Shown piece by piece: positions 1 to 54,869 of a DNA stretch of 54,869 nucleotides. The DNA is from an uncultured Agathobacter sp. (GTDB lineage: Bacteria > Bacillota > Clostridia > Lachnospirales > Lachnospiraceae). A program made the translations under genes and the position numbers. Within the stretch, counting starts at the first letter, position 1. Each line of letters begins with the position of its first letter. The stretch is from positions 1 through 54,869 of the forward strand of contig CAMDYX010000014.1 in NCBI GenBank assembly GCA_945910395.1, given 5' to 3'. The notes below the pieces were generated by a model. It saw only the letters and a program-made list of their open reading frames with translations, was not told the origin of the DNA and did not search any database.

Positions 1-88
1 GTACTAAATTCGCAATAAATTGCTCATTAAGTGCCGACGCTTTTTAAAAGTTCTGCTTGGAATAGCAAAATTCATTCATAGACACACA
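1..88 (+). repeat. Palindromic repeat, copy A (cut by window start)
   Basis: This is the right-hand half of the dispersed palindromic repeat described under 7160-7341. It shows the central ATTGCTCATTAAGTGC arm, the GACGCTTTTTAAA block and the outer arm AATAGCAAAATTCATTC ending in GACACAC. The left half lies outside the window. It sits about 60 nt upstream of pyrI, probably between pyrI and an unseen upstream gene. Confidence 0.85.
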
Positions 89-145
89 AAAGTAAAAAGA
101 GAGTAACAAGATGTGCTGCAATATAGAATGTGAGGAGAAAATCGA

Positions 146-574
146 ATGTTAAATATTAGTGGAATTCATGAGGGTTTCGTGCTTGACCATATTCAGGCGG
201 GGGACAGTCTGCAGATTTATCATGATTTAAAATTAGACCAGTTGGATTGTACCGTTGCAATCATTAAGAATGCCAAGAGCAATAAAATGGGCAAAAAGGA
301 TATCATCAAGGTGGAATGTCCGATAGAAGCCTTAGACCTTGATATCTTAGGATTCATCGATCACAACATTACGGTAAACGTAATCAAAGGCGATAAGATC
401 GTTGATAAGAAGCGCCTTACTCTTCCGAAGCAGATAAAGAATGTCATCAAATGTAAGAACCCAAGATGCATCACTTCCATTGAGCAGGAGCTTGAGCAGG
501 TCTTCATTTTGACGGATGAGGAGAAGGAAGTATACCGCTGCAAATACTGTGAGGAAAAGTATACGAAGAAGTAG
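146..574 (+). CDS. pyrI: Aspartate carbamoyltransferase regulatory subunit
   Basis: Regulatory subunit of aspartate transcarbamoylase, the committed step of pyrimidine synthesis. In this family it binds nucleotide effectors through the N-terminal domain and holds the catalytic PyrB trimers together through a C-terminal zinc site. The 142-residue length is near the usual 140-155. The four zinc ligands are visible as Cys103-x4-Cys108 and Cys132-x2-Cys135. A GAGGAG Shine-Dalgarno sits about 9 nt before the ATG. pyrB normally lies directly upstream but is outside the window, and a palindromic repeat separates pyrI from whatever precedes it. The assignment is firm; the operon membership is inferred. 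Confidence 0.95.
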   Translation: MLNISGIHEGFVLDHIQAGDSLQIYHDLKLDQLDCTVAIIKNAKSNKMGKKDIIKVECPIEALDLDILGFIDHNITVNVIKGDKIVDKKRLTLPKQIKNVIKCKNPRCITSIEQELEQVFILTDEEKEVYRCKYCEEKYTKK

Positions 575-582
575 GGCTGCTT

Positions 583-612
583 GCAGAACGCGAAGAATGA
601 TGCGGCATTTTT
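583..612 (+). repeat. 30-nt direct repeat, left copy
   Basis: The block GCAGAACGCGAAGAATGATG followed by CGGCATTTTT recurs at 1227-1256 with one mismatch. The right copy is half of a terminator hairpin. This left copy, just after the pyrI stop, lacks the matching 5' arm. The two copies bracket the Rpn remnant. Confidence 0.8.
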
Positions 613-875
613 GACCCCAGCATCTTGTCCTGCTCCACATTGTAGAATGTATTTCACGATGTCTACAAACTTAAAATTATATTTTCAGAATTGGAGATAG
701 TCCATAGGCTTTTACAGCGATGGGATGTCTCCGATTTTTCATGTAACAAAAAATCGCATAATTCCTGCCTCTTTTTAGGCTGAATTAAAGCTCAAATGGC
801 TCAAAATTATACAAAAATATGGTAAAAGTGACAGTTTTACAAGAGCCCCTTGAATTCCACCAATACGGATGGTAG
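613..875. other. Intergenic stretch without recognisable gene
   Basis: AT-rich sequence between the pyrI 3' end and the Rpn-type remnant. I see no reading frame with a recognisable motif, no RNA gene and no strong promoter. It may be decayed sequence from the lost 5' part of the nuclease gene, but nothing conserved can be read. Confidence 0.5.
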
Positions 876-1199
876 CATGTAGGTGAGAGTGGACTATCCC
901 AAAGGATTGCCCAAGAGGTAGACCGAGCAAGAATGCGCAAGGAATGGAGGCTGGAGTATATGACTTTATTTATGCGGGATCAGGAAAATATTGATAAGGG
1001 CCGTGCAGAAGGGCGACTAGAGGGCCGTGCGGAAGGCCGTGCAGAAGGCCGTGCAGAAGGTCGACTAGAAGGCCGCGCGGATGCAATAGAAAAATTGCTT
1101 ACAAAAGGAAAATCCCCGAAAGAAATCCATGAACTTATGGATTATCCCATGGAAGAAATTGAAAGAGTAGAGAAGCTGCTTTTGGTTACAGCAGAATAA
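876..1199 (+). pseudogene. 3' remnant of an Rpn/PD-(D/E)XK-type nuclease gene
   Basis: An open frame ends at 1199 and runs back to a stop at 873-875, encoding about 107 residues. It reads through EVDRARMRKEWRLEYMTLFM and then a four-residue repeat of GRAE/GRLE type about seven times. This wording is typical of the C-terminal tail of Rpn-family (recombination-promoting nuclease, formerly transposase-like) proteins, normally about 300 residues. The N-terminal PD-(D/E)XK catalytic domain is absent. An ATG at 933 would give 88 residues but has no convincing start context. I therefore call it a broken gene; a small expressed protein cannot be excluded. Confidence 0.65.
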
Positions 1200-1210
1200 T
1201 GACATAACAG

Positions 1211-1257
1211 AATCCCGCATCGGCTCGCAGAACGCGAAGAATGATGCGGGATTTTTA
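1211..1257 (+). terminator. Rho-independent terminator
   Basis: ATCCCGCATC pairs with GATGCGGGAT across a 21-nt loop, followed by TTTTT. It closes the Rpn remnant and separates it from priA. The 3' half is the right copy of the 30-nt direct repeat first seen at 583. Confidence 0.8.
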
Positions 1258-1399
1258 TAGTTTTTTGGCACCTTGCCTATAAGTAGCCCGTTCATAGACA
1301 AGGTATGTAAAGGTCTTTTATATTATATGCAAGGATAATCAAATTATTCAGTTGCTCAATCACCTTGAAAAAAAGCCGCATTTCCGATATGATAGAACC

Positions 1400-3682
1400 A
1401 TGTATGCCAATGTGATTGTTGATATTTCAATTGAAAAATTAGATAAGACGTTTCAGTACCGGATACCGGAGGAGTTGACCGGTGAAATCGATGTGGGAAT
1501 GCAGGTTGAGATTCCTTTCGGAAATCGAACCATCACCGGATTTGTAGTGGAGCTGACCGACAGGCCGGAGTTTGATGTGGCAAAAATAAAACCCCTCATC
1601 GGCGTGGTGAAGGGAAGTGTCTCCATGGAAGCCCAGATGATTGCGCTGGCTGCATGGATGAGGAAAAACTACGGCTCCACCATGAATCAGGCTCTTAAGA
1701 CTGTTCTTCCCATAAAAAGGCAGACGAAGGCTATAGAGCACCGCATGGTAAGGCTGGCGGTGGACCGGAATGAGGCGAGAAAACAGCTTGCCTTGTTTGA
1801 GAGCAAGCATAATGTTGCCAAGGCCAGACTGCTTCGGGAGCTGATCCTGGAAGAGGAAATTGACTATTCCATTGTTACCCAGAAGCTTCATGTGTCTGCA
1901 GCGGTCCTTCGCGGACTGGCACAAAAAAAGCTGATTGAGGTGGAAACCTATACCACCTATCGAAATCCGGTGGGACATCTTAAGAGCAAGGGATACCACC
2001 TGACGCTGAATGAAGGTCAGCAGGCCGCGGTGGAGCAGGTTATGAAGGACAGGGCTGCCGGCGTGTATGCAACCTACCTGTTAAAGGGAGTGACCGGAAG
2101 CGGTAAGACCGAGGTTTACATGGAGCTGATTGCAAAAGTGATTGCGGAGGGAAAGCAGGCAATTGTCCTGATCCCAGAAATCGCACTTACCTATCAGACC
2201 GTGATTCGTTTTTATAACCGCTTTGGAAATCGGGTTTCGATTTTAAATTCCAGACTCTCCGCGGGGGAACGTTATGACCAGTATGAACGGGCGAAGAATG
2301 GGGATATTGACATTATGATCGGGCCGCGTTCCGCCTTGTTCACACCTTTTTCAAATTTAGGGCTTATTATCATGGATGAAGAGCATGAGCCTTCCTACAA
2401 ATCGGAAAATGCACCCCGCTATCATGCGAGGGAGGTGGCAATCGAACGGGCAAGAATGAGCAAAGCAAGTGTTGTCCTTGGCTCTGCCACTCCATCGGTG
2501 GAAAGCTATTATCAGGCAAAGCTTGGCAATTACAAATTAATTGAACTGAAAAGCAGAGCAAAGCAGCAGCGTCTTGCCCGGTGTGAGGTTGTGGATCTTC
2601 GGGAGGAACTACAAAAAGGAAACCGTTCCATCCTAAGTGAGCGTTTGTTTGAACTGATGCAGGACCGCCTTCAGAAGAAGCAGCAGATCATGCTGTTTAT
2701 CAATCGAAGAGGTGTGGCAGGATTTGTTTCTTGCAGAGCCTGTGGTCATGTGATAAAATGCCCGCATTGCGATGTGTCTTTAAGTCTGCACAATAATGGG
2801 AAAATGGTGTGCCATTACTGCGGATATGAAGAGGCAGTTCCTTCGGTATGCCCCTCCTGTGGTTCTAAGTATATCAGCGGCTTTAAGGCGGGAACACAGA
2901 AGGTGGAGCAGATGGTGCAAAAAGCATTTCCGGATGCCAGAATCCTTCGTATGGATTTTGATACTACAAGAACCAAGGATAGCTACGAAACGATATTGCA
3001 GGCCTTCGGAAATCAGGAGGCGGATATCTTGATCGGTACCCAGATGATTGTAAAGGGACACGATTTTGCAAATGTTACTCTCGTGGGAATCCTGGCGGCG
3101 GATATGTCTCTTCATGTAAGTGATTATCATGCCGCAGAGCGTACCTTCGCACTTTTGACACAGGCGGCAGGCCGCGCCGGAAGAGGTGACCTGGAGGGAA
3201 ATGTGGTGATACAAACCTATAACCCGGATCATTATGCGGTTCTTACCGCAAAGGAGCAGGATTACGAAAGCTTCTATGAGCAGGAAATCGAGTATCGTCA
3301 AATGCTTCATTATCCACCGGCCTGGAATATGCTTGTGGTGATGATGACAGGGGAGAGGGAGGAGCTCCTTGAAAAAGAAAGTATAAGGCTTTCAAAGTCC
3401 GTTCAGGAAATGATTGCGCAGGATCACAGCGCAGACCCGGACATTGCTTCTATCCATGAAAATGGTGGAACGCGAAGAAAATCGCGGATCGCTCTCATTG
3501 GCCCTGCGGATGCCCAGATATCGAAGATGAATGATGTCTACCGAAGAGTGATTTATCTAAAGAGCGCAGATTATAACCGGCTGATTGAAATTAAAGATCA
3601 GATCGAAGCTTTGGTCAATCAGGGAAGCATCTCAAACGAGGTAAATATACAATTTGATTTTAACCCGATGAGCGGTTTTTAA
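1400..3682 (+). CDS. priA: Primosomal protein N' (PriA helicase)
   Basis: Superfamily 2 DNA helicase that reloads the replisome at stalled forks. The order is an N-terminal 3'-DNA-end-binding domain beginning MYANVIVDI, Walker A GVTGSGKTE (near residue 230), the DEEH box in IIMDEEHEPSYK, and eight cysteines in four CxxC-like pairs (residues 450-500) forming the two-zinc insertion. About 760 residues, normal for the family. I start at ATG 1400 because family proteins begin at this motif. A TTG at 1352 in frame adds 16 residues without family support. It heads the housekeeping cluster and is followed 14 nt later by def. Confidence 0.96.
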   Translation: MYANVIVDISIEKLDKTFQYRIPEELTGEIDVGMQVEIPFGNRTITGFVVELTDRPEFDVAKIKPLIGVVKGSVSMEAQMIALAAWMRKNYGSTMNQALKTVLPIKRQTKAIEHRMVRLAVDRNEARKQLALFESKHNVAKARLLRELILEEEIDYSIVTQKLHVSAAVLRGLAQKKLIEVETYTTYRNPVGHLKSKGYHLTLNEGQQAAVEQVMKDRAAGVYATYLLKGVTGSGKTEVYMELIAKVIAEGKQAIVLIPEIALTYQTVIRFYNRFGNRVSILNSRLSAGERYDQYERAKNGDIDIMIGPRSALFTPFSNLGLIIMDEEHEPSYKSENAPRYHAREVAIERARMSKASVVLGSATPSVESYYQAKLGNYKLIELKSRAKQQRLARCEVVDLREELQKGNRSILSERLFELMQDRLQKKQQIMLFINRRGVAGFVSCRACGHVIKCPHCDVSLSLHNNGKMVCHYCGYEEAVPSVCPSCGSKYISGFKAGTQKVEQMVQKAFPDARILRMDFDTTRTKDSYETILQAFGNQEADILIGTQMIVKGHDFANVTLVGILAADMSLHVSDYHAAERTFALLTQAAGRAGRGDLEGNVVIQTYNPDHYAVLTAKEQDYESFYEQEIEYRQMLHYPPAWNMLVVMMTGEREELLEKESIRLSKSVQEMIAQDHSADPDIASIHENGGTRRKSRIALIGPADAQISKMNDVYRRVIYLKSADYNRLIEIKDQIEALVNQGSISNEVNIQFDFNPMSGF

Positions 3683-3696
3683 AGGAGGAAATAAAA

Positions 3697-4170
3697 ATGG
3701 CACTTAGAACAATTCGAATACAGGGAGATCCTGTTTTGGAGAAAAAATGCAGAGAGATTACCGAGATGAATGAGAAAATTCAGGTTCTGATCGATGATAT
3801 GCTTGAGACCATGTATGAGGCAAACGGGGTGGGCCTTGCTGCCCCTCAGGTTGGAATTTTAAAAAGGCTTGTGGTCATGGACTGCGGGGATGGTCCCATC
3901 GTGATGATCAATCCGCAGATCATCGAGACCTCCGGGGAGCAGACCGGTGACGAGGGCTGCCTTAGCCTTCCGGGAAAGGCTGCACAGGTTACCAGGCCCA
4001 ACTATGTAAAGGCGCGTTTTTTAGACGAGGATATGGAAGAGTGTGAGATTGAAGCCACCGAGCTTTTGGCACGCTGCATCTGCCACGAGTGTGATCATTT
4101 AGACGGACATATGTACACCGAAAAGGCAGAAGGTCCTATCCATGATGTAAAATATGAGGTAGCGGAATAA
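3697..4170 (+). CDS. def: Peptide deformylase
   Basis: Removes the formyl group from the N-terminal methionine of nascent proteins, a metal-dependent hydrolysis. All three family motifs are present: GVGLAAPQVG (44-53), EGCLSLPG (86-93, metal ligand Cys88) and HECDH (130-134, ligands His130 and His134, catalytic Glu131). The 157-residue length is typical. An AAAGGAGG Shine-Dalgarno lies just upstream. The stop codon directly abuts the fmt ATG, so the formylation and deformylation enzymes are made from one transcript. Confidence 0.97.
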   Translation: MALRTIRIQGDPVLEKKCREITEMNEKIQVLIDDMLETMYEANGVGLAAPQVGILKRLVVMDCGDGPIVMINPQIIETSGEQTGDEGCLSLPGKAAQVTRPNYVKARFLDEDMEECEIEATELLARCICHECDHLDGHMYTEKAEGPIHDVKYEVAE

Positions 4171-5100
4171 ATGAGAGTAATTTTTATGGGAACCCCGGAT
4201 TTTGCCGTGGGAACATTGGAAGCAATTATAGAAGCGGGGCACGAGGTGGTGCTTGCTGTGACACAGCCGGATAAGCCGAAGGGAAGAAGCGCAAGTCTGC
4301 AGTTTCCTCCGGTAAAGGAGTGCGCCATTGCCCACAATATTCCTGTTTTTCAGCCGGTAAAAATCCGTGAACAAAAAAATATCGATGAACTGAAAAAGTA
4401 CGATCCGGACATCATCATTGTCGTTGCCTTCGGACAGATCGTATCCAAGGAAATTTTAGATATGCCAAGGTATGGATGTGTGAATGTGCATGCATCGCTT
4501 TTACCGAAATACCGCGGTGCTGCTCCGATTCAGTGGGCGGTGATCAACGGAGACGAGATGACCGGTGTGACCACCCAGCGTATGGATGTGGGAGTGGATA
4601 CCGGGGATATTATTGAAACGGCACAGCTTAGAATTGCAGAGGATGAGACCGGTGGCAGCCTGTTTGACAAGCTGGCAATGGTTGGAGCAAGGCTTTGCGT
4701 TTCCACCATGGAAAAAATAGAAAAGGGTGAAGCTACCTACACTCCCCAGAAGGAGGAAGAGGCAACCCATACCAGGAAGATTGAAAAGGAGCTGGGGAAT
4801 GTAGACTGGTCAAAACCGGCAAAAGAGATTGAATGTCTGATTCGAGGCTTAAATCCATGGCCAAGTGCATATACTCATCTTAATGGGAAAAACCTTAAGC
4901 TTTGGCAGGCCGGAGTGGTTGATGAAAACAGCGCCTTAAAGCCGGGAACCATTGTCAAGGTTACCAAAAATGAGATTCTTGTGCAGACAGGGGACGGAAT
5001 GCTTTCTCTTCTTGAGGTTCAGCTGGAAGGGAAGAAGCGTATGCCGGTGGATGCATTTTTAAGAGGATATCCATTGGAAGAGAAGACGGTATTCGAATAA
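4171..5100 (+). CDS. fmt: Methionyl-tRNA formyltransferase
   Basis: Transfers a formyl group from 10-formyltetrahydrofolate to Met-tRNA(fMet) for initiation. The N-terminal Rossmann-like domain begins MRVIFMGTPDFAV. The catalytic stretch VNVHASLLPKYRG (about 104-116) contains the Asn and His of the active site, with the partner Asp in the GVDTGDII segment near 143. The C-terminal OB-like tRNA-binding domain follows. The 309-residue length is standard. It starts immediately after the def stop (TAA-ATG), indicating translational coupling. Confidence 0.97.
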   Translation: MRVIFMGTPDFAVGTLEAIIEAGHEVVLAVTQPDKPKGRSASLQFPPVKECAIAHNIPVFQPVKIREQKNIDELKKYDPDIIIVVAFGQIVSKEILDMPRYGCVNVHASLLPKYRGAAPIQWAVINGDEMTGVTTQRMDVGVDTGDIIETAQLRIAEDETGGSLFDKLAMVGARLCVSTMEKIEKGEATYTPQKEEEATHTRKIEKELGNVDWSKPAKEIECLIRGLNPWPSAYTHLNGKNLKLWQAGVVDENSALKPGTIVKVTKNEILVQTGDGMLSLLEVQLEGKKRMPVDAFLRGYPLEEKTVFE

Positions 5101-5130
5101 ACCGTTATTTGAGAAAGGAAGCGTATTAGA

Positions 5131-5832
5131 ATGGGATACTTTTATTTTGATTACACATATTTTCTGGTAGTGATCGGTGCGATCATCTGCCTTGTGGCAT
5201 CCGCAAGGGTAAAGACAACCTTTAAAAAATATTCTGCCTACCGCAGTATGTCAGGAATGACGGGAGCACAGGCAGCCCAGCGGATTCTGCAGTCGGCAGG
5301 AATCTATGATGTGAAGGTGCAGCATGTATCCGGCCAGCTGACAGATCATTACAATCCAAAGACGAAGACCGTGAATCTGTCGGATTCCGTTTTCAATTCC
5401 ACATCCGTTGCAGCAGTCGGTGTTGCAGCCCATGAGTGTGGTCACGTATTGCAGCATGCAACGAATTATGCACCTTTAAATTTCCGCTCTGCCCTGGTGC
5501 CGGTAGCAAATTTCGGCTCTGCCATTGCATGGCCTGTTATTTTACTTGGTGCCCTTATTCCCAGTAATGCTTCCTATATCATCATTGATATCGGAATCTG
5601 GCTGTTTTCCCTTGCGGTATTGTTCCAGCTTGTTACACTTCCGGTGGAATTCAATGCATCCCGCAGAGCATTACAGCAGTTGCAGGTACAGGGGATTTTG
5701 GGAGATCAGGAGCTGGTATATACAAGAAAGGTATTGAAATCAGCTGCAATGACCTATGTTGCAGGGGCAGCAGCCGCAATTTTGCAGCTGCTTCGTGTCA
5801 TTTTGCTATTTGGAGGAAGAAGACGTGACTGA
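5131..5832 (+). CDS. YugP-type membrane zinc metallopeptidase
   Basis: Membrane-bound neutral zinc peptidase of the YugP family; the cellular substrate is not established. There is an N-terminal membrane segment (residues 8-25), the zinc motif HECGH at 101-105 (His ligands, catalytic Glu102), and hydrophobic segments around 130-180 and near the C-terminus. The 233 residues match the family. AGAAAGGAAG precedes the ATG. Its last codons overlap the rsmB start by 8 nt. Placement between fmt and rsmB is common in Clostridia, but says nothing firm about its role. Confidence 0.88.
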   Translation: MGYFYFDYTYFLVVIGAIICLVASARVKTTFKKYSAYRSMSGMTGAQAAQRILQSAGIYDVKVQHVSGQLTDHYNPKTKTVNLSDSVFNSTSVAAVGVAAHECGHVLQHATNYAPLNFRSALVPVANFGSAIAWPVILLGALIPSNASYIIIDIGIWLFSLAVLFQLVTLPVEFNASRRALQQLQVQGILGDQELVYTRKVLKSAAMTYVAGAAAAILQLLRVILLFGGRRRD

Positions 5833-7129
5833 TACGGTAAATCTAAGGGCGTTGTCACTGGATTTATTAATTGAAATTAACGAAAAAGGACAGTACAGTC
5901 ATCTGGTGCTCAGGGACGTTTTGGACAAATATCAGTATCTTTCCAAGCAGGAGAGGGCTTTTCTTACCAGACTTACGGAGGGAACCCTTGAGCATCAGAT
6001 CGAATTGGATTATATCCTTGATTCTGTCTCAAAGACGAAGGTAAAAAAGATGAAACCCCTCATTCGAAATCTTCTTCGAATGAGCGTCTATCAGCTTAAA
6101 TATATGGATTCAGTTCCGGATTCAGCGGTGTGTAATGAGGCGGTAAAGCTGGCAAAGAAACGCGGATTTTCCCAATTGTCGGGATTTGTAAACGGAGTGC
6201 TGCGGGGCATTGCCAGAGAAGGCTGTAATGTCTCATACCCATCTAAGGAAAAGGAACCGGAACGGTTTTACAGTATTTTCTATTCCATGCCGGAATGGAT
6301 GGTAAGGCAGTGGTTAAAGGATTATGGACAGGAAAAGACTGAGGCTATTTTGAAGGGCTTTTCCGGGGAGCATCCTCTTACCATCCGGACCAATCTGCTG
6401 AAAGCTACGCCACAGGAACTGGAGGCTGTGCTTACAAAGGATGGCTTTACGGTGGGAAAAATACAGGGTATCCCCTATGCCTTTGCGTTATCCGGTTTTG
6501 ATTATCTAAGCGGCATTCAGGAATTTTTGGATGGAAAATTCTATGTGCAGGATGTAAGCTCCATGATGGTGGCAAGGACGGCAGATGTAAAGAAGGATGA
6601 TTATGTCATTGACGTCTGTGCCGCACCGGGAGGAAAGAGCACCCATCTGGCAGAGCTATTAGGTGGCACCGGAATGGTGGAGGCCAGAGATCTCACCGAA
6701 TATAAGATTGGGCTGATTGAGGAGAACATTGCAAGACATGGTCTTTCCAATATGAAAGCGGTCAGGTGGGATGCCACGGTGTTTGATGAAGCGTCGGTGG
6801 AAAAGGCGGACGTGTTGATCTGTGATCTTCCTTGCTCCGGTCTTGGGGTTCTTGGAAGGAAAACGGATATCCGGTATAAGATGTCCAAGGAGCAGGAGGA
6901 AGAGCTTGCCTCCTTACAGAGACAAATCTTAAGTACCGTACACGCCTATGTAAAGCATGGAGGAACACTGGTCTACAGCACCTGCACGATTGATAAAAAG
7001 GAAAACGAAGAGAATGTGTCCTGGTTCATAAAGGAATACCCTGAGTTTACTTTGATCGAACAGCGCCAGATGCTTCCGGGGGAAGTGGGGGCCGACGGAT
7101 TCTTCATCGCAAAACTGAAGCGGGGATAA
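5825..7129 (+). CDS. rsmB: 16S rRNA (cytosine-967-C5)-methyltransferase
   Basis: Methylates C967 of 16S rRNA with S-adenosylmethionine. A NusB-like RNA-binding domain occupies roughly residues 5-140, then the Rossmann methyltransferase with the SAM loop VCAAPGGKS (about 263), the DLPCSG cysteine (about 334) and the YSTCT cysteine (about 382), the two catalytic cysteines of this family. I start at GTG 5825, 434 residues, because GGAGG at 5812-5816 is correctly spaced. An ATG at 5756 lies deep inside the preceding gene. It overlaps yugP by 8 nt. Confidence 0.94.
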   Translation: MTDTVNLRALSLDLLIEINEKGQYSHLVLRDVLDKYQYLSKQERAFLTRLTEGTLEHQIELDYILDSVSKTKVKKMKPLIRNLLRMSVYQLKYMDSVPDSAVCNEAVKLAKKRGFSQLSGFVNGVLRGIAREGCNVSYPSKEKEPERFYSIFYSMPEWMVRQWLKDYGQEKTEAILKGFSGEHPLTIRTNLLKATPQELEAVLTKDGFTVGKIQGIPYAFALSGFDYLSGIQEFLDGKFYVQDVSSMMVARTADVKKDDYVIDVCAAPGGKSTHLAELLGGTGMVEARDLTEYKIGLIEENIARHGLSNMKAVRWDATVFDEASVEKADVLICDLPCSGLGVLGRKTDIRYKMSKEQEEELASLQRQILSTVHAYVKHGGTLVYSTCTIDKKENEENVSWFIKEYPEFTLIEQRQMLPGEVGADGFFIAKLKRG

Positions 7130-7159
7130 GTGCAGACATATAGAATAATTTTTAAACAA

Positions 7160-7341
7160 TTCCATTTCGAATGTATGTTTTCTAAATGAATTTGCATATC
7201 TGAATCAGAACCCACTCTCGTTTGTAAAAAGCGTAGCGGTACTAAATTCGTAAGTAATTGCTCATTAAGTGCCGACGCTTTTTAAACGTTCTGATTCAAA
7301 TAGCAAAATTCATTTTTAGAAACACACCTCCGAAATGGGAA
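7160..7341 (+). repeat. Palindromic repeat, copy B (complete, reference copy)
   Basis: A complete copy of the dispersed repeat between rsmB and rlmN. Outer arms TTCCATTTCGAATGTATG and CACACCTCCGAAATGGGAA are inverted repeats. They continue inward through TTTGCATATCTGAATCAGAA against TTCTGATTCAAATAGCAAAA, then CCACTCTCGTTTGTAAAAAG, and a core hairpin of AAAAAGCGT against ACGCTTTTT. Nearly the whole 182 nt can fold into one long hairpin. No protein is implied. The CGCTTTTT end of the core could terminate transcription. Other copies: 1, 18631, 20124, 23832, 27587, 41957, 54809 and perhaps 48161. Confidence 0.9.
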
Positions 7342-7365
7342 TTAAAAAGGAGAATTCATAGATCC

Positions 7366-8415
7366 ATGGAGCAAAAAGCAGATATCAAGTCCATGAACTT
7401 GGAGGAACTGAAAACATTCATCGAGGAACTTGGGGAAAAGCCCTTTCGTGCCAAGCAGCTCTATGAGTGGATACATATCAGACAGGTGGATGATTTTGAA
7501 GAAATGACGAATCTTTCCAAGGCACTGCGCACAGAGCTTGCTGCAAAGGCAACCCTCACTTCGCTAAAAAAGGAAGAGGTACAGATCTCAAAGCTGGATG
7601 GGACGAGAAAGTATCTGTTTTTGCTGGAGGATGGAAACGCAATCGAAAGCGTTCTTATGAAATACAAGCATGGAAATTCTGTCTGCATTTCTTCCCAGGT
7701 GGGCTGCCGCATGGGCTGCCGGTTCTGCGCATCTACTCTGGATGGCCTTGTAAGAGGGCTTACCCCGGCGGAAATGCTAGACCAGATCTATCAGATCGGC
7801 AAGGATATCGGGGAGCGGATTTCCAATGTGGTTGTCATGGGAACCGGCGAACCGATGGATAACTTTGACAATCTTTTAAAATTTATCGAGCTTCTTACCG
7901 ATGAAAACGGACTAAATATCAGCCAGAGAAACCTGACGGTTTCCACCTGCGGAATTGTTCCGAGGATGAAGGAGCTTGCAGATAAAAAGCTTTCCATTAC
8001 CTTAGCATTGTCCCTTCATGCATCGAATCAGAAGAAGAGATTAGCGCTTATGCCGGTGGCAAATAAGTACGATATTCATGAAGTGGTGGATGCCTGCAGG
8101 TACTATTTTGAACAGACCGGTAGACGCGTGACCTTTGAGTACAGCCTTGTGGGCGGTGTAAACGATACAGACGAGGATGCAAGGGAGCTTTCTGAGCTGA
8201 TACATGGCATGAATTGTCATGTCAATCTGATTCCGGTGAATCCCATTAAGGAGCGCGACTTTGTTCAGTCGAATTCTGCGGTAATAGAGGCGTTTAAAAA
8301 TAAACTTGAAAAAAACGGAATAAATGTTACTATTAGAAGGGAAATGGGCCGGGATATCGATGGGGCCTGTGGACAGCTTCGAAAGAGATATAAAGAAAGG
8401 AAACAAAACGGATGA
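7366..8415 (+). CDS. rlmN: 23S rRNA (A2503-C2)-methyltransferase, dual-specificity RlmN
   Basis: Radical SAM enzyme that methylates A2503 of 23S rRNA and A37 of some tRNAs. The iron-sulfur cysteines are in GCRMGCRFC (residues about 112-121), and the acceptor cysteine that forms the protein-RNA crosslink is in GACGQLRKRY near the C-terminus. 349 residues is standard. I start at ATG 7366 (MEQKADIK), preceded by AAAGGAG. The frame stays open upstream to a TTG at 7258, but those codons lie in repeat B and are not protein-like. The 3' end is followed 2 nt before the stp coding start. Confidence 0.95.
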   Translation: MEQKADIKSMNLEELKTFIEELGEKPFRAKQLYEWIHIRQVDDFEEMTNLSKALRTELAAKATLTSLKKEEVQISKLDGTRKYLFLLEDGNAIESVLMKYKHGNSVCISSQVGCRMGCRFCASTLDGLVRGLTPAEMLDQIYQIGKDIGERISNVVVMGTGEPMDNFDNLLKFIELLTDENGLNISQRNLTVSTCGIVPRMKELADKKLSITLALSLHASNQKKRLALMPVANKYDIHEVVDACRYYFEQTGRRVTFEYSLVGGVNDTDEDARELSELIHGMNCHVNLIPVNPIKERDFVQSNSAVIEAFKNKLEKNGINVTIRREMGRDIDGACGQLRKRYKERKQNG

Positions 8416-9149
8416 GAACGTTTTCCATGACGGATACCGGCGTTCGAAGAGAAATGAATCAGGACTACTTCTTCGCGTCAGAGACGGCAGTTGGAAATCT
8501 CCCGAACCTGTTTATTGTGGCGGACGGAATGGGTGGCCATAAAGCAGGGGAGTATGCTTCAAGGTATACGATTGAGCGAGTAGTCGCATCTGTGGCGAGA
8601 AATTCGAAGGAAGAGCCGGTTACAATCATAAATGAAGCAATTATAAAAGCAAACGATATGCTGATTGCTGAGGCGAAAGAGGACAGTGCAAAAAAGGGCA
8701 TGGGGACTACGATTGTTGTCGCAACAATCATCGGCCGTAAGCTTTTTGTTGCAAATGTGGGAGACAGCAGATTGTATATTGTCGCAGACCGCATAAAGCA
8801 GATTACCAGAGATCATTCTCTTGTGGAGGAGATGGTCAGACTTGGTGAGATGGATGAAAAACAGGCAAGAAAACATCCGGATAAGAATATAATTACCAGA
8901 GCGGTGGGAGCGACGGACAGCATCGAGGTGGATTTCTTTGAAGTCGATCTGGATGTGAAGGATACAATTTTGATGTGTACAGATGGTTTGACCAACATGG
9001 TTGATGATGCACAGATTAAAGAAATCATAAGCGTTGGACAAAAGCCGAAGGAACAGGTAACCAACCTGGTTAAGGCGGCGAATCTGAATGGCGGAAAGGA
9101 TAATATTACCGCTATTGTAATCAAACCATTTGGGGACGAGGTGAAATGA
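8412..9149 (+). CDS. stp: PP2C-type Ser/Thr protein phosphatase (Stp/PrpC)
   Basis: Metal-dependent phosphatase that reverses PrkC phosphorylation, in the cytoplasm. PP2C signatures are in order: TDTGVRREMNQD at the N-terminus, VADGMGGHKAGE near 36, GMGTTIV near 96, NVGDSRLY near 116 and CTDGLTNMV near 194, supplying the Asp metal ligands. 245 residues is typical of bacterial single-domain PP2C. It overlaps the 3' end of rlmN by 4 nt and the prkC start by a few nt, so kinase and phosphatase are coupled. Confidence 0.95.
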   Translation: MRTFSMTDTGVRREMNQDYFFASETAVGNLPNLFIVADGMGGHKAGEYASRYTIERVVASVARNSKEEPVTIINEAIIKANDMLIAEAKEDSAKKGMGTTIVVATIIGRKLFVANVGDSRLYIVADRIKQITRDHSLVEEMVRLGEMDEKQARKHPDKNIITRAVGATDSIEVDFFEVDLDVKDTILMCTDGLTNMVDDAQIKEIISVGQKPKEQVTNLVKAANLNGGKDNITAIVIKPFGDEVK

Positions 9150-11251
9150 TGTTAACAGTAGGAATGTATTTAGCAGATAGATATGAAATTGTCGGCAAAG
9201 TCGGCGCAGGTGGAATGTCTGATGTATATAAGGCAAAGGATCATATATTAGGACGTTTTGTTGCAATTAAGGTATTAAAGCAGGAATTTTCGGAAGACCG
9301 CAATTTTGTTGCAAAATTCCGTTCGGAGGCACAGTCTGCTGCAGGACTTGAGCATCCAAATATCGTAAATATTTATGATGTCGGAAGTGAAGAGGGACTC
9401 TACTATATTGTGATGGAGTATGTAGAGGGCATTACCTTAAAGACTTACATCGAAAAGAAAGGGCAGCTTTCCTTCAAGGAGGCCATCAGCATTGCAATTC
9501 AAGTGGCAAGAGGAATTGAGTCTGCTCATAACAAGAATATCATTCATCGGGACATCAAACCGCAGAATATCATTATTTCCACAGAAGGAAAGGTGAAGGT
9601 TACCGACTTCGGTATCGCAAGAGCGGCCTCTTCCAATACCATCAGCTCCGATGTGATGGGATCCGTTCACTATGCTTCTCCGGAGCAGGCCAGAAACGGC
9701 TTTGTGGATAACCGCAGCGATATCTATTCCCTTGGTATCGTGATGTATGAGATGGTGACCGGACGTGTTCCCTTTGATGGGGATACTACCGTTGCCGTTG
9801 CGATTCAGCATTTGCAGGAAGAGATGGTAATTCCAAGCGTATATGCGCAAAACCTTCCAATAAGTTTAGAAAAAATCATACTAAAATGCGCCCAGAAGAA
9901 TCCGGACCGCCGTTATCAGTCCATGGAGGAGCTTTTAGCAGACCTTAGAAAATCCCTTATGAATCCAAACGAGGATTTTGTGGTCATTGCCCCGCTTGTG
10001 GACAACGGAAAGACAAAAGTAATCAGTGAGGAAGATATTTCCAAAATTAAGGGAAGCGTATCCGTCAGCCCGGCATCAGATGCAAAGGAACCGGAGAGCT
10101 TAGATGAGAAAAAGACGGATTCCTTTGATGATGAGGAGGATGTGGACGAAGATGAGGGCATTTTAAATCCGAAAATGGATAAGGCTGTTACTATCATGGG
10201 AATCGTTGTAGCAGCAATTATTGTCATTGTTATTATTTACTTTATGGGAATGCTGTTTGGACTTTTCAAATTCGGAAAGAAAGGCAATGACCAGACTCCT
10301 TCCACACAAACCCAGCAAACCGAGACACAGCAGCAGGAAATTCCTACTGTGACTCAGGTTTCTATGGTAAATGTGGTAGGTCTTTCCCAGGATGCTGCGA
10401 TTTCCCAGATTCAGGGATTGGGATTACTGGTCTCTATCTCTGTGGAGGAGTCCGATGAAGAGCAGGGGGTTGTATTAAGACAAAGTATTTCCGAGGGAGA
10501 CAAGGTTTCCCAGGGAAGCTATGTGGAACTGGTAATTTCGGGAGGTGCATCGGTTAAGATGGTTACGCTCACCGACCTGTCCGGAAAAGCAGAGGCAGAT
10601 GCAGTTTCACTTCTGACCGGACTTGGACTGGTGCCGGATAAGACTTACGAATACAGTGAGGAAGTAGCTGCCGGACTTGTTATTTCACAGGATCCCACCA
10701 CCGGCTATTCAGTAGCTGAGGGTTCAACGGTGAAGCTGATTATCAGTCAGGGAAAACAGGCTATCACCGCACCGAATGTCATCGGAAAGGATCAGAATAC
10801 TGCAGTAGCAGAGCTTTCTGCTACAGGACTTACCGTAACCGTTGCCCAGGAAAGCAACGATGCCTATCCGGCAGGAACCGTATTCTGGCAGAGCATCGAA
10901 GCAGGAAAGACTGTTGAACAGGGAAGTGCGATCACGATTACCGTAAGTGTAGGTTCCGGATCTGCCCCGGTAGAGGAAGCGAAATATGTATGCAACTACC
11001 AGTTAGCTGTTCCAGACGGAGTTTCCGCTGCAGATATTACCTTATATGATGGAAACGGCAATGTTTTAAGCAGCTGGAATCATGCAAGTGTGCAGGGCGG
11101 AAGTACCTACACAATCTCCATTCCGGGAATCACGGGCTCCTCTACGGGTACCATTAAAGTGACCTGGTATACGAGTGTAACGGATGAAGATGGAAACACA
11201 ACGGAAAAGACTACCAGCGAAACCTACGCGGTAACCTTCACAAAACAATAA
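9149..11251 (+). CDS. prkC: PASTA-domain Ser/Thr protein kinase
   Basis: Membrane kinase that senses cell-wall fragments through external PASTA domains and controls wall growth and dormancy in Firmicutes. The glycine loop is VGAGGMSD, the catalytic loop HRDIKPQN near 133 and the DFG segment VTDFGIARA near 152. One membrane helix sits at about 345-370. Three PASTA repeats span about 404-607, followed by an extra approximately 90-residue external beta-rich tail. ATG 9149 has better spacing from GAGG at 9138 than ATG 9146; either is possible. About 700 residues. Confidence 0.95.
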   Translation: MLTVGMYLADRYEIVGKVGAGGMSDVYKAKDHILGRFVAIKVLKQEFSEDRNFVAKFRSEAQSAAGLEHPNIVNIYDVGSEEGLYYIVMEYVEGITLKTYIEKKGQLSFKEAISIAIQVARGIESAHNKNIIHRDIKPQNIIISTEGKVKVTDFGIARAASSNTISSDVMGSVHYASPEQARNGFVDNRSDIYSLGIVMYEMVTGRVPFDGDTTVAVAIQHLQEEMVIPSVYAQNLPISLEKIILKCAQKNPDRRYQSMEELLADLRKSLMNPNEDFVVIAPLVDNGKTKVISEEDISKIKGSVSVSPASDAKEPESLDEKKTDSFDDEEDVDEDEGILNPKMDKAVTIMGIVVAAIIVIVIIYFMGMLFGLFKFGKKGNDQTPSTQTQQTETQQQEIPTVTQVSMVNVVGLSQDAAISQIQGLGLLVSISVEESDEEQGVVLRQSISEGDKVSQGSYVELVISGGASVKMVTLTDLSGKAEADAVSLLTGLGLVPDKTYEYSEEVAAGLVISQDPTTGYSVAEGSTVKLIISQGKQAITAPNVIGKDQNTAVAELSATGLTVTVAQESNDAYPAGTVFWQSIEAGKTVEQGSAITITVSVGSGSAPVEEAKYVCNYQLAVPDGVSAADITLYDGNGNVLSSWNHASVQGGSTYTISIPGITGSSTGTIKVTWYTSVTDEDGNTTEKTTSETYAVTFTKQ

Positions 11252-11254
11252 TAT

Positions 11255-12139
11255 ATGCAGGGAAAGATTATGAAAGGAATTTCCGGTTTCTACTATGTTT
11301 ACGTAGCAGGAACCGGAATTTATGAATGTAAAGCAAAGGGTGCTTTTCGAAAAGATGGAATCAAACCATTGATCGGTGATCAGGTAGAAATTACGGAAAC
11401 ACAGGATAGTGAGATTGAGCTTACAGGAAACGTGGATCATATCCTTCCGCGGAAGAATGTGCTGATTCGTCCGGCAGTTGCCAATATAGATATGGCCCTT
11501 GTCATTTTTGCAGCTGCGAAACCGGAGCCCAATTTTAATCTGCTGGATCGCTTCTTATGTATGATGGAATTTCAGAAGGTTCCGGTCACTATCTGTTTTA
11601 ATAAGTGCGATCTGATTTCGGAAGAGGAAAAAGAGAGGCTAAGACAGATTTACAAAGCTTCCGGATATCCGATTCTTTTTACCAGCACAAAAACAGGGGA
11701 GAGCATGGAGGCTTTAAAAGCCTGCCTGAGGGGAAAAACAACAACCGTAGCGGGACCCTCCGGAGTAGGAAAATCCTCTATTATTAACTGTCTGCAAAGC
11801 CATCTCCATATGGAAACCGGTGACATCAGCGCAAAAATTGAACGGGGAAAGAATACCACAAGACATTCCCAGATCGTACCGATCATGGAGGACAGCTTTA
11901 TTATGGATACGCCGGGGTTCAGCTCCATGGATGTTCCCGGGATGGAAAAGGAAGATTTGTGGAAATGCTATCCGGAGTTTCTTCCCTTTGAACCATATTG
12001 CAGATTTCAGGGCTGCAGTCATGTGAATGAGCCGGATTGCGGAGTAAAAGAAGCGTTATCGGATGGAAAGATTTCAAAAATACGTTATGAGAATTATGTT
12101 CTGATCTATCAAGAGATGAAGAACCTGAGGAAATATTAG
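11255..12139 (+). CDS. rsgA: Small ribosomal subunit biogenesis GTPase
   Basis: Circularly permuted GTPase that checks late 30S assembly. An N-terminal OB fold comes first, then G4 FNKCD near 115, the P-loop GPSGVGKSS near 166, G3 DTPGFSSMD near 218, and a C-terminal zinc knuckle with Cys/His ligands in CRFQGCSHVNEPDC near 248. 294 residues is standard. The longer start MQGKIMKGISGFYYV resembles the family N-terminus, although ATG 11270 has the better Shine-Dalgarno. It lies between prkC and rpe, as in many Firmicutes. Confidence 0.95.
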   Translation: MQGKIMKGISGFYYVYVAGTGIYECKAKGAFRKDGIKPLIGDQVEITETQDSEIELTGNVDHILPRKNVLIRPAVANIDMALVIFAAAKPEPNFNLLDRFLCMMEFQKVPVTICFNKCDLISEEEKERLRQIYKASGYPILFTSTKTGESMEALKACLRGKTTTVAGPSGVGKSSIINCLQSHLHMETGDISAKIERGKNTTRHSQIVPIMEDSFIMDTPGFSSMDVPGMEKEDLWKCYPEFLPFEPYCRFQGCSHVNEPDCGVKEALSDGKISKIRYENYVLIYQEMKNLRKY

Positions 12140-12148
12140 GAGGCAGTT

Positions 12149-12802
12149 ATGAACTGTTTATCACCATCGATCTTGTCGGCAGATTATGCAATGTTAGGCG
12201 AGCAGATCAAAATGTTAGACCGGGCGGGAGCCCAATATGTGCATATTGATGTAATGGATGGAAATTTTGTGCCAAGCATTTCCATTGGACTTCCGGTTAT
12301 AAAAAGTATCCGAAAATGCACGGACCGCATGTTTGATGTCCATTTGATGATCGAGGAACCAATCCGGTATATTCAGGAATTTGCCGATGCAGGAGCAGAT
12401 ATTATTACGGTTCATGCAGAGGCCTGCAGACATCTGGATCGAACCATAGCTGCAATCAAAGAAAGAGGGCTGCTTGCCGGTGTGGCACTCAATCCGGCAA
12501 CCCCGATTGAAGCCATTCGCTATATCCTGCCAAAGGTGGATATGATTTTGATCATGACGGTAAACCCGGGATTTGGCGGACAGGAGCTGATTCCCTACAC
12601 CGTAGATAAAGTAAGAGAATTACGGCAGCTGCTTCTTAAAACAGGAAATAAGGCGGATATTGAGGTGGACGGCGGAGTAAATCTATCCAATGTGGAAACC
12701 TTGCTTTCGGCAGGAGCAAATATTATTGTTGCGGGGAACGCTGTTTTTTCCGGCGATATCGAAGAAAATGTGGCAGGCTTTTTAAATATTTTGAACGCAT
12801 AG
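12149..12802 (+). CDS. rpe: Ribulose-phosphate 3-epimerase
   Basis: Interconverts ribulose-5-phosphate and xylulose-5-phosphate in the pentose phosphate pathway. A TIM barrel with SILSADYAMLG at the start, the metal and catalytic residues in HIDVMDG and VHLMIEEP, the flexible loop NPGFGGQ and the phosphate site near EVDGGVN. 217 residues is typical. TTAGGAGG lies upstream of the ATG, 9 nt after the rsgA stop. Confidence 0.96.
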   Translation: MNCLSPSILSADYAMLGEQIKMLDRAGAQYVHIDVMDGNFVPSISIGLPVIKSIRKCTDRMFDVHLMIEEPIRYIQEFADAGADIITVHAEACRHLDRTIAAIKERGLLAGVALNPATPIEAIRYILPKVDMILIMTVNPGFGGQELIPYTVDKVRELRQLLLKTGNKADIEVDGGVNLSNVETLLSAGANIIVAGNAVFSGDIEENVAGFLNILNA

Positions 12803-12828
12803 CTTTCTATATGGGGAAGGAGAGAAAA

Positions 12829-13476
12829 ATGAAGGGACTAATTATTGGGGGCGGAAACGTAAACGATGAACTGATTTGTGAGCAGATAAAAAAGGGAGGA
12901 TACGACCTTGTCATTGCAGCAGACGCAGGAATGGAGGTATTGTACCGGCACCATCTGACACCGGATATCATTGTGGGAGATTTTGATTCGGTTGGAAAAG
13001 AGGCACTTTCTTATTTTAAACAAAATGAGAGGGTAGAGATGATTGAGCTCTGCCCCATCAAGGATGATACGGATATCGAGCATGCGATCCGGGATGCAAT
13101 CAGCAGAGGCGTGACAAAGCTTTCTATCTTTGGCGCCACAGGAAAACGGATCGATCATGTGCTGGGGAATATTGCTCTCCTTGGAATCGGAATCGAGAGT
13201 GATGTAGAGATTATGATTTATGATGAATGTAATCGCATTCGTCTGGTAAGGGATTGCCTTACCATCCAAAAGAAGGAACAGTATGGAACCTTTGTGTCCA
13301 TTCTCCCTTACGGTGCGTATGCAAAGGGAGTTACCCTTACCGGCTTTAAGTACAATCTGTCCGAATGTAATCTTGGGGGATTTAATACCTTAGGAATCAG
13401 CAACCAGATTGAGGAGGAAGAGGCTGTTATTCAGGTAAAAGAGGGAATATTACTCGTGATAGAGTCAAGAGATTAA
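12829..13476 (+). CDS. thiN: Thiamine pyrophosphokinase
   Basis: Converts thiamine to thiamine pyrophosphate. Recognised by GGGNVNDELI at the N-terminus, VGDFDSV near 48 and KDDTDIEHA near 75, the catalytic and ATP/Mg-binding segments of the family, followed by a C-terminal beta domain that binds thiamine. 215 residues from ATG 12829, chosen because AAGGAGA sits 7 nt upstream; the ATG at 12811 adds six residues that overlap that site. Last gene of the housekeeping run: its stop codon lies within a terminator. Confidence 0.93.
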   Translation: MKGLIIGGGNVNDELICEQIKKGGYDLVIAADAGMEVLYRHHLTPDIIVGDFDSVGKEALSYFKQNERVEMIELCPIKDDTDIEHAIRDAISRGVTKLSIFGATGKRIDHVLGNIALLGIGIESDVEIMIYDECNRIRLVRDCLTIQKKEQYGTFVSILPYGAYAKGVTLTGFKYNLSECNLGGFNTLGISNQIEEEEAVIQVKEGILLVIESRD

Positions 13477-13505
13477 GGAAAGCAGCAATGCTTTCCTTTT
13501 GTTTG
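13475..13505 (+). terminator. Terminator of the housekeeping cluster
   Basis: AAGGAAAGCA pairs with TGCTTTCCTT over a GCAA loop, then a T-rich tail. The stem begins on the thiN stop codon. It separates the priA-to-thiN run from the nucleoside transporter operon. Confidence 0.9.
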
Positions 13506-13559
13506 TTCATATTGTCTGAAAAAAAATGATAAAATTTTCATTTTTCAACATTTTTCGTA

Positions 13560-13588
13560 TTGAATTTCATTTGTGGTTTTGCTAAGAT
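13560..13588 (+). promoter_or_regulatory. Sigma-A type promoter of the BMP transporter operon
   Basis: TTGAAT at 13560-13565, a 17-nt spacer and TAAGAT at 13583-13588 with a TG one base upstream (extended -10). It lies 63 nt before the lipoprotein ATG. No riboswitch-like fold is apparent in the remaining leader. Confidence 0.65.
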
Positions 13589-13650
13589 TTTTTTCATAGT
13601 CGGCGTAGTAGGCTGACCAAAAACAATTTCATTAAAAGAGGAGAAAAACA

Positions 13651-14895
13651 ATGAAAAAGATTACTGCACTTGTACTTTCACTTGTTATGGCGCTTGGACT
13701 TGTTGCTTGTGGTTCTGCTTCAGAAAACAATGCATCGAACAATGCCCAGGCTTCCACAGAACAGGGAGCATCCGTAGAGACTGTTTCCAACATCAAGGCT
13801 GGATTTATTTTCCTTCATGATGAGAACTCTACTTATGACTTGAACTTCCTTAACGCAGCAAAAGAAGCTTGTGAGAAGGCTGGTATTGAGTACGAAATCA
13901 AGACAAACATTCCAGAAGGACAGGAGTGTTACGAGGCTGCATGTGAGCTTGCAGACAATGGATGTAATTTCATTTTTGCAGACAGCTTTGGACATGAGGA
14001 CTACATGATCGAAGCTGCAAAGGAGTATCCGGAGGTTCAGTTCTGCCATGCCACCGGAACAAAGGCTCATACAGAGGGCTTAGACAATTACCATAATGCA
14101 TTCGCTTCTATCTACGAGGGACGTTATCTTGCAGGTATCGCAGCTGGTATGAAGTTAAACGAGATGATCGAAGCCGGTGAGATTACCGAGGATCAGGCTA
14201 AGATGGGATATGTTGGTGCATTTACTTATGCAGAGGTTATTTCCGGATATACATCCTTCTTCCTTGGAGCAAGAAGTGTTTGCCCATCTGCTACTATGGA
14301 AGTTACCTTTACCGGATCATGGTATGATGAGACTGCTGAGAAGGAAGGCGCAAACAAGCTTATCGAGAATGGCTGCGTACTGATCAGCCAGCATGCAGAT
14401 TCCATGGGTGCTCCAACTGCTTGTGAGACCGCAGGTGTACCTGACGTTTCTTACAACGGAAGTACCGCAAGCGCATGCCCGAACACCTTTATCGTTTCTT
14501 CCAGAATTAACTGGGTACCATATTTCGAGTACTGCTTCGACTGCATGAACAACGGAACAGCAATCGCAACAGACTGGTCCGGAACAATCGAGACCGGCTC
14601 TGTAGTTCTTACCGATCTTGGAAGCGCTGCAGCAGAAGGAACACAGGAAGCTATCGATGCTGCTTCTGCAGATATCGTTGCAGGAAACCTTCATGTATTT
14701 GATACAGCAACCTTTACTGTTGATGGTGCTGCTGTTACTTCTTATATGGCTGACGTTGATACCGATGCAAACTACGAAGGAGATCATGAGGTTATCGTTG
14801 ACGGATATTTCAGCGAGTCTGGAGAAGGATTCCGTTCTGCACCTTACTTCAACTTAAATATCGATGGAATTTCTCTTCTTGATACAGCATTCTAA
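13651..14895 (+). CDS. BMP-family nucleoside-binding lipoprotein
   Basis: Substrate-binding lipoprotein of a BMP/PnrA-type ABC importer for purine nucleosides or related compounds. A signal peptide (MKKITALVLSLVMALG) leads to the lipobox LVACGS, so Cys20 is the lipid anchor. The mature part starts with a Ser/Asn/Ala-rich linker. The periplasmic-binding fold includes the family-like GFIFLHDE start and a conserved GIAAGMKLNE segment. 414 residues. AGAGGAG precedes the ATG. Codons look more biased than in neighbours, fitting high expression. The following terminator would make it more abundant than the membrane parts. The nucleoside specificity is inferred from the family and the xpt neighbour. 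Confidence 0.88.
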   Translation: MKKITALVLSLVMALGLVACGSASENNASNNAQASTEQGASVETVSNIKAGFIFLHDENSTYDLNFLNAAKEACEKAGIEYEIKTNIPEGQECYEAACELADNGCNFIFADSFGHEDYMIEAAKEYPEVQFCHATGTKAHTEGLDNYHNAFASIYEGRYLAGIAAGMKLNEMIEAGEITEDQAKMGYVGAFTYAEVISGYTSFFLGARSVCPSATMEVTFTGSWYDETAEKEGANKLIENGCVLISQHADSMGAPTACETAGVPDVSYNGSTASACPNTFIVSSRINWVPYFEYCFDCMNNGTAIATDWSGTIETGSVVLTDLGSAAAEGTQEAIDAASADIVAGNLHVFDTATFTVDGAAVTSYMADVDTDANYEGDHEVIVDGYFSESGEGFRSAPYFNLNIDGISLLDTAF

Positions 14896-14940
14896 TTAAA
14901 CGCTGATCTGTAAGAAGGAAACATTGGATGAAAAAAATTT

Positions 14941-14970
14941 AGGGGACGTTAAAGCAGCGTCCCCTTTTTT
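14941..14970 (+). terminator. Partial terminator between lipoprotein and ATPase genes
   Basis: GGGGACG pairs with CGTCCCC, followed by TTTTTT. It lies inside the operon, so some transcripts should stop after the binding protein. This is a common way to make the binding protein in excess. Confidence 0.85.
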
Positions 14971-15003
14971 CTGATAATAAGATATAATAAAGGAGAACAG
15001 CCC

Positions 15004-16530
15004 ATGGAAAGCAAAATTGCTGCTGTAGCCATGAAGAACATCACGAAGACATTTGGTTCTGTGGTGGCAAATGAAAAGGTGAATCTTGAGATAAACAGAG
15101 GAGAGATTCTTGCACTATTAGGAGAAAACGGTAGTGGAAAGACAACGCTTATGAATATGCTCTCCGGCATTTATTATCCGGATGAAGGACAAATTTTTAT
15201 CAATGGAAAAGAGGAAGTAATCGCGTCCCCAAAGGATGCGTACAGGCTTGGAATCGGAATGGTTCATCAGCATTTCAAATTAATTGATGTGTTTACCGCT
15301 GCAGAGAATATTACTCTTGGACAGAAAGGGAAGCTTAATATAAAAGCAGCAACGGCAAAAATCAAGGAAATTTGCGATAAATATGGGTTTGATGTGGATC
15401 CAAACAAAAAAATCTACGACATGTCTGTATCGGAAAAGCAGACTGTTGAGATCGTTAAGGTATTATATCGGGGGGCTGATATTCTGATTTTGGATGAGCC
15501 GACTGCGGTGCTGACCCCACAGGAGACTGAGAAGCTGTTTCATGTTATGCGGAATATGAAAGAGGATGGCAAGGCAATTATCATCATCACACATAAGATG
15601 CATGAGGTGGAGGCAATTTCGGACCGGGTAGCGGTACTTCGCAAAGGACAGTATATCGGAGATATGATGACAAAGGATACCAATGCAACGGAAATGACCA
15701 ATATGATGGTGGGCAGAACGGTTTCTTTGAACATCAAGCGAAATAAGCCGGTTGATCCAAAACCTCGAATTAAAGTGGAAAATCTGACGGTAAAGAATGA
15801 AGAAGGAGTTGTCAAACTAGACAATGTTTCCTTTACCGCAAACAGCGGAGAAATTCTTGGTATTGCCGGAATCTCCGGCTGCGGACAGAAGGAACTCTTA
15901 GAAGCAATTGCGGGACTTCAGAAGACCGAGAGTGGAAGTGTGACCTTTATTTCCGATGAGAAGACCACAGAGCTTCTTGGCTTGGACCCAAGAAAAATAG
16001 CAGATATGGGAGTTACACTTTCCTTTGTTCCCGAGGATCGTCTCGGAATGGGGCTGGTGGGCAATATGGACATTACAAATAACATGCTTCTTCGCTCCTT
16101 CCGAAAGGGAAAAACGATTTTTGCAGACCGCAAAGCTCCAAGGGAGCTGGCAGAAAACATCGTAGAGGATCTTGAGGTTGTTACTCCGGGAATTACGACT
16201 CCGGTCAGACGTCTTTCCGGTGGTAATGTACAAAAGGTTCTGGTGGGAAGAGAGATTTCTTCTGCGCCGACGGTTCTTCTGACCGCATATGCAGTAAGAG
16301 GACTGGATATCAATTCTGCCTATACGATTTATGACCTGATTAATGAGCAGAAGGAGAAGGGTGTGGCGGTCATCTTCGTCGGAGAGGATTTGGATGTACT
16401 CTTAGAGCTGTCAGACCGGATTCTGGTTCTCTGCGGCGGAAAGGTAAGCGGAATCGTAGATGGTCCTACCGCAGATAAAAATCAGGTAGGAATGATGATG
16501 ACACAGATAGGAGGACAAAACAATGGCTAA
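15004..16530 (+). CDS. Nucleoside/sugar-type ABC importer, double ATPase subunit
   Basis: Energises the BMP-type importer. Two nucleotide-binding domains lie in tandem. The first has Walker A GENGSGKTT (near 40) and Walker B ILILDEPT. The second has a degenerate Walker A GISGCGQKE, a good signature LSGGNVQKV, and TAYAVRGLD where relatives more often have a QPTRGLD-like sequence. One competent and one degenerate ATP site is normal for this subfamily (RbsA/YufO type). 508 residues. AAAGGAG precedes the ATG. It overlaps the next gene by 8 nt. Confidence 0.92.
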   Translation: MESKIAAVAMKNITKTFGSVVANEKVNLEINRGEILALLGENGSGKTTLMNMLSGIYYPDEGQIFINGKEEVIASPKDAYRLGIGMVHQHFKLIDVFTAAENITLGQKGKLNIKAATAKIKEICDKYGFDVDPNKKIYDMSVSEKQTVEIVKVLYRGADILILDEPTAVLTPQETEKLFHVMRNMKEDGKAIIIITHKMHEVEAISDRVAVLRKGQYIGDMMTKDTNATEMTNMMVGRTVSLNIKRNKPVDPKPRIKVENLTVKNEEGVVKLDNVSFTANSGEILGIAGISGCGQKELLEAIAGLQKTESGSVTFISDEKTTELLGLDPRKIADMGVTLSFVPEDRLGMGLVGNMDITNNMLLRSFRKGKTIFADRKAPRELAENIVEDLEVVTPGITTPVRRLSGGNVQKVLVGREISSAPTVLLTAYAVRGLDINSAYTIYDLINEQKEKGVAVIFVGEDLDVLLELSDRILVLCGGKVSGIVDGPTADKNQVGMMMTQIGGQNNG

Positions 16531-17635
16531 AGCAGAAAATCATGAGCCGTTTATACATATTTCAAAGCGTGATGTCCTTCCGTGGTACAAGTCTATGGGC
16601 ATCCGTGCAGTCGCAATCCTTGCGGCACTGGTTGCTTGTGCAATCGTAACCATGGTGTTAACCGGCGATAATCCGATTTCGATTTACGCAGCAATCTTTC
16701 GTGGAGCATTCGGTTCCGCAAGAAAAACCTGGGTAACGTTACAGAGCATGTCCATTTTGCTTTTGATTTCCCTTGCACTTACACCGGCCTTTAAAATGCG
16801 TTTCTGGAATATCGGTGGAGAAGGACAGGTACTGATCGGCGGCCTTGCAGCAGCAGCCTGCATGATCTGCCTTGGCGGGAAGCTTTCCAATGGGGTTCTG
16901 ATTCCTGTTATGATTGTGGCAAGTATTGCAGCAGGTGCCTTTTGGGCATTCATCCCGGCCTTCTTAAAGGCAAAGTGGAATACGAATGAAACCCTTTCCA
17001 CCCTGATGATGAACTATATCGGAATTCAGCTCGTGGCGTATTTTACCGTATACTGGGAGGTGCCGAAGGGCTCCGGAAAGATCGGAATCATTAATCAGAA
17101 TGGCAATGAGGGATGGCTTCCTCAGATTGCAGGATCAAAATACCTGCTGGCAATCATCGTTGCAGTTGTGGTGACCATTGCCATGTATATCTACTTAAAT
17201 TACAGCAAACATGGATATGAGCTTACCGTGGTAGGTGAGAGTGAACAGACGGCACGCTATGTGGGAATTAAGGTGTCAAAGGTTATTATCCGCACCATGC
17301 TTTTATCCGGCGCCATCTGCGGACTTGTAGGATTGCTGCTGGTTGCGGGAATCAATCATACCATTACCACCACCATTACAGACGGACAGGGATTTACCGC
17401 AGTTATGGTATCCTGGATGGCAAAGTTCAACCCGATTTATATGATATTTGCGAGCTTCCTTATCGTGTTCTTAAACCGCGGAGCAAGCGAAATTTCAACG
17501 GCCTTTGGTCTGAATCATTCATTTTCGGATATTTTGACAGGAATTATTCTTTTCTTCATTATCGGATGCGAATTCTTTATCACCTATAAGATCAGCTTCC
17601 GCAAAAAGAACGGAAAGGAGGAGAAAGCATCATGA
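16523..17635 (+). CDS. BMP-type ABC importer permease 1
   Basis: Inner-membrane permease of the YufP/branched-chain type. It has about ten hydrophobic segments. The GEGQVLIGGLAAA stretch (near 98) and the VVGESEQTARYVGI cytoplasmic loop (near 235) are typical of this permease family and are the likely ATPase contact. 370 residues. Overlaps both neighbours (8 nt and 4 nt), so stoichiometric synthesis is likely. Confidence 0.9.
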   Translation: MAKAENHEPFIHISKRDVLPWYKSMGIRAVAILAALVACAIVTMVLTGDNPISIYAAIFRGAFGSARKTWVTLQSMSILLLISLALTPAFKMRFWNIGGEGQVLIGGLAAAACMICLGGKLSNGVLIPVMIVASIAAGAFWAFIPAFLKAKWNTNETLSTLMMNYIGIQLVAYFTVYWEVPKGSGKIGIINQNGNEGWLPQIAGSKYLLAIIVAVVVTIAMYIYLNYSKHGYELTVVGESEQTARYVGIKVSKVIIRTMLLSGAICGLVGLLLVAGINHTITTTITDGQGFTAVMVSWMAKFNPIYMIFASFLIVFLNRGASEISTAFGLNHSFSDILTGIILFFIIGCEFFITYKISFRKKNGKEEKAS

Positions 17636-18624
17636 TCGATTTAGTGACCTTTATCCCCCGTGCAGTTGTGCAGGGAATACCGCTATTATATGGATGTACC
17701 GGTGAAATTCTTACGGAAAAATCTGGAAACTTGAATCTTGGAATCCCGGGTGTTATGTATGTGGGAGCAATCAGCGGTGTCATTGGTTCCTTCTTCTATG
17801 AGCAGTCCTGCGGTGGAAATGTGAATGGATTTCTGGCAGTTTCCATTCCCATGCTCTGTTCGCTTCTTGGATCACTTATTATGGGACTTATTTATTGCTT
17901 CCTTACCGTCACACTCCGGGCAAATCAGAATGTGACCGGTCTTGCCATGACCACCTTCGGTGTTGGCTTTGGTAACTTCTTCGGAGGCTCCCTGATTAAG
18001 CTCTCCGGCAGTGAAGTACCTTCCATTGCCCTTTCTGCTACAAGCAGTTACTTTAGTAAGTCACTTCCTTTTGCAGGAAAGCTCGGCGTATTTGGAAAGC
18101 TGTTTTTATCCTATGGATTTTTGGCATACCTTGCAATTGTGATTGCAATTGTCTGCTCCTATGTGATAAAGAAGACCCGTGTGGGACTTCATCTTCGCGC
18201 TGTAGGAGAGAGCCCGAATACCGCTGATGCGGCAGGAATCAATGTCATTCGATATAAATATGTGTCAACCTGTCTGGGATGTATGATTGCCGGACTTGGT
18301 GGACTTTACTATGTCATGGATTATGCCTGCGGTGTCTGGTCAAACGATGCATTTGGTGATCGTGGCTGGCTTGCAATCGCCCTTGTTATTTTTACTATCT
18401 GGAGACCAAACGTAGGTATTTTCTCATCCATTCTGTTCGGAGGACTTTACATTTTGTATCTGTATATTCCAACAGGAATGGATCATATGGAATTGAAGGA
18501 AATCTATAAGATGATTCCTTATGTGGTTACTCTTATCGTTCTTATTCTTACCAGTATGAGAAACAAACGGGAAAACCAGCCGCCGGCAAGTCTGGGACTT
18601 GGGTATTTCCGAGAGGAGCGATAA
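17632..18624 (+). CDS. BMP-type ABC importer permease 2
   Basis: Second permease, YufQ type. The N-terminal YGCTGEILTEKSGNLNLG is the conserved start of this permease class, and LRAVGESPNTADAAGI near 191 is the matching ATPase-contact loop. About eight to ten membrane segments over 330 residues. It overlaps permease 1 by ATGA. Repeat copy C begins 7 nt after the stop and is the likely transcript end. Confidence 0.9.
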   Translation: MIDLVTFIPRAVVQGIPLLYGCTGEILTEKSGNLNLGIPGVMYVGAISGVIGSFFYEQSCGGNVNGFLAVSIPMLCSLLGSLIMGLIYCFLTVTLRANQNVTGLAMTTFGVGFGNFFGGSLIKLSGSEVPSIALSATSSYFSKSLPFAGKLGVFGKLFLSYGFLAYLAIVIAIVCSYVIKKTRVGLHLRAVGESPNTADAAGINVIRYKYVSTCLGCMIAGLGGLYYVMDYACGVWSNDAFGDRGWLAIALVIFTIWRPNVGIFSSILFGGLYILYLYIPTGMDHMELKEIYKMIPYVVTLIVLILTSMRNKRENQPPASLGLGYFREER

Positions 18625-18630
18625 AAAGTG

Positions 18631-18803
18631 TTCCGTTTCAGAGAAGTGTTCCTGAATGAATTTGCATATTCGAATCAGAACCCACTCTCGTTTGTAAAAA
18701 GCGTAGCGGTACTAAATTCGCAATAAATTGCTCATTAAGTGCCGACGCTTTTTAAACGTTCTGATTCGAATAGCAAAATTCATTTAGGAACACTTTTCCG
18801 AAA
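18631..18803 (+). repeat. Palindromic repeat, copy C (complete)
   Basis: Complete copy in the same orientation as 7160-7341. It runs from TTCCGTTTCAGAGAAGTG to CACTTTTCCGAAAA with the full internal arms and core. It sits between the permease and xpt. An additional partial right arm follows at 18805. Confidence 0.9.
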
Positions 18804-18804
18804 A

Positions 18805-18853
18805 TTGTGATTCGAATAGTAAAATTCATTCAGAATCACTTTTCCGAAAGTGA
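18805..18853 (+). repeat. Extra right arm of the palindromic repeat
   Basis: GATTCGAATAGTAAAATTCA followed by TTCAGAATCACTTTTCCGAA repeats the right outer arm of copy C directly after it. AATCACTTTT and AAAGTGATT make a small hairpin. It looks like a partial tandem duplication. Confidence 0.65.
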
Positions 18854-18893
18854 TTGAAGTATTATGATAAAAAAGTGGAAGAAGGTATAAAAT

Positions 18894-19469
18894 ATGAAAC
18901 TTTTAGAAGAACGTATTCAAAAGGATGGTATCGTAAGAGCCGGTAATGTACTTAAGGTAGACAGCTTTATCAATCATCAGATGGATATCAAGCTGTTTTC
19001 GGAGATGGCGAAGGAATGGAAGCGCCTGTTTGCGGGAAAGAATATAACAAAGATACTTACCATTGAGGCGAGTGGAATCGGTATTGCAGCGGTAGTTGCA
19101 ATGGAGTTTGGTGTTCCTGTTGTATTTGCAAAGAAATCCCAGAGCATCAATCTGGATTATGATAACTACACAACCAAGATTGAGTCCTTCACTCACAAGA
19201 GAGTCTATGACGTTATCGTGTCCAAAAAGTTTCTATCCCCGGAGGATCACGTTCTTATCATTGATGATTTTCTTGCGAACGGCTGTGCTTTAGAAGGGCT
19301 TCTCAATATCGTGGAGGAAGCCGGGGCAACCGTAGAGGGAATCGGTATCGCTATTGAAAAAGGATTCCAGACAGGAGGAGAGAAAATCCGTAAACGTGGC
19401 ATACAATTAGAATCTCTCGCAATTGTTGAGAGCATGGATGATAAGACGGGGGAAATTACATTTCGCTAG
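18894..19469 (+). CDS. xpt: Xanthine phosphoribosyltransferase
   Basis: Joins xanthine (or guanine) to PRPP in purine salvage. The PRPP-binding motif [11 protein letters not shown] near 120 and the N-terminal [12 protein letters not shown] are characteristic. 191 residues is standard. GAAGAAGG lies upstream of the ATG. The leader (18854-18893) is too short for, and shows no sign of, the purine riboswitch often found before xpt. It follows the nucleoside importer, which fits a purine uptake and salvage block, but a repeat copy separates them. Confidence 0.95.
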
Positions 19470-19489
19470 CCAAAGAAAGGAGAAGGAAT

Positions 19490-20113
19490 ATGGATAAGAA
19501 GGCATTGTATCAACTTAGTTATGGGGTTTTTATGCTGGCAACAAACGCAGAAGGGAAAAAGAACGGGTGCATCACCAACACCTGTATGCAGGTAGCAAAT
19601 TCACCCACAAGAGTAGCAATCTCTGTGCTGAATACAAATTATACCTGCGATTTGATAAAAAAGAGCGGTGTATTTACACTTAGCATGTTAGATCAGACTG
19701 TAACCTTTGAGACCATCAAGCACTTTGGTTTTCAGTCTGGGCGTGATGTGGATAAGTTTGAGGGAATGAAGCTTCCGGAGGATGAAAATGATGTTCCATA
19801 TATGGGATGGCAGACCTGCGCAATGATCAGCGGTAAGGTAGTAAGCAGTCAGGATTTGGGAAGTCATACCCTGTTTATCGCGGAGGTTATTGACGGAAAG
19901 GTATTAAGCGAAAATCCACCGCTTACCTATGCAGACTATCAGAGCAAGGTGAAGCCAAAGCCAAAGCAGGTACAGGAAGATAAAAAAATTGTCGGGTGGA
20001 AATGTAAAATCTGCCAGTATGTCTATGAAGGAAGTGAGCTTCCGGCAGATTTTAGCTGTCCTCTTTGCGGACACGGACCGGAGGATTTTGAACCAATCTA
20101 TGAAAATGCATAG
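19490..20113 (+). CDS. Flavin reductase-rubredoxin fusion (high-molecular-weight rubredoxin)
   Basis: Electron carrier with two domains: an FMN-binding split-barrel flavin-reductase domain (about 1-150, with the NGCITNTCMQV segment) and a C-terminal rubredoxin (about 167-207) with CKIC and CPLC holding one iron. In anaerobes this protein passes electrons from NAD(P)H to flavodiiron proteins that remove oxygen or nitric oxide. 207 residues. AAAGGAGAAGG precedes the ATG, 20 nt after xpt, so the two probably share a transcript. No flavodiiron gene lies in the window, so the partner is not known. Confidence 0.9.
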   Translation: MDKKALYQLSYGVFMLATNAEGKKNGCITNTCMQVANSPTRVAISVLNTNYTCDLIKKSGVFTLSMLDQTVTFETIKHFGFQSGRDVDKFEGMKLPEDENDVPYMGWQTCAMISGKVVSSQDLGSHTLFIAEVIDGKVLSENPPLTYADYQSKVKPKPKQVQEDKKIVGWKCKICQYVYEGSELPADFSCPLCGHGPEDFEPIYENA

Positions 20114-20123
20114 AAAATGAATT

Positions 20124-20198
20124 CTATTTTAGAGAAGTGTTCCAAAGAATGAATTCAAATAGCAAAATTCATTCTAAGGAACATAATTCTGAAATGAG
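20124..20198 (+). repeat. Short palindromic repeat, mini form D1
   Basis: GTTCCAAAGAATGAATT and AATTCATTCTAAGGAAC enclose CAAATAGCAAA; weaker pairing continues outward to CTATTTTAG and CTGAAATGAG. This is the outer hairpin of the repeat with its interior missing. It directly precedes the long module at 20199. Confidence 0.8.
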
Positions 20199-20539
20199 AT
20201 ATTTGGAAAAATGGGGCATAGGCTGGATGCGAGGTATATTTGAATCTGAATTGTGAGATTTGGAAAGATTTGAGGTATCAGAACTGTCGTATACCTAAAA
20301 TCCTTGAAAAATAGCTTTAAAATGCGGCTTTTTCGCTTGAATTGTATTATTTTGAAGGGTGGACTTCGCTGCATACCTAGATATTTGCAATTTCTTAGGT
20401 ACAGGCTAAAATGTATCTGCCGAAATAATACAATTGACCATAAAAAGTACTTAAAAGGCGGCTTTTTTCAAAGATTTTAGGTATGGGAAGAAAATCAACC
20501 GGCGAAATTATACAATTTATCAATCAAGTGATCAGCACA
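20199..20539 (+). repeat. Long-form module, copy 1
   Basis: About 340 nt with an inverted counterpart at 23961-24378. It contains inverted repeats around TACCTAAAATCCTTGAAAAA, a central hairpin TACCTAGATA/TTTCTTAGGTA at 20374-20401, and one ACCGGCGAAATTATACAATT unit near 20499. A conserved open frame of about 60 codons on the - strand is present in both copies but looks like chance. It joins the common repeat at CACAACCCACTCTCG, the same junction as in the other copy. Confidence 0.8.
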
Positions 20540-20668
20540 ACCCACTCTCGTTTGTAAAAAGCGTAACGGTACTAAATTCGCAATAAGTTGCTCATGAAGT
20601 ACCGACGCTTTTTAAACGTTCTGAATTCAAATAGCAAGATTCATTCTTAGGAACACTTTTCCGAAAAG
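20536..20668 (+). repeat. Palindromic repeat, copy D2 (left outer arm replaced)
   Basis: Runs from CCCACTCTCGTTTGTAAAAA through the core hairpin to TTCTTAGGAACACTTTTCCG. The usual left outer arm is absent; the module at 20199-20539 occupies its place. Confidence 0.85.
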
Positions 20669-20727
20669 AGAGAAGAAGTAGAATTGGTTTCGTCAGGATG
20701 ACAAGTTAAGATAAAAAGGGAATAAAC

Positions 20728-21984
20728 GTGAAGATTAAAACAAAGGAATTAAGTTATGATGAGGTGTGCAAAATTGCGCCACCGAAGCATATGAAGCCAA
20801 AAAGACCGGGAAGATTGTTCCGGTGGCTGATGCAGACACTCTCGGCAGGGGAACTGAAGAAGGTCAACTTTACCTATCAGGAATACGGAATGGAGAATTT
20901 GAAAAAGGACGAACCCTGTCTTATTTTGATGAATCACTCCAGCTTTATTGATTTAAAAATTGCTGCCACTATCTTTAAAGACAGACCTTTTAACATTGTC
21001 TGCACTTCAGATGGATTTGTGGGAAAAAAGTGGCTGATGCAGAAGGTCGGATGTATTCCTACCTACAAATTCATTACGGATGTTGCTTTGGTGAAGGATA
21101 TGAATTATGCGGTAAAAAAGCTGCACAATTCTATTCTGATGTATCCGGAAGCCAGTTATAGTTTTGATGGGACTGCCACACCTTTGCCGGAGAGTATCGG
21201 AAAATGCATAAAGCTTCTTAAGGTTCCGGTGGTGGTTGTGCAGACAAAAGGGGCATTCCAAAGAGACCCCCTTTATAACAATTTACAGCTTCGAAAGGTA
21301 GAGGTATCCGCAGAGGTACATTATGTGCTTTCCCAGGAGGAGATTGAAAAAAAGCAGGCCTCTGAGATTAATGAAGCCATTCAGAAGTTTTTTGCATTCG
21401 ATAATTTCAGATGGCAGGAGGAAAAGAAAATTCGGATATCTGAGAGCTTTCGTGCAGATTATTTAAACCGCGTACTATATAAATGTCCGGCCTGCAAGGC
21501 AGAAGGAAAAATGCAAGGGAAGGGAATACATCTTACCTGTGGCGAATGCAAAAAAACCTATGAGCTGACCGAATTCGGGAAGATGAAGGCATTATCAGGT
21601 GAAACCGAGATCGCACATATACCGGATTGGTATGCGTGGGAGCGGCAATGTGTAAAAAAAGAATTGGAAGAGGGAAGCTATCATATGGAGACGGATGTGG
21701 ATATCTACATGCTTGTGGATATGGAATGTCTCTATAAAGTAGGAACCGGTCATTTATCCCATGGCAAAGATGGATTTCATCTGGAGGGCTGTGACGGCAA
21801 AATCGATTATCATCATGATCCAAGAAGCTCCTATAGTCTGTATGCTGATTACTACTGGTATGAGCTTGGTGATATGATCTGTATCGGAACTCCTAAGGCA
21901 CTCTACTATTGTTTCCCCAAAAATTGCGGTGATATTGTTGCAAAAACAAGACTGGCAACGGAAGAATTGTATAAGTGTTCCTAG
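20728..21984 (+). CDS. PlsC-type acyltransferase with a zinc-ribbon domain
   Basis: Probable membrane-associated lysophospholipid or 1-acylglycerol-phosphate acyltransferase. The family NHxxxxD motif is NHSSFID (near 68-74, catalytic His and Asp) and the substrate motif is YPEAS (near 138). After about residue 245 there is a zinc ribbon, CPAC...CGEC (252-274), and a roughly 130-residue C-terminal domain with no motif known to me. 418 residues, longer than the usual 200-250 because of this tail. The start is GTG 20728, after AAAAGGG. It is enclosed with an ABC-F gene between inverted long repeats. The acceptor lipid is unknown. Confidence 0.8.
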   Translation: MKIKTKELSYDEVCKIAPPKHMKPKRPGRLFRWLMQTLSAGELKKVNFTYQEYGMENLKKDEPCLILMNHSSFIDLKIAATIFKDRPFNIVCTSDGFVGKKWLMQKVGCIPTYKFITDVALVKDMNYAVKKLHNSILMYPEASYSFDGTATPLPESIGKCIKLLKVPVVVVQTKGAFQRDPLYNNLQLRKVEVSAEVHYVLSQEEIEKKQASEINEAIQKFFAFDNFRWQEEKKIRISESFRADYLNRVLYKCPACKAEGKMQGKGIHLTCGECKKTYELTEFGKMKALSGETEIAHIPDWYAWERQCVKKELEEGSYHMETDVDIYMLVDMECLYKVGTGHLSHGKDGFHLEGCDGKIDYHHDPRSSYSLYADYYWYELGDMICIGTPKALYYCFPKNCGDIVAKTRLATEELYKCS

Positions 21985-22011
21985 GAAAGAGCAAGGCACA
22001 AGAAAAAACAG

Positions 22012-22040
22012 TTGCGTTTCCTAGGATGTCATGCTACGAT
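22012..22040 (+). promoter_or_regulatory. Candidate promoter of the ABC-F leader
   Basis: TTGCGT at 22012-22017, 17-nt spacer, TACGAT at 22035-22040 with TG one base upstream. A start near 22047 would give a leader of about 260 nt that includes the small ORF at 22074 and the terminator at 22249. Confidence 0.5.
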
Positions 22041-22073
22041 ATGCGTATCCGAAGGAATATCCCGAGGGTGATA

Positions 22074-22103
22074 ATGAAAAAGAAAGAGCATCGTTTGATG
22101 TAG
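22074..22103 (+). CDS. Candidate leader peptide of the ABC-F gene
   Basis: Nine codons, MKKKEHRLM, with ATG at 22074 and TAG at 22101. GAGGGTG lies about 6 nt upstream and is a credible ribosome site. It is placed between the proposed promoter and the leader terminator, as are leader peptides of antibiotic-inducible ribosome-protection genes. Basic residues at K2-K4 could form a +x+ stalling motif, but I cannot say which drug, if any, stalls it. The frame is open back to 22026, but that lies in the promoter. The call is inference from position and Shine-Dalgarno only. Confidence 0.45.
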   Translation: MKKKEHRLM

Positions 22104-22167
22104 GGTAAGAGGAATGTTGAAGAGATAATTTGATTTGAGCAAAACGTAGAGGATTTTTTTAGGACCT

Positions 22168-22287
22168 TGATAGACAGGTCTATTTGCGTATGCTTAAATT
22201 GGATTATCACATGATTCTTGCCTATTGATAGATAGGTTTATTTGTGTGAGTCTATTTTTGCATATGCAAAAATAGACTTATTTTTTG
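22168..22287 (+). promoter_or_regulatory. Attenuator leader of the ABC-F gene
   Basis: A perfect 30-nt palindrome at 22249-22278 (AGTCTATTTTTGCAT and its complement) followed by TATTTTTT makes a strong terminator just before the ABC-F Shine-Dalgarno. Upstream, GGTCTATTTGCGTATGC (22177-22193) can pair with the 3' arm of that terminator, which would open it. TTGATAGACAGG (22168) and TTGATAGATAGG (22225) begin two similar 26-nt arms (21 of 26 identical). The layout matches drug-induced attenuation known for ABC-F resistance genes. Confidence 0.7.
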
Positions 22288-22306
22288 TCCTGGAACGGAG
22301 GCATAT

Positions 22307-23860
22307 ATGGCACAGATAAGCGTAAATCATTTGACATTTTATTATGATGGTTGTTTTGACAACATTTTTGAGGATGTATCCTTTTCCATTGACACGAGCT
22401 GGAAGCTGGGATTTATCGGAAGGAACGGAAAGGGGAAGACCACTTTCCTAAATCTTCTTCTCGGTAAATATGAATACAAAGGTTCTATTAGCACCACCAC
22501 GGTATTTGATTATTTTCCATATCAGGTAACGAAGGCGGATTCTTCCCAAAGTGCAGCGGAGCTGATGGAAAAGTGGAAGCCGGGGGTGGAGAGCTGGAGA
22601 GTGCTGTGTGAGCTTGGCCCTTTATCCCTGAATGCAGAGCTGTTGTATCGGCCGTTCTCCACCTTAAGCTTTGGTGAGCGGACGAAGCTGATGCTTGCGG
22701 TACTTTTTTCCGGGGAAAATGATTTCCTTCTGATTGATGAACCTACCAATCATCTTGACAGTAAGTCCCGGGAGATCATAAAAGCATATCTGGCATCCAA
22801 GCAGGGATTTATTCTGGTATCCCATGACAGAGATCTGTTAGATGCCTGCATCGATCATGTGCTGGTCTTAAACAGGGAGACCATTGAGGTAAAGGCAGGC
22901 AATTTTTCTACCTGGTGGGAAAATAAAGAACGTGCGGATCATTTTGCTAAAATGGAAAATGAAAAGCATATGAGAGAAATCAAGAATTTGAAAGCAGCGG
23001 CAGACCGGAGCGCAAGATGGGCAGAGAAAAACGAAAACTCAAAAATCGGATTTGATCCAAACAGAGAGCCTGACCGTTGTATAGATACGAGAGCGTACAT
23101 CGGGGCAAAGACGAAAAAGATGCAGGCCCGTGTCAGTGCATACAACAAACGAATGGATCGGGAAATCGAGCAAAAGGAAGGGCTGCTTAAGGATATCGAG
23201 GAACCGGTAAATATGAAAATCATGCCCCTTGTGCATTATAAGAAAAATCTGGTCAGGGTAAAGAATTATTCGCTGCGCTATGAGGATGCGGCCAATCCTG
23301 TTTTTGAGGGATTGAGCTTTGAGATTAATCAGGGAGAACGGGTATTTTTAAGCGGGGAGAACGGATGCGGAAAATCAAGTGTCATTAAGGTGCTGCTGGA
23401 AAAAGCAGGAGTGGATACGGCGGAACACCGGAAAATGAAGATTGAGGAATCCGGAACCTTTGAGGTAGCCGCAAACCTTGTCATTTCCTATATCAATCAG
23501 GACACCTCCTTTCTTGGCGGCACCCTGAAGGACTATGCAAGAAAGAAAAATTTAGACTACAGTCTGTTTCTTTCCCTGTTAAGGCAGCTGGATTTTGAGC
23601 GTGTGCAATTTGAAAAAAATATGGAGGATTTTTCCGAAGGGCAGAAAAAGAAGGTGTTAATTGCGGCAAGTCTGTTAACACCGGCTCATCTGTATATCTG
23701 GGATGAACCGCTGAATTATATTGATGTTTTTTCAAGAATGCAGATTGAGCGTCTGATTGAGGAATTCAACCCGACGATGCTTCTGGTGGAGCATGATGTT
23801 CGCTTTAAGGAGAAACTTGGAGGGAGGGATGTTCCATTTCAGAATAATGTTCCTGAATGA
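22307..23860 (+). CDS. ABC-F ribosome-protection ATPase, Lsa/Vga-like
   Basis: Soluble tandem ABC ATPase without membrane segments. Members of this branch displace lincosamide, streptogramin A and pleuromutilin drugs from the ribosome. Walker A GRNGKGKTT (near 37) and GENGCGKSS (near 351), signatures SFGERTK and SEGQKKK, Walker B LLIDEPTNHLD, and an interdomain linker of about 80 residues rich in Lys/Arg/Glu (200-290). Opening words YYDGCFDNIFEDVSF resemble Lsa-type proteins. 517 residues. GGAGG precedes the ATG. The last ten or so residues and the stop codon lie in repeat copy E. Resistance is inferred from family and leader; the drug is not known. Confidence 0.85.
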   Translation: MAQISVNHLTFYYDGCFDNIFEDVSFSIDTSWKLGFIGRNGKGKTTFLNLLLGKYEYKGSISTTTVFDYFPYQVTKADSSQSAAELMEKWKPGVESWRVLCELGPLSLNAELLYRPFSTLSFGERTKLMLAVLFSGENDFLLIDEPTNHLDSKSREIIKAYLASKQGFILVSHDRDLLDACIDHVLVLNRETIEVKAGNFSTWWENKERADHFAKMENEKHMREIKNLKAAADRSARWAEKNENSKIGFDPNREPDRCIDTRAYIGAKTKKMQARVSAYNKRMDREIEQKEGLLKDIEEPVNMKIMPLVHYKKNLVRVKNYSLRYEDAANPVFEGLSFEINQGERVFLSGENGCGKSSVIKVLLEKAGVDTAEHRKMKIEESGTFEVAANLVISYINQDTSFLGGTLKDYARKKNLDYSLFLSLLRQLDFERVQFEKNMEDFSEGQKKKVLIAASLLTPAHLYIWDEPLNYIDVFSRMQIERLIEEFNPTMLLVEHDVRFKEKLGGRDVPFQNNVPE

Positions 23861-23963
23861 ATTTGCATATTCGAATCAGAACGTTTAAAAAGCGCCGGCA
23901 CTTAATGAGCAATTTATTGCGAATTTAGTGCCGTTACGCTTTTTACAAACGAGAGTGGGTTGT
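23832..23963 (-). repeat. Palindromic repeat, copy E1 (reverse orientation)
   Basis: Starts TTCCATTTCAGAATAATG inside the end of the ABC-F gene and runs through the core to AAACGAGAGTGGGTTGTG. The orientation is opposite to copies at 7160, 18631 and 20536. It provides the ABC-F stop codon at 23858. The long module follows directly. Confidence 0.88.
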
Positions 23964-24378
23964 GCTTCAGGCTTGATCGATAAACTGTATAATGTCACCG
24001 GTTGATTCGTAAACTGTACTTTTCGCCAGCCGATTAGCAAATTGTATTATTTCTCTGGTCATTTTTCTTCCTGTACCTAAAATCATTGAAAAAAACGGCA
24101 TTTTAAGCGTTTTTTATGGCTGATTGTATGTTTTCGCCGGTTCAAATTTAGCCTGTACCTAAGAAATTGCAAATATCTAGGTATGCAGCGAAGTCCACCC
24201 TTCAAAATAATACAATTCAAGCGAAAAAGCCGTATTTTGAAGCTATTTTTCAAGAATTTTAGGTATACGACAGTTCTGACACCTCAAATCTTTCCAAATC
24301 CCGCACTTCCGCTTCGAATATTCCTTGAATCCATCCTATACCCACTTTTCCAAGTAACTGTTTATTCCATCTGCTCAT
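23961..24378 (-). repeat. Long-form module, copy 2 (inverted)
   Basis: About 418 nt, the inverted counterpart of 20199-20539. Near its repeat-side end it has three imperfect tandem units of about 29 nt (23973, 24002, 24031), each built on AAACTGTATAATGTCACCGG, where the other copy has one. The central hairpin TACCTAAGA...TATCTAGGTA is at 24156-24183. It is followed by a second partial copy of the repeat beginning TACCGTTACGC. Confidence 0.8.
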
Positions 24379-24459
24379 ACCGTTACGCTTATTATAAACG
24401 AGAGTGGGTTCTGATTCGAATATGCAAATTCATTTCAGGAACACAATGCCGAAATGGGA
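24379..24459 (-). repeat. Palindromic repeat, copy E2 (outer part)
   Basis: ACCGTTACGCTTATTATAAA, then CGAGAGTGGGTTCTG, then GCAAATTCATTTCAGGAACA and a terminal CCGAAATGGGA. About 32 nt (CCGTTACGC to GAGTGGGTT) duplicates sequence already present in E1 before the module. The end lies 11 nt before the stop of the - strand exporter gene. Confidence 0.82.
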
Positions 24460-24469
24460 GTAGATACTG

Positions 24470-26053
24470 CTACATTTTTACAACCTTGTGATAACACAGT
24501 AGCGATAATGCAGCAAAAACAGCAGTTAATATCAGATTGATGAAAATTGGACTCATCATTTGCCCAAGAATAACTGCACCAACAATGAGAAGCATGGTTC
24601 CAAAAAGATTCGGAAACAGATAAATCGTAAGTGCACTTCCCTGTTTTACCACCTCAATTTCGTTGGTCCAATCCAGCTTTTTAAATTTGACACCGCAGAT
24701 CATTCCCCAGGTGGTAGAGAACGCACATAGTGCAAGCTCACAGAGAATAAAGGTGAGGACACATAGGAGATTACCACCGCATTTGATGCCAAAGCAGATG
24801 CAGCCCATGATTCCTACCGGGGTGTACAGCAACATATTAAACAGCATCTTGCCTCTGTAGATGGTTTTGTTTTCCAGTGGAAGGCTTTGCAGTATCCAGT
24901 TACTTTTGCCTTCTAAAGAAGGGGTGCTGCAGCAGGTGGAGACCATGCCCACAAAGAAATATATGAACAGGGGAATGGCCGGCAAAAGCATTTCTTTTGC
25001 AAAAGGGGCGCCCCCTGTCATGGCAGAAAGTGCATGATCGACATCCACGAACAGGATTGCAACGGATAAAAATGCGATCATCACCACACCAAATCCCATA
25101 TTGGTAAGATAGGTGGTAGAGTGAAGAAAACGTTTGAATTCACAGATTGCAATACTAAGCTCCACACGTCTGGTTTTTAAGTGGGTCATGGTGTACTTTT
25201 TCGTGTTGCTGTTTGCCATAAGTCTGGAATTGACCTGCCGGTAAAAACGACTGATAACGAGAAACGTAATCTCAAAAAGGACAAATGAAACAAGAACAAG
25301 CAGCACAATACTCCAAATATCGTTATTTAATATGGCATCACAAAACCAGGCCGCAGGCGGATACGACGATTTGATGGAATCGAGGGCAGAGACCGTATTG
25401 CTTAAAACACCTTCGACACTATTATTTTTAAAGAGGTTTTCAATAAAAAACCGCGAAAAAAAGCACAGAATAATAAAGGCAAAAATCAGAATACTTTGGA
25501 TTGCTTTTTTAAACTTAAATCTTGAGCCCACTGCAGCAAAAAGCGTTCCCAGAATCGTTGCAGCTATTAACGGAAGGACCGGTAATACAAGGCTTAAAAG
25601 AATCCATAGGATATAGGTGGTAAAAAAAGGCTTTTCAAAGATTCCGTATCCAGCCATAAGAGCCAGAGTTATGCTCATCATCCAGGGCAGGTCTTTGACG
25701 TACATGTACAAGAATTTGGAGGATACAATGGTTTTTACAGAAAACGGCAGCGACATGATCATATCATAGTCCTGAAAGGCAAACAGATAGCCATTGACCT
25801 TCATGATAGCAAAAATAAAGACCATGACACTAATGATAATGACATTAAAAAGAGGAAGCTGGCTGGCAAACCCCATGATTCCATAACCGTATGCGGTGGC
25901 AACAAGATAAGCCATGAGGAAGAGGTACAGAACGATCTTTCCTACCAGACCACCGATTACGGTATTCCTTTTTTTTCGGTCTGTCTCATATTTTAGGATG
26001 TTGATTTCGCTGGTGGATACCAGAAGTGTTTTTAAGAGTAGTCTAGTTTTCAT
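24470..26053 (-). CDS. ABC exporter membrane subunit (putative ABC exporter family)
   Basis: Integral membrane subunit of an ABC-2-like exporter of unknown cargo. About twelve to fourteen hydrophobic segments over 527 residues, with a cytoplasmic N-terminus (KTLLVSTSEINILKYETD). It has the general look of the putative ABC exporter family found beside single ATPases in Firmicutes. I start at ATG 26053, with GGAGG 9 nt before it; a TTG at 26062 is in frame. It overlaps the ATPase by 11 nt, so the two are co-translated. The substrate cannot be read from sequence. Confidence 0.78.
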   Translation of the reverse strand: MKTRLLLKTLLVSTSEINILKYETDRKKRNTVIGGLVGKIVLYLFLMAYLVATAYGYGIMGFASQLPLFNVIIISVMVFIFAIMKVNGYLFAFQDYDMIMSLPFSVKTIVSSKFLYMYVKDLPWMMSITLALMAGYGIFEKPFFTTYILWILLSLVLPVLPLIAATILGTLFAAVGSRFKFKKAIQSILIFAFIILCFFSRFFIENLFKNNSVEGVLSNTVSALDSIKSSYPPAAWFCDAILNNDIWSIVLLVLVSFVLFEITFLVISRFYRQVNSRLMANSNTKKYTMTHLKTRRVELSIAICEFKRFLHSTTYLTNMGFGVVMIAFLSVAILFVDVDHALSAMTGGAPFAKEMLLPAIPLFIYFFVGMVSTCCSTPSLEGKSNWILQSLPLENKTIYRGKMLFNMLLYTPVGIMGCICFGIKCGGNLLCVLTFILCELALCAFSTTWGMICGVKFKKLDWTNEIEVVKQGSALTIYLFPNLFGTMLLIVGAVILGQMMSPIFINLILTAVFAALSLLCYHKVVKM

Positions 26054-26759
26054 GCTCCACAACCTCCATGAAGACCTCCTCTAAGGATTTGTCTCCGATC
26101 AGATCCTCCATTTTTCCACCGGCAATAATTTTTCCCTGCTTGATGATTGCAATTTTATTACATAGCTTCTGGGCAACCTCAAGCACATGGGTGGAGAAGA
26201 AAATGGCACAGCCATTCTCACACATTTCGTGCATGATGTTTTTTAGCAGCAGGGAAGCCTTTGGATCCAGGCCGACAAAGGGTTCGTCAAGAACCATAAG
26301 CTTTGGTTTGCGGATGATGGCAGAGATAATGGCAAGCTTCTGCTTCATTCCATGGGAATAGGAGGAAATCAGACTGCCGAGAGCATCCGTGATCTCGAAT
26401 AAATCAGCATACTTTTTAATGGAAGCCTCGCGCTCCGTGGCACTGATCTGGAATACATCAGCAATAAAATTAAGATATTGTATGCCGGTAAGATGCTCAT
26501 ACAGGTCCGGATTGTCCGGTATGTATGCCGTTACCTTTTTACATTCTAAGGCTTCCGCTTTCACGGAATGTCCGTCAATGAAAATATCTCCCTCTTCAAA
26601 ATCCATGACACCCACAACTGCGCGAATAGTGGTACTCTTTCCGGCCCCGTTGTGTCCGATGAATCCGAAAATATCTCCGCTTTCAACAGTCAGGTTGACG
26701 TGGTCGGCAGCAACCTTGTCTTTTCCGTAAATCTTAGTAAAATTTTTGATCTCTAGCAT
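26043..26759 (-). CDS. ABC exporter ATPase subunit
   Basis: Single nucleotide-binding subunit partnered with the membrane protein downstream. Walker A GHNGAGKST (near 37), signature SHGMKQK (SSYSHGMKQKLAI, near 133), Walker B LMVLDEPFVGLD and the H-loop STHVLEVA. 238 residues from ATG 26759 (MLEIKNFTK), which has GGAG 6 nt upstream. An earlier in-frame ATG at 26831 adds 24 residues unlike the family. Likely transcribed after the TetR gene. Confidence 0.9.
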   Translation of the reverse strand: MLEIKNFTKIYGKDKVAADHVNLTVESGDIFGFIGHNGAGKSTTIRAVVGVMDFEEGDIFIDGHSVKAEALECKKVTAYIPDNPDLYEHLTGIQYLNFIADVFQISATEREASIKKYADLFEITDALGSLISSYSHGMKQKLAIISAIIRKPKLMVLDEPFVGLDPKASLLLKNIMHEMCENGCAIFFSTHVLEVAQKLCNKIAIIKQGKIIAGGKMEDLIGDKSLEEVFMEVVEHEN

Positions 26760-26877
26760 TTTTTCTCCATTCTGCCACCCTTCTGTGGTGACCTGCAGTA
26801 TTGGCTCCATGTAACCGGAACTTCTTAACAAGGCAAGTATAGCATATGACGCTGCGTAATGAGCAAGAGGTAAGGTG

Positions 26878-27450
26878 TCATTTCATGTGCCAGAGGGCGA
26901 TGTCCGTGGCAAAAGAAACGTCCTTCCGAAGCATTTCCCGGGAAACGGAATCCCGGTTTTTGATCCAATAGCGGAACAACTGGGAGATACCGCCAGCCAT
27001 ATAATTTGAGATAATAGTAAGGGACAGTTCGGATGGTTGTTCCTCTTTTAGTTGTGATTTTAGCATCAGATAAATATTTCTTTGTATTTCTTCGCATATA
27101 ATGGTGGTCAGACTCGAAAAGATGGTGCTGTTTTGTATATTATTAACCATTTTCATATTGGCTTCAAAGAAATCCAAAGCGTGTTCAAACATATAATCAA
27201 AATAAGAATTTTCGTGTGCGTTCTCATCATATTTTAAAGCAAAGGAGTCGCCGATGCAGCGGACATAATAGGCGAAAAAGTCATACTTATCGGCAAAATG
27301 CTTGTAGAAAGTGGGACGTCTGACAAGCGCCTTGTCGCATAATTCATTTACTGTAATATCCTCGAAGCTTTTGGTTTCCAAAAGTTCTGCAAATGCTTCA
27401 CACAATGCCTTGTGTGTTTTGATAATTCGTAAGTCTGTCTTTTCTTTCAT
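26878..27450 (-). CDS. TetR/AcrR-family transcriptional regulator
   Basis: One-component repressor. The N-terminal helix-turn-helix is clear: FEDITVNELCDKALVRRPTF, then YKHFADKYDFF (about 35-70), the classic TetR DNA-binding pattern. The C-terminal ligand-binding part shows no identifiable ligand site. About 190 residues. I start at ATG 27450, with GGAGCGG just upstream; ATG 27465 is in frame. It lies upstream of the ABC exporter genes and divergent from the MMPL exporter, so it may control either or both. The short palindrome ACAATTTATTGT at 27513 is one possible operator. Confidence 0.9.
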   Translation of the reverse strand: MKEKTDLRIIKTHKALCEAFAELLETKSFEDITVNELCDKALVRRPTFYKHFADKYDFFAYYVRCIGDSFALKYDENAHENSYFDYMFEHALDFFEANMKMVNNIQNSTIFSSLTTIICEEIQRNIYLMLKSQLKEEQPSELSLTIISNYMAGGISQLFRYWIKNRDSVSREMLRKDVSFATDIALWHMK

Positions 27451-27512
27451 TTTTTTCCGCTCCATGAATAAATAAGAAACAAAAACGATAATTTGTTAAA
27501 TATCTTGCAAAA

Positions 27513-27524
27513 ACAATTTATTGT
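27513..27524. promoter_or_regulatory. Possible TetR operator
   Basis: ACAATTTATTGT, a 12-nt perfect inverted repeat with a TT centre, lies in the 250-nt divergent region between the TetR gene and the MMPL gene. Such short dyads are common by chance in AT-rich DNA, so this is only a candidate. Confidence 0.2.
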
Positions 27525-27586
27525 ACGCTTTCCAAATAGTAACTAAGGTAATAATATGTCGTTAAATTACAAATGTCAAATAAAAA

Positions 27587-27660
27587 CCACACTTCGGAAT
27601 TGTGCTCCTGAATGAATTCAAATAGCAAAATTCATTCAGGAACACAATTCCGAAATGGGA
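27587..27660 (+). repeat. Short palindromic repeat, mini form F
   Basis: The outer arms are almost perfectly paired: CTTCGGAATTGTGCTCCTGA plus ATGAATT against AATTCATTCAGGAACACAAT plus TCCGAAA, around the loop CAAATAGCAAA. A stem of about 30 bp results. The interior of the full repeat is missing. It lies 39 nt before the MMPL start codon. Confidence 0.88.
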
Positions 27661-27698
27661 TAATAAAAAACGAAGGAAAGATATAAAGGAATTCAAAT

Positions 27699-30146
27699 AT
27701 GGAAAATGAAAAAAATGGAGAAAAATTAAATGCAACCATGATTAAAGTAGCAACCTTTATTGTAGATAGAAGAAATCTGTTCTTTTTGCTTTTTGGACTG
27801 TTGATTGTTTTTTCTGTGTTTTCCATGAACTGGGTAAAGGTTGAAAATCAATTATCTGCCTTTCTGCCACAGACAACAGAAACCAGGCAGGGACTGGATC
27901 GGATGGAGGAGGAATTCATTACCTATGGAACGGCGCAGATTATGGTCACGAATATTTCCTATGAAAAAGCGGAGGAGATATTGGAAGAAATCCAAGCCAC
28001 AGAGGGTGTTTCCATGGTAGCCTTTGAGGATTCCGAGGAGCACTATAACAATTTTTCTGCCCTCTATGATGTGACCTTTGCCTATGATGAAAAGGATGAG
28101 CGAGCGCTTGAAAAGCTTGGCGAAATAGAGGAAAGGCTAAGTCCATATGATATCTATGTTACAACATCCATGGGAAATGCCGCTGCAGAAACCATTGCTT
28201 CGGAAATGAGTAAGGTAAGTATACTGGTGGCGGTTGTTGTGGTTGTCGTTTTGCTTTTTACGTCCCAGACCTATGCAGAAATACCGGTTTTGCTTCTTAC
28301 CTTCATTGCTTCAGCAATTATTTCAAAAGGAACCGATTTTATGATGGGAACCATTTCCTTTGTTTCCAATTCGGTAACGGTGGTACTACAGCTTGCACTT
28401 TCCATTGATTATGCCATTATCTTCTGTAATCGATATAAGGAAGAGCACCAGAAACTTCCGGTACGAGAGGCGGATATCGTGGCACTCAGCAAGGCGATTC
28501 CGGAAATATCCTCCAGCTCACTTACGACGATAGGAGGTCTGATTGCGATGATGTTCATGCAGTTTTTGATTGGCATGGATATGGCGCTTTGTCTGATTCG
28601 GGCAATTTTGTTAAGTCTGATGTCTGTATTTTTGCTGATGCCGGGGCTTATTATGGTATTTGGCAATCTGATGGATAAGACAAAGCACAGGAATTTTGTC
28701 CCAAAGATTTCCTTTGTCGGAAAATTTGCATATCTTACGCGATTTATTATGCCCTTTGTGTTTGTTGCGGTTTTAGTGGGGGCGTATTTTATGCAGAGCA
28801 AATGTCCGTTTGTATATGGATATACACAGATTGAAACGCCAATTCAAAACGATGTGCAGATTGCGGAGGACAAAATTGCAGAGAATTTCGGAGACTCAAA
28901 TTTTGTGGCCCTCATTGTTCCTGCCGGGGACTATGAAAAGGAAGCAAATCTTCTGCGGGAGCTGGAAAGCTGCAGCGAGGTAGAATCCTGTGTCGGTCTT
29001 GCCAACACGGAGGCCATGGATGGATATGTGCTTACGGATAAGCTTACGGCAAGAGAGTTTTCCGAGCTTTTGGGATTGGATTATGAAGTGGCAGAGGTGC
29101 TTTATATGGCCTATGCCGTTGATGATGAGAATTATGCAAAAATCATTAACGGATTTTCGTCCTACAGTGTACCTTTGATTGATATGTTTCTTTTCCTGTA
29201 TGATGAGGTGCAGGAAGGCTATGTCACCCTGGATGATGATATGAATGACATGCTGACAGATGCCTATGAGCAAATGAGCATTGCACTGGATCAGCTTCAG
29301 GGAGAAAATTGCAGCCGAATGCTGGTATACTTAAATCTTCCGGAAGAAGGAGACGAGACCTTTGCCTTTCTGGATACCATGCATGAGATAGCAGAAAAAT
29401 ACTATGATGGTGAGATCCTTATGGCAGGAGAGTCCGTCAGCCAATATGATTTGTATAAGACCTTCCAGAGAGACAATATAGTGGTAAACGTTGTGTCGAT
29501 TCTGGCAGTATTGGTGGTCCTTTTGTTTACCTTCCAGTCCGCGGGAATGCCGGTTCTGCTTATTATGGTTATTCAGGGGGTTATCTGGATTAATTTTGCT
29601 TTTCCGGCAATTAAGCAGGACAACATTTTCTTTATGAGCTACTTAATTGTAAGCTCCATTCAGATGGGCGCTAATATCGATTATGCGATTGTCATTTCCG
29701 GCCGGTTTATGGAGCTGAAGAATAAAATGAGTAAGAAGGAGGCCATGATCGAGACGTTGAATTTTGCCTTCCCGACAATTATTACCTCCGGCTCCATGCT
29801 GGCGATTGCAGGTACGATGATTGGGCAGATGTCCTCCGATGGCGCAATCTGTGGAATTGGTCAGTGTCTTGGAAGAGGAACGTTGATTTCCATTTTTATT
29901 GTGTTGTTTGTTTTGCCGCAGATTCTTCTTCTAGGAGAAAAAATCATTGAAAAAACCTCCTTTAAAGTATCTGTACCGCTTCCAACCAGTCAGGCAAGCG
30001 GCATGGTTCGTATTGACGGCAGGATAAATGGATATGTAAATGGCTGGGTCGTTGGGGAGATGAACGCAGTTGTAAAGGGTGAGGTTAACGGAATTGTAAA
30101 AATTGGAAAGGAGGAGAGTGATTCCAATGAAGAACAGAAAGAATAA
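27699..30146 (+). CDS. MMPL/RND-family transporter with a repetitive hydrophilic tail
   Basis: Large membrane transporter of the MMPL branch of RND pumps. Two halves each have one N-terminal helix, an external domain and five further helices: helix near 30-50, loop 60-165, helices 170-330, then helix 350-365, loop 370-600, helices 600-755. After the last helix the tail (about 760-815) carries VRIDGRINGYVNG, VVGEMNAVVKG and EVNGIVKIG, an alternating V-x-G rhythm like bactofilin-type beta-solenoids. 815 residues. AAAGGA precedes ATG 27699. It overlaps the following surface-protein gene by 20 nt. The cargo is unknown; lipids or the partner protein are possibilities. Confidence 0.85.
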   Translation: MENEKNGEKLNATMIKVATFIVDRRNLFFLLFGLLIVFSVFSMNWVKVENQLSAFLPQTTETRQGLDRMEEEFITYGTAQIMVTNISYEKAEEILEEIQATEGVSMVAFEDSEEHYNNFSALYDVTFAYDEKDERALEKLGEIEERLSPYDIYVTTSMGNAAAETIASEMSKVSILVAVVVVVVLLFTSQTYAEIPVLLLTFIASAIISKGTDFMMGTISFVSNSVTVVLQLALSIDYAIIFCNRYKEEHQKLPVREADIVALSKAIPEISSSSLTTIGGLIAMMFMQFLIGMDMALCLIRAILLSLMSVFLLMPGLIMVFGNLMDKTKHRNFVPKISFVGKFAYLTRFIMPFVFVAVLVGAYFMQSKCPFVYGYTQIETPIQNDVQIAEDKIAENFGDSNFVALIVPAGDYEKEANLLRELESCSEVESCVGLANTEAMDGYVLTDKLTAREFSELLGLDYEVAEVLYMAYAVDDENYAKIINGFSSYSVPLIDMFLFLYDEVQEGYVTLDDDMNDMLTDAYEQMSIALDQLQGENCSRMLVYLNLPEEGDETFAFLDTMHEIAEKYYDGEILMAGESVSQYDLYKTFQRDNIVVNVVSILAVLVVLLFTFQSAGMPVLLIMVIQGVIWINFAFPAIKQDNIFFMSYLIVSSIQMGANIDYAIVISGRFMELKNKMSKKEAMIETLNFAFPTIITSGSMLAIAGTMIGQMSSDGAICGIGQCLGRGTLISIFIVLFVLPQILLLGEKIIEKTSFKVSVPLPTSQASGMVRIDGRINGYVNGWVVGEMNAVVKGEVNGIVKIGKEESDSNEEQKE

Positions 30147-33100
30147 CCGGATTCGTCTTGGCGCTTTCCTTTGCATCTTTGCTTTGTGGATCACTTCTTT
30201 TCCGATGCTTGTATTGGCGGAGGAAAAGGACGAAAAACCAGAGGATGAGTATGTTACGATTGAGATTAAGTCTGCAAAGGACTTAGTTGTTCTCTCACAA
30301 AACTGTACCCTGGATACATGGTCAAAGGATAAATATGTTGTTTTAAAAAACGATATTGATCTGTCAGAGTCAGATTTTGCAGCTATTCCCGTCTTTAATG
30401 GCATATTCGATGGCAAAAATCATAAAATTACCGGATTTGAGTATGAGGGAAGTGGATATGTCTTCGGATTCTTCCGTTACATCGGAATAGACGGAGTGGT
30501 AAAAAATCTAAGCCTGACCGGAGATGTGGTTTCTACAGATGATAAGGAATGTGTGGGCGGAATCTGTGGAGTCAATCGGGGAAAAATTGAAAACTGCTGC
30601 TTTGGAGGGTATGTGGAAGGAAAAAACAGGACCGGTGGAATTGCCGGCATCAACGATTTTACCGGAAGCATACAGGACTCAAAGATCACCGGAAGAGTCT
30701 GTGGTATGTACGATACCGGCGGAGCAGTTGGAAAAAATTACGGTCTGATTCTTAATACGGTTAATCTTGCCAGTGTCAATGAAAGTACAAAATGGGTAGA
30801 AGAGTCCGATGAGATTGTGGTGGAGATTCTGCGTAACAATTCGGAGAACAGCCAGACCGTTAAAACGAAAACAGGAACTGACACCGGTGGAATCGCAGGC
30901 TTTTCTGCCGGGGAAATCAGCTTTTGTACGAACAATGGAATTGTCGGATATGAGCATGTCGGATACAATGTGGGCGGAATTGTAGGACGCAGTAATGGCA
31001 ATATTTTTTCCTGCACCAACCAGGGGGAGGTGTATGGAAAAAATGATGTGGGTGGAATCGTGGGACAGATGGAACCCTACATATCCTACACGGACTCACA
31101 ATCCTTGCGTGCGGAATCGGACTATTTGCAGGAACTGATCGATAAATGCTTAAGGGATTATCAAAATGGAGAACATCAGATGTCCTCAGATATGGATACT
31201 CTGCTGGGGCAGACCGACTCTGCGGTGGATTCTGCATACAATATTGCAAAAGAAGCAGAATATATTGCCAAAACGGACGAAGCTGCTGCGAATGAGATCG
31301 AGAACAGGGGGGACTACGTTTCCTCCAGTGGGAAGGTTATCTCCGACAAGCTGGCTTTAGCAAGCGACGAACTGCAAAAAGCGCTGGGAGTTTTGGAGAA
31401 TGAAGCAAAGGAGTATAACAACCAGAATAATAACCAGAATTCTGGGAACTCAGGTAATTCCGAAGGGAATGCGGGAACCGGTGCGAATGAGAATACTCAG
31501 ACAACGGAAGAACAGATTTCACAGCTGATCGCTCAGCTGGAAAACAGCACGGAAGCAACGGAAGAATTAATCGAAGAAGTAAGAAGAATTTCAGAGGAAA
31601 TATATAATTCCGAAGCTGCCGGATATTGCAAAAATGCCGTAAACTATTTGTCGGATGCAGCCAAGATTGCACAAAATACCGGAAACTATCTGGAAAGCCG
31701 GGAAGAAGTAAACTTTATCTTAAGAAGCGATCAGATGGATACTGAAATAGATGCATTATACGGGAATCTGAATCAGATTTCCGATACGCTGAATAAGATG
31801 AATCAGAATGGAACAGCGACCTCCGACCAGTTGACCGATGATATATGCGCAATCAATGATCAGATCAATAAGATCATCAATAGCTGCATTGATTATACAG
31901 AATATTTAGTGGAGGGAGATATCGGGTTTGTTTATGAGGATATTTCCAATGAAGAAATTGAATCGGCTGTAAATGGAAAGATGGAACAGTGTACAAATTA
32001 CGGTAGCATTGATGGAGACCGAAATGTAGGAGGAATTGCCGGAAGCCTCTCCATTGATACCGATAATCCGGATAGCAATGCAATTTCAAATGTGGGCGGC
32101 AATATCGGGCGAAAATACACCACCAACTGTGTGGTCAGCAACTGTAAAAATGATGGCTTTGTCACGGCAAAAAAGGAGCGGGCAGGAGGAATTGCCGGCG
32201 AAATGTCGCTGGGGGTAATCTATCAATCCATGGCCCAAGGTGGAGTCTGGTGTACGGAAGGCGATTATGTAGGAGGAATATGCGGATATTCCGATGGCTA
32301 CATCAAAAACAGTTATGCCTTCTGTAACCTGGAAGGCGAGAACAATATTGGAGGAATCGCAGGTTTTGGAACAGACCTGGAAAATTGCATGTCACTTGTG
32401 ACACTAAACAGCAGCGGAACACGCATAGGCGCAATTGCAGGACAGCTTGCCGTAGATGATGACCGGGAATATGTGGGGACGGTAGCCGGAAATATTTTTG
32501 TAGATAATGGTGTGTGTGGCGTAGATGGAATCAGCTATGAGGGTGTTGCAGAACCGATAAGCTATAAAGAGCTTTTAGAACAGGAAAACTGTCCAATGGA
32601 GTTTTCCTATCTGACCATTACATATCGTGTGGATCAGAAGAAGGTTGGCATGCAAAGTATAAAATACGGAAGCATGGTTTCAAATTTAGATTATCCGGAT
32701 TTACAGGATGAGAATGAGCTTTATGTCAAATGGGATGAAATAGAGGAAACCCGTGTGGTAGGCAATCTGATCATTGATGGGGAATATGTGGCTTATACCC
32801 CGGTTTTGACCTCAGAGGAAACCAATGACACCGGCAATAGCCTAGTTCTTGTGGAGGGCAGCTTTTCCTACGGTGCAGTCATGGAGCTTAAGGATGGAAA
32901 CGATGGTGCAATCGGAAGCTTTACAACAATCAATATGCTTAATACAGCATTAGATGACGAGCAATACAGCAATGTGCGTATTTTCTGCCCGGATGAGGAA
33001 ACGGTTCTTCTTGTAAAAAAGGACGGTGCTTGGTCAGAGGCGGAAACGGAACGGGAAGGACAGTATATATGCACCCGTATGAAAGGAAATTCTCTTACAT

Positions 33101-33243
33101 ACAGTATACAGCCGAAGGAACAAAAGAGTCAGAAGCTTTTGATACTTGTGGTGACTGCTGATAGTATTCTGCTGGTGCTGGGAGCTGTAGCGGGAGTGCA
33201 TTTGGGAAGACGGTTCTTTCGTAAGAAAAAGCGCAAAGAGTAG
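30127..33243 (+). CDS. GLUG-repeat surface protein with a C-terminal membrane anchor
   Basis: A secreted protein held at the membrane. Signal peptide about 1-32 (hydrophobic core ending VLAEEK). GLUG-type beta-helix repeats with GGIxG words occur in three blocks: GGICGVNRG and GGIAGIND (140-205), GGIAGFSAG and GGIVGRSNG (250-315), and GGIAGE, GGICGYSDG, GGIAGFG (620-775). Between blocks two and three is a predicted helical/coiled-coil stretch (325-600) with an Asn/Gly-rich linker near 430-460. A membrane helix at about 1001-1025 ends in RRFFRKKKRKE. 1038 residues. Start ATG 30127 has AAGGAGG upstream. Translationally coupled to the MMPL exporter; the function is unknown. Confidence 0.82.
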   Translation: MKNRKNNRIRLGAFLCIFALWITSFPMLVLAEEKDEKPEDEYVTIEIKSAKDLVVLSQNCTLDTWSKDKYVVLKNDIDLSESDFAAIPVFNGIFDGKNHKITGFEYEGSGYVFGFFRYIGIDGVVKNLSLTGDVVSTDDKECVGGICGVNRGKIENCCFGGYVEGKNRTGGIAGINDFTGSIQDSKITGRVCGMYDTGGAVGKNYGLILNTVNLASVNESTKWVEESDEIVVEILRNNSENSQTVKTKTGTDTGGIAGFSAGEISFCTNNGIVGYEHVGYNVGGIVGRSNGNIFSCTNQGEVYGKNDVGGIVGQMEPYISYTDSQSLRAESDYLQELIDKCLRDYQNGEHQMSSDMDTLLGQTDSAVDSAYNIAKEAEYIAKTDEAAANEIENRGDYVSSSGKVISDKLALASDELQKALGVLENEAKEYNNQNNNQNSGNSGNSEGNAGTGANENTQTTEEQISQLIAQLENSTEATEELIEEVRRISEEIYNSEAAGYCKNAVNYLSDAAKIAQNTGNYLESREEVNFILRSDQMDTEIDALYGNLNQISDTLNKMNQNGTATSDQLTDDICAINDQINKIINSCIDYTEYLVEGDIGFVYEDISNEEIESAVNGKMEQCTNYGSIDGDRNVGGIAGSLSIDTDNPDSNAISNVGGNIGRKYTTNCVVSNCKNDGFVTAKKERAGGIAGEMSLGVIYQSMAQGGVWCTEGDYVGGICGYSDGYIKNSYAFCNLEGENNIGGIAGFGTDLENCMSLVTLNSSGTRIGAIAGQLAVDDDREYVGTVAGNIFVDNGVCGVDGISYEGVAEPISYKELLEQENCPMEFSYLTITYRVDQKKVGMQSIKYGSMVSNLDYPDLQDENELYVKWDEIEETRVVGNLIIDGEYVAYTPVLTSEETNDTGNSLVLVEGSFSYGAVMELKDGNDGAIGSFTTINMLNTALDDEQYSNVRIFCPDEETVLLVKKDGAWSEAETEREGQYICTRMKGNSLTYSIQPKEQKSQKLLILVVTADSILLVLGAVAGVHLGRRFFRKKKRKE

Positions 33244-33250
33244 TCTTAGA

Positions 33251-33430
33251 CTATAATGTCCAGGCCTCCACAATACCACATGCAATTTTTTCTCCCGAAT
33301 TTCCGGAAGACTGGGTAGAAAAATCGTCTGCGTGTCCATGGACAATCACAGAACGACCGATGACATCCTCCAGGCGTAATTGCTGGAGGTATACACACAT
33401 CCAGGAATATCCGTCATCTCTCGTGTAATG
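33251..33430 (-). pseudogene. sodC: 3' remnant of a Cu/Zn superoxide dismutase gene
   Basis: On the - strand a frame reads DDGYSWM..., then LEDVIGRSVIVHGHADDF, then GNSGEKIACGIVEAW and a stop at 33251. This matches the C-terminal third of SodC-like proteins, including the metal-site His and Asp of VIxHxxxDD and the cysteine of KIACG. The first two thirds of the usual 150-200 residues, with most copper ligands, are missing. The remaining frame is undamaged, so the loss is probably recent. The region upstream is replaced by sequence leading to the palindrome at 33489. It converges with the GLUG gene, 7 nt from its stop. Confidence 0.75.
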
Positions 33431-33488
33431 GTATAAGGATAAGGTAATTTGCTCATAAAAATACAAAAGAGGTTTTGTATAGTATATG

Positions 33489-33548
33489 TAGGGACGTTTC
33501 TTTTGTCACGACTATCGCTCTTTGAGCGTGACATAAGAAACGTCCCTA
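33489..33548. repeat. 60-nt palindromic element
   Basis: TAGGGACGTTTCTTTTGTCACG (33489-33510) is inverted at 33527-33548 with 21 of 22 positions matching. The loop holds CGCTC-TTT-GAGCG. The element ends on the base before the -35 box of the BlaI-type gene. Related half-sites occur near 37277 and 37612-37633. It may be a second MITE-like family. Confidence 0.8.
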
Positions 33549-33577
33549 TTGACATATCGGTCTAATGGTAGTAGACT
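33549..33577 (+). promoter_or_regulatory. Promoter of the BlaI/BlaR1-type operon
   Basis: TTGACA at 33549-33554, 17-nt spacer, TAGACT at 33572-33577. The first operator (33560-33576) covers the spacer and most of the -10, so repressor binding would block polymerase. The -35 directly abuts the 60-nt palindrome. Confidence 0.75.
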
Positions 33578-33606
33578 GTACACAAAGAGGTCTACTACTA
33601 TTAGAC
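33560..33606 (+). promoter_or_regulatory. Twin BlaI-type operators
   Basis: GTCTAATGGTAGTAGAC (33560-33576) and GTCTACTACTATTAGAC (33590-33606) are 17-nt dyads with GTCTA/TAGAC ends. They are near-perfect inverted copies of each other (16 of 17). BlaI/MecI repressors bind as dimers to such TACTA-rich dyads. The first overlaps the promoter, the second the early transcript. Confidence 0.75.
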
Positions 33607-33620
33607 TAAAGGAGGCTGCT

Positions 33621-33986
33621 ATGGAAGAATTGAGGCTTGGAACAGTTGAGGCGAGGTTTGCAGATATTATTTGGAGCAGGGAACCAATCCCGTCGGGAGA
33701 GCTGGTTAAGATCTGTGAGAAAGAATTGGGATGGAAGAAGTCCACTACCTACACGATGCTGAAGCGATTGTGTGATCGGGGGATTTTTCAGAATGAGAGT
33801 GGAATCGTATCATCACTTATGACCAAGGAGGAATATGGCGCAGCGCAGAGCGAGAAATTTGTGGAGGATACCTTTGAAGGCTCCCTGCCTGCCTTTTTGG
33901 CTGCTTTTACAACCCGTAAGAAGCTGAGTAAAACAGAAATAGAGGAAATCAGACACATGATCGACTCTTTCGGAGAGGAGGAATGA
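33621..33986 (+). CDS. BlaI/MecI-family repressor
   Basis: Winged-helix repressor controlled by proteolysis. LGTVEARFADIIWSREPIPS and GWKKSTTYTMLKRLCDRGI (about 4-60) match the BlaI DNA-binding domain. The C-terminal half would be the dimerisation part, with the region around residue 100 (LAAFTTRKKLSK) where relatives are cleaved. 121 residues, typical. AGGAGG lies upstream of ATG 33621. It overlaps the M56 sensor gene by ATGA. It probably represses its own operon through the twin operators. Confidence 0.92.
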   Translation: MEELRLGTVEARFADIIWSREPIPSGELVKICEKELGWKKSTTYTMLKRLCDRGIFQNESGIVSSLMTKEEYGAAQSEKFVEDTFEGSLPAFLAAFTTRKKLSKTEIEEIRHMIDSFGEEE

Positions 33987-36316
33987 GAATGGAGCTATTC
34001 TTTATAAGAGTACTTAATTTGAGTATTCAGGCATCTCTTTTGATAGTGATTGTTCTATTGCTTCGCACTTTCCTGAAAAAATCACCGAAGTGGATACATT
34101 GTCTTTTGTGGGCGCTAGTGGCAATCCGGCTGGTGTGTCCTTTTTCCATTGAAAGTGCGTGCAGTCTGGCACCGGATGCGAATGTAATAAGCATGAAGAA
34201 AGATGCTGACAGATTAAATATCCAATCGGGAATTACACAGATTGATCATCCTGCCAATGCATATTTGGAATCTTATTATTCGAAAAGTACTGCAGCACCA
34301 GAAAAAGAAAAAAAGATCAGTCCGGTTCAAATCCTTTCCTTCCTATGGCTTTTTGGCGTGCTTGCAATGGGAGTCTATGCATTTTTTAGCTATATAAAGA
34401 TAGGAAAGCGTGTGAAGACGTCTGTCAAGGTGGAAGATCATATTTATATTTGCGATGGAATAGCAACACCTTTTATTCTGGGTATTATCAGGCCTCGCAT
34501 TTATCTGCCATCCAATATGGATGAAAGTTCAAGAGCAAGCGTTCTTGCACATGAACAGGCACATATAAAGCGGGGGGATTATTTCTGGAAGCCTTTTGGA
34601 TATTGCTTACTTGCGGTGTACTGGTTTTGCCCATTTTGCTGGTTCGCATATATCCTGCTGTGCAGGGATATCGAGATGGCCTGTGATGAAAAGGTTATAA
34701 AAAATATGGATCTGGAACAGAAGAAGATTTATTCCAAGGTTCTTCTTTCCTTTAGCGAGCCGGGAAAGCTCGTTTCGGCATGTCCGCTTGCCTTCGGGGA
34801 AGTCGGGGTGAAACAAAGAATAAAGTCCGTGTTGAATTATAAAAAGCCTGCATTTTGGATCATTGCAGTGGCTGTAGTGACAATTGCCGCGACTTCTGTA
34901 TTATTTTTAACAGATCCGAAAAAGGAAGATATTTTGCCGGATATGACGGAAAATATCGTGGAAAGCACTGAGGAAAATGCGATGGAAAATTCTGAGGACA
35001 GTGCAGTAGTAGATTCCACCGGTAAAGAGGCAGGAGCGGAGAAACCTTCTGAGGAGTATACCAGCTTTCTTCGAACCTGGGCAGATGCATTTTGTGCCAG
35101 AGATGGACAGTCTATTGCAGCCATGGCTTCAGAGGAGGTTCAGGCATCTTTCGAGGAAAGGGGAATCTTGCAGGTGGGCGAAAATTATGCAGCTTTTGGC
35201 TATTCAAGTCCCTGGCCTATGTGGGAGGAAGGCACGGGATATACCGTTGTCTCTTTGGATGAAAGGGCTCAAAATGCGGAAATCCTCTATTATGCATGGA
35301 CCTCTGATCCTCATGTGACTGTCTGGAAAGAAGCTATTACCTTTGAAAACGCGGGAAATTCCTATGCAGTGACAGAGGAAGAGCTGCACATGTTTGATTA
35401 CATCGCATCCGGAATGGAATTTGATGAAGCTTATCCGGTGATCAACAAAACCCTGATGGATTATACAAAAAATGGGATGGGGGAAGCCATGGTAAGGAAT
35501 GCTATGCTTAGCAGCAGTACCTTAATCAAGGATTTGCAGGACCCGATAGAATCTGTGAAGCTTCTTTTGAATTTGCTGGATAATCCCAATAAAGTAGCCA
35601 TCGATACTGTTGACACAAGGGAAGACTCGGTGGATCTAAGGATATCCTTTAAAGAGGATGACGTCGATAGGCTGGTTACGATGGTGCATATAGATGATAC
35701 AAGCGGAGTCTGGATTCCGCAGGACTATGGAACCGATCCCTCCGATGCCCTGGCGGAAGCATATAGTAAGCTTCTTCAGGAGCAAGAGGAAATGGCATAT
35801 TCAGAGTATGTCGAAACACTGCAGGCAAAAATTTCAGAGGACATGATGAATGGAAAACTACCATTTGTGGTTTCTTCTGCCATTAAGGAAGGGCCTCTGC
35901 GACTGGAAGTAGCGTTGCTGGAAATGACTGAGGAGAATATCAATATCATCCGTTCCTACGAAACGAATGGAAACGCTATTACAATTGTTCAAGGCTCTGG
36001 GGCTATACAGGAACTGCAAGGAGAAAGCACGCAAGGGCAGAGCAAGCCGGTATCAGAGACTTTCCAAGAAGAGGAAAACATGGGAGTAGAATATGTAGAG
36101 GATAATGGGCAGTATATTGTAGAAGGGGATATGGTTTTTCTGTATAAAAAGGTCTTATCCGGAAAAGAACCGAATGCAGAGTATGGGACGCGTTTCATTG
36201 TGTTAACAAATGATGAGAACATTACTTATGAACAGGTTGCAAGGAGTTTGTATAGCAGCAATAGTGAAGACCGGCTGTATGGGACGATTATTATTGGAAT
36301 GAATACGGAACCATAA
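33983..36316 (+). CDS. BlaR1-like M56 membrane metalloprotease sensor
   Basis: Integral membrane zinc protease of the BlaR1/MecR1 type. Four or so N-terminal helices surround the zinc site HEQAHIKRGD (near 190), with the later CDEKVI segment supplying a further ligand region. Membrane helix at about 290-309. The external C-terminal part (310-777) is about 470 residues and lacks the penicillin-binding SxxK/KTG motifs I would expect in a beta-lactam sensor; instead it resembles two or three alpha/beta lobes (WADAFCARDGQSIAAM near 362). So the signal is probably not a beta-lactam. 777 residues versus about 600 for BlaR1. No beta-lactamase gene is adjacent. Confidence 0.85.
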   Translation: MRMELFFIRVLNLSIQASLLIVIVLLLRTFLKKSPKWIHCLLWALVAIRLVCPFSIESACSLAPDANVISMKKDADRLNIQSGITQIDHPANAYLESYYSKSTAAPEKEKKISPVQILSFLWLFGVLAMGVYAFFSYIKIGKRVKTSVKVEDHIYICDGIATPFILGIIRPRIYLPSNMDESSRASVLAHEQAHIKRGDYFWKPFGYCLLAVYWFCPFCWFAYILLCRDIEMACDEKVIKNMDLEQKKIYSKVLLSFSEPGKLVSACPLAFGEVGVKQRIKSVLNYKKPAFWIIAVAVVTIAATSVLFLTDPKKEDILPDMTENIVESTEENAMENSEDSAVVDSTGKEAGAEKPSEEYTSFLRTWADAFCARDGQSIAAMASEEVQASFEERGILQVGENYAAFGYSSPWPMWEEGTGYTVVSLDERAQNAEILYYAWTSDPHVTVWKEAITFENAGNSYAVTEEELHMFDYIASGMEFDEAYPVINKTLMDYTKNGMGEAMVRNAMLSSSTLIKDLQDPIESVKLLLNLLDNPNKVAIDTVDTREDSVDLRISFKEDDVDRLVTMVHIDDTSGVWIPQDYGTDPSDALAEAYSKLLQEQEEMAYSEYVETLQAKISEDMMNGKLPFVVSSAIKEGPLRLEVALLEMTEENINIIRSYETNGNAITIVQGSGAIQELQGESTQGQSKPVSETFQEEENMGVEYVEDNGQYIVEGDMVFLYKKVLSGKEPNAEYGTRFIVLTNDENITYEQVARSLYSSNSEDRLYGTIIIGMNTEP

Positions 36317-36343
36317 GAGAAGCATTTTATATAAGAAAAGCAG

Positions 36344-36381
36344 TAAACAAAAAGTCGCACCCACTAAACTGTAGGTGCGAC
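36344..36381 (-). terminator. Terminator of the DUF3800 gene
   Basis: GTCGCACC pairs with GGTGCGAC. Read on the - strand it is followed by TTTTTGTTT, so it ends the - strand gene at 36480. It may also slow + strand transcription from the BlaR1-like gene. Confidence 0.7.
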
Positions 36382-36479
36382 ACATTTGTTAATATTACGA
36401 GTCCTACGCAGCTCCAGGACGGAACAACATATGACTCTACAAATATTATACATCGTAATTATATGAAGTCAATAAAGAA

Positions 36480-37256
36480 TTATTCACCCAAATCAATATA
36501 CTTTTCACTTACTGGATATGAGAAGTTTTTACCTATTTTTTGAAAACCATATTCTACATAACGTGATTTTGGAATGAAGTTATTTTCTGTAAGGCTATAC
36601 AATTTATTGAAAAGTTCTACAATCCATTTCTGAAAGTCTGTTGTTGGTTCTTTTTGATCCAGTTCATTTTCATAATAGTGTCTAACGATTCCGGCAAAAA
36701 TGTCCGAAAACTGAACAGCAGGAGTAACTGCAGAACTTACAAATAATGGCATCTCAAGAATATGATGAAATGAGCGACCAAAATTGGTTTTAAAAAGGAA
36801 ACCAGTGAGTGCTTCCGCAATTTTTCTATCTGCATCTTCATGAACCTCATCAAATATCATCATAGCTTTACCATAGTGATGGTGTTTGCAGAAAAATTCA
36901 ATTTTCTTCATGAGAAGATAATATTGTTTTGGAAGGTGGTGTTCAGGAACTACAACAGGTTCATCTGGTTTATCCATAACAACTGCAAATATTGCTGCGT
37001 CATAAGATGTAATAATATCTACCATGCCTTCTACATAAGCTTTGTTGTTAGTACGATTCTTAGTTATGGTAGCTTCACGAATTAACTTAGTTGATTTGAT
37101 TTCATCTTGCTTTCCGTAGATAGAATCTTTTAATTTGTATATTTGATTTGTTATTGGTTTTATATCATTTTCGTGAATACATACGCCTAGTAAGATCGGA
37201 TTCTTAGTTGAATCAGTAGGGCGAGGATATCCACTTTCATCAATAAATGTAAGCAT
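36480..37256 (-). CDS. DUF3800 domain protein
   Basis: Uncharacterised protein of the DUF3800 family, thought to have an RNase H-like fold. The N-terminal FIDESGYP, the central MMIFDEVHEDADRKI and the C-terminal QFSDIFAGIVRHYYE carry the acidic residues (Asp4, Asp near 130, Asp near 200) expected at such an active site. 258 residues. AAAGGAG is 8 nt before the ATG. It is visibly more AT-rich than the housekeeping genes around it and stands alone with its own terminator, so it may have arrived by transfer. DUF3800 genes are frequent near mobile elements and defence genes, but no partner is visible here. Confidence 0.85.
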   Translation of the reverse strand: MLTFIDESGYPRPTDSTKNPILLGVCIHENDIKPITNQIYKLKDSIYGKQDEIKSTKLIREATITKNRTNNKAYVEGMVDIITSYDAAIFAVVMDKPDEPVVVPEHHLPKQYYLLMKKIEFFCKHHHYGKAMMIFDEVHEDADRKIAEALTGFLFKTNFGRSFHHILEMPLFVSSAVTPAVQFSDIFAGIVRHYYENELDQKEPTTDFQKWIVELFNKLYSLTENNFIPKSRYVEYGFQKIGKNFSYPVSEKYIDLGE

Positions 37257-37646
37257 TGATGTGCTCCTTTACTATAAGGGACGTTTTTTTTAGCCGGTAC
37301 GGTTGTGTTTTAGATTGACCAACTGGCATATGCTGTGTTAATGTGGCGAAATATGGATTCAAGGGAAGTTGTGGTAGAAATGCCAGATTCTTAATGAATT
37401 CAAAAGGTAAAATAAATACCCAATGAATGATAGAAACAATATATGAATTCTATGACTTTATAATATATCTTTTTTGAGAAAAGTAAATAGCAAAATATTG
37501 AGTTTTTCTCATTTCTGTGGTAGCATTTACACGTCTTAGCTTTTTCATTGTAAGATAAAATGAAATATTTTGGGGAATATGGTCAAAAAGGCGTGACAAA
37601 GGGCGCTGGTCGTGGCAAAAGGAATGTCCCCACAAAGGAGAATAAA
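37257..37646. other. 390-nt intergenic region with possible decayed element
   Basis: AT-rich and gene-free. AGGGACGTTTTTTTTAGCC (from 37277) and GGCAAAAGGAATGTCCCC (to about 37633) are imperfect inverted ends related to the 60-nt palindrome at 33489; GTCGTGGCAAAAGGAATGTC matches its arm closely. The best ychF promoter candidate lies at 37498. No RNA gene is apparent. Confidence 0.5.
37498..37526 (+). promoter_or_regulatory. Candidate ychF promoter
   Basis: TTGAGT at 37498-37503, a 17-nt spacer and TAGCAT at 37521-37526, with TG one base upstream as an extended -10. It lies about 120 nt before the ychF start. Confidence 0.4.
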
Positions 37647-38747
37647 ATGAAACTAGGAATCGTTGGACTTCCAAACGTTGGAAAAAGTACATTATTTAAT
37701 TCCCTGACGAAGGCAGGTGCGCAGGCGGCGAACTTCCCGTTTTGTACCATTGATCCAAACGTTGGAATTGTACCTGTACCGGATGATAGAATTGTGAAAT
37801 TGGGAGAGATGTATCACACCAAGAAGGTTACGCCTGCTGTAATCGAATTTGTGGATATTGCAGGACTTGTAAAGGGGGCAAGTAAAGGAGAAGGACTGGG
37901 AAATCAGTTCCTTGCCAACATCCGTGAGGTGGACGCAATCGTTCACGTTGTCCGTTGCTTTGAGGATACCAATGTCATCCATGTAGATGGAAGCGTAGAT
38001 CCGGCAAGAGATATTGAGACCATCAATCTGGAACTGATTTTCTCTGATCTTGAAATCTTAGAGAGACGTATTGCCAAGGTTGCTAAGCAGGCAAGAATGG
38101 ATAAGACATGTGCAAAAGAGATGGAGCTTCTTGAGGCAGTAAAGGCACATCTTGAGGGAAGTAAAATGGCAAGGACCTTTGAGGTGCCGGAGGATGAAGA
38201 CATGCAGGCATGGTTTGCCTCATACAACTTACTTACCGCAAAGCCAACCATCTATGCAGCAAACGTTGCGGAGGATGATCTGGCAGATGACGGAAATTCC
38301 AATCCGCATGTTGCAGCAGTTCGAAAGATGGCAAAGGAAGAAAACAGCGAGGTATTTGTCGTATCCGCAAGATTGGAGGAAGAGCTTTCTGAGCTGGAGG
38401 ACGACGAAAAAGCAGATTTCCTTGCGGATCTTGGTGTTGCAAGCAGCGGCTTAGATAAGCTGGTTGCTGCAAGCTACAGCCTGCTTGGGCTTATCAGCTT
38501 CCTTACCGCAGGAGAGGATGAGTGCCGGGCATGGACCATCAAGAAGGGAACCAAAGCTCCCCAGGCTGCAGGCAAGATTCATACGGATTTCGAGCGCGGA
38601 TTCATCAAGGCTGAGGTGGTAAATTATCAGGATCTTTTAGATAACGGAAGCCTTTCCGCAGCAAAAGAAAAAGGAATTGTTGGAATTGAAGGAAAAGAGT
38701 ATGTGGTAAAAGACGGCGATGTTATTCTTTTCCGTTTCAATGTTTAA
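37647..38747 (+). CDS. ychF: Redox-regulated ATPase YchF (OLA1-type)
   Basis: Obg-superfamily nucleotidase that prefers ATP and associates with ribosomes and the stress response. P-loop GLPNVGKSTLFN (near 8), switch region IAGLVKGASKGEGLGN (near 73), a coiled-coil middle and a C-terminal TGS-like domain ending VVKDGDVILFRFNV. 366 residues from ATG 37647, which follows AAAGGAG. An earlier ATG at 37560 in the same frame lies in the decayed repeat and adds non-family residues, so it was rejected. Confidence 0.96.
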   Translation: MKLGIVGLPNVGKSTLFNSLTKAGAQAANFPFCTIDPNVGIVPVPDDRIVKLGEMYHTKKVTPAVIEFVDIAGLVKGASKGEGLGNQFLANIREVDAIVHVVRCFEDTNVIHVDGSVDPARDIETINLELIFSDLEILERRIAKVAKQARMDKTCAKEMELLEAVKAHLEGSKMARTFEVPEDEDMQAWFASYNLLTAKPTIYAANVAEDDLADDGNSNPHVAAVRKMAKEENSEVFVVSARLEEELSELEDDEKADFLADLGVASSGLDKLVAASYSLLGLISFLTAGEDECRAWTIKKGTKAPQAAGKIHTDFERGFIKAEVVNYQDLLDNGSLSAAKEKGIVGIEGKEYVVKDGDVILFRFNV

Positions 38748-38812
38748 GAGCAGGTACATCATAGAACATTAAGAAACAAGGCGCATAGTATATACCATGG
38801 GAGGTGTATACT

Positions 38813-39067
38813 ATGCGTTTTTCTGATTTCTGTGAAAAAGAAGTAGTGAATGCAAATGACTGCCGCTGTCTTGGCTGTGTGAGGGATCTGGAGATTAATC
38901 CGGACTGCGGAAAAATCGAAGCAATCATTGTTCCGGGGCCAGGAAAATATCTGGGATGCTTTTGCAGGGATTTTGAATATTGCATCCCATGGGTTAAGAT
39001 TTGCCGCATCGGACCCGATATAATACTTGTAGATTTGAATGAGCGGGAGATGCGAAGAAAAATCTAA
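38813..39067 (+). CDS. YlmC/YmxH-family PRC-barrel protein
   Basis: Small PRC-barrel protein of the YlmC/YmxH sporulation-associated family; the molecular role is unknown. MRFSDFCEKEVVNANDCRCL and a second half ending IGPDIILVDL are typical. 84 residues. GGGAGGTG sits 7 nt before ATG 38813. The internal CFCRDFEYCIPW adds several cysteines. It lies between ychF and nrdR. Confidence 0.85.
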   Translation: MRFSDFCEKEVVNANDCRCLGCVRDLEINPDCGKIEAIIVPGPGKYLGCFCRDFEYCIPWVKICRIGPDIILVDLNEREMRRKI

Positions 39068-39093
39068 AGTTGTCAAAATCTAAAGTTGCCAAG

Positions 39094-39122
39094 TTGACAA
39101 GAAAACGCAGGAAAGCTATACT
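39094..39122 (+). promoter_or_regulatory. Promoter of nrdR
   Basis: Consensus TTGACA at 39094-39099, 17-nt spacer and TATACT at 39117-39122. Just upstream AATCTAAAGTTG occurs twice (39061 and 39079), a short direct repeat that could be an activator or repressor site but may be chance. Confidence 0.75.
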
Positions 39123-39169
39123 TTTTACTAGAATAGAGAACTATGGGTGTTTCTCTTAGGAGGTAGGGA

Positions 39170-39619
39170 ATGAAGTGTCCATATTGCAGCAGTGAGAATA
39201 CAAGAGTAATTGACTCCAGACCGGCAGATGATAATAATTCTATCCGGCGTCGTAGAATGTGTGATGACTGCGGGAAACGTTTTACAACATATGAAAAGGT
39301 GGAGACGATACCACTGATCATCATTAAAAAGGACAATAACCGTGAGCAGTATGACAGAAGCAAAATCGAGGGTGGTGTGCTCCGTGCACTTCACAAGAGA
39401 CCTGTTTCCATGGATCAGATTACAAAGCTGATTGATGAGGTGGAAGTAGAGCTTTTTAACCGTGAGGAAAAGGAAATCCAAAGCACCGTGATTGGTGAGC
39501 TTTTGATGGATAAACTGAAGGATCTGGATCAGGTTGCATATGTAAGATTTGCATCCGTATATCGCGAGTTCAAAGATGTGAACACATTTATGAATGAGTT
39601 AAAGAAAATGTTAGTATAA
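39170..39619 (+). CDS. nrdR: Transcriptional repressor NrdR
   Basis: Represses ribonucleotide reductase genes according to ATP/dATP level. N-terminal zinc ribbon CPYCSS...CDDCGKRFTTYE (3-40) and an ATP-cone domain (about 49-139) starting PLIIIKKDNNREQYDRSKIE. 149 residues, standard. AGGAGGTAGGG precedes the ATG. No nrd gene is in the window, and no clear NrdR box pair was seen at its own promoter. Confidence 0.96.
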   Translation: MKCPYCSSENTRVIDSRPADDNNSIRRRRMCDDCGKRFTTYEKVETIPLIIIKKDNNREQYDRSKIEGGVLRALHKRPVSMDQITKLIDEVEVELFNREEKEIQSTVIGELLMDKLKDLDQVAYVRFASVYREFKDVNTFMNELKKMLV

Positions 39620-39650
39620 TAAGTAGGAGAACGAATTTTAGGAGCACGGA

Positions 39651-40061
39651 ATGAACGTATCTGGAATTCGCCCTTACGAGGGCTTTTATCAGTACAATTC
39701 CATAAAGTTAAACGAACTTCGCAACCAGCAGATTGCAGCCAGCGCTAAGGCCGCAGAGCAGGCAAACGGGGTAGAGGATACGGCGCAAAAGAAAGAGGAG
39801 CAGGAGGTTTTGGCCCCTGTGAATCAGACCTTTGATTCCTATGATTTTGCACAGCAGTATCGCCCGGATGAGACCTATGAGCTTAAGGGAATCGATAGCG
39901 ATATCGAGAGTCTGGATGCGAAGAAAGCGGTAAGTGATCTTGAGAAAGACCAGGTTCTGCAGCAGTACCAGTATTTTGTCGGGGATAAGGTTCAGGTGAA
40001 GGCTAAGGAAAATGCCCAGACGAATGTGGCTGCTCGCTTGGGAGAAAATTTCTTTTTGTAA
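39651..40061 (+). CDS. Hypothetical protein
   Basis: I do not recognise this protein. 136 residues, hydrophilic, no signal peptide or membrane helix, rich in Gln, Glu, Lys and Ala, with a helical middle (QQIAASAKAAEQANGVEDTA). Starts MNVSGIRPYEGFYQYNSIKL. It has no cysteine. TTTAGGAGCAC lies before the ATG, and the good Shine-Dalgarno and spacing between nrdR and yqeG suggest a real gene. The N-terminal ISGI-type opening recalls small flagellum-associated or structural proteins in Clostridia, but that is only an impression. Confidence 0.7.
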   Translation: MNVSGIRPYEGFYQYNSIKLNELRNQQIAASAKAAEQANGVEDTAQKKEEQEVLAPVNQTFDSYDFAQQYRPDETYELKGIDSDIESLDAKKAVSDLEKDQVLQQYQYFVGDKVQVKAKENAQTNVAARLGENFFL

Positions 40062-40075
40062 GATAAGGGGCAGAT

Positions 40076-40609
40076 ATGTGCAGCTTTTTATATCCGGGTG
40101 AATATTTAGATTCTACGTATTCCATAGATTTTGATAAATTGTATAGAGATGGTTATCGGGGTGTAATCTTTGATATAGACAACACTTTGGTTCCACACGG
40201 AGCGCCTGCTGATGAGCGGGCGATTTCTTTGTTTTGCCACTTGAAAAACTTGGGATTTTCCTGTATGCTTCTTTCGAACAATAAAGAGCCCCGTGTAAAA
40301 ATGTTTAATGATGCGGTGCAGGTAAAATATATGCATAAGGCCGGAAAACCAAAGCCTTCCGGATACCGTAAGGCCATGGAAGCGATTGGCTGTGATACCT
40401 CGAATACCATTTTTGTGGGAGACCAGATTTTTACCGATGTGATGGGCGCAAATCTTGCGGGAATCCGTACCATTCTCGTTAAGCCGATTCATCCGAAGGA
40501 GGAAATCCAGATTGTGCTGAAGCGTTTTCTTGAAAAACCCATTATCGCATGTTATTTATTACATCGAAAGCTTTTCGGGGCAAAATATGAGTCGAGTGCA
40601 AAACTTTAA
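40076..40609 (+). CDS. yqeG: YqeG-family HAD phosphatase
   Basis: Cytoplasmic HAD IIIA-type phosphatase; family members act on small phosphates but the natural substrate is not settled. HAD motif I is FDIDNTLVPHG (near 31, catalytic Asp), motif II LLSNN (near 65), Lys in KAGKPKPSGYRKA (near 92) and motif IV FVGDQIFTDVMGAN (near 118). 177 residues, typical. It starts 14 nt after the preceding gene. Confidence 0.9.
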   Translation: MCSFLYPGEYLDSTYSIDFDKLYRDGYRGVIFDIDNTLVPHGAPADERAISLFCHLKNLGFSCMLLSNNKEPRVKMFNDAVQVKYMHKAGKPKPSGYRKAMEAIGCDTSNTIFVGDQIFTDVMGANLAGIRTILVKPIHPKEEIQIVLKRFLEKPIIACYLLHRKLFGAKYESSAKL

Positions 40610-40677
40610 TCAAGATGTGACGGATAAAATTATATAGTAAGGCATATACAAGGTTTTGCGAATATAAGGAGATAAAA

Positions 40678-41124
40678 ATGAAGATTGCAATTGGAAATGA
40701 TCATGCAGCGGTTGAACTGAAAAATGAGATTATGGAGTATGTAAAGAGCTTGGGACATGAGGTCACAAACTTCGGCACAGATACGAATGATAGCGTAAAT
40801 TATCCGGAATACGGAGAAAAAGTGGGACGTGCGGTTGCTTCGGGAGAGTATGACTGCGGTATTTTGATCTGCGGAACCGGAGTAGGAATTTCGATTGCTG
40901 CCAATAAGGTAAATGGTGTCCGGGCTGCTGTCTGTTCCGATGTGACGACTGCGCATCTGGTAAAAGAGCATAATAATGCAAATATTATTGCTTTCGGAGC
41001 AAGAATTGTCGGTAGCGAGCTTGCGAAGGATATTGTAAAAGCATATCTGGAAGCGGAGTTTATGGGAGGCCGCCATGCGACAAGGGTTTCGATGTTCTCT
41101 GAAATTGAGGCACGTAATAAATAA
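40678..41124 (+). CDS. rpiB: Ribose-5-phosphate isomerase B
   Basis: Interconverts ribose-5-phosphate and ribulose-5-phosphate. Begins MKIAIGNDHAAVELK with the catalytic-site Asp9-His10. ILICGTGVGISIAANK near 62 holds the active-site Cys and the phosphate loop. HNNANIIAFGARIVG and GGRHATRV follow as in the family. 148 residues. AAGGAG precedes the ATG. Together with rpe it gives the window both epimerase and isomerase of the pentose phosphate pathway. Confidence 0.95.
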   Translation: MKIAIGNDHAAVELKNEIMEYVKSLGHEVTNFGTDTNDSVNYPEYGEKVGRAVASGEYDCGILICGTGVGISIAANKVNGVRAAVCSDVTTAHLVKEHNNANIIAFGARIVGSELAKDIVKAYLEAEFMGGRHATRVSMFSEIEARNK

Positions 41125-41128
41125 AGGC

Positions 41129-41157
41129 TTGAAAAGTATTGTCATTTATTGTAAAAT
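41129..41157 (+). promoter_or_regulatory. Promoter of efp
   Basis: TTGAAA at 41129-41134, 17-nt spacer and TAAAAT at 41152-41157, about 58 nt before the efp ATG. The short leader has no evident structure. Confidence 0.65.
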
Positions 41158-41214
41158 GGAAAAACGAGAGAGTATTCGTGGAAGATACTCACATTAGTTT
41201 AGGAGGAATATCGA

Positions 41215-41772
41215 ATGATTTCAGCAGGAGATTTCAGAAATGGTGTTACAATCGAGTTTGAAGGTAACATCTATCAGATTATCGAATTTCAGCATGTAAA
41301 ACCAGGTAAGGGTGCAGCCTTTGTTCGTACAAAGTTAAAGAATATCATCAGTGGTGGTGTAGTTGAGAAAACCTTCCGCCCAACTGAGAAGTGCCCAACC
41401 GCACATATTGATCGTAAGGACATGCAGTTCTTATATGCAGATGATGATTTCTATCATTTCATGGATGTAGAGACCTACGATCAGATCGATTTGACAAAGG
41501 ATTCCGTAGGTGATTCTCTTAAGTTCGTTAAGGAGAACGAGATGTGTAAGGTTTGCTCACATAAGGGAAATGTATTTGCAGTTGAGCCGCCACTTTTCGT
41601 TGAGCTTCAGATTACCGATACAGAGCCTGGATTTAAGGGAGATACCGCAACAGGTGCTACAAAGCCGGCTATCGTTGAGACCGGTGCACAGGTTATGGTT
41701 CCACTCTTTGTTGAGCAGGGCGATGTAATCAAGATCGACACACGTACCGGAGAATATCTCTCAAGAGTTTAA
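41215..41772 (+). CDS. efp: Elongation factor P
   Basis: Relieves ribosome stalling at proline runs. Three beta-barrel domains: KOW-like (1-65) with the tip loop KPGKGAAF, whose Lys32 position is the residue modified in other bacteria, then two OB folds, ending [12 protein letters not shown]. 185 residues, standard. AGGAGG precedes the ATG, and codon choice is strongly biased as in highly expressed genes. A strong terminator follows. Confidence 0.97.
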
Positions 41773-41787
41773 AAAATACGATATTTT

Positions 41788-41831
41788 AAAAACCCCATTT
41801 TCCGCGGAAACGTTGGAAAATGGGGTTTTTT
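41788..41831 (+). terminator. Terminator of efp
   Basis: AAAACCCCATTTTCC pairs with GGAAAATGGGGTTTT over a GC-rich loop, then TTTT. The A-rich 5' side would let it work in both directions. Confidence 0.92.
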
Positions 41832-41956
41832 AGATGATTTTTCATGGTAGAAGTACGCTATACATACCAAGGACTGAATAACACACATACTAAAAAGAGC
41901 ATAATAGAAATATGGTATGTACAGCCTAATTTTTACACATACAACAGATTGTAAAA

Positions 41957-42121
41957 CTGTGTTCCTAAGAATGAATTTTGCTATTTGAATCAGAACTTTT
42001 AAAAAGCGTTGGTACTTAATGAGCAATTTGTTGCGAATTTAGTACCGTTACGCTTTTTACGAAACGGGAGTGTGTTCTGATTCAAATATGCAAATTCATT
42101 CGGGAACACAAATCTGAAATG
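41957..42121 (-). repeat. Palindromic repeat, copy G (complete, reverse)
   Basis: Runs from GTGTTCCTAAGAATGAATTT to CGGGAACACAAATCTGAAAT with the complete core. It lies between the convergent efp and flippase genes and ends 4 nt from the flippase stop codon. The inner hairpin could terminate both. Confidence 0.9.
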
Positions 42122-42125
42122 CTAT

Positions 42126-43475
42126 TTATGCAGAAGCCTTTGCTCTGGCAACATAGAGCGCCGCAAGGACTGCAAAGAGCTGCCCAATCACCATTCCCCA
42201 AAGAGCTGCGTCCATGCCGAATCGCGGAACGAATGAAAAAATCATGACAATCCGGATGGCAGAGGCAAGCAGATTGATGTAAAGTACATTCTTAGACTCT
42301 CCCAGGCCGTTTAATACACTTGCAAGAAGCGAATAAACGAATAGGAGAGGGCAGATAAAGCAAAGTCTTCGTATCATATGACCCGCCAATTCATTTTCAA
42401 AAATCACAGTTCCAATCCAATTCCCCGTAAAAGAAAAAAGAATCGAAAAGAAGACCCCTGCGATGGTGCCGTACAGACAAGCAGAAGAAATTGCCTTTGC
42501 AATACGTGAAGTGTTGTTCTTTGCATTTGCTTCTGATATTGCCGGAAGAAGCATAACGGATACCGAGTTTGTCAGTACGCAGGGAAAAAAGATAACCGAT
42601 ACCACCATTCCGGAAAAAACACCATAGATGCTTAAGGCTTCTGATACCGAATGCCCATACTCTTCCAGCTTTTGAGGAATCAGAATATTTTCGATACTGC
42701 TGCTTAGATGAGTAAGAGCCTGATTTAAGGTAAGAGGGACGGCAAGAGTAAGCAGCGTTGGAAAGGCTGCAAAATAATCCTTAGGATGGCTCTTTTCCAC
42801 TTTTGATATGGACAATATGGTGATGCTTAGGGTGCTGCTGCAGAGTTCCCCAAACAGCATGCCCCAGACTGCATCGATGGCAGAAATCGTTTCCTTGTGA
42901 TCCAGGGCAATAAGATAAAGTAGATAAACGCCGAAGACCCGTGCGATTTGTTCTGCAAGCTGACAGATGGAGGGAACGGCAGCCTTTTTCTTTCCAAAGT
43001 AATAGCCGTTAATACAGGAGTGTATGCTTGCCGGAACCAGACAATAGGACATCAGGCGAAGAAGTGGTTCACTATCGCTGTTTCCCAGTATTTTTTGCGA
43101 GATCGGAACCGAAAACCGGTGGATCAGTATGCAAAAAAGGATAGAGAGAGTAATGGAAAGGGTAAGTCCAGCATATAAATAGGCAATTGGTGGAAAAGCA
43201 TGCCCCTTTTTCTTATCATCGCCGGCTGCGGCGGCAACAAAGCGTGAAATTGCCGTTTGCATTCCGGAGGCACAAATCGAGATGCATAATCCAAAAATCG
43301 GAACCACGAGCTGATAAAGACCAAGACTTTCTGCACCGATTTCACGAGAGAGGAATATTCTATATAAGAAGCCCAACATGCGGCTTAGCACACCTGAGAG
43401 CGTAAGATAGAAGGCACCAATGAGAACCGGAGATTTGAAGAACCTGTTTTGTATAGAAGCTGTTATGTTTTTCAA
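42126..43475 (-). CDS. SpoVB/MurJ-like polysaccharide flippase
   Basis: Membrane protein of the MOP flippase superfamily, SpoVB-like branch; relatives move lipid-linked cell-wall or spore-cortex precursors. About 12-14 membrane helices. The N-terminus (GAFYLTLSGVLSRMLGFLYR) and SASGMQTAISRFVA-like segment are typical of SpoVB. 449 residues, slightly shorter than the usual 500. The start is TTG 43475, with GGGAG 7 nt upstream; no better ATG is nearby. Divergent from the cysteine desulfurase gene. It could be a vegetative flippase rather than SpoVB itself. Confidence 0.82.
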   Translation of the reverse strand: MKNITASIQNRFFKSPVLIGAFYLTLSGVLSRMLGFLYRIFLSREIGAESLGLYQLVVPIFGLCISICASGMQTAISRFVAAAAGDDKKKGHAFPPIAYLYAGLTLSITLSILFCILIHRFSVPISQKILGNSDSEPLLRLMSYCLVPASIHSCINGYYFGKKKAAVPSICQLAEQIARVFGVYLLYLIALDHKETISAIDAVWGMLFGELCSSTLSITILSISKVEKSHPKDYFAAFPTLLTLAVPLTLNQALTHLSSSIENILIPQKLEEYGHSVSEALSIYGVFSGMVVSVIFFPCVLTNSVSVMLLPAISEANAKNNTSRIAKAISSACLYGTIAGVFFSILFSFTGNWIGTVIFENELAGHMIRRLCFICPLLFVYSLLASVLNGLGESKNVLYINLLASAIRIVMIFSFVPRFGMDAALWGMVIGQLFAVLAALYVARAKASA

Positions 43476-43530
43476 GGTAGACTCCCTGGAAAGGTCTTGA
43501 TAAAAATTTTATGAGGAAATGAGGTCGTAT

Positions 43531-44676
43531 ATGAAAAAAGAAATTTATTTTGATCATGCGGCCACTACGAAGATGTGGCCACAGGTAAAGGCGGCCATGG
43601 AACCGTATTTGATCAAAAATTACGGAAACGCTTCTACTGCTTACGATATAGGACAAAATGCAAAAAAAGCATTGGAGAGTGCAAGAGAGAAAATTGCTGA
43701 GATTATCGATGCCGATCCGACAGAAATTTACTTTACTTCAGGAGGAAGTGAGTCGGATAACTGGGCGATAAAGAGTATTGCAGGAGAGTATAAATCCAAA
43801 GGAATGCATATGATTACCACACAGATTGAGCATCATGCAGTCCTAAATTCCTGCGAGTATCTGGAGAAGCTGGGATATCGGGTGACCTATCTGCCGGTGG
43901 ATCATTTTGGATTCGTTCATTTCGAAGATTTGTATGGAGCGATAACACCCCAGACAAGTTTAATTTCTGTAATGTATGGAAACAATGAGATCGGAACCAT
44001 TGAACCCATTGAGGAAATTGGAAAGCTGGCAAGAAGGAGGAATATTATTTTCCATACGGATGCGGTACAGGCGATTGGCCAGGTGCCGATTTCCGTAAAA
44101 AAGCTTCCGGTGGATGCACTAAGCGCCAGTGCACACAAATTTCATGGGCCAAAAGGGATTGGATTTTTGTATGTCAGGAAAGAGGTGGATATTCCTGCAT
44201 TTATTCACGGGGGCGGACAGGAAAGAGGAAAACGGGCAGGAACAGAAAATGTGGCTGAAATTGTGGGAATGGCAGAGGCGCTTTCGATTTCAAAGAAACA
44301 TATGGAACAATCTCTTGACAGACTCATAAAACTGAGAAAATATTTTATTCGCCGTGTAATGGAAGAATGTGATGGGGTATGTCTAAATGGTCATCCGAGC
44401 AAACGCTTGCCCGGAAATGTCAATTTTAGTTTTAAGGATGTAAACGCAACGGCACTTTTGGTTCTTTTGGAGGAAGAGGGAATCTGTGCTTCTGCGGGAA
44501 GCGCCTGCAACACCGGTTCCCATGGTTTATCTCATGTAATTCAGGCTATTCATGTTCCGCAGGATTATGCAGATGGAACCATTCGATTCTCTCTTGGCTG
44601 GGAGAACACATTTGCAGAAGTGGATTATACGGTAAAATGCTTAAAAGAAAATTTGCAGATACTTAGAATGATATAA
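43531..44676 (+). CDS. Cysteine desulfurase (NifS/IscS-like)
   Basis: PLP enzyme that takes sulfur from cysteine for iron-sulfur clusters or tRNA thiolation. Starts IYFDHAATTKMW; PLP lysine in SASAHKFHGPKGIGF (Lys near 204), His in QIEHHAVLNS near 100, and the persulfide cysteine in CASAGSACNTGSH near 325. 381 residues. ATG 43531 is chosen because GAGG lies 7 nt upstream; ATG 43519 overlaps that site. No scaffold gene follows, so the sulfur acceptor is not evident. Confidence 0.92.
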   Translation: MKKEIYFDHAATTKMWPQVKAAMEPYLIKNYGNASTAYDIGQNAKKALESAREKIAEIIDADPTEIYFTSGGSESDNWAIKSIAGEYKSKGMHMITTQIEHHAVLNSCEYLEKLGYRVTYLPVDHFGFVHFEDLYGAITPQTSLISVMYGNNEIGTIEPIEEIGKLARRRNIIFHTDAVQAIGQVPISVKKLPVDALSASAHKFHGPKGIGFLYVRKEVDIPAFIHGGGQERGKRAGTENVAEIVGMAEALSISKKHMEQSLDRLIKLRKYFIRRVMEECDGVCLNGHPSKRLPGNVNFSFKDVNATALLVLLEEEGICASAGSACNTGSHGLSHVIQAIHVPQDYADGTIRFSLGWENTFAEVDYTVKCLKENLQILRMI

Positions 44677-44680
44677 AAGA

Positions 44681-44715
44681 AAATCCCCGAAAGCCTAGGC
44701 CCTCGGGGATTGAAT
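44681..44715. terminator. Bidirectional terminator
   Basis: AATCCCCGA pairs with TCGGGGATT, with A-rich sequence on the left side and T-rich on the right. It lies between the convergent cysteine desulfurase and HAD genes and can serve both. Confidence 0.75.
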
Positions 44716-44738
44716 CTTCTATGGAAATCATGTAAAAT

Positions 44739-45578
44739 CTAAAACGTATATTTGGAAATAATGGCAGCTACGCCATCCTCGTCGTTGGAGAGTGTTATTT
44801 CATCCGCAACCGCTTTAACATCCTCGGTAGCATTTGCCATAGCAACGCCGATTGCGGCAGCCTTTAGGATGGAGATATCATTTTCCGTATCACCTACTGC
44901 CATGGTGTCCTCCATAGGAATATGAAGGTACCTCGCAAGCATTTTTAAGCCTTCCCCCTTATCGACGCCGGCTTTGGTAAATTCTAAGTTGTTATATCCA
45001 CCGCTTACGCATGTAATGTTTGGATTTTGAAGAAGAAATGCTTTTACCTCTTCACGGTCAACGAGGATACCCTTTTCATCGGGGTAGAAATTCAAGGTCA
45101 TTTTTTGAATTTCAAGATTGTTCTCCTCCAGATATCGGGGCAGATCCTCTACACGGGTACGGGATTCAATGATGTACTTTTTCAGAGGAGCCGGGGATGC
45201 CAGCTTATAGGCGGCCTCTAAGCACTTTTTCGGAGAGATGGCATCTCCGTGGATAAAGGCATCCATATGAATATCCTTGGATAAAAGAAAGCTTAGAATC
45301 GGAGTGGTTATGGAACGATCCATACAATTTTCATAGATACATTCTTTGGTTGTGATATCATAAATGGCGCTTCCGTTTGTGGTGATCGCATACCGGATGC
45401 CGGTCCCCTCCAATTGCTCAAAAGGAAGCCCACAAAAGGGGCGACCGGAGGAAATGACAATATAGATTCCTTTTTCAGTGGCAGATTTTATGGCGGCAAG
45501 ATTACCGGATGAAATTTTGCTTTGACTGTTAAAAAGTGTGCCATCCAGATCGAGGGCAATGAGTTTTATATTTGACAT
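44739..45578 (-). CDS. Cof-type HAD hydrolase
   Basis: Sugar-phosphate or nucleotide phosphatase of the Cof (HAD IIB) group. Motif I ALDLDGTLFNS (8-18), motif II ISSGRPF near 43, a C2B cap domain (about 85-190), then the Lys region KGEGLKML near 205 and motif IV AVGDTENDISIL near 224. 279 residues is normal. The substrate cannot be told from sequence. Divergent from metH. Confidence 0.9.
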   Translation of the reverse strand: MSNIKLIALDLDGTLFNSQSKISSGNLAAIKSATEKGIYIVISSGRPFCGLPFEQLEGTGIRYAITTNGSAIYDITTKECIYENCMDRSITTPILSFLLSKDIHMDAFIHGDAISPKKCLEAAYKLASPAPLKKYIIESRTRVEDLPRYLEENNLEIQKMTLNFYPDEKGILVDREEVKAFLLQNPNITCVSGGYNNLEFTKAGVDKGEGLKMLARYLHIPMEDTMAVGDTENDISILKAAAIGVAMANATEDVKAVADEITLSNDEDGVAAIISKYTF

Positions 45579-45665
45579 AATAGTATCCTTTGTTTTTATA
45601 AAATCAGTATGAACACATTATAATAGAAACAGAAAAAACTTCAAGTTGTAAAAAGAGGAAGAAAC

Positions 45666-48152
45666 ATGACGAAGAAAGATTTTAAAGAATTCATGAAAAA
45701 GGGACCGATTATTCTGGACGGAGCCACGGGAACCAACCTGATGGCACAAGGAATGCCCATTGGCGTCTGTCCCGAACTATGGATATTAGAGCATCCTAAG
45801 GTGATGAAGAAGCTGCAGCAGGATTATGTTGCTGCCGGAAGCCAGATCGTATATGCACCTACCTTTACAGGAAACCGCATTAAGCTGGCGGAATATGGTC
45901 TTAAGGATCGGCTGGAAGAAATCAATACCTCCCTGGTACGGTTATCGAAGGAAGCCGTAGATGGAAAGGCGCTTGTTGCCGGTGATATGACCATGACGGG
46001 ACAGCAGCTTTTCCCACTTGGGGATTTGCAGTTCGAAGAGCTGGTAGAGGTATATGAGGAACAGGCGAGGGTTTTAGATGCAGCAGGAGTGGATCTTTTT
46101 GTGGTGGAAACCATGATGAGCCTTCAGGAGTGCAGAGCTGCACTTTTTGCCATTAAAAAGGTCAGCGATTTGCCGGTAATGATTACCCTCACCTATAACG
46201 AGGATGGCAGAACGCTGTTCGGAACACCGCCGGAAACTGCGGTTGTGGTGCTACAGTCCCTTGGTGTGGATGCGATTGGAATCAACTGCTCCACAGGCCC
46301 CATGGAGATGGTAGAACCGGTGAAAAAAATGGCAGAGTATGCAACGGTTCCGATTCTTGCAAAGCCAAATGCGGGACTTCCGGAACTGGATGGGAAAAAG
46401 ACGGTATACCGCATGTCTCCGGAAGAATTTGCGGCTGCAGGGGTCGCACTGGTAAATGCGGGCGCAGCAATTGTGGGAGGCTGCTGCGGTACAACTCCGG
46501 AGCATATCAAGGCACTTTCTAAGGCGGTAAAGGCATTAGAGGTAAAAGCACCCCTCACAAAGCATCGCCGAGTTCTGGCATCCGAACGAAAAAATGTGGA
46601 GATTGATTTGGACGGCAATTTTATTGTTGTGGGAGAACGGATTAATCCCACCGGAAAGAAAAAGCTTCAGGAACAGCTTCGTGAAGGAAAGCTTGACCTG
46701 GTCCGCCAGATGGCAATGGAGCAGGAAGAAAATGGTGCAAGCATTCTGGACATCAATATGGGAATGAACGGAATTGATGAAAAGGAAATGATGAAGCGTG
46801 TCATCTATGAGGTGTCCTCTACGGTAGATTGCCCACTCTGCATTGATTCCAGCCATGTGGAGGTCATTGAGGAGGCACTAAAGATTTATCCGGGACGGGC
46901 ACTGATCAATTCCATTTCCTTGGAATCGACGAAGCTCGAAAAGCTGCTGCCCCTTGCGGCAAAATATGGAGCAATGTTTATTTTACTTCCCCTTTCCGAT
47001 GAGGGACTTCCAAAGGATATAGAAGAAAAGCGCAGGATTATTGAAACCATATATGACAAGGCAATGGAGCTTGGAATTGCCCATGAAGATATTGTTGTAG
47101 ATGGACTTGTTGCTACCATCGGAGCGAATCCAAAAGCAGCAAAGGAATGCTATGATACCATTATGTACTGCAAGGAGGTAAAGAAGCTTCCCACAATCTG
47201 TGGTCTGTCCAATATTTCCTTCGGGTTGCCGGAACGAAGCTACATCAATACGGCGTTCCTTACTATGGCAATTGCAAAGGGACTTACCATGGCCATTGCA
47301 AATCCATCCCAGGAGCTGCTGATGAATGCGGCTTTTGCATCGGACATGCTACTTTTTAGACCGGATAGCGATATCCGATATATTGAGCATATGAACCGTA
47401 TGGCAGAGAAGCATGCCAATGAGGAGATTGTGGTCAAAAAGGAAGCAAAGCCAAGGACCGGGGCAGAGAGTGAAACAGCTTCCGGAGCTTCAACCTCCGG
47501 TTCCATAGGAGAAGAGATCAGGAATCATCCTGTTTTTAAAGCAGTATTAAAAGGAAATAAGGAAACAATTATCCATGAGGTGGATGTGGCTCTTGCAGCA
47601 GGGCTTACACCGGATCAGATGATCAATGATTATCTGATCGCGGCCATTAATGAAGTGGGAGAGCTGTTTAATGCAAAAAAATACTTCCTGCCACAGCTGA
47701 TCGGAAGTGCAAATACCATGAAACAGGCCATCGACTATCTGGAGCCGATGATGGAGAAAAAGGAAGGCCGGGGACAGATGCCGACGCTTGTGATTGCAAC
47801 CGTGGAAGGAGATATTCACGATATCGGAAAAAATCTGGTTGTGCTGATGCTGAAAAACTACGGCTATCATGTAATCGATTTGGGCAAGGATGTGCCATGT
47901 GAAGAAATCGTGGACTGCGCCATGAAAGAACATGCAGCAGTCATTGGTCTTTCTGCACTCATGACCACCACAATGATGCGTATGCAGGATGTGGTGGAGC
48001 TGTGCAAAGAAAAAGGCTGCAAGAGTAAAGTGATTATTGGAGGAGCCTGCATTACCCAAAGCTTTGCAGACGAGATTGGTGCAGACGGATATTCGAAGGA
48101 TGCTGCGGACTGTGTGAAGCTGGTGGAGCGCTTGCTTGCAGAACAGAACTAA
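45666..48152 (+). CDS. metH: Cobalamin-dependent methionine synthase, three-domain form
   Basis: Methylates homocysteine from methyl-tetrahydrofolate through cobalamin. Homocysteine/zinc domain (1-300) with GINCST near 204 and GGCCGTTPEH near 270; pterin domain (315-600) beginning VVGERINPTGKKK; cobalamin cap and B12 domain (630-828) with DIHDIGKN near 715, the histidine ligand motif. The 828-residue protein ends there, so the SAM-binding reactivation domain of long MetH is absent, as in many Clostridia and Thermotoga. AGAGGAAG precedes the ATG. The 87-nt leader is too short for a cobalamin riboswitch. Confidence 0.95.
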   Translation: MTKKDFKEFMKKGPIILDGATGTNLMAQGMPIGVCPELWILEHPKVMKKLQQDYVAAGSQIVYAPTFTGNRIKLAEYGLKDRLEEINTSLVRLSKEAVDGKALVAGDMTMTGQQLFPLGDLQFEELVEVYEEQARVLDAAGVDLFVVETMMSLQECRAALFAIKKVSDLPVMITLTYNEDGRTLFGTPPETAVVVLQSLGVDAIGINCSTGPMEMVEPVKKMAEYATVPILAKPNAGLPELDGKKTVYRMSPEEFAAAGVALVNAGAAIVGGCCGTTPEHIKALSKAVKALEVKAPLTKHRRVLASERKNVEIDLDGNFIVVGERINPTGKKKLQEQLREGKLDLVRQMAMEQEENGASILDINMGMNGIDEKEMMKRVIYEVSSTVDCPLCIDSSHVEVIEEALKIYPGRALINSISLESTKLEKLLPLAAKYGAMFILLPLSDEGLPKDIEEKRRIIETIYDKAMELGIAHEDIVVDGLVATIGANPKAAKECYDTIMYCKEVKKLPTICGLSNISFGLPERSYINTAFLTMAIAKGLTMAIANPSQELLMNAAFASDMLLFRPDSDIRYIEHMNRMAEKHANEEIVVKKEAKPRTGAESETASGASTSGSIGEEIRNHPVFKAVLKGNKETIIHEVDVALAAGLTPDQMINDYLIAAINEVGELFNAKKYFLPQLIGSANTMKQAIDYLEPMMEKKEGRGQMPTLVIATVEGDIHDIGKNLVVLMLKNYGYHVIDLGKDVPCEEIVDCAMKEHAAVIGLSALMTTTMMRMQDVVELCKEKGCKSKVIIGGACITQSFADEIGADGYSKDAADCVKLVERLLAEQN

Positions 48153-48160
48153 TTAGATGT

Positions 48161-48202
48161 ATTTCGGAAATGCATTCTCAGGAACACCTTTTTTGAAATA
48201 GA
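48161..48202 (+). repeat. Degenerate arm of the palindromic repeat
   Basis: ATTTCGGAAATGCATTCTCA followed by GGAACACCTTTTTTGAAATA resembles the outer right arm (ATTCA...GGAACAC...CCGAAA) seen elsewhere. The match is partial. It begins 9 nt after the metH stop. Confidence 0.4.
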
Positions 48203-48235
48203 ATAAAAAAATTAACGTTTTTCATTAATTTATTG

Positions 48236-48263
48236 TTGACAAACGAAATTCTCTGTGTATAAT
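48236..48263 (+). promoter_or_regulatory. Promoter of the DUF2975 operon
   Basis: Consensus TTGACA at 48236-48241, 16-nt spacer and consensus TATAAT at 48258-48263. About 78 nt of AT-rich leader follows. Confidence 0.8.
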
Positions 48264-48340
48264 AAAGTTATCGATAAACATTAAATATTTAATCTTATCT
48301 CGAAATTATTTATCATTTATTGACATGGAGGATGTTATTT

Positions 48341-49051
48341 ATGAAAACAGAAGCAATCAAAAAAATTAATAAGATGGGTGAGGTTGGAAGTATCCTCATT
48401 GTTATCGCAAAGGTATTTTGCATTATCGGATTTGTGGCATGCCTGATCGGAACCATTTGCCTTGGCCTGCTGCCAAAGGATTTTATTTCTTTTCACGCCA
48501 TGGGAAGCGGAACAATAGAAGTCAACATGGAAGCAATCGGACAGAGCATATCTGCAGAGGATGCAGAGCTGATTAACAGCGGAAAACTTTTGGAAAACGG
48601 AAAAGTATCGATCGAGCTGAATAGCAATGAGTATGAGATGAGTGAGATGTATACAGAGGGCAACAGCATTTTCTTATCTACAAGCCAGACTTTAAATACC
48701 ATCAGTGCCCACAATTTAGTATACTGTGTTGCTATTGCAACGATTTCTATGGCAATGACAGTGGTATCCCTGTTCTTTGCAGGATTTCTGTGCAAGGCAT
48801 TTAAGAACTGTAACAGTCCCTTTGAAGAGAATGTTATTAAAAAAATGCAGCAGTTTGCATACTCCTTAATTCCGTGGGTGATTCTTACCAGCATTTCAAA
48901 TTCTATGATAAACTCTTTGGTTTCCGGAAAGTTCAATGTGAATGTATCCATTGATCTTACCATGCTTTTAGTAGTGCTTATCATTTTAGCACTTGCTTAC
49001 ATTTTCAAGTACGGTGCTGTATTACAGCAGGAATCAGACGAGACATTATAG
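48341..49051 (+). CDS. DUF2975-type membrane protein
   Basis: Membrane protein of the DUF2975/YoaS type, role unknown. Four hydrophobic segments: about 17-40, 130-155, 175-195 and 207-230. Between the first two is an external domain (45-125). 236 residues from ATG 48341, with GGAGG about 10 nt upstream; the earlier in-frame start at 48320 lies upstream of that site. It is followed 18 nt later by a small helix-turn-helix gene, the usual arrangement for this family. Confidence 0.78.
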   Translation: MKTEAIKKINKMGEVGSILIVIAKVFCIIGFVACLIGTICLGLLPKDFISFHAMGSGTIEVNMEAIGQSISAEDAELINSGKLLENGKVSIELNSNEYEMSEMYTEGNSIFLSTSQTLNTISAHNLVYCVAIATISMAMTVVSLFFAGFLCKAFKNCNSPFEENVIKKMQQFAYSLIPWVILTSISNSMINSLVSGKFNVNVSIDLTMLLVVLIILALAYIFKYGAVLQQESDETL

Positions 49052-49069
49052 GAAAAGGAGTGCGGATAT

Positions 49070-49303
49070 ATGGGAAAGATTATACTTCGACTGGATCGTG
49101 TGATGGCAGATCGAAAGATTTCATTAAAAGAATTATCAGAGATTGTAGGTGTAAGCAATGTCAATTTGTCGAAAATGAAGACAGGAAAAATCAGTGCGAT
49201 TCGCTTTTCCACCCTGGAAGCAATTTGTGAAGCACTAAAATGTCAGCCGGGGGATATTTTGGAATACGATCCGAATGCAGAAAGTGAGGGGTACGAAGGG
49301 TAA
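49070..49303 (+). CDS. YozG-like Cro/CI-family regulator
   Basis: Small DNA-binding protein, 77 residues. The helix-turn-helix lies at about 15-60 (ISLKELSEIVGVSNVNLSKM then IRFSTLEAICEALKCQPGDI), the pattern of YozG-type XRE regulators. GAAAAGGAG precedes the ATG. The stop abuts the next ATG. It probably controls the operon it sits in. Confidence 0.9.
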   Translation: MGKIILRLDRVMADRKISLKELSEIVGVSNVNLSKMKTGKISAIRFSTLEAICEALKCQPGDILEYDPNAESEGYEG

Positions 49304-49915
49304 ATGTTAAACTTATTTATCACAGAATTTCTAGGGGCGGTTTTTCAGCTGCTTATTTTTTCTCTTGTACCCTTTATCTGGTGGCTTATTACTGCACGAA
49401 AAAAGGAAAACTTTTTTAGGTGGATCGGACTTAAAAAGATTACACATGAAAAGAATGCAGGGAACACGTTGCTGATTACATTTCTGGCATCGGCTCTGTA
49501 CTGTGCACTGACTTTTCTCTGCATCACCTTTGTGTCAGATGAAATCACTACAGCAGGCAGCCAATTTGTGGGGAAGGGAATGATTGCCCTTCCCGCAGCC
49601 GTGGCTTACGCCTATATCAGAACCGCGCTGGCGGAAGAAATGGTATTCAGAGGCTTTCTGTTAAAGCGAATTAAGAATAAATTCGGTTTTGGAATCGGCA
49701 ATCTGATACAGGCTGTCCTGTTTGGATTGTTACATGGAATTCCCTTTGGACTGGCTACACAGAATATCCTTGTCACGGTGCTGCTAACAATTCTTCCCGG
49801 GGCTTTCGGCTGGTATCAGGGATGGCTGAATGAAAAGCGATGTGGAGAATCCATTGTATCCAGTTGGTTATTGCATGGTACGATGAATTTTATCGTGACT
49901 TGTCTTTCTTTGTAA
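49304..49915 (+). CDS. CPBP-family intramembrane metalloprotease
   Basis: Membrane protease of the CPBP (Abi) family, related to CAAX prenyl endopeptidase. The active-site motifs are EEMVFRGFLLKR (near 110, paired Glu and Arg), FGLLHGIPFG (near 145, His) and LLHGTMNF (near 190, His). About six membrane helices. 203 residues. It starts directly after the YozG-like stop. In Gram-positive bacteria such proteins can give bacteriocin self-immunity or process peptides; no bacteriocin precursor was found nearby. Confidence 0.88.
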   Translation: MLNLFITEFLGAVFQLLIFSLVPFIWWLITARKKENFFRWIGLKKITHEKNAGNTLLITFLASALYCALTFLCITFVSDEITTAGSQFVGKGMIALPAAVAYAYIRTALAEEMVFRGFLLKRIKNKFGFGIGNLIQAVLFGLLHGIPFGLATQNILVTVLLTILPGAFGWYQGWLNEKRCGESIVSSWLLHGTMNFIVTCLSL

Positions 49916-49958
49916 AGAACTAAAAAGATAAAAAATAAAAAATATTTTAGAAAAGCTG

Positions 49959-49987
49959 TTGACATTTTCGCCTGTCCAAGATATACT
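49959..49987 (+). promoter_or_regulatory. tRNA promoter
   Basis: TTGACA at 49959-49964, 17-nt spacer and TATACT at 49982-49987, 36 nt before the first tRNA. The consensus match fits a strong stable-RNA promoter. Confidence 0.85.
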
Positions 49988-50022
49988 TATCAAGTCGGTC
50001 GGCAAAAACGATTGACTTATAT

Positions 50023-50095
50023 GGGATCTTAGCTCAGCTGGGAGAGCATCTGCCTTACAAGCAGAGGGTCATAGGTTCGAGCCCTATAGGTCCCA
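50023..50095 (+). tRNA. tRNA-Val (anticodon TAC)
   Basis: Full cloverleaf of 73 nt. Acceptor GGGATCT pairs with AGGTCCC (one G-T pair), D arm with AGCTCAGCTGGGAGAGC, anticodon stem TCTGC/GCAGA with loop CTTACAA, T arm ATAGG-TTCGAGC-CCTAT. The CCA end is not encoded. Confidence 0.97.
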
Positions 50096-50112
50096 TACTT
50101 TTAAATAAATAT

Positions 50113-50186
50113 GGCGAGATGGCTCAACTGGCTAGAGCATCCGGTTCATACCCGGAAGGTTAAGAGTTCAAGTCTCTTTCTCGCTA
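50113..50186 (+). tRNA. tRNA-Met (anticodon CAT)
   Basis: Full cloverleaf of 74 nt. Acceptor GGCGAGA pairs with TCTCGCT (terminal G-T), anticodon stem TCCGG/CCGGA with loop TTCATAC, T arm AAGAG-TTCAAGT-CTCTT. It lacks the three G-C pairs of an initiator, so it is an elongator. The CAT anticodon also occurs in tRNA-Ile2, but the overall form resembles elongator Met. No encoded CCA. Confidence 0.92.
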
Positions 50187-50194
50187 CTAGATGG

Positions 50195-50223
50195 CGCTTC
50201 GGATGATTCCGAAGCGTTTTTTG
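50195..50223 (+). terminator. Terminator of the tRNA pair
   Basis: CGCTTCGGA pairs with TCCGAAGCG over a TGAT loop, followed by TTTTTT. Confidence 0.93.
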
Positions 50224-50316
50224 TGATATATCACATGAATTGCTAAATACCTTCATTGACAATCCATTTGAATAAAAATTATAATGGGAAAAAAGAATTT
50301 TGTGAAGGAAACAACC

Positions 50317-52191
50317 ATGAATTTGCTTACGATAGAGAATTTGTCTAAAGCGTATACGGACCGTGTTCTGTTTCAGGACGCGGCCTTTAGTATACAGGAT
50401 GGGGAAAAAATTGGCGTCATCGGCTTAAATGGAATGGGAAAAAGTACATTGCTTAAGATCCTTGCAGGAAAAGAAGAGACAGATGAAGGCCAAGTCATTA
50501 TGGGAAACCATGTGAAGATTGCTTATCTGGAGCAGACACCACAGTTTGAGGAAAATGTAACTGTTTTACAGGCTGCTTTGGCAGGAATGGATATCAATGA
50601 CATGGTCCTTGAGGCTGAGGCGAAATCGATGCTGCAGCAGTTGAATTTGCCGGACTATGAGCAGCCTGTGAATCAATTGTCGGGAGGACAGAAGAAACGG
50701 GTTGCCTTAATCAATACCATTCTGCAGCAGGTTGAGATCCTTATTCTGGACGAACCAACCAACCATTTAGATAACGAAATGAGCCGCTGGCTGGAGGAAT
50801 ATCTGATTTCCTATCGAGGCGCTATTGTGATGGTAACACATGATCGCTATTTTCTGGACCGTGTGGTCAGCCGGATTGTTGAGGTGGATCACGGAAAAAT
50901 CTACAGCTATCCGGGTTCTTATGCAGAATATGTGGGCCTTAAGATGCAGCGGCAGAGCATGGAGCTTGCAACAGAACGAAAAAGAAAGAGTATCTTAAAG
51001 AAGGAACTGGCTTGGCTTGCAAGAGGAGCAAGGGCAAGATCCACCAAGCAGAAAGCACATATTCAGCGCATTGAGAATATGCTTCAGGCGGAGGGACCAC
51101 TTGAGGATGTGCAAATCGAGATAGGCTCCGTTTCCTCCCGCATGGGGCGCAAGACAATTGAATTACACGGACTTAGTAAAGCCTACGGAAATAAGAAGCT
51201 GATTGAGGATTTTGAGTATATTTTTTTAAAGAATGATCGTATCGGGATCGTTGGTTCTAACGGAAGTGGAAAGAGTACGCTCCTAAAAATGATTGTTGGC
51301 GAAGTAGAGCCGGATAAGGGAACCATTGAAGTAGGAGAGACCATACGAATCGGATATTTTGCCCAGGATAATGTGCATATGGACCATGAGATGAAGGCTA
51401 TCGAATATGTGCGGGAGGTGGCGGAATATATACAGACGGGAGACGGAAAAATCACAGCGTCCGCTTTGATGGAGCGGTTTCTCTTTGATGGAACCATGCA
51501 GTGGTCTAAGATTGGAAAGCTTTCCGGAGGAGAGCGCAGACGATTATATTTGCTTCACATTCTGATGCAGGCTCCTAATGTATTAATCTTTGATGAGCCT
51601 ACCAATGATCTGGATATTCAGACGTTAAACGTTTTGGAGGACTATCTGGATGCATTTGATGGAATTGTGATAGCAGTCTCTCATGATCGATATTTCCTGG
51701 ATCGTATTGTGCACCGTATTTTTGCACTGGAGGGAGACGGTCACATACAACAGTATGAGGGTGGTTACGGAGACTACTTAATAGCGAGAGCCAAGCGGTA
51801 TCCGAATCGGTATCTGCCGGATGGAAGTATTCGCGGGAATGAAAAGTCAGGTCAGGGAGAAGCGCGCACAGCAGAAAAGAAGGAAACGGAAGGAAAGGAT
51901 ATTCGCAAAAAACCGAATTTTTCTCCGCAAAAGGTGAAATTTACCTACAACGAACAGCGGGAGTATGAGAGGATAGATGATGATATTGCAGCCTTAGAGA
52001 AAAAACTGGAATCCATAAACACTCAGATTACCGCTAACGCAACCAACAGCGTCAGGCTGAAGGAATTAATGGAAGAGCAGGAGCAGGCGCAGGCAGCTTT
52101 GGATGAAAAAATGGAGCGTTGGGTATATTTGAATGAGCTGGCAGAACAGATTGAGGCACAGAAGAATGGTGAGAGGTATAAAATGGAGTAA
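50317..52191 (+). CDS. ABC-F ATPase, Uup/YdiF-like
   Basis: Soluble tandem ABC ATPase acting on ribosomes, probably a housekeeping translation factor rather than a resistance protein. Walker A GLNGMGKST and GSNGSGKST, signatures LSGGQKKR and LSGGERRR, Walker B ILDEPTNHLD and IFDEPTNDLD. The C-terminal 80 residues form a coiled coil (EREYERIDDDIAALEKKLES) like the DNA/RNA-binding tail of Uup. 624 residues from ATG 50317 with AAGGAA upstream; ATG 50284 adds 11 residues. Only 6 nt precede the MATE gene, so the two are an operon. Confidence 0.92.
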   Translation: MNLLTIENLSKAYTDRVLFQDAAFSIQDGEKIGVIGLNGMGKSTLLKILAGKEETDEGQVIMGNHVKIAYLEQTPQFEENVTVLQAALAGMDINDMVLEAEAKSMLQQLNLPDYEQPVNQLSGGQKKRVALINTILQQVEILILDEPTNHLDNEMSRWLEEYLISYRGAIVMVTHDRYFLDRVVSRIVEVDHGKIYSYPGSYAEYVGLKMQRQSMELATERKRKSILKKELAWLARGARARSTKQKAHIQRIENMLQAEGPLEDVQIEIGSVSSRMGRKTIELHGLSKAYGNKKLIEDFEYIFLKNDRIGIVGSNGSGKSTLLKMIVGEVEPDKGTIEVGETIRIGYFAQDNVHMDHEMKAIEYVREVAEYIQTGDGKITASALMERFLFDGTMQWSKIGKLSGGERRRLYLLHILMQAPNVLIFDEPTNDLDIQTLNVLEDYLDAFDGIVIAVSHDRYFLDRIVHRIFALEGDGHIQQYEGGYGDYLIARAKRYPNRYLPDGSIRGNEKSGQGEARTAEKKETEGKDIRKKPNFSPQKVKFTYNEQREYERIDDDIAALEKKLESINTQITANATNSVRLKELMEEQEQAQAALDEKMERWVYLNELAEQIEAQKNGERYKME

Positions 52192-52197
52192 ACACTT

Positions 52198-53541
52198 ATG
52201 AATAAGGATCTTACGATAGGAAAGCCGGAAAGCGTTTTGTGGAAATTCTGCTTACCACTTTTTGGAAGTATTATTTTTCAACAATTATATAATATTGCAG
52301 ATAGTCTGGTTGCCGGACGTTTCATCGGTGAAAACGCACTGGCGGCGGTTGGAAACAGTTACCAGATCACGCTAATTTTTATTGCGTTTGCCTTCGGCTG
52401 TAATATTGGCTGCTCTGTCATTGTATCGCAGTTTTTTGGCGCAAAAGAATATGAAAAAATGAAAACTGCTGTGTATACGACCTGGATTGCAAGCATTGGA
52501 CTGTGTGTATTTCTGATGGCTTGCGGACTTGGGTTTTGTGATGGAATTCTTACTCTGATTCATACGCAGGAGGAGATTTTTGCAGATTCAAAATTGTATT
52601 TGAATATTTATATCTGGGGATTTCCGTTTTTACTTTTTTATAATGTGGCAAACGGCATTTTCTCCGCTCTGGGAGATTCCAAGACTCCATTTATTTTTCT
52701 TGCGTTTTCCTCCACGGCAAATGTGCTTGTAGATGTCCTTTTTGTAAAAGAATTCGGCTTGGGAATAGCAGGTGTTGCATGGGCAACCTTCCTTTGTCAG
52801 GGAATAAGCAGTATTCTCGCAGTTATTGTAGTGGTAAAAAGACTTTCCGGGATACAGACACAGCGGAAAGTGAAAAAGTTTTCCCTGGATATTTTTAAGA
52901 AAATTGCGGTAATTTCAATACCAAGCATTTTACAGCAGAGCTTTATTTCACTTGGCAATATTGTCATTCAGGGAACCATCAATGATTTTGGTGTTGGGGT
53001 AATGGCAGGATACTCAACCTCTGTAAAGCTGAACAATCTGGTCATCACATCTTTTACCACAATCGGAAACGGAATGTCCAACTACACAGCCCAGAATCTT
53101 GGGGCAGGAAAAAAAGCGCGGATTGTCCAGGGCATGCGTGCCGGTATAAAAATGGTTTGGATTATATGTGTACCGATTGTCCTTGTTTATATGACAATGA
53201 GTGGTTTTCTTGTTCGTATTTTTATTGAAAATCCATCCGAAATTGCCCTTACCACAGGCGTGCAGTTCCTTCGTATTGTAACTCCGTTTTATTTTGTGAT
53301 TTCCGTAAAGCTGATTGCAGATGGAATCTTAAGGGGCGCAGGGCTGATGAAGCAGTTTATGATCTCCACATTTACGGATCTGATTCTTCGTGTTGTTCTT
53401 GCACTGGTCTTTTCCGGTCTGTTCGGTGCAATCGGAATCTGGTGTGCATGGCCGGTGGGCTGGACAATCGCTACGGGAATGAGTGTTTTCTTCTACAAAA
53501 AGAACTTTAGATCGGAAATAAAAAAAACAAAGAGAGATTGA
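52198..53541 (+). CDS. MATE-family multidrug exporter
   Basis: Cation-coupled exporter of the MATE family. Twelve hydrophobic segments in two halves. IFQQLYNIADSLVAGRFIGE near 30 and the matching second-half ILQQSFISLGNIVIQGTIND near 240 show the internal repeat. 447 residues is standard. The ATG follows the ABC-F stop by 6 nt. The cargo is not predictable. Confidence 0.93.
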   Translation: MNKDLTIGKPESVLWKFCLPLFGSIIFQQLYNIADSLVAGRFIGENALAAVGNSYQITLIFIAFAFGCNIGCSVIVSQFFGAKEYEKMKTAVYTTWIASIGLCVFLMACGLGFCDGILTLIHTQEEIFADSKLYLNIYIWGFPFLLFYNVANGIFSALGDSKTPFIFLAFSSTANVLVDVLFVKEFGLGIAGVAWATFLCQGISSILAVIVVVKRLSGIQTQRKVKKFSLDIFKKIAVISIPSILQQSFISLGNIVIQGTINDFGVGVMAGYSTSVKLNNLVITSFTTIGNGMSNYTAQNLGAGKKARIVQGMRAGIKMVWIICVPIVLVYMTMSGFLVRIFIENPSEIALTTGVQFLRIVTPFYFVISVKLIADGILRGAGLMKQFMISTFTDLILRVVLALVFSGLFGAIGIWCAWPVGWTIATGMSVFFYKKNFRSEIKKTKRD

Positions 53542-53598
53542 GAAGGCCCGCCACTCGTGATATACTTAATCACGAATAGGAAAACGAGGGCTAAAACA

Positions 53599-54762
53599 AT
53601 GAAAAAGATAGATATTAAAAGCTTTTTGAAAAATGAAATTGTGACCGTCATATCGTTTGGATTGGCGGTCATTTCTTTGCTTATTGTCCCGATTGATGGA
53701 CAGTACATGGAGTATATTGATTTTAGAACGCTGGCAATACTATTGTCACTGATGCTGGTGGTGGCAGGATTTCGAAAGCTTGGCGTGTTTAAAAGTATAG
53801 GAAGCTGGCTGCTTACAAAATCAAAGAATGCAAGAGAACTTGTTCTTGTGTTTGTGCTGCTTTGCTTTGGGTTTAGTATGCTGATTACAAATGATGTGGC
53901 CCTGATTACCTTTGTTCCCTTTGCAATGGAAGTATTGTATATGGCTGAGCTGGAAAAGTATTTGATTCCTGCGATCGTTCTTGAGACGATTGCTGCTAAT
54001 CTGGGAAGCATGTTTACACCTATTGGAAATCCACAGAATCTGTATTTGTATTCCCTCAGCGGAATGGGAATGGGGAAGTTTCTTCTGCTGATGCTTCCGT
54101 ATTCTCTTGCTTCCTTTTTCGGCTTACTTGTTGCCACGGTTCTTTTGATCAAAAAGGAGCCTCTTTCCGTTTCGGCGTTTTCCAGTACAAGGATTACGAA
54201 AATGGATGAGGAAAGCGAGAAAAATGAAGCACCACAGATGGCACTTCTGGTAGTATATACATTTTTGTTTTTGCTTTGTCTTGTAACGGTGGCCCGGCTG
54301 GTGCCCTATTATGTAGTGCTTGCGGTGGTGCTTATGATCGTCCTTCTGTTTGACCGGGCAACAATTGGGGAAGCAGACTATTTCCTGCTTTTGACGTTTT
54401 TGTTTCTGTTTGTGTTTATCGGGAATATGGGACGCATTCCTCAGGTGAACAGCTGGCTTTCATCCATTGTACAGGGACATGCTGCACTTACCGGAATTTT
54501 GTGCAGTCAGGTGATCAGCAATGTACCGGCTGCGATTTTGCTCTCCGGATTTACGACGAGTTATGAGGAGTTGATCGTGGGCGTGAATCTTGGCGGCCTT
54601 GGAACTCTGATTGCATCCATGGCAAGTCTGATTTCATATAAATTTTACAGCAAAGATAAGGACAGCAAAGTTATGTTGTATCTGGGGCAGTTTACGGTAT
54701 TGAATCTGATTTTTCTTCTCATGCTGTGCGGAATTTATGCGTTGATGCAGTGGATGGTATGA
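53599..54762 (+). CDS. SLC13/ArsB-like anion permease
   Basis: Membrane transporter of the ion-transporter superfamily that includes citrate, dicarboxylate and arsenite carriers. About ten hydrophobic segments. The conserved loop NDVALITFVPFA near 97 and SMFTPIGNPQNLYLYS near 137 mark the first repeat; SNVPAAILLSGF near 310 marks the second. 387 residues. ATG 53599 has GAGGG 9 nt upstream; a GTG at 53557 is in frame but lacks one. The substrate is not clear, and no arsenic genes are nearby. Confidence 0.85.
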   Translation: MKKIDIKSFLKNEIVTVISFGLAVISLLIVPIDGQYMEYIDFRTLAILLSLMLVVAGFRKLGVFKSIGSWLLTKSKNARELVLVFVLLCFGFSMLITNDVALITFVPFAMEVLYMAELEKYLIPAIVLETIAANLGSMFTPIGNPQNLYLYSLSGMGMGKFLLLMLPYSLASFFGLLVATVLLIKKEPLSVSAFSSTRITKMDEESEKNEAPQMALLVVYTFLFLLCLVTVARLVPYYVVLAVVLMIVLLFDRATIGEADYFLLLTFLFLFVFIGNMGRIPQVNSWLSSIVQGHAALTGILCSQVISNVPAAILLSGFTTSYEELIVGVNLGGLGTLIASMASLISYKFYSKDKDSKVMLYLGQFTVLNLIFLLMLCGIYALMQWMV

Positions 54763-54773
54763 GATGAACGGAT

Positions 54774-54804
54774 GGGGAATGCAATAGCATTTTTCCCTTT
54801 TTAC
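54774..54804 (+). terminator. Terminator after the permease
   Basis: GGGGAATGC and GCATTTTTCCC form an imperfect stem over an ATA loop, with TTTTTAC following. It precedes the last repeat copy. Confidence 0.6.
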
Positions 54805-54808
54805 TTTT

Positions 54809-54869
54809 GTGTGTCTGAATGAATTTTGCTATTTGAAATCAGAACGTTTAAAAAGCGTCGGCACTTAAT
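54809..54869 (-). repeat. Palindromic repeat, copy I (cut by window end)
   Basis: GTGTGTCTGAATGAATTTTG, TTTGAAATCAGAACGTTTAA and AAAGCGTCGGCACTTAAT are the outer and inner arms in reverse orientation. The rest lies beyond the window. Its terminal GTGTGTCT resembles the end of copy A rather than the GTGTTCCT of other copies. Confidence 0.88.

Follow-up and report, generated by a model that had tools for sequence, protein, structure and literature searches.

The repeat at positions 7160..7341 raises two linked questions: to what class of DNA does this long, near-palindromic, non-coding sequence belong, and which of its parts is shared with other bacteria? The window, by which we mean the whole analysed stretch of 54,869 nucleotides from an uncultured Agathobacter sp., is the complete contig C14 of a 3.14-Mb assembly of 127 contigs (89% complete; home genome, G000). 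Since it is a whole contig and its ends lie within copies, the assembly must have broken inside copies at both termini. The initial annotation had proposed a dispersed, near-palindromic family occurring in both orientations, and the places it listed are indeed, without exception (10/10), copies or parts of one long-hairpin family. With the 7160 copy defined as forward, full copies are present at 7160..7341 (+ strand, between rsmB and rlmN, covariance-model core 7205-7301 on the opposite strand), at 18631..18803 (+, upstream of an xpt-like gene, core 18675-18771, followed by a second right-end fragment at 18805-18849) and, in reverse, at 41957..42121 (-, core 41983-42080). Two copies are cut by the contig ends: 1..88 (+) retains the right portion, i.e. 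the inner loop, right core box and right arm (partial core match 1-63), and the reverse copy at 54794..54869 (-) retains an end and part of the core. Two mini forms have no core, one consisting of two arms (20124..20199, +) and the other (27587..27660, +) carrying exact AATAAAAA target-site duplications on its left (27579..27586, +) and right (27662..27669, +).

Membership held for every listed copy, but those at 23832 and 24379 are not separate: they are halves of one 628-bp composite (23832..24459, -; core 23869-23965), made up of an end with the core (23832-23970), a stretch termed element B (24032-24349) and the other end (24378-24459). Likewise, the copy listed at 20536 has its core and right arm (20536..20671, +; core 20535-20631) but lacks the left arm, and it adjoins the mini form at 20124. 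In both broken places the break is filled by element B, a second dispersed repeat of ~320 bp found beside or inside broken copies; its two occurrences (20208..20525, -, and 24032-24349) are 86% complementary, and it carries its own inverted repeats around TACCTAAAATC and GATTTTAGGTA. Element B also stands between two arms of the window's end family (F1) at L257:4147-4519, where there is no core. Two further features of the window were recorded in passing. The last codons of an ABC-F ORF (22307-23860) are read from the repeat starting at 23832; the best NCBIfam matches of this ORF were the Lsa family (601.7 bits, below the cut-off of 750) and NF000355 (above cut-off). At positions 999-1081, a 12-bp unit resembling GGCCGTGCAGAA is repeated in tandem.

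The family is abundant in its own genome. The core pattern (CGTARCGGTACN{14,44}AAGTRCCGACG) matched exactly 152 times, against 0 for the reversed pattern, and 307 F1 end repeats were found at up to three mismatches (control 0). The suggested density of one copy per 6 kb is right as a local figure but not genome-wide: a 400-kb sample gave 46 matches when all lengths were counted, and the covariance model found 20 cores in it. At one place, in L010, the model matched both strands. This sample consisted of the starts of 20 contigs, picked blind to hits and drawn from contigs not already taken for hits, so that the sample, if biased at all, would err towards too few copies.

According to PMC4133298, MITEs are short elements without a transposase that have inverted ends and target duplications and reach up to hundreds of copies. 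We conclude with high confidence that the window family is a MITE, because it combines inverted ends, 8-bp target duplications, high copy number and a site that is empty in relatives with the lack of a transposase gene of its own. The MITE form suggested at the outset thus stands, and no transposase turned up among those ORFs of the window that were inspected at copies. The consensus is 180 bp long and the copies other than the composite measure 74-182 bp. Their F1 ends read NTCCC[AT]TTTCGGAA, the element being bounded by NTCCC...GGGAN. Among 43 end-to-end copies of the home genome, 14 were flanked by an 8-bp duplication with at most one mismatch (mean 1.04 and maximum 6 in 500 shuffles) and nine by an exact one (shuffled mean 0.28); the duplicated target sites of these copies were 90% A+T. 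An automatic search for exact 8-mers at computed arm ends, which left out elements with less than 220 bases of flank and took identical surroundings once, gave a weak signal (2/59 in the home genome, shuffled mean 0.5; 7/141 in others, shuffled mean 0.55). This was probably due to misplaced arm ends, as the signal became clear once the end repeats set the ends. Regarding empty sites, the rsmB-rlmN pair was without the element in all 28 measurable congeners (29 fetched; one site, congeners only), the gap being -31 to 131 bp. At this single site, the fixed occupation named in advance as counter-evidence was therefore not found. At L233, a loose match lies 1363 bp before rlmN.

The two arms of the hairpin match each other for a median of 63.5 bases (50 elements of the home genome) or 60 bases (150 elements of other genomes; elements with less than 70 bases of flank were left out and identical surroundings were taken once). 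They vary between genomes, often even between copies of one genome, and cannot be aligned across genera. Within the arms, G.U and A.C mispairs numbered 208 to 252 in other genomes and 45 to 51 in the home genome, and a count in the forward sense was also about equal. This lack of G.U excess indicates that the arms are not maintained by RNA folding; decay or correction of the inverted repeats at the DNA level would explain the counts. In two species of one genus (L075 in G086, L095 in G123), at what seems to be the same site, the core and inner arms are kept; the outer arms differ between the two, and each is still self-complementary.

At the sequence level, it is the core and not the ends that other species share, a point missed by the initial annotation. 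The search of relatives recommended there was run with one copy against the home genome and 59 relatives; it reached two relatives and matched the tip only, the arms being quite different. The core pattern was present in 8 of 62 genomes of the genus, again with different arms, and in 21 of 392 genomes of the order (home genome included in both counts), all 21 belonging to one family and representing 13 genera. A scan of named sequences returned at least 114 stretches with the core, mostly titled Lachnospiraceae or with genus names such as Butyrivibrio, Acetatifactor and Mediterraneibacter; named isolates among them include Butyrivibrio strains and Mediterraneibacter catenae. Exceptions among the matches listed were a few MAGs titled Gastranaerophilales, Bacteroides, Schwartzia and Eubacteriaceae, which are possibly mis-binned. 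Covariance model R1 matched 11 of 391 genomes of the class (home genome included) under stricter filters that may miss weak matches, and 11/11 were Lachnospiraceae, a family with 16 genomes among those listed (360 genomes without a match lie outside that listing). Carriage by phages was considered and rejected, viral contigs containing no exact core match. The idea of a shared neighbour gene was also rejected: when 612 ORFs within 3 kb of 150 elements from other genomes (147 loci) were clustered, the largest cluster covered 11 loci, loosely linked and by eye resembling ABC ATPases, the next covered five (tRNA synthetase-like), and tighter cut-offs left none above four.

The core is ~95 nt long, sits at the hairpin tip and bears a GNRA-capped side hairpin. 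In the orientation opposite to that of the 7160 copy, it runs from CGTCGGYACTTA through a variable hairpin to TTAGTACCGYTACG, then ~8 bases, the GNRA hairpin and a closing arm; the ~8 bases after TTAGTACCGYTACG pair with those preceding the first box, and the whole is predicted to form a three-way junction. Folding, proposed earlier as a check, gave -91.4 kcal/mol for the consensus (z -15.9, 200 shuffles). In RNAalifold, 61 sequences yielded 22 pairs with double changes in 13 of them, from an alignment that is not independent of the hairpin; the nine pairs in the two core boxes were invariant, partly because the collecting pattern demands both boxes. The alignment (A2) was prepared by excluding elements whose inner loops are long and thinning similar ones to 68, of which 60 were aligned together with one window copy. 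The eight omitted (L118, L133, L157, L160, L171, L175, L177 and L184) include irregular elements, and the consensus is flattered to that extent. Nothing in the search pattern requires the GNRA loop; it was found in 53 of 59 elements of the home genome (two had other loops, four no stem) and in 124 of 141 elsewhere (eight other loops, nine stemless), there in seven base variants. In the core stems of other genomes, G.U exceeded A.C by 45 to 18, favouring the GNRA strand; the wobble count of the inner hairpin in the home genome (0 to 13) leans in the opposite direction. Among 111 elements located between co-directional genes, 69 have the non-GNRA strand (forward in the 7160 copy) as the sense strand, so that a GNRA strand within host messages is not favoured.

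No catalogued counterpart was found. The core corresponds to no family of Rfam 15: at gathering score the window gave two tRNAs only, and searches with a single copy (up to E 10) and with 16 foreign loci (up to E 1) returned only sub-threshold matches of microRNA-like and similar families to the long hairpin. A literature search by title, with most subscription papers outside its coverage, gave no description of the element or core among the titles listed, and the terms searched for do not occur in PMC10969869.

Three families of end repeats bear the core: F1 of the window, F2 (TAGGYRWTTGCGAAACT) and F3 (GTAACAGTTCAGCC). A further 165 distinct cores from other genomes fit none of these. Outside the window species, F1 with a core was represented by one element (L127, Acetatifactor sp. 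MB2.86). Duplications of 8 bp with at most one mismatch flanked 6/6 foreign F1 elements (one core element and five cassettes), 9/11 F2 and 12/16 F3 elements, and the mispaired controls gave 38/300, 4/300 and 0/300, respectively; up to three bases of play per end were allowed, and same-place repeats of F2 and F3 were removed. Core subtypes I and II were found 10 and 7 times with F2 (L112 is counted twice in this tally, hence one F2 element is double) and 4 and 1 times with F3; with F1, subtype II occurs in the window species (31) and subtype I in L127. Core-less minis of 43-91 bp have F3 ends as well, and so do 32-bp forms with little beyond two ends. The latter, in which two 14-bp ends stand nearly back to back, are located at L312:1495-1526, L315:225-256 and L316:266-297; an exact 8-bp duplication is present at L312 and none at the other two. 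Core-less minis with exact duplications of their own (L289, L295, L312 and 27587 of the window) imply that insertion does not strictly depend on the core, unless these minis lost theirs at a later stage.

Where might the transposase come from? F3 ends are shared with an 1829-bp IS66-type element of the congener G033, whose transposase matched PF03050 (E 5.4e-19, above cut-off) and NF033517 (E 1.5e-38, 132.9 bits, under the cut-off of 180); this element contains no core and has no clear duplication (3 mismatches). GTAA ends are a hallmark of IS66. The F3 elements of G004 have GTAA ends and 8-bp duplications, and a transposase with matching ends was found only in G033. In their ends, their duplications and the PF03050 transposase, the F3 elements thus resemble the IS66 family, members of which have 8-bp repeats according to PMC3281130. 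The window family differs, since its ends are NTCCC without the GTAA start, PF03050 had no match in the 89% complete home genome (nor in G004, which carries F3 cores), and the IS is devoid of the core; an IS66-derived origin of the window copies was rejected on the grounds of the ends and the missing PF03050. No F1 transposase was found among core-less, facing F1 ends in 838 kb of the home genome, where two pairs were inspected, or in the F1-bounded elements of congeners, and no F2 transposase among the matches listed. Pairs of F1 ends ~800 bp apart in congeners were considered as autonomous IS and discarded, their contents being cargo cassettes: in four congeners the cassettes are 784-836 bp long and encode, according to Pfam, a methyltransferase or GNAT domain (L369:354-1189, L370:362-1145, L371:390-1205, L372:329-1164), and in a fifth the cassette is 407 bp long with a small ORF (L373:220-626). 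The cassettes have 8-bp duplications, and no transposase was seen inside any of the five. An apparent core in L314 and L371, suggested by a loose expression, was not found by the covariance model.

We consider it very probable that these elements are miniature transposons moved in trans, modular in build, with a conserved and exchangeable core at the hairpin tip. A transposase supplied in trans would recognise the outer ~20 bp and insert the element into AT-rich intergenic DNA, duplicating 8 bp. The element itself is built from end repeats, variable arms that pair with each other and the conserved ~95-nt core. In the Lachnospiraceae sequences examined, this core is combined with no fewer than three types of ends, and it is absent from the congener's IS that shares one of these.

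What the core does is less certain. That it is shared, structured and exchangeable we hold with good confidence, and that RNA is its working form with moderate confidence, as a candidate. Its most likely role, to which we would give about even chances, is that of a small RNA module helping the element to persist or spread. A more elaborate version, rather unlikely as it stands, is that one GNRA three-way-junction RNA was captured by, and exchanged among, MITEs with unrelated ends across Lachnospiraceae, and that the ~150 copies of one genome are due to the RNA itself aiding the spread or tolerance of its carriers, for example by engaging the transposase, a ribonuclease or host transcripts. The core might instead be a functionless leftover of an ancestral MITE whose ends have diverged or recombined, an ordinary hitchhiking middle whose conservation is an artefact of collecting elements by their core. 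This is a serious contender, if one that we doubt: the core-less minis with exact duplications show the core to be dispensable for insertion, the arms decay without strand bias and the boxes were selected by pattern, but the GNRA loop and the covarying side and inner hairpins are kept though the pattern does not demand them, and the core persists in at least 13 genera in which the arms cannot be aligned. Alternatively, the core could act as DNA, a single-stranded or cruciform hairpin tip serving as a site for a transposase or host protein, comparable to IS200/IS605 or attC. Mini-hairpins of the GCGAAAGC type are unusually stable in DNA too, and the wobble pairs have no consistent overall strand preference, as this reading would have it. 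A DNA hairpin should, however, tolerate GN(Y)A loops, which are absent from the loops recorded; the 8-bp duplications suggest that a DDE-type transposase works on the ends, and the home genome has no match to a Y1 transposase, all of which makes action as DNA improbable.

Two further explanations were weighed. The initial annotation had suggested that the inner hairpin could end transcription in both directions, and the host might retain the copies as bidirectional terminators or operon insulators. T-runs of at least four on both strands beside the core stem (A5/T5 flanks in the window species) do occur in 58 of 59 copies of the home genome, but in only 13 of 141 elements elsewhere, and of 47 home copies with a neighbour on either side, 6 are located between convergent genes, which is no enrichment over the 16 of 93 background gaps of at least 150 bp. 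Moreover, the 7160 copy separates rsmB and rlmN, which are at most 131 bp apart in the 28 measured relatives. The terminator idea would thus fit mainly the window species, bidirectional termination does not hold up as a shared function, and we regard this explanation as very unlikely. Less probable still, to the point of being barely worth entertaining, is that these are REP/REPIN elements mobilised by a RAYT (Y1) transposase. The family does resemble them in being palindromic, intergenic and present in many copies, and has GTAR, a REP feature, at the foot of the core hairpin. It differs in its 8-bp target duplications, which contradict such an origin, and in the lack of a Y1 transposase: PF01797 had 0 matches in the 89% complete home genome and was present in 14 of the 24 genomes searched. 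The regions of 4.5-13 kb fetched around RAYT-like genes of five genomes (four with the exact core, one without) contained no core either. The REP-like label, taken in the RAYT sense, was accordingly dropped.

Returning to the modular miniature transposon that we favour, several known systems can be set beside it. MITEs are named by their ends and normally seen as deletion products of IS. The window family is like other bacterial MITEs (Correia/CREE, MITEAba12 and others) in length, ends, duplications and copy number; unlike those, which are defined by their ends, it has a middle common to elements with unrelated ends. The bcr1 element of Bacillus cereus is a high-copy intergenic repeat with a conserved hairpin; what distinguishes the present family is a core that crosses genera with different arms. 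The F1 cassettes, with their methyltransferase or GNAT genes and duplications but no transposase, are similar to mobile insertion cassettes (MIC231) and TIMEs (PMC4133298 and PMC3281130), whereas the core-bearing elements carry a non-coding cargo that many genera have conserved. As far as sequence comparison reaches, what is new here is a ~95-nt core that recurs across further Lachnospiraceae within elements whose arms differ.

For the family Lachnospiraceae, a major one in the gut, the finding provides an uncatalogued repeat and a candidate RNA family. In practical terms, the repeat breaks assemblies, as both ends of the contig lying within copies illustrate. As the ends change and the middle stays, it becomes testable whether what selection retains in bacterial DNA transposons can be a non-coding module. 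If the reading of the core as a captured small RNA were true, the core would amount to a selfish RNA that travels with DNA transposons.
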